Made by a program: the position numbers and the translations under genes. Source: a virus. From it: 20,916 bases of DNA. Within the stretch, counting starts at the first letter, position 1; each line of letters begins with the position of its first letter. The stretch is from IMG/VR virus record IMGVR_UViG_3300006077_000048, positions 1-20,916 of that record. One strand, 5' to 3'. The notes under the pieces were generated by a model. It was not told the origin of the DNA. It saw nothing but the letters and a program-made list of their open reading frames with translations, and searched no databases. This document shows, in pieces, positions 1 to 20,916 of this stretch.

Positions 1-1117
1 CAAATTCTAAATCTAATTTTTCAGGGGCTCCTCTTGATATGAATTCAGCTTCATTTTCTATGGCATTTGTACCAGAAGCACTCAAATATACTATATCGTC
101 AATATATCCTGCCTTACCTACCGAAGGAGGAGGTGCTATAGATACTGCTATAGAATCGCTCTTGCTTATCATAGTTCCTCCTGTTGGAACCATTTCTAAA
201 GTATAAGGAACAGAATTTGATCCAACAGCAAAAGTATGTGTTACTGATTGTTCTCCTTCTATACCATCTTTTCCAGGGAAATCTGCTTCAGTACCTGATT
301 GTAATGTACTTCCATCACCTTTTAAACTCCATGCAAATGTAGGAGTACTGTTAGGAGTTATACTGAATGTTACTTTATGATCATATGTACCTGCTGTAGT
401 AATTCTGTCCGCAGGAGCTATATCAATATTTAATTCTGGGTTGACATAAGCATCTAGTTCATAAGTCACAGTTGCCATTAATTTTTCGTCATCAGCTGAA
501 TCCTCAGTGAAATCATAAATAACTACCAAAGTAAAAGGTATTTTTTCTCCTGGCCTGCTTAGGAATTCATCATACGTTACTTCGTACTCTATGGATTTAG
601 ATCCATCTACTCCGAGAACTCTTAAAGATGTTCCGGTAAGCTCTTCGCCATTAGGATTTTTAGCAGGTGAAGCTTCTCCGTCTTTGTGGATACTCCAATA
701 AATGTTCTCACCGTTATTTTGATATATATCGAAAAAGAATTTAATTATTCCAGCCTCTCCCTTGTCATTATCACTTGTAAAATAACTAAGTACTGGTGGA
801 AACTTGGTATTTTCTCTTCCAACTTTTCTATAAAAATAACCTACCACTACAGTACGGTTCTTTAATATAATTCCATTAAATTTAATCGTATACTCTCCTT
901 CTATGGTATAGTCTCTTCCAAGAGCTTGAGTAGCACCATTAACAGTAACAAATGCTATCTCATGTATAGCTAATGATGTTAGAAAAATAGATCTCCCTTG
1001 AATATCTTGTATGTTTGGATCTTTTCCAGCGGTACCAAATTCTTGAGTATAATTTACATTATTAGTTCTTATAATCAGTTCCCTGTCTATGATGTCTCTT
1101 ATTTTTTGCTTTGCCAT
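1..1117 (-). CDS. Ig-like domain virion protein, probably tail or fibre (3' end outside window)
   Basis: An open frame of 372 codons runs from an ATG at 1117 to the left edge without a stop, so the C-terminus is missing. The ATG lies 2 bases after the stop of the 1955-residue gene, so the two are probably co-transcribed. The first 110 residues include the stretch VTVNGATQALGRDYTIEGEY, a beta-hairpin pattern common in phage surface proteins. Around residues 215-320 there is an Ig/PKD-like segment (repeated TFSITPNS and HTFAVGSNS strands, a WSLKGDG turn) ending in a proline hinge, APPPS. Proteins with Ig-like or BACON domains are frequent in crAss-like tails and are thought to bind host-surface or mucus glycans; that role is inferred here. 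No catalytic motif, signal peptide or membrane segment is visible. It could also be a head fibre or a baseplate-associated protein. Confidence 0.75.
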   Translation of the reverse strand, partial: MAKQKIRDIIDRELIIRTNNVNYTQEFGTAGKDPNIQDIQGRSIFLTSLAIHEIAFVTVNGATQALGRDYTIEGEYTIKFNGIILKNRTVVVGYFYRKVGRENTKFPPVLSYFTSDNDKGEAGIIKFFFDIYQNNGENIYWSIHKDGEASPAKNPNGEELTGTSLRVLGVDGSKSIEYEVTYDEFLSRPGEKIPFTLVVIYDFTEDSADDEKLMATVTYELDAYVNPELNIDIAPADRITTAGTYDHKVTFSITPNSTPTFAWSLKGDGSTLQSGTEADFPGKDGIEGEQSVTHTFAVGSNSVPYTLEMVPTGGTMISKSDSIAVSIAPPPSVGKAGYIDDIVYLSASGTNAIENEAEFISRGAPEKLDLEF

Positions 1118-1119
1118 AG

Positions 1120-4100
1120 TTAATCGTAATTATTGGTGAATAATGATATAACACTGTATAGATATGTATAATCTTCTCCAGTATATTTTATCTTTATTTT
1201 AAAGTATTTGTCTCTTATTCTTTTTGATGAGTTATTGAACCTACTAAATGAGTCAGATTTGCCCACTTGTATGAAATACTTACCGTCCTTATAATAAGCA
1301 TTCTCTTTAAATATTCCAATACTCATGTCTAATGAATCTTCTCTTATAAATATTTTATCTACATGAACAGTGTTAAATGTATTCTCTGTATTTATATAAT
1401 CTTCTCCGCCAGGTGTTATAACTAAATTCCCATCCTTGTCATAGTAATTAACCACATTCTGTCTTAAAGCAGCATTAGGAACATCACTAGTAGTTGAATA
1501 CGTGATCTCATCAGGCTTCACTTTATTAGATAATATCTGCAGATTAGTCAGTATCTTTTCTATATCAGGTCTTTCATGCATAATAAACTCTATACTGAAA
1601 GGATACTGTTTTCCATGGAAATTACAGTAAGTAGTATGCACTCCTGTCATCCAGGCTTCACTAGGTAAAGAGTTAAGATCGAATAGTATATTAAACTCGT
1701 CATTAACTAGTTGGAATTTAGGAGTATAACTTGTCCTAGATGTCCAAGCTCCCATAACCTCATTATAATAAACTGTTCCAAATGTATCATAAAAATTATT
1801 TACTTTGGTATTTAATAATTTATTATATGAGAAATACACATTCTTTTTTATAGCGTCAAAAGAAGAATATACTCTAGGCTTACCTCTTAACTGTTCTCCA
1901 GAATAATTTATATCTATCAGATGTTTTTTTGCATTTATAAGGTATTGCTCTATTTTATAATCAGATAAAACTTCTACAGAACTCCCTGATATTCTCCATA
2001 TCTTATTTTTTATAAAGTCTACTCCATAAATAGTACTATAAGTTGTTATAATTGATTCTGGGTTAATAGACCCTACCTTAGAATTTAATACTGTAGCTTT
2101 ACTAGCAAGTACCTGAGCATCATCAATATAGATATCAGATTCTTGATTAATCAATGTTCTACCATCTACAGTTATAGCTGCTATACCATTCTCAAACACA
2201 CAGAATAAAACGTTATTATGAGTTATAATCTTTATGATTTGTCCTAGCTCTGAGTTATAATCTTTAAAGTTAATTCCAGAGATATCTCTATACCCATTGA
2301 AAAATTCACTCTGAATATTAGGGGAAGATATCATAATCCTATTAGGATAACTTAAAGTGTATATAGGTGCTTCTGCATCTATTCCGACATATGAAACTAC
2401 ATTATAGTCTCCTGTGTAACCTCTATTATAAGCGGTAGAATCAGGTCTATATTCTGAATAAGATTTTGTTGCACTTACTTTAGGGTAAAATCCTCTATCA
2501 CTTCCATATAACATTTTCTCTAAAGGCTCAGCAGGTTCAAACGACCTTACATCTGCATTATGATTAGTTTGTGATATCAGTTCTACAATCATACCATTAG
2601 AAGCTAGTTTTCTACCTTCATCAGAAACTTCACCTGATTGGCAATTTTTCCAACTATTGGCGTCACTATCACTAGCTTTCTTAATGTATTCTACTTGAGG
2701 ACCTGATCCATAAGTATAATAATCCCCAAAATTAGCGTTAGGTGCATCCTGGATACCCATAGCGTAGGTTACTTTCTTAAATGTTTTTGTTATAAAACAA
2801 TCTCCGTTTGCTATATATATTAAGTCTTTTTTCTCTTTCTCTAATTTAATCCTATCAGTTATAGCATAATAAGGCTTACTGTCTTGAGTAGAATATATCT
2901 CTATTAGATTCTCAGGTTTCAATTCATTGTATGATTCTTTTATTTCAGTTAAATATAAGAAGTCATTTTTTTGATCATGATTAAAAGGTATACCTGATTT
3001 TTCTCCCCATTCTAGGGTATATTTTTCACCATCTTCTAGTTCTGTTCCCGGAATATCGCTTAACTCTGCAACTTTTATATAAAAAGCCATACCGCTAAGT
3101 TTAGGTACATCCAAAATAGAAAATTCTATAGTATCTTTTTCTTTGGAAAGAGTAAGGATATCCCCAACAGATAACTTCCTAACCTCTGTACTAAAATCCT
3201 TACCAGTTTCTGGGTGATATGACAGTGCAAGCATGCTTTCTGATGTGCTTTCGTCAAATCTAAGGCTAACATTACCTTTAGCTGGAACTCCAAGTTCTGT
3301 AGCTTTAAATGTGTATAAGAATGTTTTACCTAATTCAAGTGTAATTCCAATATAATTACTATAGTTATGACATACAGAGGCATAAGGAAATAACATCTCC
3401 TTAGTTATAGATGCAGTTTCTATTTCCCACAAAGCATTTCTATTTATACCGATAGTTCCTTTCGACCATAGATTTGTTGAAGTCGTAACATCTGAAGAAC
3501 CAAAACCTCTGGCTCTCATAGAACTCATTGGGAAAGTAACAGGAAAGAACTTTAGACGATTACTAGCCATATATATAAATGTAACCTCCCTGTAGCCCCA
3601 GTCATCTGCTATACCATGTCTTATATCTACTTTAAATGAAGCCCATTTAGTTCCAAAACTAGGAGAACTCTTTATAGTGTAGTCTCTGGAATGAAATGGT
3701 ACCCTTACGAGGTCTCCTGCTTTTAATGCCTTTACATAAGGTGTAACATCAAAACCATCAGCATTAATGTAAGAAACCCTCATAATTGGCCTAGCTCCGC
3801 TATACATATACTCGATGTAAATCATACCTTCATCAGGGTTTCTGTCCTTAAATCCATCCCTGTGTCTATATCTCATTAATGGAGAACCTCCGGATACTGA
3901 TGTATGTAAAAAGTTCAATGTTCTATCTATCTGAGCTGTAAATTCACCTTCTGCTGCGACAATACTTCCACCAGGTATAAATGCTATGTTACCATTTCCT
4001 TGTACCTCTCCAACAGAATTTTTTATTGTAGGAGGGTACTTTATACCAACAGTAGTATCTTTACCTACCATATATTGTATCCTTTCACCTATATTCATTT

Positions 4101-6987
4101 TAGATAAAGGAACTTTATTCTCTAGATTTATATTTATATTTAATTTATTATTATTTAATAGTGAAGTTAAATTTATAACATCTACTTCCATGTCACCTGT
4201 GAAAAAAGCAACTTTATTTGTTCTAGGTACTCTTCCTTCTTCACTCAAGATTGTATCTCCTCCAGGATGTACTAAAGGAACAGCACTGGCGTACTGTGGA
4301 ACATGTCCCATAACAAGTGAATATAAGTTATTCTCTAAGTCTGTACTCTTTTCTAAAGGAGGAGATAATTCACCGTTATCAAACCCGAGATAAAGCTTGT
4401 CATTATCCACTTTACCTGAACCATCTCTATCAGGTTCGACAGCCAATAGTGGATGTACTATTGTATTACGTTTAAAACCTACAAAATCATAACTACCTAC
4501 AATAGATTCTATATTACCTATAGGCATCATGGCCGTAGGACTAACATACCCCTGGTATAGTGTATCTTTTCTCCTATCTTTTCTTACTAAGAAGAACCCA
4601 GAAATGTTAGCTTTTATATAATTATAATTAGGATTATTTATAAGTTTATAGATATCTAATGACAGTTTGGTTACTTGGCGTACACCGTTAACCACTAAAT
4701 TCTTGTCATGAAAGGTTCTATATAATCCCCTAACATTTTCAAAACGATTTATATTAGGTATCTTTAATATATGCTCTTCACCAACAATACCATTGACAGT
4801 CTCTATATCAACATCCTCAGTAAAAGCAATATCTCCACTATAGACTCCGTCACCTTTATAATTGTCCAATCCTCTTACAGGAAATACAGGAGTTAAACCT
4901 CCTTTTGCTAATACATAAACTATACCTATCTCATATGTTTCTCCTGCCCAGTAACCTAGATTAAAGTACACGTTATTAGGATTATTATATCCTGATGTAA
5001 TTGGTATAATTTTTTCCCCTAGTCTTAGGAGCTTAGAAGTTTCTTCTAACTCTTTAAACAATTTCTGATCTATACTAGACGTTATATTACCTAACACAAG
5101 TCTATTATTTACCTGGTCCAATGTTTTTACTTGCTCTATAGAAGAGAAACTAGTATTTACCTGAGATTCGTCAAGCATTTCTATTTCCTCAATACCTGAG
5201 TGTTCTATATTACATACTCCATCGATGCTTATAAAATAATTCTCTTTTAATTTAAATGTGTTTGCTACAGGGTTATTATCACCGCTAATATGTGTTACAG
5301 ATACCTCTATAGTTCCAGATGTTAAACTTAGTCCAGATAACCTGAATTTGGCTAATTTATCTGTATTTTTATCTCCAGCTACTCCGTAAGCTCTCTCACC
5401 TACACTAAAATGTACAGAGACTAGCCCAGATTCGGCTATTAGATCAGATACATTACCGTCGGCATTCTTATGTCTGAAGTAATATTTATATCCTCCTCCT
5501 TTAAGCTTTCCTCCAGAATGTACTCCTAAAAATTCTAGTTTAGCTATCTCAGATGTTTTCAATATTAATTCTGTCTGCGAGAAAAACTTCGTAGAATAAG
5601 TATTAGTATCTTTACTATGTCTTCTATCTATTATAGTAGCTGTCCCATCTTCATTTAATTTGAATCTGGAGTTTATCATTCGTACAGGGTTCCTGTCGTC
5701 AGTAAATATAAAGTTAATAGATTCGTCATATTCTTTCTGTAGAGTTAAATCTACAAATCCATTTATGTCAAAATCAAACTCCTTTGTTCTGAACGGCTGT
5801 ATGTGACATTCATCCCTTGCCCATGGATCGTCTACAAAGTCACAATCACTTATAGGGGAATACTCCTCTGTTAAGAAGTTATGTATCGGAGAATAAATAT
5901 TTTTCAATTTTGTTACAACATTGTTTGTAATATCTTCCCCTTCTGGTATAATGTAATCTAATACTCTTAACTCAAAAATATCTTCTGTTATTTCCCTTAA
6001 CTCAGTCCTATCTGCCTCCCAAAAGTTCATTTGATTAGCTAGCTCAGAGTAGTACTCCTTCATCTTTTTTGACGGGAATGAATCAAGTGTATCTGAAGGA
6101 TTTCCTATTTTATTATAGAATTCTTCTACCTCAGCATCAGTCGGATATAATTGTACGTTATTGACAGCAGATATAGTACCTTTTGCTATCTTATAGTGAT
6201 TTTTTAATGTTGTTATATAAGATACTGTTCCATCTGGCCTTACTTTAAAAGAACAAGGAGTAAGATATGAATTAGAAGGATTATTCTCTAGACTACCTTT
6301 AGATACGAAAAATTCTGCGGTAATAGTTATAAATTTTCTAGCTATGTTGTCCAGTTGTACTCTGTAAAGCCCTCCTTCTATTGCATCATCTGACACAAAA
6401 TCAGCTTCTGATGGAATATTACATCCACTAGCAAAATTGCTAACATATAACCTAATATCATCATATAATTTAAATATTGGAGTATCGGCTATAGAAAATC
6501 TTAATACTATTGACTTCCCAATAGCATCATCTGTAAGCTCAAGCTCTCTACTAACAACTATCTTATAAGGATTCTCAGTATCCTCCAACTGCATTATACC
6601 GTTGAACCTGTACTCACTGTTTGTAATTGGAACCCCGTATCCTCCAGTATATACTCCATACTTGGCCCAGTCTGGTGAAGGGAATGTACCTAATTCTCCT
6701 TCTATGAATTTTCCTTCAGACGAAAATCTACCACTAACAATGTACCCTATGTTGTTATATGATTTTACGGCTAAAGGTATAAATCCTTCTGTTAATTTGA
6801 ACCCTTTCCCCTTCTTTGTATTTAAAACATCCCCTGGGATATTTTTTAATACGTATTGATTCTCTCCGACAGACATTATCTCAGCATTTAATGCGTCAAT
6901 CATTTCTGTATTCTTAACCACTAAAGGGTGCCCATCAGTATTTAATCCACCGTTAAAGCTATTAGTTCCTCCTCCTTTATTTTGCAT
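1120..6987 (-). CDS. Giant crAss-like tail 'muzzle'-type structural protein (1955 aa)
   Basis: This is the largest gene in the window. The N-terminus carries FNGGLN at residues 11-16, then NQYVLKNIPGD (43-53), GFIPLAVKSYNNIGYIVS (68-85) and GTFPSPDW (100-107). I recognise this arrangement from crAss-like phages: FNGGLN, a 'vLqN' segment, a 'GfvPvgi.iyIvS' segment and FPSP. There the protein forms the distal tail muzzle that closes the tail and takes part in genome release. The rest looks beta-rich with no evident coiled coil or enzyme motif. A late segment (FCVFENGIAAITVDGR, then DIYIDDAQVLASKATVLNSK) also resembles the C-terminal part of that family. The start overlaps the preceding small gene by 11 nt, which implies translational coupling. 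The family is fairly secure; the muzzle role is transferred from structural work on related phages. It could otherwise be annotated only as a tail protein. Confidence 0.85.
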   Translation of the reverse strand: MQNKGGGTNSFNGGLNTDGHPLVVKNTEMIDALNAEIMSVGENQYVLKNIPGDVLNTKKGKGFKLTEGFIPLAVKSYNNIGYIVSGRFSSEGKFIEGELGTFPSPDWAKYGVYTGGYGVPITNSEYRFNGIMQLEDTENPYKIVVSRELELTDDAIGKSIVLRFSIADTPIFKLYDDIRLYVSNFASGCNIPSEADFVSDDAIEGGLYRVQLDNIARKFITITAEFFVSKGSLENNPSNSYLTPCSFKVRPDGTVSYITTLKNHYKIAKGTISAVNNVQLYPTDAEVEEFYNKIGNPSDTLDSFPSKKMKEYYSELANQMNFWEADRTELREITEDIFELRVLDYIIPEGEDITNNVVTKLKNIYSPIHNFLTEEYSPISDCDFVDDPWARDECHIQPFRTKEFDFDINGFVDLTLQKEYDESINFIFTDDRNPVRMINSRFKLNEDGTATIIDRRHSKDTNTYSTKFFSQTELILKTSEIAKLEFLGVHSGGKLKGGGYKYYFRHKNADGNVSDLIAESGLVSVHFSVGERAYGVAGDKNTDKLAKFRLSGLSLTSGTIEVSVTHISGDNNPVANTFKLKENYFISIDGVCNIEHSGIEEIEMLDESQVNTSFSSIEQVKTLDQVNNRLVLGNITSSIDQKLFKELEETSKLLRLGEKIIPITSGYNNPNNVYFNLGYWAGETYEIGIVYVLAKGGLTPVFPVRGLDNYKGDGVYSGDIAFTEDVDIETVNGIVGEEHILKIPNINRFENVRGLYRTFHDKNLVVNGVRQVTKLSLDIYKLINNPNYNYIKANISGFFLVRKDRRKDTLYQGYVSPTAMMPIGNIESIVGSYDFVGFKRNTIVHPLLAVEPDRDGSGKVDNDKLYLGFDNGELSPPLEKSTDLENNLYSLVMGHVPQYASAVPLVHPGGDTILSEEGRVPRTNKVAFFTGDMEVDVINLTSLLNNNKLNININLENKVPLSKMNIGERIQYMVGKDTTVGIKYPPTIKNSVGEVQGNGNIAFIPGGSIVAAEGEFTAQIDRTLNFLHTSVSGGSPLMRYRHRDGFKDRNPDEGMIYIEYMYSGARPIMRVSYINADGFDVTPYVKALKAGDLVRVPFHSRDYTIKSSPSFGTKWASFKVDIRHGIADDWGYREVTFIYMASNRLKFFPVTFPMSSMRARGFGSSDVTTSTNLWSKGTIGINRNALWEIETASITKEMLFPYASVCHNYSNYIGITLELGKTFLYTFKATELGVPAKGNVSLRFDESTSESMLALSYHPETGKDFSTEVRKLSVGDILTLSKEKDTIEFSILDVPKLSGMAFYIKVAELSDIPGTELEDGEKYTLEWGEKSGIPFNHDQKNDFLYLTEIKESYNELKPENLIEIYSTQDSKPYYAITDRIKLEKEKKDLIYIANGDCFITKTFKKVTYAMGIQDAPNANFGDYYTYGSGPQVEYIKKASDSDANSWKNCQSGEVSDEGRKLASNGMIVELISQTNHNADVRSFEPAEPLEKMLYGSDRGFYPKVSATKSYSEYRPDSTAYNRGYTGDYNVVSYVGIDAEAPIYTLSYPNRIMISSPNIQSEFFNGYRDISGINFKDYNSELGQIIKIITHNNVLFCVFENGIAAITVDGRTLINQESDIYIDDAQVLASKATVLNSKVGSINPESIITTYSTIYGVDFIKNKIWRISGSSVEVLSDYKIEQYLINAKKHLIDINYSGEQLRGKPRVYSSFDAIKKNVYFSYNKLLNTKVNNFYDTFGTVYYNEVMGAWTSRTSYTPKFQLVNDEFNILFDLNSLPSEAWMTGVHTTYCNFHGKQYPFSIEFIMHERPDIEKILTNLQILSNKVKPDEITYSTTSDVPNAALRQNVVNYYDKDGNLVITPGGEDYINTENTFNTVHVDKIFIREDSLDMSIGIFKENAYYKDGKYFIQVGKSDSFSRFNNSSKRIRDKYFKIKIKYTGEDYTYLYSVISLFTNNYD

Positions 6988-7222
6988 CTTTTCTTCTTTT
7001 AATGAACTTATACTTATTATTAGCTGTTATGCCTGTATGCCTGTAAAATTGTATATAATTATTATTTGGATCTTTTGCAGTAACCCTTGTATACTTCTTT
7101 TTGGCATTTTTTATTAACTCACTGTTCCCAGCTTTTATTATAGCCTTTATAGACTCCTCAGATACTTCACTGTATTTCTCAGCTAACTTTTCAACGTAAT
7201 GTTTATTATTTAATACTTCCAT
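6977..7222 (-). CDS. Small basic protein of unknown function (81 aa)
   Basis: An 81-residue lysine-rich protein overlaps the 3' end of the 177-residue gene by 17 nt and the start of the giant tail gene by 11 nt. These two overlaps support real translation in this frame. The first half looks helical (VEKLAEKYSEVSEESIKAII) and the C-terminal half is strongly basic (AKKKYTRV and YKFIKRRKDAK). No cysteines, membrane segment or known motif are present. It is not recognised by family. Its place between the ring-type proteins and the muzzle-like gene suggests a small tail-assembly factor or minor virion protein, which is inference only. Confidence 0.75.
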   Translation of the reverse strand: MEVLNNKHYVEKLAEKYSEVSEESIKAIIKAGNSELIKNAKKKYTRVTAKDPNNNYIQFYRHTGITANNKYKFIKRRKDAK

Positions 7223-7739
7223 CTAACACTGATTTAAATATTATGTATTTCATTCCTTTATTTAGATTCTCTTGGAAAACCTCGTACTTTTCTTTTGGTA
7301 CATGTACAACTCTATCTGTATATAGAGATGTCTCACCAAAAAATAAAACTATTCTTGGTAATTTATATCCGAAATCTCTTATATTAATCTTTGGAGGGTA
7401 TTGTGTGTTAATTTCTATTACTTTATCTGACTCTTCTTTGGTTAAGAGTCCAACACACATTAGAGGATACTTTCTTGGAGTAACTTGTACTATATCTCCG
7501 GCTATAACATCATCAACCATCATACTCAAATAATCCGAATATATTTTAACAGCCAAATCAGAGTACTTTCTAACATTATATATATCTTGCAACCTCTCTG
7601 GCCTAGTACTGTCTTCAGATTTTTTAACCATTCCCTTCTTGTACCTCTTCCTAAATATATCTTTTACGGTAACTGTACCATAATCATCATAACTACTTCC
7701 GTACTTATTTATATATTTTATACCTTTATAAAATCCCAT
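7206..7739 (-). CDS. Probable tail ring/connector protein (177 aa)
   Basis: The start codon shares its A with the stop of the previous gene (TAATG), so this gene is probably translated by termination-reinitiation. The N-terminus is rich in Tyr, Lys and Gly (GIKYINKYGSSYDDYG), followed by a basic stretch RKRYKKGMVKK at about residues 30-40. The middle has a beta-rich segment, IAGDIVQVTPRKYPLMCVG, and the C-terminal half looks like a small compact domain. No enzymatic residues are seen. In crAss-like phages several small proteins encoded just before the muzzle gene stack as rings between portal and muzzle. The position fits such a role, but which ring it would be cannot be decided from sequence. 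It may instead be a tail accessory protein. Confidence 0.72.
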   Translation of the reverse strand: MGFYKGIKYINKYGSSYDDYGTVTVKDIFRKRYKKGMVKKSEDSTRPERLQDIYNVRKYSDLAVKIYSDYLSMMVDDVIAGDIVQVTPRKYPLMCVGLLTKEESDKVIEINTQYPPKINIRDFGYKLPRIVLFFGETSLYTDRVVHVPKEKYEVFQENLNKGMKYIIFKSVLDGSIK

Positions 7740-8491
7740 TAACTTCTATTAAACTTAAAACTTCTATTATATCTCTTTCTGTTAAAACTTACCTTCTCAT
7801 TTAGTAACTTATCTAAGTCATTGTCTGTCAAATGTTCCGGTATGGCAGCGGCTTGAACTAACCTCGAAGCCTCTTGCTGTATATAAGGTAATATATTACC
7901 AGCAGAAGGGTCTCCTCTAAACATTTTATGGGTTATCTTAGTTAATGCTACTTTTGCAGCTATAGCCTTTGCATGTTTAAGAGTTATTAATGGAAGACCC
8001 TCTTCATCTACTGTAATACCTTCGTATACTATATGTATTTCTGTATCAAATAATCTTGTATCAATTATCTTTATTGCTGTCTCATCAACCCACTCATATT
8101 CTATATAAGATCCTAGTCCTACTTTTGGAGTATCATTAAAGTGATACGTTTTTAAGTCTGAGTTACCAGTCAATATGTTCATATGCTCGTCATATCCTAC
8201 GCGTGTGCCCATTTTATAAGGTTCGTAGTCTTTATACCCATCACGGTTAAGTGGGGCCGCTGTGACGCTTAAAATCCTATTTAAATTACATGGTACATTT
8301 ATAATCATCTCGTCCTTATTGTTAGGCTTAGCAACATGATAATAAACCTTCACCGGTATAGAGTTTATATCCCTTAAGGCCATATAAGCTTCTTCTATAA
8401 AGTCATCTTCAGACATAGTTAAACCATATTTCCTAGTGTATATAGGATAAGCTGCCATTATATTTAAAGTAGGAGTGTATTCTGCATTCAT
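7739..8491 (-). CDS. Probable crAss-like tail ring/connector protein (250 aa)
   Basis: A 250-residue protein starts 6 nt after the previous stop. The N-terminal part contains MSEDDFIEEAYMALRDI, a helical segment resembling the first helix of connector proteins. The C-terminal half has HIVYEGITVDEEGLPLITLK followed by an alanine-rich helix (HAKAIAAKVAL), and it ends with a basic tail (SFNRKRYNRSFKFNRS). The pattern 'Y.G..vDEeGLP.i....A.Aia', followed by an RK.Y motif near the end, is one I associate with a conserved crAss-like structural protein of the head-tail region. The product probably sits in the tail barrel between portal and muzzle. The family link is moderately secure; the exact ring position is unknown. 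Confidence 0.8.
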   Translation of the reverse strand: MNAEYTPTLNIMAAYPIYTRKYGLTMSEDDFIEEAYMALRDINSIPVKVYYHVAKPNNKDEMIINVPCNLNRILSVTAAPLNRDGYKDYEPYKMGTRVGYDEHMNILTGNSDLKTYHFNDTPKVGLGSYIEYEWVDETAIKIIDTRLFDTEIHIVYEGITVDEEGLPLITLKHAKAIAAKVALTKITHKMFRGDPSAGNILPYIQQEASRLVQAAAIPEHLTDNDLDKLLNEKVSFNRKRYNRSFKFNRS

Positions 8492-8497
8492 AATTTA

Positions 8498-9181
8498 CTA
8501 GTATTTTTCTTGTGTATTAGGTTCTATCTGTCTATTAAGTTGACGGTAATAGTTAACATATTTCTGAGTGATAGAATCTATAACTTCTTTCTGCACTAAT
8601 GACGGAGCAAAAAACTCTGCATCAGTAAACTGGTCTCTGTACTCTGTATTATATAATGCCTCAGGGTTTTCAAATAAGGCCACTATAGAGACGAATTTCA
8701 AATTACTATACTTACCCATATTAAAGAAATATACGTCGTACATACCTTCTTTAACGCCAGAAGTATTAACCCATACATAAGGCCTCTTCTTTCCTGTAAG
8801 TTTGTATTTGTTATACTTATAATCTACATCCGTATAAACTTTAAAATTCTTAGAATTATCCATAGGACCTAAATACTCAATCGAGTCTTCTATAGATATA
8901 GATACTAATAATTTAGGTATAGTTATATGAGGAGCAGATAACTGAGATTTTATCTCACAGTTTCCTGAAGTATCCTGACAGTTTATCTCTATTCCGTCGA
9001 TTCTTTGATTAATACTTCTTGGATCTATAATCCCCTCTTTTATGTGTTGTGCTATTAATGTCTTAGACTCTATTAAGACTTCTAGCATAAGCTGTTCCGT
9101 AGAGAACGCCTCGTTAGTTACCCCTTTAATACCGTCTACAACATGATTCCTTATTGCACTTGCTATTTGTCTTAAAGTCAT
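8498..9181 (-). CDS. Probable crAss-like tail ring/stabilisation protein (227 aa)
   Basis: The ATG at 9181 lies 1 nt after the stop of the preceding gene, and the gene ends with TAG, one of two TAG stops in the window. The N-terminus (MTLRQIASAIRNHVVDGIKG) is followed by a helical stretch, STEQLMLEVLIESKTLIAQH. Next come two close cysteines (NCQDTSGNCEI) and a beta-rich core with IEYLGPMDNSKNFKVYTD. This architecture, a helical N-terminus followed by a Cys pair and a 'yiG..D...pf.vY' segment, resembles a conserved crAss-like ring or tail-stabilisation protein. The C-terminal region (SITQKYVNYYRQLNRQIEPN) looks helical. It has no enzyme motif. The role as a structural tail component is inferred from resemblance and position. 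Confidence 0.8.
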   Translation of the reverse strand: MTLRQIASAIRNHVVDGIKGVTNEAFSTEQLMLEVLIESKTLIAQHIKEGIIDPRSINQRIDGIEINCQDTSGNCEIKSQLSAPHITIPKLLVSISIEDSIEYLGPMDNSKNFKVYTDVDYKYNKYKLTGKKRPYVWVNTSGVKEGMYDVYFFNMGKYSNLKFVSIVALFENPEALYNTEYRDQFTDAEFFAPSLVQKEVIDSITQKYVNYYRQLNRQIEPNTQEKY

Positions 9182-9182
9182 A

Positions 9183-9671
9183 TTATTTTATTTTACCGCC
9201 TCCGCATTTCATTTTACCGCCTCCGCATTTCTTCTTATAAAGAATACCTCCAGACATCATATCTTCTTCATCCTTTCCATGTTTCCCTACAACTTGGCCT
9301 AAATGCTCTTTACCAACTAAGTTCTTAAGTTTGTACAACTTCTTCATTATAGTGGTTTTGACCATATCAATCTCCGCTGAAATATCGTTGAACCCTTTAA
9401 GGTCCGTTCTTTCCTTAGCCATATCTACCATAGGAAGTAGCTCACTTTCTAAATATTTAACAATATCAACTTCCTCTGGAATATTTCTTACAGGAATAGG
9501 TACTTTTCCTCTGGCTAACCTCATTTCTGCTATAGCATCCTTATGATCATTTAAATCATCGTATAGCTCCTCCAACACCATGTGGCTCGACATGTTACTA
9601 GCCTGTAAATGCTCTATCCAACATATATCACTAGCTCTGAATAATTCTCCTATAAATTCTCCGCAATTCAT
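9183..9671 (-). CDS. Small virion-region protein with a duplicated Cys-Gly-Lys tail (162 aa)
   Basis: A mostly helical 162-residue protein is the first gene of the leftmost transcription unit. Its N-terminal half has Cys3, Cys17 and a long acidic helical stretch (LEELYDDLNDHKDAIAEMRL). The middle is helical too (VKYLESELLPMVDMAKERTD). The C-terminus is unusual: after residue 145 it reads KKKCGGGKMKCGGGKIK, in which a KCGGGK unit occurs twice, encoded by an exact 21-bp tandem repeat. Such a tail could bind metal or nucleic acid, form disulfides in the virion, or be a flexible anchor; none of these is shown. I do not recognise the family. The start is set by the ATG at 9671, which lies 15 bp downstream of a promoter-like element. 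Confidence 0.75.
   Translation of the reverse strand: MNCGEFIGELFRASDICWIEHLQASNMSSHMVLEELYDDLNDHKDAIAEMRLARGKVPIPVRNIPEEVDIVKYLESELLPMVDMAKERTDLKGFNDISAEIDMVKTTIMKKLYKLKNLVGKEHLGQVVGKHGKDEEDMMSGGILYKKKCGGGKMKCGGGKIK
9190..9231. repeat. Exact 21-bp direct tandem repeat (2 copies)
   Basis: Two adjacent, identical 21-bp copies lie at 9190-9210 and 9211-9231, inside the 3' end of the 162-residue gene. Each begins attttaccg and ends gcatttc on the plus strand. As 21 is a multiple of 3, each copy adds one KCGGGK(M/I) unit to the protein tail without shifting the frame. Identity at every base suggests a recent duplication or slippage. Confidence 0.93.
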
Positions 9672-9686
9672 ATCTTTATTTTTTAA

Positions 9687-9708
9687 TATTACTAATTAAT
9701 AATAAGAA
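9687..9708 (-). promoter_or_regulatory. Promoter-like element before the 162-aa gene
   Basis: On the minus strand this begins TTCTTATTATTAATTAG and lies 15 bp before the ATG at 9671. It shares TTCTTAT plus an A/T-rich core with elements before the GroES-like gene (19547-19568) and the scaffold gene (14914-14935). It sits just downstream of a terminator, where a new transcript would have to start, and a TTTGG (a possible Bacteroidota-type -33 box) lies shortly upstream. The promoter role is inferred. Confidence 0.4.
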
Positions 9709-9719
9709 CTTATGCCAAA

Positions 9720-9750
9720 TAAAAAAAGCCCCCGTTATGGGAGCTTCTTT
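9720..9750 (-). terminator. Intrinsic terminator after the 284-aa gene
   Basis: On the minus strand, AAGCTCCC and GGGGGCTT form a stem of about 8 bp (one G-U pair) with the 5-nt loop ATAAC, followed at once by a run of T residues. It begins 24 bp after the stop codon of the 284-residue gene. This is a textbook Rho-independent terminator and should end that transcript. Confidence 0.9.
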
Positions 9751-9774
9751 AAATCTTTACAATAAATGCATCTA

Positions 9775-10629
9775 TTATGCTATAAACGCATCAAGTATAG
9801 TAGCTAATGCTGAACTAGCGTCATTAGCGTAAATAACGTAATGAGTTGGCTTAGAGCTCATCTTAGCACTTACGTAAGAATGATCTACATACTCATGAGA
9901 TTCCCATCCTTCATCAGCATCTTCACCGTCAAAGTCAAACATGTAAGTTTTGTAAGAACCTCTTACATCAATTCCTTGAGAGTTACCTCCGTGAGATTGT
10001 GCATAAGGCATAACGTTCTCTTTTGTACCAAATCTTCTAGACTCCTCAAGCCATTTACCAAGACCTACTCCTTCGTTTCCTTCTTTCGTTACAGTTCCTT
10101 CAAGATCTACGAAACAGTTATCAGCCCCAGTACACTTAGCAGCTCTTTTAAGTTTTACAGCTTTGATGTAGTTATCCTCAAAACCAGGTAGTATTTTTAT
10201 ATCAATACTTCCTTTTCCGTCTTCAACTATAAAAGTCCACTCGCTTTGCATGTTTCTAGCAACAAAACTAGCGAAGCCTTCACTAATAGCAAGTGATATA
10301 GCATCAGCATCAATACCATTTAATTTTGCAGATTGGAATACAATCTTCTTTCCGTGCATAAGGAAATCTCTAGCTTGAGAGCTCTTCTCTCTAAATGTTC
10401 TCACATCTATAGATACGTCTACAGCGTCTCCTACTACTAGTCCATCAGGAACTTTTTTTATAGCCCAAGAACTTTCTTCTCCTTCTGCTACATGAGAATC
10501 GATTTGCTTTTTGTTAGTTAATTGACCTGGTTTAAATTTTCCGTAACCTTCTATTACAAGATCTTTTCCGGCAATGTAAACACCTTTGTCCGAGTTTAAT
10601 ACAACTTCTTTGTACCCTAAATTAAACAT
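9775..10629 (-). CDS. Single-gene-unit virion protein candidate (284 aa)
   Basis: A 284-residue, probably beta-rich protein with one close Cys pair (CTGADNC, about residues 167-173). The N-terminus (FNLGYKEVVLNSDKGVYIAG) alternates short strands and glycine turns. The middle contains SIDVRTFREKSSQARDFLMHGKK, and the C-terminus is helical (NDASSALATILDAFIA). No catalytic motif, signal peptide or membrane span is present. It stands alone between a 94-nt structured leader and a strong terminator, an arrangement expected for a product made in large amounts. An auxiliary capsid (decoration) protein or other high-copy virion protein is a reasonable inference from that and from its place downstream of the capsid gene. 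I do not firmly recognise the family. Confidence 0.78.
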   Translation of the reverse strand: MFNLGYKEVVLNSDKGVYIAGKDLVIEGYGKFKPGQLTNKKQIDSHVAEGEESSWAIKKVPDGLVVGDAVDVSIDVRTFREKSSQARDFLMHGKKIVFQSAKLNGIDADAISLAISEGFASFVARNMQSEWTFIVEDGKGSIDIKILPGFEDNYIKAVKLKRAAKCTGADNCFVDLEGTVTKEGNEGVGLGKWLEESRRFGTKENVMPYAQSHGGNSQGIDVRGSYKTYMFDFDGEDADEGWESHEYVDHSYVSAKMSSKPTHYVIYANDASSALATILDAFIA

Positions 10630-10644
10630 AGTTTTTAATTTTTA

Positions 10645-10716
10645 GTTTGTCCGGCATACCAGCTACGTCCGAACGGTTTATATAAAATATGCGAAAGGAG
10701 CTGGAATCCCCTCCGC
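10645..10716 (-). promoter_or_regulatory. Structured leader upstream of the 284-aa gene
   Basis: The 94-nt gap between the connector gene and the 284-residue gene is unusually long for this region. On the minus strand one hairpin (10691-10716) pairs GCGGAGGGG with TCCTTTCGC across 9 bp, three of them G-U. A second hairpin (CGG-A-CGTA with TATGCCG) lies at about 10651-10671. A CCAGCT/AGCTGG pair (10659-10664 with 10699-10704) could form instead of either. The first hairpin starts 7 nt after the upstream stop and lacks a T-run, so it is not a normal terminator. RNA processing, mRNA stabilisation or a regulatory switch are possible. Confidence 0.4.
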
Positions 10717-10723
10717 TTTACTT

Positions 10724-11434
10724 TTACTGGCCTCCAAAGGCCTGTATAGACTGATTAACTGCAGGATTAACACTAACTCTAGGATCTCCTGCTTGCTCTA
10801 ATATAAACACTAATGTTTGATTTAGTATCTCTGTTATTACATAATCCTCGAATTCTATTTCATCTGTGGTATCGTCCACAGTCAATAGGTCCTTAGCTTC
10901 CATACTTATTTTTTCTGGATTCTTAAGGTATTCAACTTCTACTTTATCTATAGAAAAATCTTCTGATTTATCGCCAGTGATTACTTCTAATACCCCTCCC
11001 CTTATATCATAATAAGGTCTATAAAATTTAGGCTCTAAAAAAGTGTTATTTAGTATAGCTGTCTTCCTGTCTGCTGTCATTCTTTTAGCAGCATACTTTT
11101 TTACTGTGCCGTCTTTTTGCTCACATCCTACTTCAAAAGCTCCGGCATTCTTTTTGATAGTTACAACACAATTCAATAAGTGCCTGTATGGATGATTTAA
11201 CGACTTTAGTTCAGCTTCTTGAGAATCGTTTAAAGCGACAGTCTCTGGTCCCTTTCTTAAATCCTTAAGGTCATCACCTAACTGTTGAGTGGTATCATAT
11301 TGATTATATCTCGTATTTGCATACCAATTAATAGCCTTATTAGCATAATATAGGAAATCCTCGACATATAACGCCGAGGCTTCCTCTTTATTTAACTCTA
11401 TTAATACATTACGATAAAACTCTCTTACAGTCAT
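10724..11434 (-). CDS. Probable head-tail connector / tail ring protein (236 aa)
   Basis: The 236-residue product opens with helices of the connector type: MTVREFYRNVLIELNKEEAS, then a segment containing EDFLYYANKAINWYANTRYN (about residues 25-44). This resembles the N-terminal helical bundle of proteins that dock under the portal (P22 gp4-like tail accessory factors and a conserved crAss-like ring protein). The middle is a beta-rich domain with one close pair of charged strands (VVTIKKNAGAFEVGCEQ). The C-terminal part is acidic, followed by the helix TEILNQTLVFILEQAGD. The gene starts 4 nt after the previous stop. The connector role is inferred from this pattern and from its position between the capsid gene and the other ring-type genes. 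Confidence 0.78.
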   Translation of the reverse strand: MTVREFYRNVLIELNKEEASALYVEDFLYYANKAINWYANTRYNQYDTTQQLGDDLKDLRKGPETVALNDSQEAELKSLNHPYRHLLNCVVTIKKNAGAFEVGCEQKDGTVKKYAAKRMTADRKTAILNNTFLEPKFYRPYYDIRGGVLEVITGDKSEDFSIDKVEVEYLKNPEKISMEAKDLLTVDDTTDEIEFEDYVITEILNQTLVFILEQAGDPRVSVNPAVNQSIQAFGGQ

Positions 11435-11438
11435 GTTA

Positions 11439-12281
11439 TTATTTGTCTTTCTTAGCAGCTTTAGCAGCTCTTGCCTTAGCTAGATTATCTGGTGCCTCTT
11501 TACCTTTTCCTTCCTTAGGATAAATAGCTCCTTCAATCTCTTTTACGACAGCTACATTTAAAGGATTACCTAGATACTCTATAGTAAGTTCCTCTGTTGT
11601 ACCCATTAAGATGTTATTGTATTTATATACAAATCCGTCAAACTTAATAACGTCTTTATCAATTCCATGATATAACATTAATTTAAGAGAAATGTTTGCA
11701 TTCTCATACACATCCTTAATTTCGTGTCTTCTGTTTCTGTCTTTTGCGGCAGTCATTAAATATTCTTTAACGTCTGAGATAGGTTGCCCTGTCATATCGA
11801 TTCCTAAAAGTCTTACTCTATTATAAAGGTTAACTTCAGTATCGCCCATTATTTTATTTAATAAATCCATCTCCTCCTGCATACTATCAAGTCTTTTTCT
11901 AGACTCAACTCCTGGTCTAAATACATAGAACCATGCCTCGCTTAATCCTGTTCCCTGAGCTGATTCAAAATCATTTGCAATATGTCTTGAATGCTTCACC
12001 CATTCCCAGTCTGCTGCATCTTGAGGATCATTTAAATTAAATGTTAGTCCATCTTTTATGGTAATTGAAGAAGAAACTTCAGGAGTATATCCTCTCTTCA
12101 TCTTCTCTACTTCAGATATGTTAGTTTCTATACCTTGATATCTGCCATTAAGTGCACTTTTAGTAGGCTGTAATTTCATCTTTGCCTCCTTGCTGAAAAT
12201 TGATTTTATAATTATAATCTTATCTTCAGGTGTACCGTTGCTCACTTGAGCATCAGTTAAATTGTCTAATTTTTGTGTCAT
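11439..12281 (-). CDS. Conserved-position protein after the capsid gene, function unknown (280 aa)
   Basis: A 280-residue soluble protein with mixed helical and beta content. The N-terminal 60 residues are polar. A central segment holds WEWVKHSRHIANDFESAQGTG and a helical region with paired charges (RKRLDSMQEEMDLLNKIMGD). The C-terminus ends in a low-complexity basic tail (LAKARAAKAAKKDK). No enzymatic signature was found. The gene begins about 21 bp after the terminator that closes the capsid gene, so it must depend on read-through or on an overlapping promoter. A minor head or head-completion protein is plausible by position only. I do not recognise the family. Confidence 0.75.
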   Translation of the reverse strand: MTQKLDNLTDAQVSNGTPEDKIIIIKSIFSKEAKMKLQPTKSALNGRYQGIETNISEVEKMKRGYTPEVSSSITIKDGLTFNLNDPQDAADWEWVKHSRHIANDFESAQGTGLSEAWFYVFRPGVESRKRLDSMQEEMDLLNKIMGDTEVNLYNRVRLLGIDMTGQPISDVKEYLMTAAKDRNRRHEIKDVYENANISLKLMLYHGIDKDVIKFDGFVYKYNNILMGTTEELTIEYLGNPLNVAVVKEIEGAIYPKEGKGKEAPDNLAKARAAKAAKKDK

Positions 12282-12302
12282 TGTCTTATTATCATTAACT
12301 AT

Positions 12303-12332
12303 TAAAAAACCCCACCCAACATGAGTGGGGCT
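12303..12332 (-). terminator. Intrinsic terminator after the major capsid gene
   Basis: On the minus strand CCCCAC and GTGGGG form a 6-bp G/C stem, extendable by weaker pairs, with a 9-nt loop, followed by six T residues. It starts 22 bp after the capsid stop codon. Because no clear promoter lies between it and the next ATG (12281), it may act as a partial terminator that lets capsid mRNA exceed downstream mRNA. Confidence 0.85.
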
Positions 12333-12354
12333 CTAAATATACTAAATATTCATA

Positions 12355-13758
12355 TTAAAATGAAATAGATTCAGTGATTATCGCTGCTTTGTAAGGATTA
12401 AATACAACAGCTCCACTATATCCTAATAGGTGGTAAGAACTACCGTGGATAGAAGTAGCAATCTGTCCGCTCTCACGTCCTGTTTGTCCACCCATACCGT
12501 TTAAAGTTCCACTTAACATTTCAGCTCCGTCAAGAGTGAATGTTGCCAAGTTAGGTCTTCCAGTAGAAATATCTGGACTCATATCGATACAGAAACCGTA
12601 TCCGTAGTCAGGATATTCTTGAGAAAGCGATCTATCTACTACAAAAGAGATAGTGTTTCCTTGGAAAGTGTAAGTATCAAACTGAGCTCCAACTTTTACC
12701 TTAGAGTTAGATTGCTTAGACCAGAAGTAAGAACCGTCTGCTGGAGAGATAAATCTCAAGTCAGATTTCATTACTTTACCAACTTGGAACCATAATCTTT
12801 CATTCACAACGAATGCATAAGAGTTTCCAATTGGTGTGTCTGATTTTTCAACCATAGCAGCTATGATATCTTCAAATAAATCTGTAGTTAATACAGAGTA
12901 AGAGAATTTGTCACAATATCTTTCGATCTGAGCTATAATACCATCTCCGATTGGAATATCTCTACCCTTCTCGTCTTGCATCATACATTTACCGTTCTCG
13001 TCAAAGTTTGACTGACCGAATAACATGTGCTGCTCTCTAGATACTAAGTAAGAATCCATACATTCTTTCTCCTTAGTATTCATTTTAGCATACTGCTCAC
13101 CATCTTTACCTTTACCCATGTCGATGAAAACATCTTCCATAAGTGCATAGTCACCAGAGAAGTCTACAGAAGCCCTATGTCTAGATAGATAATTTCTATG
13201 TTTCTCAGTGTTTGAGATATACTTGATGTAACCTCTTTCAGAAAGTTCTGGATGGTAGTTAGATCTATATCTTGTGATACGTCCTTTCTTTACAAATTCA
13301 GCTATAACAGGCTTAGATTTGTCAGATGATACTAACATAACCATGTGCTTCCATCTGTTATCCAATTCCTTTTTTGGTGGAGCAACAACCATAAGCGTTT
13401 GCTTATTCTCAAGAACCATAGTATCGTTCTTATCGTAATATTTCTCTGCTAAATAAAGAGGGAAAATTCCGCCTAAAACAGGAGTAGCATCTTCAACGAT
13501 CTTTACCTTTCTGATAAAGTTCACTTTGATATCCCATTCGATAGTCATTGAGTTAATTGGTGTAAATGCGTCACCACCTTTTTTCTTTGTATAAACGTTT
13601 CTCAAAGCCTCAGTAAGGTTTGAAATCGCTAATCCAGGGTACATAGTTACTACTTGTCCCATCTTGTGAGGCTTCTTGCCTAACAATGTTCCAAAGTTTT
13701 GGACTGTCTTTGTATTCGAAACATTCTCCAAAACCGTGTGTCTGTCTACTATTCTCAT
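12355..13758 (-). CDS. Major capsid protein, HK97-fold, crAss-like
   Basis: This 467-residue protein would form the icosahedral shell. The C-terminal half matches the pattern I know from crAss-like capsid proteins: SYAFVVNERLWFQVGKVM; then FQGNTISFVVDRSLSQEYPD; then a GYGFCIDMSPDISTGRP segment; then FTLDGAEMLSGTLNGMGG; and a final LGYSGAVVFNPYKAAII. The N-terminal third carries a basic loop region (NVYTKKKGG) and an elongated strand segment (MTIEWDIKVNFIRKVKI), consistent with an HK97 N-arm and E-loop. The gene follows the probable scaffold by 27 bp of A/T-rich DNA and is closed by a terminator, an order usual for phage capsid operons. The leader has no Shine-Dalgarno sequence. I see no protease gene beside it, so how the scaffold is removed is unclear. 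Confidence 0.88.
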   Translation of the reverse strand: MRIVDRHTVLENVSNTKTVQNFGTLLGKKPHKMGQVVTMYPGLAISNLTEALRNVYTKKKGGDAFTPINSMTIEWDIKVNFIRKVKIVEDATPVLGGIFPLYLAEKYYDKNDTMVLENKQTLMVVAPPKKELDNRWKHMVMLVSSDKSKPVIAEFVKKGRITRYRSNYHPELSERGYIKYISNTEKHRNYLSRHRASVDFSGDYALMEDVFIDMGKGKDGEQYAKMNTKEKECMDSYLVSREQHMLFGQSNFDENGKCMMQDEKGRDIPIGDGIIAQIERYCDKFSYSVLTTDLFEDIIAAMVEKSDTPIGNSYAFVVNERLWFQVGKVMKSDLRFISPADGSYFWSKQSNSKVKVGAQFDTYTFQGNTISFVVDRSLSQEYPDYGYGFCIDMSPDISTGRPNLATFTLDGAEMLSGTLNGMGGQTGRESGQIATSIHGSSYHLLGYSGAVVFNPYKAAIITESISF

Positions 13759-13785
13759 AGTTCTCTAAAATTTAATTATTAATTA

Positions 13786-14892
13786 TTAATCGTCCCACAG
13801 TGCATCAATACTGTCATCTTTCTTATTACCTGAACTATCTACAGTACTTCTGCCAGGTCTTGGTATAACATTATTCCTTGCCATTCCTCTAGTAGTTGAA
13901 GGTGCTCCGTCTAATACGTCTGCTCTCCCTCTCTTATAAGATTCTGATTCTCTACGCTTCCAGTATTTATCAACATTATCTAAGTAACTTTCACCATATT
14001 TCATAAACCACGCTGCCTTAAACAGCTGCTCTGGATCGCTAAACATTTCTTCCATTATTAACGGGTCTCCCTGTTCGTTAATTTCTAATAAACTGTGTAA
14101 CACTTCATTTTTCATTTGGTCATTAATCTCAGCTCCTCCTATATTGTCTATATTCTCAACAGCTTCCACAATCTGGTATCTGTCAGCTTCAATTAATTCA
14201 TTTTGCTCTTGGGCACGCGCTCTAAGATTATTATTATACTCTTCTTGTTGAGCGTGCATATATTGCCCTCGTAGCTGTTCTGCCTGATGTCTAAATAGCT
14301 CAGGATTTCTTTGCTGATTCTCTAAAGCTTCAAGTGCCTGATCTTCAGACATCTCTGGACTTACTTCTCTCAGCCATTTCATATAAATAGCATCGTCAGG
14401 CATATCTGTGTAATCTATTCCTATAGAATCTCTTACAGTAAGACTTTGTCTAACTTGGTTATTTATTAATGATCCTATATAATCTTCTACAGACATCTCA
14501 GAATTACGAATATCATTTAAAAGATTTATTTCAGTCTCATCTAAATCATAATCTTCTTCGATACTAGGTCTAGCTTCTGAAGCTAAAGACTGTAGTACAT
14601 TATACTGCTCATCAGGTGGCAAGCTATTGAAGTCAGTGAATTCACCGTCTTCGTACTGAATTCTACCTCCTATGATACCATAGTCAGATAGATATCTTTC
14701 TACACCTGATAATTCTTCTTCTGAAGGCTCTTCTCCCGAAGGCTCCTCACCTGAAGGTTCATCCTCATTATAAGGATCTTCTTGTATTGGGTCATTAATA
14801 GGATCATCTCCTATGTCATTTCCTCCTACATCTTGTGACACTTCATTTGAATCATCAAACAAATCGTCAGTAGTCATTTCATTTTCTTCCAT
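13786..14892 (-). CDS. Probable capsid scaffolding protein (368 aa)
   Basis: An acidic, mostly helical protein sits immediately before the major capsid gene, which is the usual place of a scaffold. The first 65 residues are extremely acidic and low in complexity, with imperfect repeats of EPSGE/EEPSGEE at about residues 45-63. The body contains long charged, glutamine-rich helices (MHAQQEEYNNNLRARAQEQN). The C-terminal 45 residues are basic and disordered-looking (TTRGMARNNVIPRPGR), followed by an acidic end, DDSIDALWDD. Scaffolds commonly bind the capsid protein through a basic C-terminal segment, and that may apply here. The sequence itself is not one I match to a family, so the role rests on composition and neighbourhood. 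A head-maturation protein is the alternative. Confidence 0.72.
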   Translation of the reverse strand: MEENEMTTDDLFDDSNEVSQDVGGNDIGDDPINDPIQEDPYNEDEPSGEEPSGEEPSEEELSGVERYLSDYGIIGGRIQYEDGEFTDFNSLPPDEQYNVLQSLASEARPSIEEDYDLDETEINLLNDIRNSEMSVEDYIGSLINNQVRQSLTVRDSIGIDYTDMPDDAIYMKWLREVSPEMSEDQALEALENQQRNPELFRHQAEQLRGQYMHAQQEEYNNNLRARAQEQNELIEADRYQIVEAVENIDNIGGAEINDQMKNEVLHSLLEINEQGDPLIMEEMFSDPEQLFKAAWFMKYGESYLDNVDKYWKRRESESYKRGRADVLDGAPSTTRGMARNNVIPRPGRSTVDSSGNKKDDSIDALWDD

Positions 14893-14913
14893 TTTAAAAA
14901 CATTTACATATTA

Positions 14914-14935
14914 ATCATCTTCCTATATATAAGAA
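14914..14935 (-). promoter_or_regulatory. Promoter-like element before the scaffold/capsid unit
   Basis: On the minus strand it reads TTCTTATATATAG followed by GAAGATGAT, ending 21 bp before the scaffold ATG. It matches the element before the GroES-like gene at 17 of 22 positions. Both are followed on the minus strand by an ATGTAAATG sequence closer to the gene. A TTTGGTTTG upstream could be a Bacteroidota-type -33 box. The promoter role is inferred. Confidence 0.45.
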
Positions 14936-14958
14936 AAAATAAGTACAAACCAAATACC

Positions 14959-15363
14959 TTATTTTCTTGTGTCTTGTGAACCAGTCCTCATTACCAACGT
15001 TAATGTGCCTTCTATGTATGCTCCTGTGCAATAAAAGTGGGCTGTCTCGTTCTTTTTCATTTTGAATCCTCTGAAGTTTATCTCATCTGTCAGTGAATAA
15101 TTACCATCAAATTTAATATCTGCATCTCCGCCAGAGATATTTTTTATATAAATCTCATGTAAAGAGTCCCCTGCCAGAGTTTCTCCATACCATTTATTTA
15201 TATTAGCTATGTCCGATTCTACCTTCCATAGTTGTATCGTATGACGTGATTTGAAATCAGGAGAGAAGCTCCCATTTATATAAACACTTTCACCGTCTAC
15301 TCCTACTTTTTCTCCTATGTCCTCATAATCGTTGAGGTTATCCATATAAATTCCTAATGACAT
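14959..15363 (-). CDS. Small beta-rich protein of unknown function (134 aa)
   Basis: A 134-residue protein whose start overlaps the end of the 89-residue gene by 10 nt (ATGTCATTAG), implying translational coupling. It looks like a single beta-sandwich: DGESVYINGSFSPDF, ESDIANINKWYGETL, HEIYIKNISGG and AHFYCTGAYIEGTLTLVMRT alternate strands and turns. It has one cysteine, no signal peptide and no membrane span. The family is not recognised. Compact beta-rich proteins in this part of phage genomes are often head decoration or fibre-tip proteins, but nothing in the sequence decides that. It is the last gene of the unit that begins with the GroES-like gene. Confidence 0.72.
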   Translation of the reverse strand: MSLGIYMDNLNDYEDIGEKVGVDGESVYINGSFSPDFKSRHTIQLWKVESDIANINKWYGETLAGDSLHEIYIKNISGGDADIKFDGNYSLTDEINFRGFKMKKNETAHFYCTGAYIEGTLTLVMRTGSQDTRK

Positions 15364-15623
15364 AATTTCTTTACTTTTTCTATTAATATTTTTAACGAAT
15401 AAACAATTCCTTCTATCTCCTCATTCTCTACGTAAGACATATTTAACTCCAACATATCTATGTATTCTAGATTAGCCAATAACCTAGTACTTATATTATA
15501 ATACCTATCGAAGAATATAGTATCACTGCTCACAGGTTCCTTTACAGAGATCATGTATTGTATCTCTCCTAAAGCTTTATAAGAGTTATTTACTACTTTT
15601 TGTATTTCTTTTAAATATATCAT
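15354..15623 (-). CDS. Small helical protein of unknown function (89 aa)
   Basis: An 89-residue, mostly helical protein that begins 3 nt after the previous stop and ends with TAG inside the start region of the next gene. Helical stretches are YLKEIQKVVNNSYKALGEI and IEGIVYSLKILIEKVKKLCH, with a single C-terminal cysteine. There are no charged clusters or recognisable motifs. The overlap on one side and very short spacing on the other support it as a real gene. It might be a small chaperone or assembly partner for the neighbouring 134-residue or 328-residue proteins, which is speculation from gene order. Confidence 0.72.
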   Translation of the reverse strand: MIYLKEIQKVVNNSYKALGEIQYMISVKEPVSSDTIFFDRYYNISTRLLANLEYIDMLELNMSYVENEEIEGIVYSLKILIEKVKKLCH

Positions 15624-15626
15624 GTC

Positions 15627-16613
15627 TTAGCATTTACCATTAATACCACAAGACTGTCTAGTAGATTCTACAACTATCTGAGCCTTCTTAAAGCTTCCCT
15701 CTTTAAATAGTATACAAGATGCTATCCTTTTTTGTTGAAGTTTTTGCCAATCCCCTATCTCACATAGATTATCACAATCATCAGAATACGAAGCATTCAC
15801 TTCTTTTATGCTGTCTATGATAGCCTTATTCAAATCTTTAGTCACTAGTAATTGAGAGTTCGCTACATGTCCTGGAGCATTTGATTCTATCCCGGTAAGA
15901 TTATTAGAAAAGAGTATAAATTCTTCGTATGTAATAGGCTCCAAAGCTTCCTTTTCCCCTATATAAGCTACACCGTTATCTCTTACATATACATTACTAG
16001 TTTTAATAGCTTTACCAACTACGCCATTACTAGAGTACATAGAACCTTTAACAACTTTGTTACCATTTTTAAGATTCTTAAATACCGCATATGTAGCAGT
16101 ATACCATCCATCATAATTTACTCTTTCATTAGATACATTCGGAGGATACTTTATGTTGTGTGGGTATGTGTGTCTCATTACTGTCATAGTAACGCTCCCA
16201 TCACATTGTGATACTACAGGTTTAAACTGTAATATATTAGCTTCACTTGTATAGTACGTTATATCTAAATTCTCAACTCCTGGAGGAAGTTCGGACATCT
16301 TTTCTGAAAATCCTTCTGGCTTATAAATAAACTCTGGAGTATTTGTTATCTCTAATAGTCCTTGCTCATCTAATACAACTGTAGAGTACAGAGAATTCCT
16401 TCCGTTTGTACCATTATATGTAAGATAAAATTTATAGCTTAGGTCTGCAGGATCAGCTCCTGGTATACTTAAGTAATTTATATTTTTATATGATATATGT
16501 AATGCACCATCAACGTCTTTAGCGTCAGCTGCCTGATCCTCGATATCATGTTTAAGTATATCATATGTAAGGGCCCCATGGGTGTCTTTAACGCATACTA
16601 ATGGTATATTCAT
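15627..16613 (-). CDS. Probable accessory virion protein with Cys-rich C-terminus (328 aa)
   Basis: A 328-residue protein starts 5 nt after the portal stop. The first two thirds look beta-rich (SYKFYLTYNGTNGRNSLYST, VTMTVMRHTYPHN, WYTATYAVFKNLKNGNK). The last 55 residues are different: DDCDNLCEIGDWQKLQQKRI, then a helix containing ASCILFKEGSFKKAQIVVE, ending in CGINGKC. This gives five cysteines near the end, including a CDNLC pair and a terminal CGINGKC pair. The 'C..C ... WQKLQQKRI ... F..G.f.KAQ..iE' pattern looks familiar from proteins of other Bacteroidota phages, though I cannot name the family. The cysteines could bind a metal or form disulfides. A head-fibre or portal-associated role is inferred from position. 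Confidence 0.75.
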   Translation of the reverse strand: MNIPLVCVKDTHGALTYDILKHDIEDQAADAKDVDGALHISYKNINYLSIPGADPADLSYKFYLTYNGTNGRNSLYSTVVLDEQGLLEITNTPEFIYKPEGFSEKMSELPPGVENLDITYYTSEANILQFKPVVSQCDGSVTMTVMRHTYPHNIKYPPNVSNERVNYDGWYTATYAVFKNLKNGNKVVKGSMYSSNGVVGKAIKTSNVYVRDNGVAYIGEKEALEPITYEEFILFSNNLTGIESNAPGHVANSQLLVTKDLNKAIIDSIKEVNASYSDDCDNLCEIGDWQKLQQKRIASCILFKEGSFKKAQIVVESTRQSCGINGKC

Positions 16614-16618
16614 CTTTA

Positions 16619-18925
16619 TTAAATTTTAGAATTATTTATTTCTTGTACTTTACTATCATTGCTCATATGCAACTGTTCTCTTTCTAGCTGTACAATTTCT
16701 CTCTTAGCTTTAGTTTCTTCGTTTTTATACGTAGCCTCTGTGTTAGCTTTTCTCTCTAGTATAGCAGCCTCTTTTCTTCTAATTTCTTTATCAAGTTCAA
16801 ACTTCTGTCTATCTAGTTCCATCTGTTGAGCAGCGAATCTATCTTTCTCTTGCTGAGCTTTAGAAGCTTGACCGCTAGCATCTTTAAGCTGCTTTTCGTA
16901 GTCCTCCAACTGCTTCTGCATTTGTTGCATTTGCTGTTCTTTCTCTTCGTCCCCATTAAATCCTTCAGATACTATCTTCTTAGCTTCAAATACTGTATCA
17001 GCTAATGTAAGAGCAACAGCAGTTTCAGGTTTAATTATTCCTGCTCCTATCAACTCATTAACCAGAGCTTCTAATTTCTGTATCTTAATAGTATCTTTAG
17101 ATGAATTAGTTACTTGTATATTATAATCTGTATAAGAGAAGTGCTCTTTATCTATCTTAAATGCTATACTTTTTACTCCTACTCTATAAGATCCTTTCTT
17201 TCCTTTCTTATAAGAAGTTTTTGCCTGATCAATAAGTGATGTAAGCATTCTTCTACGTCCACCATCTAATAAGTCAAATAGATTTAATGTTATAAGGGAT
17301 ACCTGTCGTATACCTGTCTTCACATTCTCCACAGCTTCTCTCTGCTCTATTTGTCCGAGCATCTGATCAGTAACTCCAGTAGTTAGTACCACTTGGTGTT
17401 CTAGTGTCTGTAGTATAGCGTTAATACCATTAATAGCATTACCATCTATTCCTCCCTGGAATTCACCATAGTGATTAAATAACTGTGCCCCTTCCTCAGT
17501 AGGGTCAATTAATTCGAATCCTTGCTTACGTAATGCCGTCCACTTCATAAGCCTGTCCATAAACTTACCTCCAAGTATCTTTGGAATACCTGCTACATTT
17601 ACTCTTGTACCAGAAACCCCTGAATTGGCTACCAAATTATTTCTATGGAATTGTGTTATATCGTACATATCCTGTACGTCCTTAAGGCTATATACCATTG
17701 AATAAGGTGCTCCCTGCCTTAGGTTATATGAAATACCATCATAAGATAAGCTAGCTTTATAAGGGTTCCCTTGCTTTCTAACTACACCTTTAGACTTTCC
17801 TCCACCAACATATATATTACCCATTATTCTGGTAATCTCATATCTTGACTCTATCCAGCCTTGCTTTTTAAGCTCTTTTTTATTCTCTACCGGATTGTAA
17901 TCCTGTGTAGGAGACTTGTCATATCTGTTAGATGCCAACCACTCTACGTGATATACTTCTACTACATCCAAAGGATCTCCTGTAAATTGTCTGTAGTTAG
18001 AGAATTCGTCCATATCGTCATGAGATAACTCATGTAAAAGTTCAGGATCGTATAGGTTTCTGTTATTACCATATCCTCCCCAACGTCCAGATACTTTTTT
18101 AAATTCTTCCTCAGTCATTAAATGACCGTACTTCTGTAATATCTGGTGCCTAGTCATGTATTCTCTATGCACTACTGCATCTGCAGTATCTAGGTATAAA
18201 TCTCCTTTATTTTTATTAAAGAATATATTCTCAGGTTTTATAACTTCCATTATAGGATCATCACCTTCTCGTGCTGTATATATTCTCCAGAACATCTCAC
18301 CTGTTATAAGTAAATCATATAATAACTCAGCTGTTTTTCTTCTGAAGTCTAAATCATTACTCTGCTCGAAGAAATATATTAAATGCTGCGCTGCTTCTGC
18401 ATATACAGATATAAAATTCTCTTCTAATTTCTTGGCTAACTGCTCTCCTTTTTTAGCTGTAAAGTTAAGCATAGGAGGAGCTTTATCACTTTGCTCCCCA
18501 TTGTTAGCATAGTACTGCTCTGTCTCTTTTGCAAAGTTTGTCAACTCGTTCTCTATTGATTTTAATATATGCTCCTTCTTCTGCTCTGATTCTAAGTCTA
18601 TTGTAGGCTCATCAGTTACAGATACTCTATAAGAAAAGGATTCGCTTAAGAAAAGACCTACCAGAGCATCAATTCTAGGCTTTATAATAGGAGTGAATTG
18701 AATATCCACAGCATTACCTATACCATAATTATCATTAAGATAATCGTATTCGCTAGTATCCCTTACACCAGAGTAGTATTTTCTACATAAAGGTATATGT
18801 TCTTTGTTAACGACCAACTTTCCTATCCAGTAATCAGCCATGCCCTCTAAGTAATTAGAAGAATTTTTCTGCTTTTCGCTTAAGAAAATTTCGTTTAATG
18901 TCAGGTCTGACCTTAAGTTTGCCAT
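16619..18925 (-). CDS. Portal protein, crAss-like (768 aa)
   Basis: The portal is the ring at one capsid vertex through which DNA is packaged and ejected; it docks the terminase and later the tail. The N-terminal part includes CRKYYSGVRDTSEYDYLNDN and a PIIKPRIDALVGLFLSESF segment, which match the crAss-like portal pattern (YY.G.rD...yL, then the PIIKPRID.LvG motif). The middle contains helices expected of the portal wing and stem. Residues 660-768 form a long charged coiled-coil-like region (EEKEQQMQQMQKQLEDYEKQ and FAAQQMELDRQKFELDKEI) that could build the barrel inside the capsid. Size and position after the terminase fit. The ATG is 1 nt past the stop of the GroES-like gene, so the two are tightly coupled. 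Confidence 0.9.
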   Translation of the reverse strand: MANLRSDLTLNEIFLSEKQKNSSNYLEGMADYWIGKLVVNKEHIPLCRKYYSGVRDTSEYDYLNDNYGIGNAVDIQFTPIIKPRIDALVGLFLSESFSYRVSVTDEPTIDLESEQKKEHILKSIENELTNFAKETEQYYANNGEQSDKAPPMLNFTAKKGEQLAKKLEENFISVYAEAAQHLIYFFEQSNDLDFRRKTAELLYDLLITGEMFWRIYTAREGDDPIMEVIKPENIFFNKNKGDLYLDTADAVVHREYMTRHQILQKYGHLMTEEEFKKVSGRWGGYGNNRNLYDPELLHELSHDDMDEFSNYRQFTGDPLDVVEVYHVEWLASNRYDKSPTQDYNPVENKKELKKQGWIESRYEITRIMGNIYVGGGKSKGVVRKQGNPYKASLSYDGISYNLRQGAPYSMVYSLKDVQDMYDITQFHRNNLVANSGVSGTRVNVAGIPKILGGKFMDRLMKWTALRKQGFELIDPTEEGAQLFNHYGEFQGGIDGNAINGINAILQTLEHQVVLTTGVTDQMLGQIEQREAVENVKTGIRQVSLITLNLFDLLDGGRRRMLTSLIDQAKTSYKKGKKGSYRVGVKSIAFKIDKEHFSYTDYNIQVTNSSKDTIKIQKLEALVNELIGAGIIKPETAVALTLADTVFEAKKIVSEGFNGDEEKEQQMQQMQKQLEDYEKQLKDASGQASKAQQEKDRFAAQQMELDRQKFELDKEIRRKEAAILERKANTEATYKNEETKAKREIVQLEREQLHMSNDSKVQEINNSKI

Positions 18926-18926
18926 A

Positions 18927-19523
18927 TTATTTTATTTTCGCTAATATATCCTGTGCATAGCATACGATATATAATTCTTTATCCTCATTTAAATAAATAT
19001 CTTTTCCAACGAAAGACTCTATTATAACTGTCTCTCCTTTTTTAACTTCAGGAACAGCAGATTTCACTACCTCTGCGAATCTAACATCCTGAGCAGTAGG
19101 GTCTTGTGCTAATACCTCATCTGGAATATGGATTCCACCAGCAGTAATAGTCTCTTTTTTCTTTAACTTTAATAATACCCTATCTTTATTTGGGGTCATT
19201 TTTACAACATCACTCATAACTTTAAACTCTTTAGTACCTATTAACACTATACCAGTAAATGGTACAATTTTTAACTTCTCAGCCCTTGCTTCTGAAGGTA
19301 AGTGAGATCCATAGTAGATATCTATAGCCACGTACTGATCTTTCTCTATAGAATTATTACTGGTACTTACTACTTTACCCAAGTATAATTCTCTTCCATT
19401 ATCGTATCCCTCTATTCCAGACGGTACAATTAACTTACTTCCAGTGAATGAGCTAGGCCATTTCTCTATTTTTAGAACAACATTATCGTTGAATGCTTCT
19501 ATTTTCTCTTTGTTAACATACAT
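18927..19523 (-). CDS. Tandem GroES-like co-chaperonin (two Cpn10 domains, 198 aa)
   Basis: Two GroES folds lie in one chain. Domain 1 (about residues 11-100) reads FNDNVVLKIEK, then SKLIVPSGI, LYLGKVVSTSN, IEKDQYVAIDIYYG and IVPFTGIVLIGTKEF. Domain 2 (about 109-198) is clearer: PNKDRVLLKLKKKETITAGG, then IHIPDEV, FAEVVKSAVPEVKKGETVII and YIVCYAQDILAKIK. These match E. coli GroES at DRVIVKR...SAGGIVL, RGEVLAVG, VKVGDIVIF and ESDILAIVEA. Each domain has a candidate mobile-loop tripeptide for GroEL contact (LIV at 31-33; IHI at 131-133). Family knowledge: GroES caps the chaperonin, and T4 gp31 replaces it to fold the capsid protein. Here a similar capsid-folding role is inferred. Chloroplast Cpn20 shows the same duplication. 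The gene lies between terminase and portal, which supports a morphogenetic role. Confidence 0.88.
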   Translation of the reverse strand: MYVNKEKIEAFNDNVVLKIEKWPSSFTGSKLIVPSGIEGYDNGRELYLGKVVSTSNNSIEKDQYVAIDIYYGSHLPSEARAEKLKIVPFTGIVLIGTKEFKVMSDVVKMTPNKDRVLLKLKKKETITAGGIHIPDEVLAQDPTAQDVRFAEVVKSAVPEVKKGETVIIESFVGKDIYLNEDKELYIVCYAQDILAKIK

Positions 19524-19546
19524 ATCATTTACATTTTACATTATAC

Positions 19547-19568
19547 ATCATCTTCTAAATAATAAGAA
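19547..19568 (-). promoter_or_regulatory. Promoter-like element before the GroES/portal unit
   Basis: On the minus strand it begins TTCTTATTATTTAG and ends AAGATGAT, 23 bp before the GroES-like ATG, within the 54-bp gap after the terminase stop. It is 17/22 identical to the element at 14914-14935 and shares its first half with that at 9687-9708. No terminator is visible between the terminase stop and this element, so transcription may also continue in from upstream. Confidence 0.45.
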
Positions 19569-19577
19569 TTAATGATT

Positions 19578-20822
19578 TTATTCCCAACCTCCAAGAGGTC
19601 CTTCTTTCTTAATCTGATAAGAATCGAATTCATACTCGTCATTCATCCTATTTTCTTCTTCAGATTTCTTTGGAATGATTCCATATTTCTTATATCCTGT
19701 AACTGGATCTCTATAATATCCAAAATCAGATAAATCTTTTACTTCAGATTCTGAAGGTTTAGCTACCTTACCTAATAAATCGTCATCCATTAATTCACAT
19801 AATCCCATGGCTATAACTAAATCGGAAGGTGTTCTATCTGCTCTGTCATACTCTATAAGCTGTTCTAGCGCTGGATCAAACCACATATTATGAGCATTGT
19901 CATCTATATACTCTGCTAACTTACCATCCTGATAATCAATGTATTGAGTAGATGCGGGAGTACCTATAAGACTTGATTTGCCCTTTAAAGGGTCAGCGTT
20001 CATATTATTTGTAGTTGCAATTGTAGGCCTCTTAATGAATCTATGATACTGTCCCCTAGTTCTGAAGTGCCCTACTATACCAATCTTAGCATACTCTAGG
20101 TTTATTTTAGCATTGAAGAATAAAGACAATTTTAATACATTTTCATAATCATGTCTAACATCATCCGACCTATGATTGTAATAAGCTACATATATATTTG
20201 TAGTTGTGTTGAACATTCCGCCGTCTGGTATCCTCTTCTTAACAGCTGCAGCTAATTTAGATCCCACTGTACCTTTAGCTGAGTCAGCATTACCTTGGTC
20301 AATACTATCGAGCCCCATTATATAAAGGTCATTATATACGCTTCCGTGGCTATTTCTATAAGGTTTCTCTTCCCCCTCTAATATGTATATGTTACCTGCT
20401 TCACTTGGTATAAAGTTAGCCCCAACATGTCTTCCGTCCTGGTCATCTACATACTCTAGAGTACCTTTTATCCACTTAGGTACATCATCATGTTGTAATA
20501 GTATTTTAGTACGCTGAGCTGCTAATAACTCTGTGTTGAATATATTCTTTCCGTCTTTCTGGAATACTTCTTTAATTTCTAAAGGGAATTCTTGACACTC
20601 CTTAAGATATGCCTCAGGGTCATTCTCAATATATTTACGCTCCTCTAGCATAGCTAAACGTGCTTTCTTTATATCAGATACCCCGTATTCTTCCCAGGTT
20701 GTCGCATACTTAAGTTGTGATGGTATAAATAATCCTGTCTCGCTACCCCATTCATTGGTTACAAAATTACTAACATCTTGATTTGTATGGCGCCTATTAT
20801 TAAAAGAAACATTTAAAGCCTG
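19578..20822 (-). CDS. terL: Terminase large subunit, C-terminal nuclease part (5' part outside window)
   Basis: The nuclease half of the packaging motor, which cuts concatemeric DNA. The first ATG is at 20651, giving 357 residues. Numbered from there, YIMGLDSIDQG holds the first acidic position (D115/D118), INLEYAK the glutamate (E186), and TPSDLVIA a late aspartate (D277), the three-site acidic pattern of RNase H-like terminase nucleases. NVLKLSLFFNAKINLEYAKI with HFRTRGQYHRFIKRP resembles crAss-like terminases. The same frame stays open upstream to 20822 and encodes 57 more residues, including WGSETGLFIPSQ, typical of the linker before the nuclease. That stretch has no ATG, GTG or TTG and begins after a TAA at 20823-20825. 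The Walker A/B ATPase domain is absent from the window. The likeliest explanation is the 3' exon of an intron-split gene; a broken or separately encoded subunit is the alternative. Confidence 0.85.
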   Translation of the reverse strand, partial: QALNVSFNNRRHTNQDVSNFVTNEWGSETGLFIPSQLKYATTWEEYGVSDIKKARLAMLEERKYIENDPEAYLKECQEFPLEIKEVFQKDGKNIFNTELLAAQRTKILLQHDDVPKWIKGTLEYVDDQDGRHVGANFIPSEAGNIYILEGEEKPYRNSHGSVYNDLYIMGLDSIDQGNADSAKGTVGSKLAAAVKKRIPDGGMFNTTTNIYVAYYNHRSDDVRHDYENVLKLSLFFNAKINLEYAKIGIVGHFRTRGQYHRFIKRPTIATTNNMNADPLKGKSSLIGTPASTQYIDYQDGKLAEYIDDNAHNMWFDPALEQLIEYDRADRTPSDLVIAMGLCELMDDDLLGKVAKPSESEVKDLSDFGYYRDPVTGYKKYGIIPKKSEEENRMNDEYEFDSYQIKKEGPLGGWE

Positions 20823-20837
20823 TTACAATTTGTAACA
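20821..20837. repeat. Perfect 17-bp palindrome at the terminase frame break
   Basis: TGTTACAA and TTGTAACA flank a single central base, so an 8-bp inverted repeat is exact. It overlaps the point where the terminase frame closes (TAA at 20823-20825). In DNA this is typical of a dimeric repressor site. In RNA it could form a 6-bp hairpin with the loop AAATT, compatible with a peripheral stem of an intron. Neither reading is proven. Confidence 0.8.
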
Positions 20838-20848
20838 AGATTTAAAAG

Positions 20849-20865
20849 AAGATAAAAAATATCTT
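20849..20865. repeat. A/T-rich inverted repeat upstream of the terminase segment
   Basis: AAGATA and TATCTT pair across a 5-base loop of A residues on the plus strand (T on the minus strand), with further A/T pairs outside one mismatch. It lies 11 bp from the 17-bp palindrome. It is a weak stem that could be part of an intron structure or chance in A/T-rich DNA. Confidence 0.5.
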
Positions 20866-20895
20866 TTTTAATTTGTGAATTTTTGATACACTCAA

Positions 20896-20916
20896 ATAAA
20901 AAAAAGGAGGCAATAT
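20896..20916. promoter_or_regulatory. Edge signal: ribosome binding site (+) or half of a terminator (-)
   Basis: The plus strand ends with a run of A residues, then AGGAGG and CAATAT. Read on the plus strand, this is a strong Shine-Dalgarno sequence 4 bases before a possible ATG whose G would be the first base outside the window. Read on the minus strand it is GCCTCC followed by eight T residues, the 3' arm and T-run of an intrinsic terminator whose other arm would lie outside. The visible sequence cannot decide, but the leaders of the other genes here lack Shine-Dalgarno sequences. Confidence 0.35.

Follow-up and report, generated by a model that had tools for sequence, protein, structure and literature searches.

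We found that a 198-residue protein encoded in the window, i.e. the whole 20,916-base IMG/VR contig analysed here, consists of two head-to-tail Cpn10/GroES domains. Its gene lies between the genes of the large terminase (terL) and the portal, a place that it keeps throughout one lineage of crAss-like phages. Fusions of two lid domains are best known from chloroplasts. We give a probability of about 0.7 to the reading that the protein is a phage counterpart of the plastid Cpn20, a tandem co-chaperonin that would cap a GroEL ring, of the host or of the phage, to fold virion proteins.

The majority of genes in the window are on the minus strand, where the order is terL (3' part), the tandem gene, the portal gene, several small genes, a probable scaffold gene, the capsid gene and more virion genes (Table 1). 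The contig belongs to a crAss-like phage, as it encodes a Crassvirus-type capsid protein, the portal and TerL in order (Pfam Crass_capsid, PHROG 6547 and PHROG 6681). The sequence-only reading had the right coordinates for the tandem gene (18927-19523); the gene is on the minus strand, and the plus strand of the same interval is full of stops. Its stop codon occupies positions 18927-18929 and the portal gene starts at 18925. The coordinates and the PHROG matches thus bear out the claimed location between terL and portal, 1 nt from the portal ATG.

Table 1. Features of the window discussed in the text, with their position, strand and supporting evidence.
Feature	Position	Strand	Evidence and remarks
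Tandem Cpn10 (two-domain GroES-like) co-chaperonin gene	18927..19523	(-)	198 aa; sequence, homologues, predicted structure
N-terminal Cpn10 domain, residues 1-102	19218..19523	(-)	34-homologue profile vs GroES; VIA structure match
N-domain mobile loop, residues 23-43	19395..19457	(-)	tripeptide L31-I32-V33 at 19425-19433; pLDDT <50 at 23-43; loop alignment
N-domain strand 2-3 turn, 13 residues, without roof hairpin	19335..19373	(-)	24 residues in the same stretch of E. coli GroES
C-terminal Cpn10 domain, residues 103-198 plus stop	18927..19217	(-)	Pfam Cpn10 E 8.8e-14; VIA Z 8.9 to 1wnr
C-domain mobile loop, residues 122-143	19095..19160	(-)	tripeptide I131-H132-I133 at 19125-19133; pLDDT <50 at 125-130; loop alignment
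C-domain strand 2-3 turn, 12 residues, without roof hairpin	19035..19070	(-)	24 residues in the same stretch of E. coli GroES
Portal gene	16619..18925	(-)	768 aa; PHROG 6547 portal E 3.7e-55; Pfam P22_portal E 1e-10
terL 3' part (large terminase)	19578..20757	(-)	PHROG 6681 E 1e-27; 78% identity to the TerL of relative L001
Major capsid protein, 467 aa; candidate substrate	12355..13758	(-)	Pfam Crass_capsid E 5e-23

The C-terminal half is recognizable on its own. It matches Pfam Cpn10 (PF00166) over residues 108-197, with 51.7 bits against a cut-off of 21.1, and PHROG 3188 'co-chaperonin GroES' (E 6e-9). The NCBIfam GroES models match the same residues with scores under the model cut-offs. The top sequence matches in the PDB are Cpn20 and Cpn23 of Chlamydomonas, both of which have two domains. 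The N-terminal half of the window protein is too divergent to give a direct Cpn10 match when searched alone against Pfam, and a BLASTP comparison of the two halves returned only an 11-residue chance match. When the N-domains of the window clade (3 sequences) were made into a profile and compared with GroES by hhalign, the score was at shuffle level (13 of 200 shuffles were equal or better). The same three-sequence profile was compared with the N-half of the other clade of homologues and with its own C-half, and none of 200 shuffles reached these scores.

We accepted the N-domain as Cpn10 only after more homologues had been found. A profile built from the N-domains of 34 homologues matches GroES with a probability of 98% (E 2.9e-13), the corresponding C-domain profile does so with 98.4% (E 5e-15), and the two profiles match each other (E 3.5e-16). 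Taken alone, the N-domains of the window clade match GroES at 58% (E 1e-4) and the N-domains of the other clade at 94% (E 2e-7). Several homologues (such as L003, L005, L007, L059, L061, L070, L078, L082 and L084) have two separate Pfam Cpn10 matches in one open reading frame. The proposal of two Cpn10 domains in one 198-residue protein is therefore confirmed by the Pfam match of the C-half, the family profile of the N-half, the homologues with double matches and the structural comparisons below. The expectation that each half would separately be identified as Cpn10 held for the C-half; for the N-half it failed with the protein's own sequence and held with the 34-homologue profile. The domain tree did not separate a single duplication from repeated ones.

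The AlphaFold2 model, a moderate one (pLDDT 70.7 and pTM 0.69, from 8 sequences), shows two barrels with similar strand order. Its low-confidence loops (residues 23-43 and 125-130, pLDDT <50) are placed where the mobile loops of GroES lie, and each half of the predicted model has a beta-barrel fold and a flexible mobile loop. The N-half modelled alone and without alignment did not fold (pLDDT 35). Foldseek placed Cpn20 (E 1.3e-9) and Cpn23 at the top. With VIA-align, the model matches plastid Cpn23 with a Z of 13.7 over 174 residues that span positions 1-197. As this match covers the full length, the relative placing of the two domains is also Cpn20-like. The N-domain by itself aligns with the Cpn10 of M. 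tuberculosis (1p3h; Z 9.1 over residues 2-98) and with T4 gp31 (Z 8.8 over residues 4-97).

We then searched for the gene in related phages. By scanning viral contigs for the portal, we obtained 40 loci, of which 39 were examined and 38 had a readable region upstream of the portal gene. A homologue lies directly upstream of the portal in all 38, in agreement with the suggestion that crAss-like relatives would have the same gene between terL and portal. Some of these loci are contigs already in the set, and there are 34 distinct homologue sequences, window included. Homologues have 193-209 residues (one has 234 when counted from the first start codon). In nearly all loci, the portal gene follows at a distance of -1 to +12 nt, and stop and start codons often overlap by one base; two loci have a longer gap of about 73 nt. 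This near-overlap suggests translational coupling with the portal. Both domains are under purifying selection, with dN/dS of about 0.06-0.3 in most pairs. No tandem gene lies between terL and portal in crAss001, phi14:2, Fpv1 and cr1_1, nor in the more distant contigs L008-L012. Its presence in 38 of 38 readable loci and its absence elsewhere indicate a core gene of one crAss-like lineage, and not of all crAss-like phages. A tblastn search of 50,697 phage records with the window protein gave no match, and a scan of genome contigs found no relatives and hence no clue to the host.

The hydrophobic tripeptide that the sequence-only reading had noticed in the mobile loop of each half is indeed there. 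In the loop alignment, LIV and IHI are comparable with the I-V-L of GroES. Most members of the other clade keep a tripeptide in the N-loop (e.g. V/I-Y-V/I/L/M) and have G-I-Y-D-D in the C-loop, where the third hydrophobic residue is lost. As a consequence, most relatives that do not belong to the window clade may have one loop in each pair that does not bind GroEL. The roof hairpin, which is usual in Cpn10/GroES, if not universal, is missing from the window protein: the turns between strands 2 and 3 have 12-13 residues instead of the 24 of E. coli GroES, i.e. the hairpin is gone in both domains. In the other clade, the N-domain turn is 19-23 residues long and the C-domain turn mostly 14. Roof loops are also missing from T4 gp31, and the slightly enlarged chamber is believed to make room for the 56-kDa capsid protein gp23 (PMC6318259).

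The host GroEL had been suggested as the partner. It need not be, because two relatives, G010 (69 kb) and G016 (175 kb), encode a GroEL of their own together with the tandem gene. These GroELs keep the catalytic DGTTT and D398, and in the alignment their lid-binding hydrophobic residues are only partly kept. The 66-kb contig of the closest large relative (L004) has neither GroEL nor a further Cpn10. When a GroES profile was used to seek a separate single-domain Cpn10 in 11 related records of up to 175 kb, which may be fragments, all matches that were reported fell in the tandem gene. GroEL also occurs in the distant relative L008, upstream of terL (354-1940), and in phi14:2, and 36 marine genomes of the phi38:1/IAS group have been described as carrying it (PMC5332604). 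Hence, these phages commonly have chaperonin genes, and what is new is the tandem lid. The GroEL gene of L008 is of a divergent type, like those of L099 (3219-4790, minus strand) and L100 (3794-5392, plus strand). In the L100 protein, from a 175-kb contig, part of the apical lid-binding region appears to be missing in the alignment.

If the protein caps GroEL, three (or four) copies would close into a lid ring, in which the contact between the neighbouring domains of each pair would be intramolecular. The LIV and IHI tripeptides would dock on the apical domains of a GroEL ring. This ring would be the host's for phages that lack a GroEL gene, and might be phage-encoded for those that have one. 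In plastids, the native lid with Cpn20 is thought to be a mixed ring with seven domains; lids built artificially with six or eight domains still work on GroEL (PMC5780408). These precedents suggest the same options here: three tandem units with a seventh domain perhaps provided by one host GroES, or else an asymmetric lid with six or eight domains. In the absence of roof hairpins, the chamber would be more open on top, as with T4 gp31. This would suit bulky virion proteins, e.g. the capsid protein or the portal, the product of the following gene. A dedication to virion assembly, with the capsid protein as substrate, is what the position of the gene and the analogy with gp31 suggest; gene position is no proof of the substrate. 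Two observations count against GroEL capping, namely the degenerate C-loops in most relatives of the other clade and the partial conservation of lid-binding residues in the co-occurring phage GroELs.

This reading can be extended to the entire crAss-like lineage, which would then depend on an obligate two-domain lid (of six or eight domains, or mixed with one host GroES) whose halves divide labour, which is tuned to capsid or portal folding and which in some phages is paired with a phage GroEL. The division of labour is proposed since the GroEL-binding tripeptide is retained by the N-domain loop alone in most relatives. We put this extension forward tentatively, as it is rather less probable than its contrary. 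With the tandem protein, Cpn20-type lids occur outside plastids and are kept throughout a lineage of crAss-like phages. The protein would mark a conserved chaperone step of these phages, probably in virion assembly. It would also provide a simple system in bacteria for studying how lids made of two-domain units fit onto a seven-fold chaperonin, and a handle for the soluble expression of crAss-like capsid and portal proteins.

It is important to consider that a protein with the Cpn10 fold may no longer work with GroEL. It could be a direct assembly factor for portal or terminase, or a minor part of the virion, and this would fit the fixed place between terL and portal, the near-overlap of the genes and the degenerate C-domain loop of most relatives. 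We find this unlikely, given that both loops still have hydrophobic tripeptides in the window clade and that two relatives also encode GroEL. In addition, a separate conserved open reading frame upstream of terL (in L005, L006 and L007), which matched no named family, could be the small terminase. The N-half might also be an unrelated barrel or a decayed spacer, leaving the C-domain as the sole co-chaperonin, as could be thought from the missing Pfam match of the window N-half and from the shuffle-level score of the three-sequence profile. The full-length match to the Cpn23 structure and the 34-homologue N-profile largely refute this, and the double Pfam matches in several homologues and the low dN/dS of the N-domain argue against it as well; we give it hardly any credence.

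The protein could also be a lid on another seven-fold ring, e.g. the host ClpP protease, which it would redirect or block. This idea comes from the best structural matches, as Cpn20 and Cpn23 are chains of 7ekq, an entry described as the Chlamydomonas chloroplast ClpP complex. However, 7ekq is the sole entry with two-domain Cpn10 chains among the matches and would rank at the top whatever the function. Since the place of the gene among virion genes offers no hint of a protease either, we regard a role with ClpP as very improbable.

Among solved structures, the best match in both sequence and structure is to the plastid Cpn20/Cpn21/Cpn23 proteins, which also have two head-to-tail Cpn10 domains in about 200 residues. 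In contrast with these, the window gene is borne by a phage, lies in a virion operon and lacks transit peptide and roof hairpins, and identity is 22% or less. Hence, the protein may work like plastid Cpn20, but we do not class it as one, because it has neither the plastid lineage nor the transit peptide. T4 gp31 and the phage co-chaperonins of PHROG 3188 resemble it in being phage-encoded Cpn10 folds without roof loops and with a presumed role in folding virion proteins (PMC6318259), whereas gp31 is single-domain and heptameric and the window protein has two fused domains. Phage co-chaperonins are not all single-domain, contrary to the sequence-only reading. The 200-residue gp096 of Cellulophaga phage phi18:3 (PHROG 13932), annotated only as 'co-chaperonin GroES', already looks two-domain and is a likely precedent. 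Its model aligns with the window protein over the full length, its C-half is Cpn10 by Pfam (E 8.5e-8) and its gene is closely upstream of terL and portal. It differs in lying on the other side of terL, in having a first half that profiles do not recognise as Cpn10 and in belonging to a phage of the Pachyviridae, not crAss-like. Phage phi18:3 also encodes a single-domain Cpn10 (gp080), and the two proteins would fit a lid of the 3x2+1 type.

Within crAss-like phages, the 'putative 10kDa chaperonin' gp15 of crAss001 is also Cpn10-like and encoded upstream of the terL-portal block, but it has 136 residues, one domain and a place outside the terL-portal interval. In the open-access literature, we came across no account of a tandem co-chaperonin from a crAss-like phage. 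Both ingredients, plastid tandem Cpn10 proteins and phage co-chaperonins, are known; the tandem lid in crAss-like phages is new. Other layouts were seen in passing. The human-gut phage MT835470 (L013, 1299-1850) has, upstream of terL, a 183-residue protein with an N-terminal extension followed by a single Cpn10-like domain. A distant relative (L010, 1938-2537) encodes 199 residues with a length and layout like those of phi18:3 gp096 and a Cpn10 match at the C-end only.

Some further observations concern the rest of the window. The homology of terL stops abruptly at about position 20757, just before the residues NEWG, and the sequence upstream (20757-20916, minus strand) has stops in frame and no similarity. 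From this sharp break, we conclude that an intron or another insertion, which runs off the contig, probably interrupts terL; an Rfam search gave no match. In one relative (L090), the terL frame has 1129 residues instead of the usual 764 or so, which suggests an intein. A 162-residue protein within the virion gene block (9183-9671, minus strand) matches PHROG 858 (starvation-inducible regulator, Dps-like; E 2.6e-13). It shares the tail GGILYK(K/S), at or near the end, with different proteins of L001 (3-560), L004 (2-3118) and L039, and this tail may serve the lineage as a common tag for targeting or packaging.
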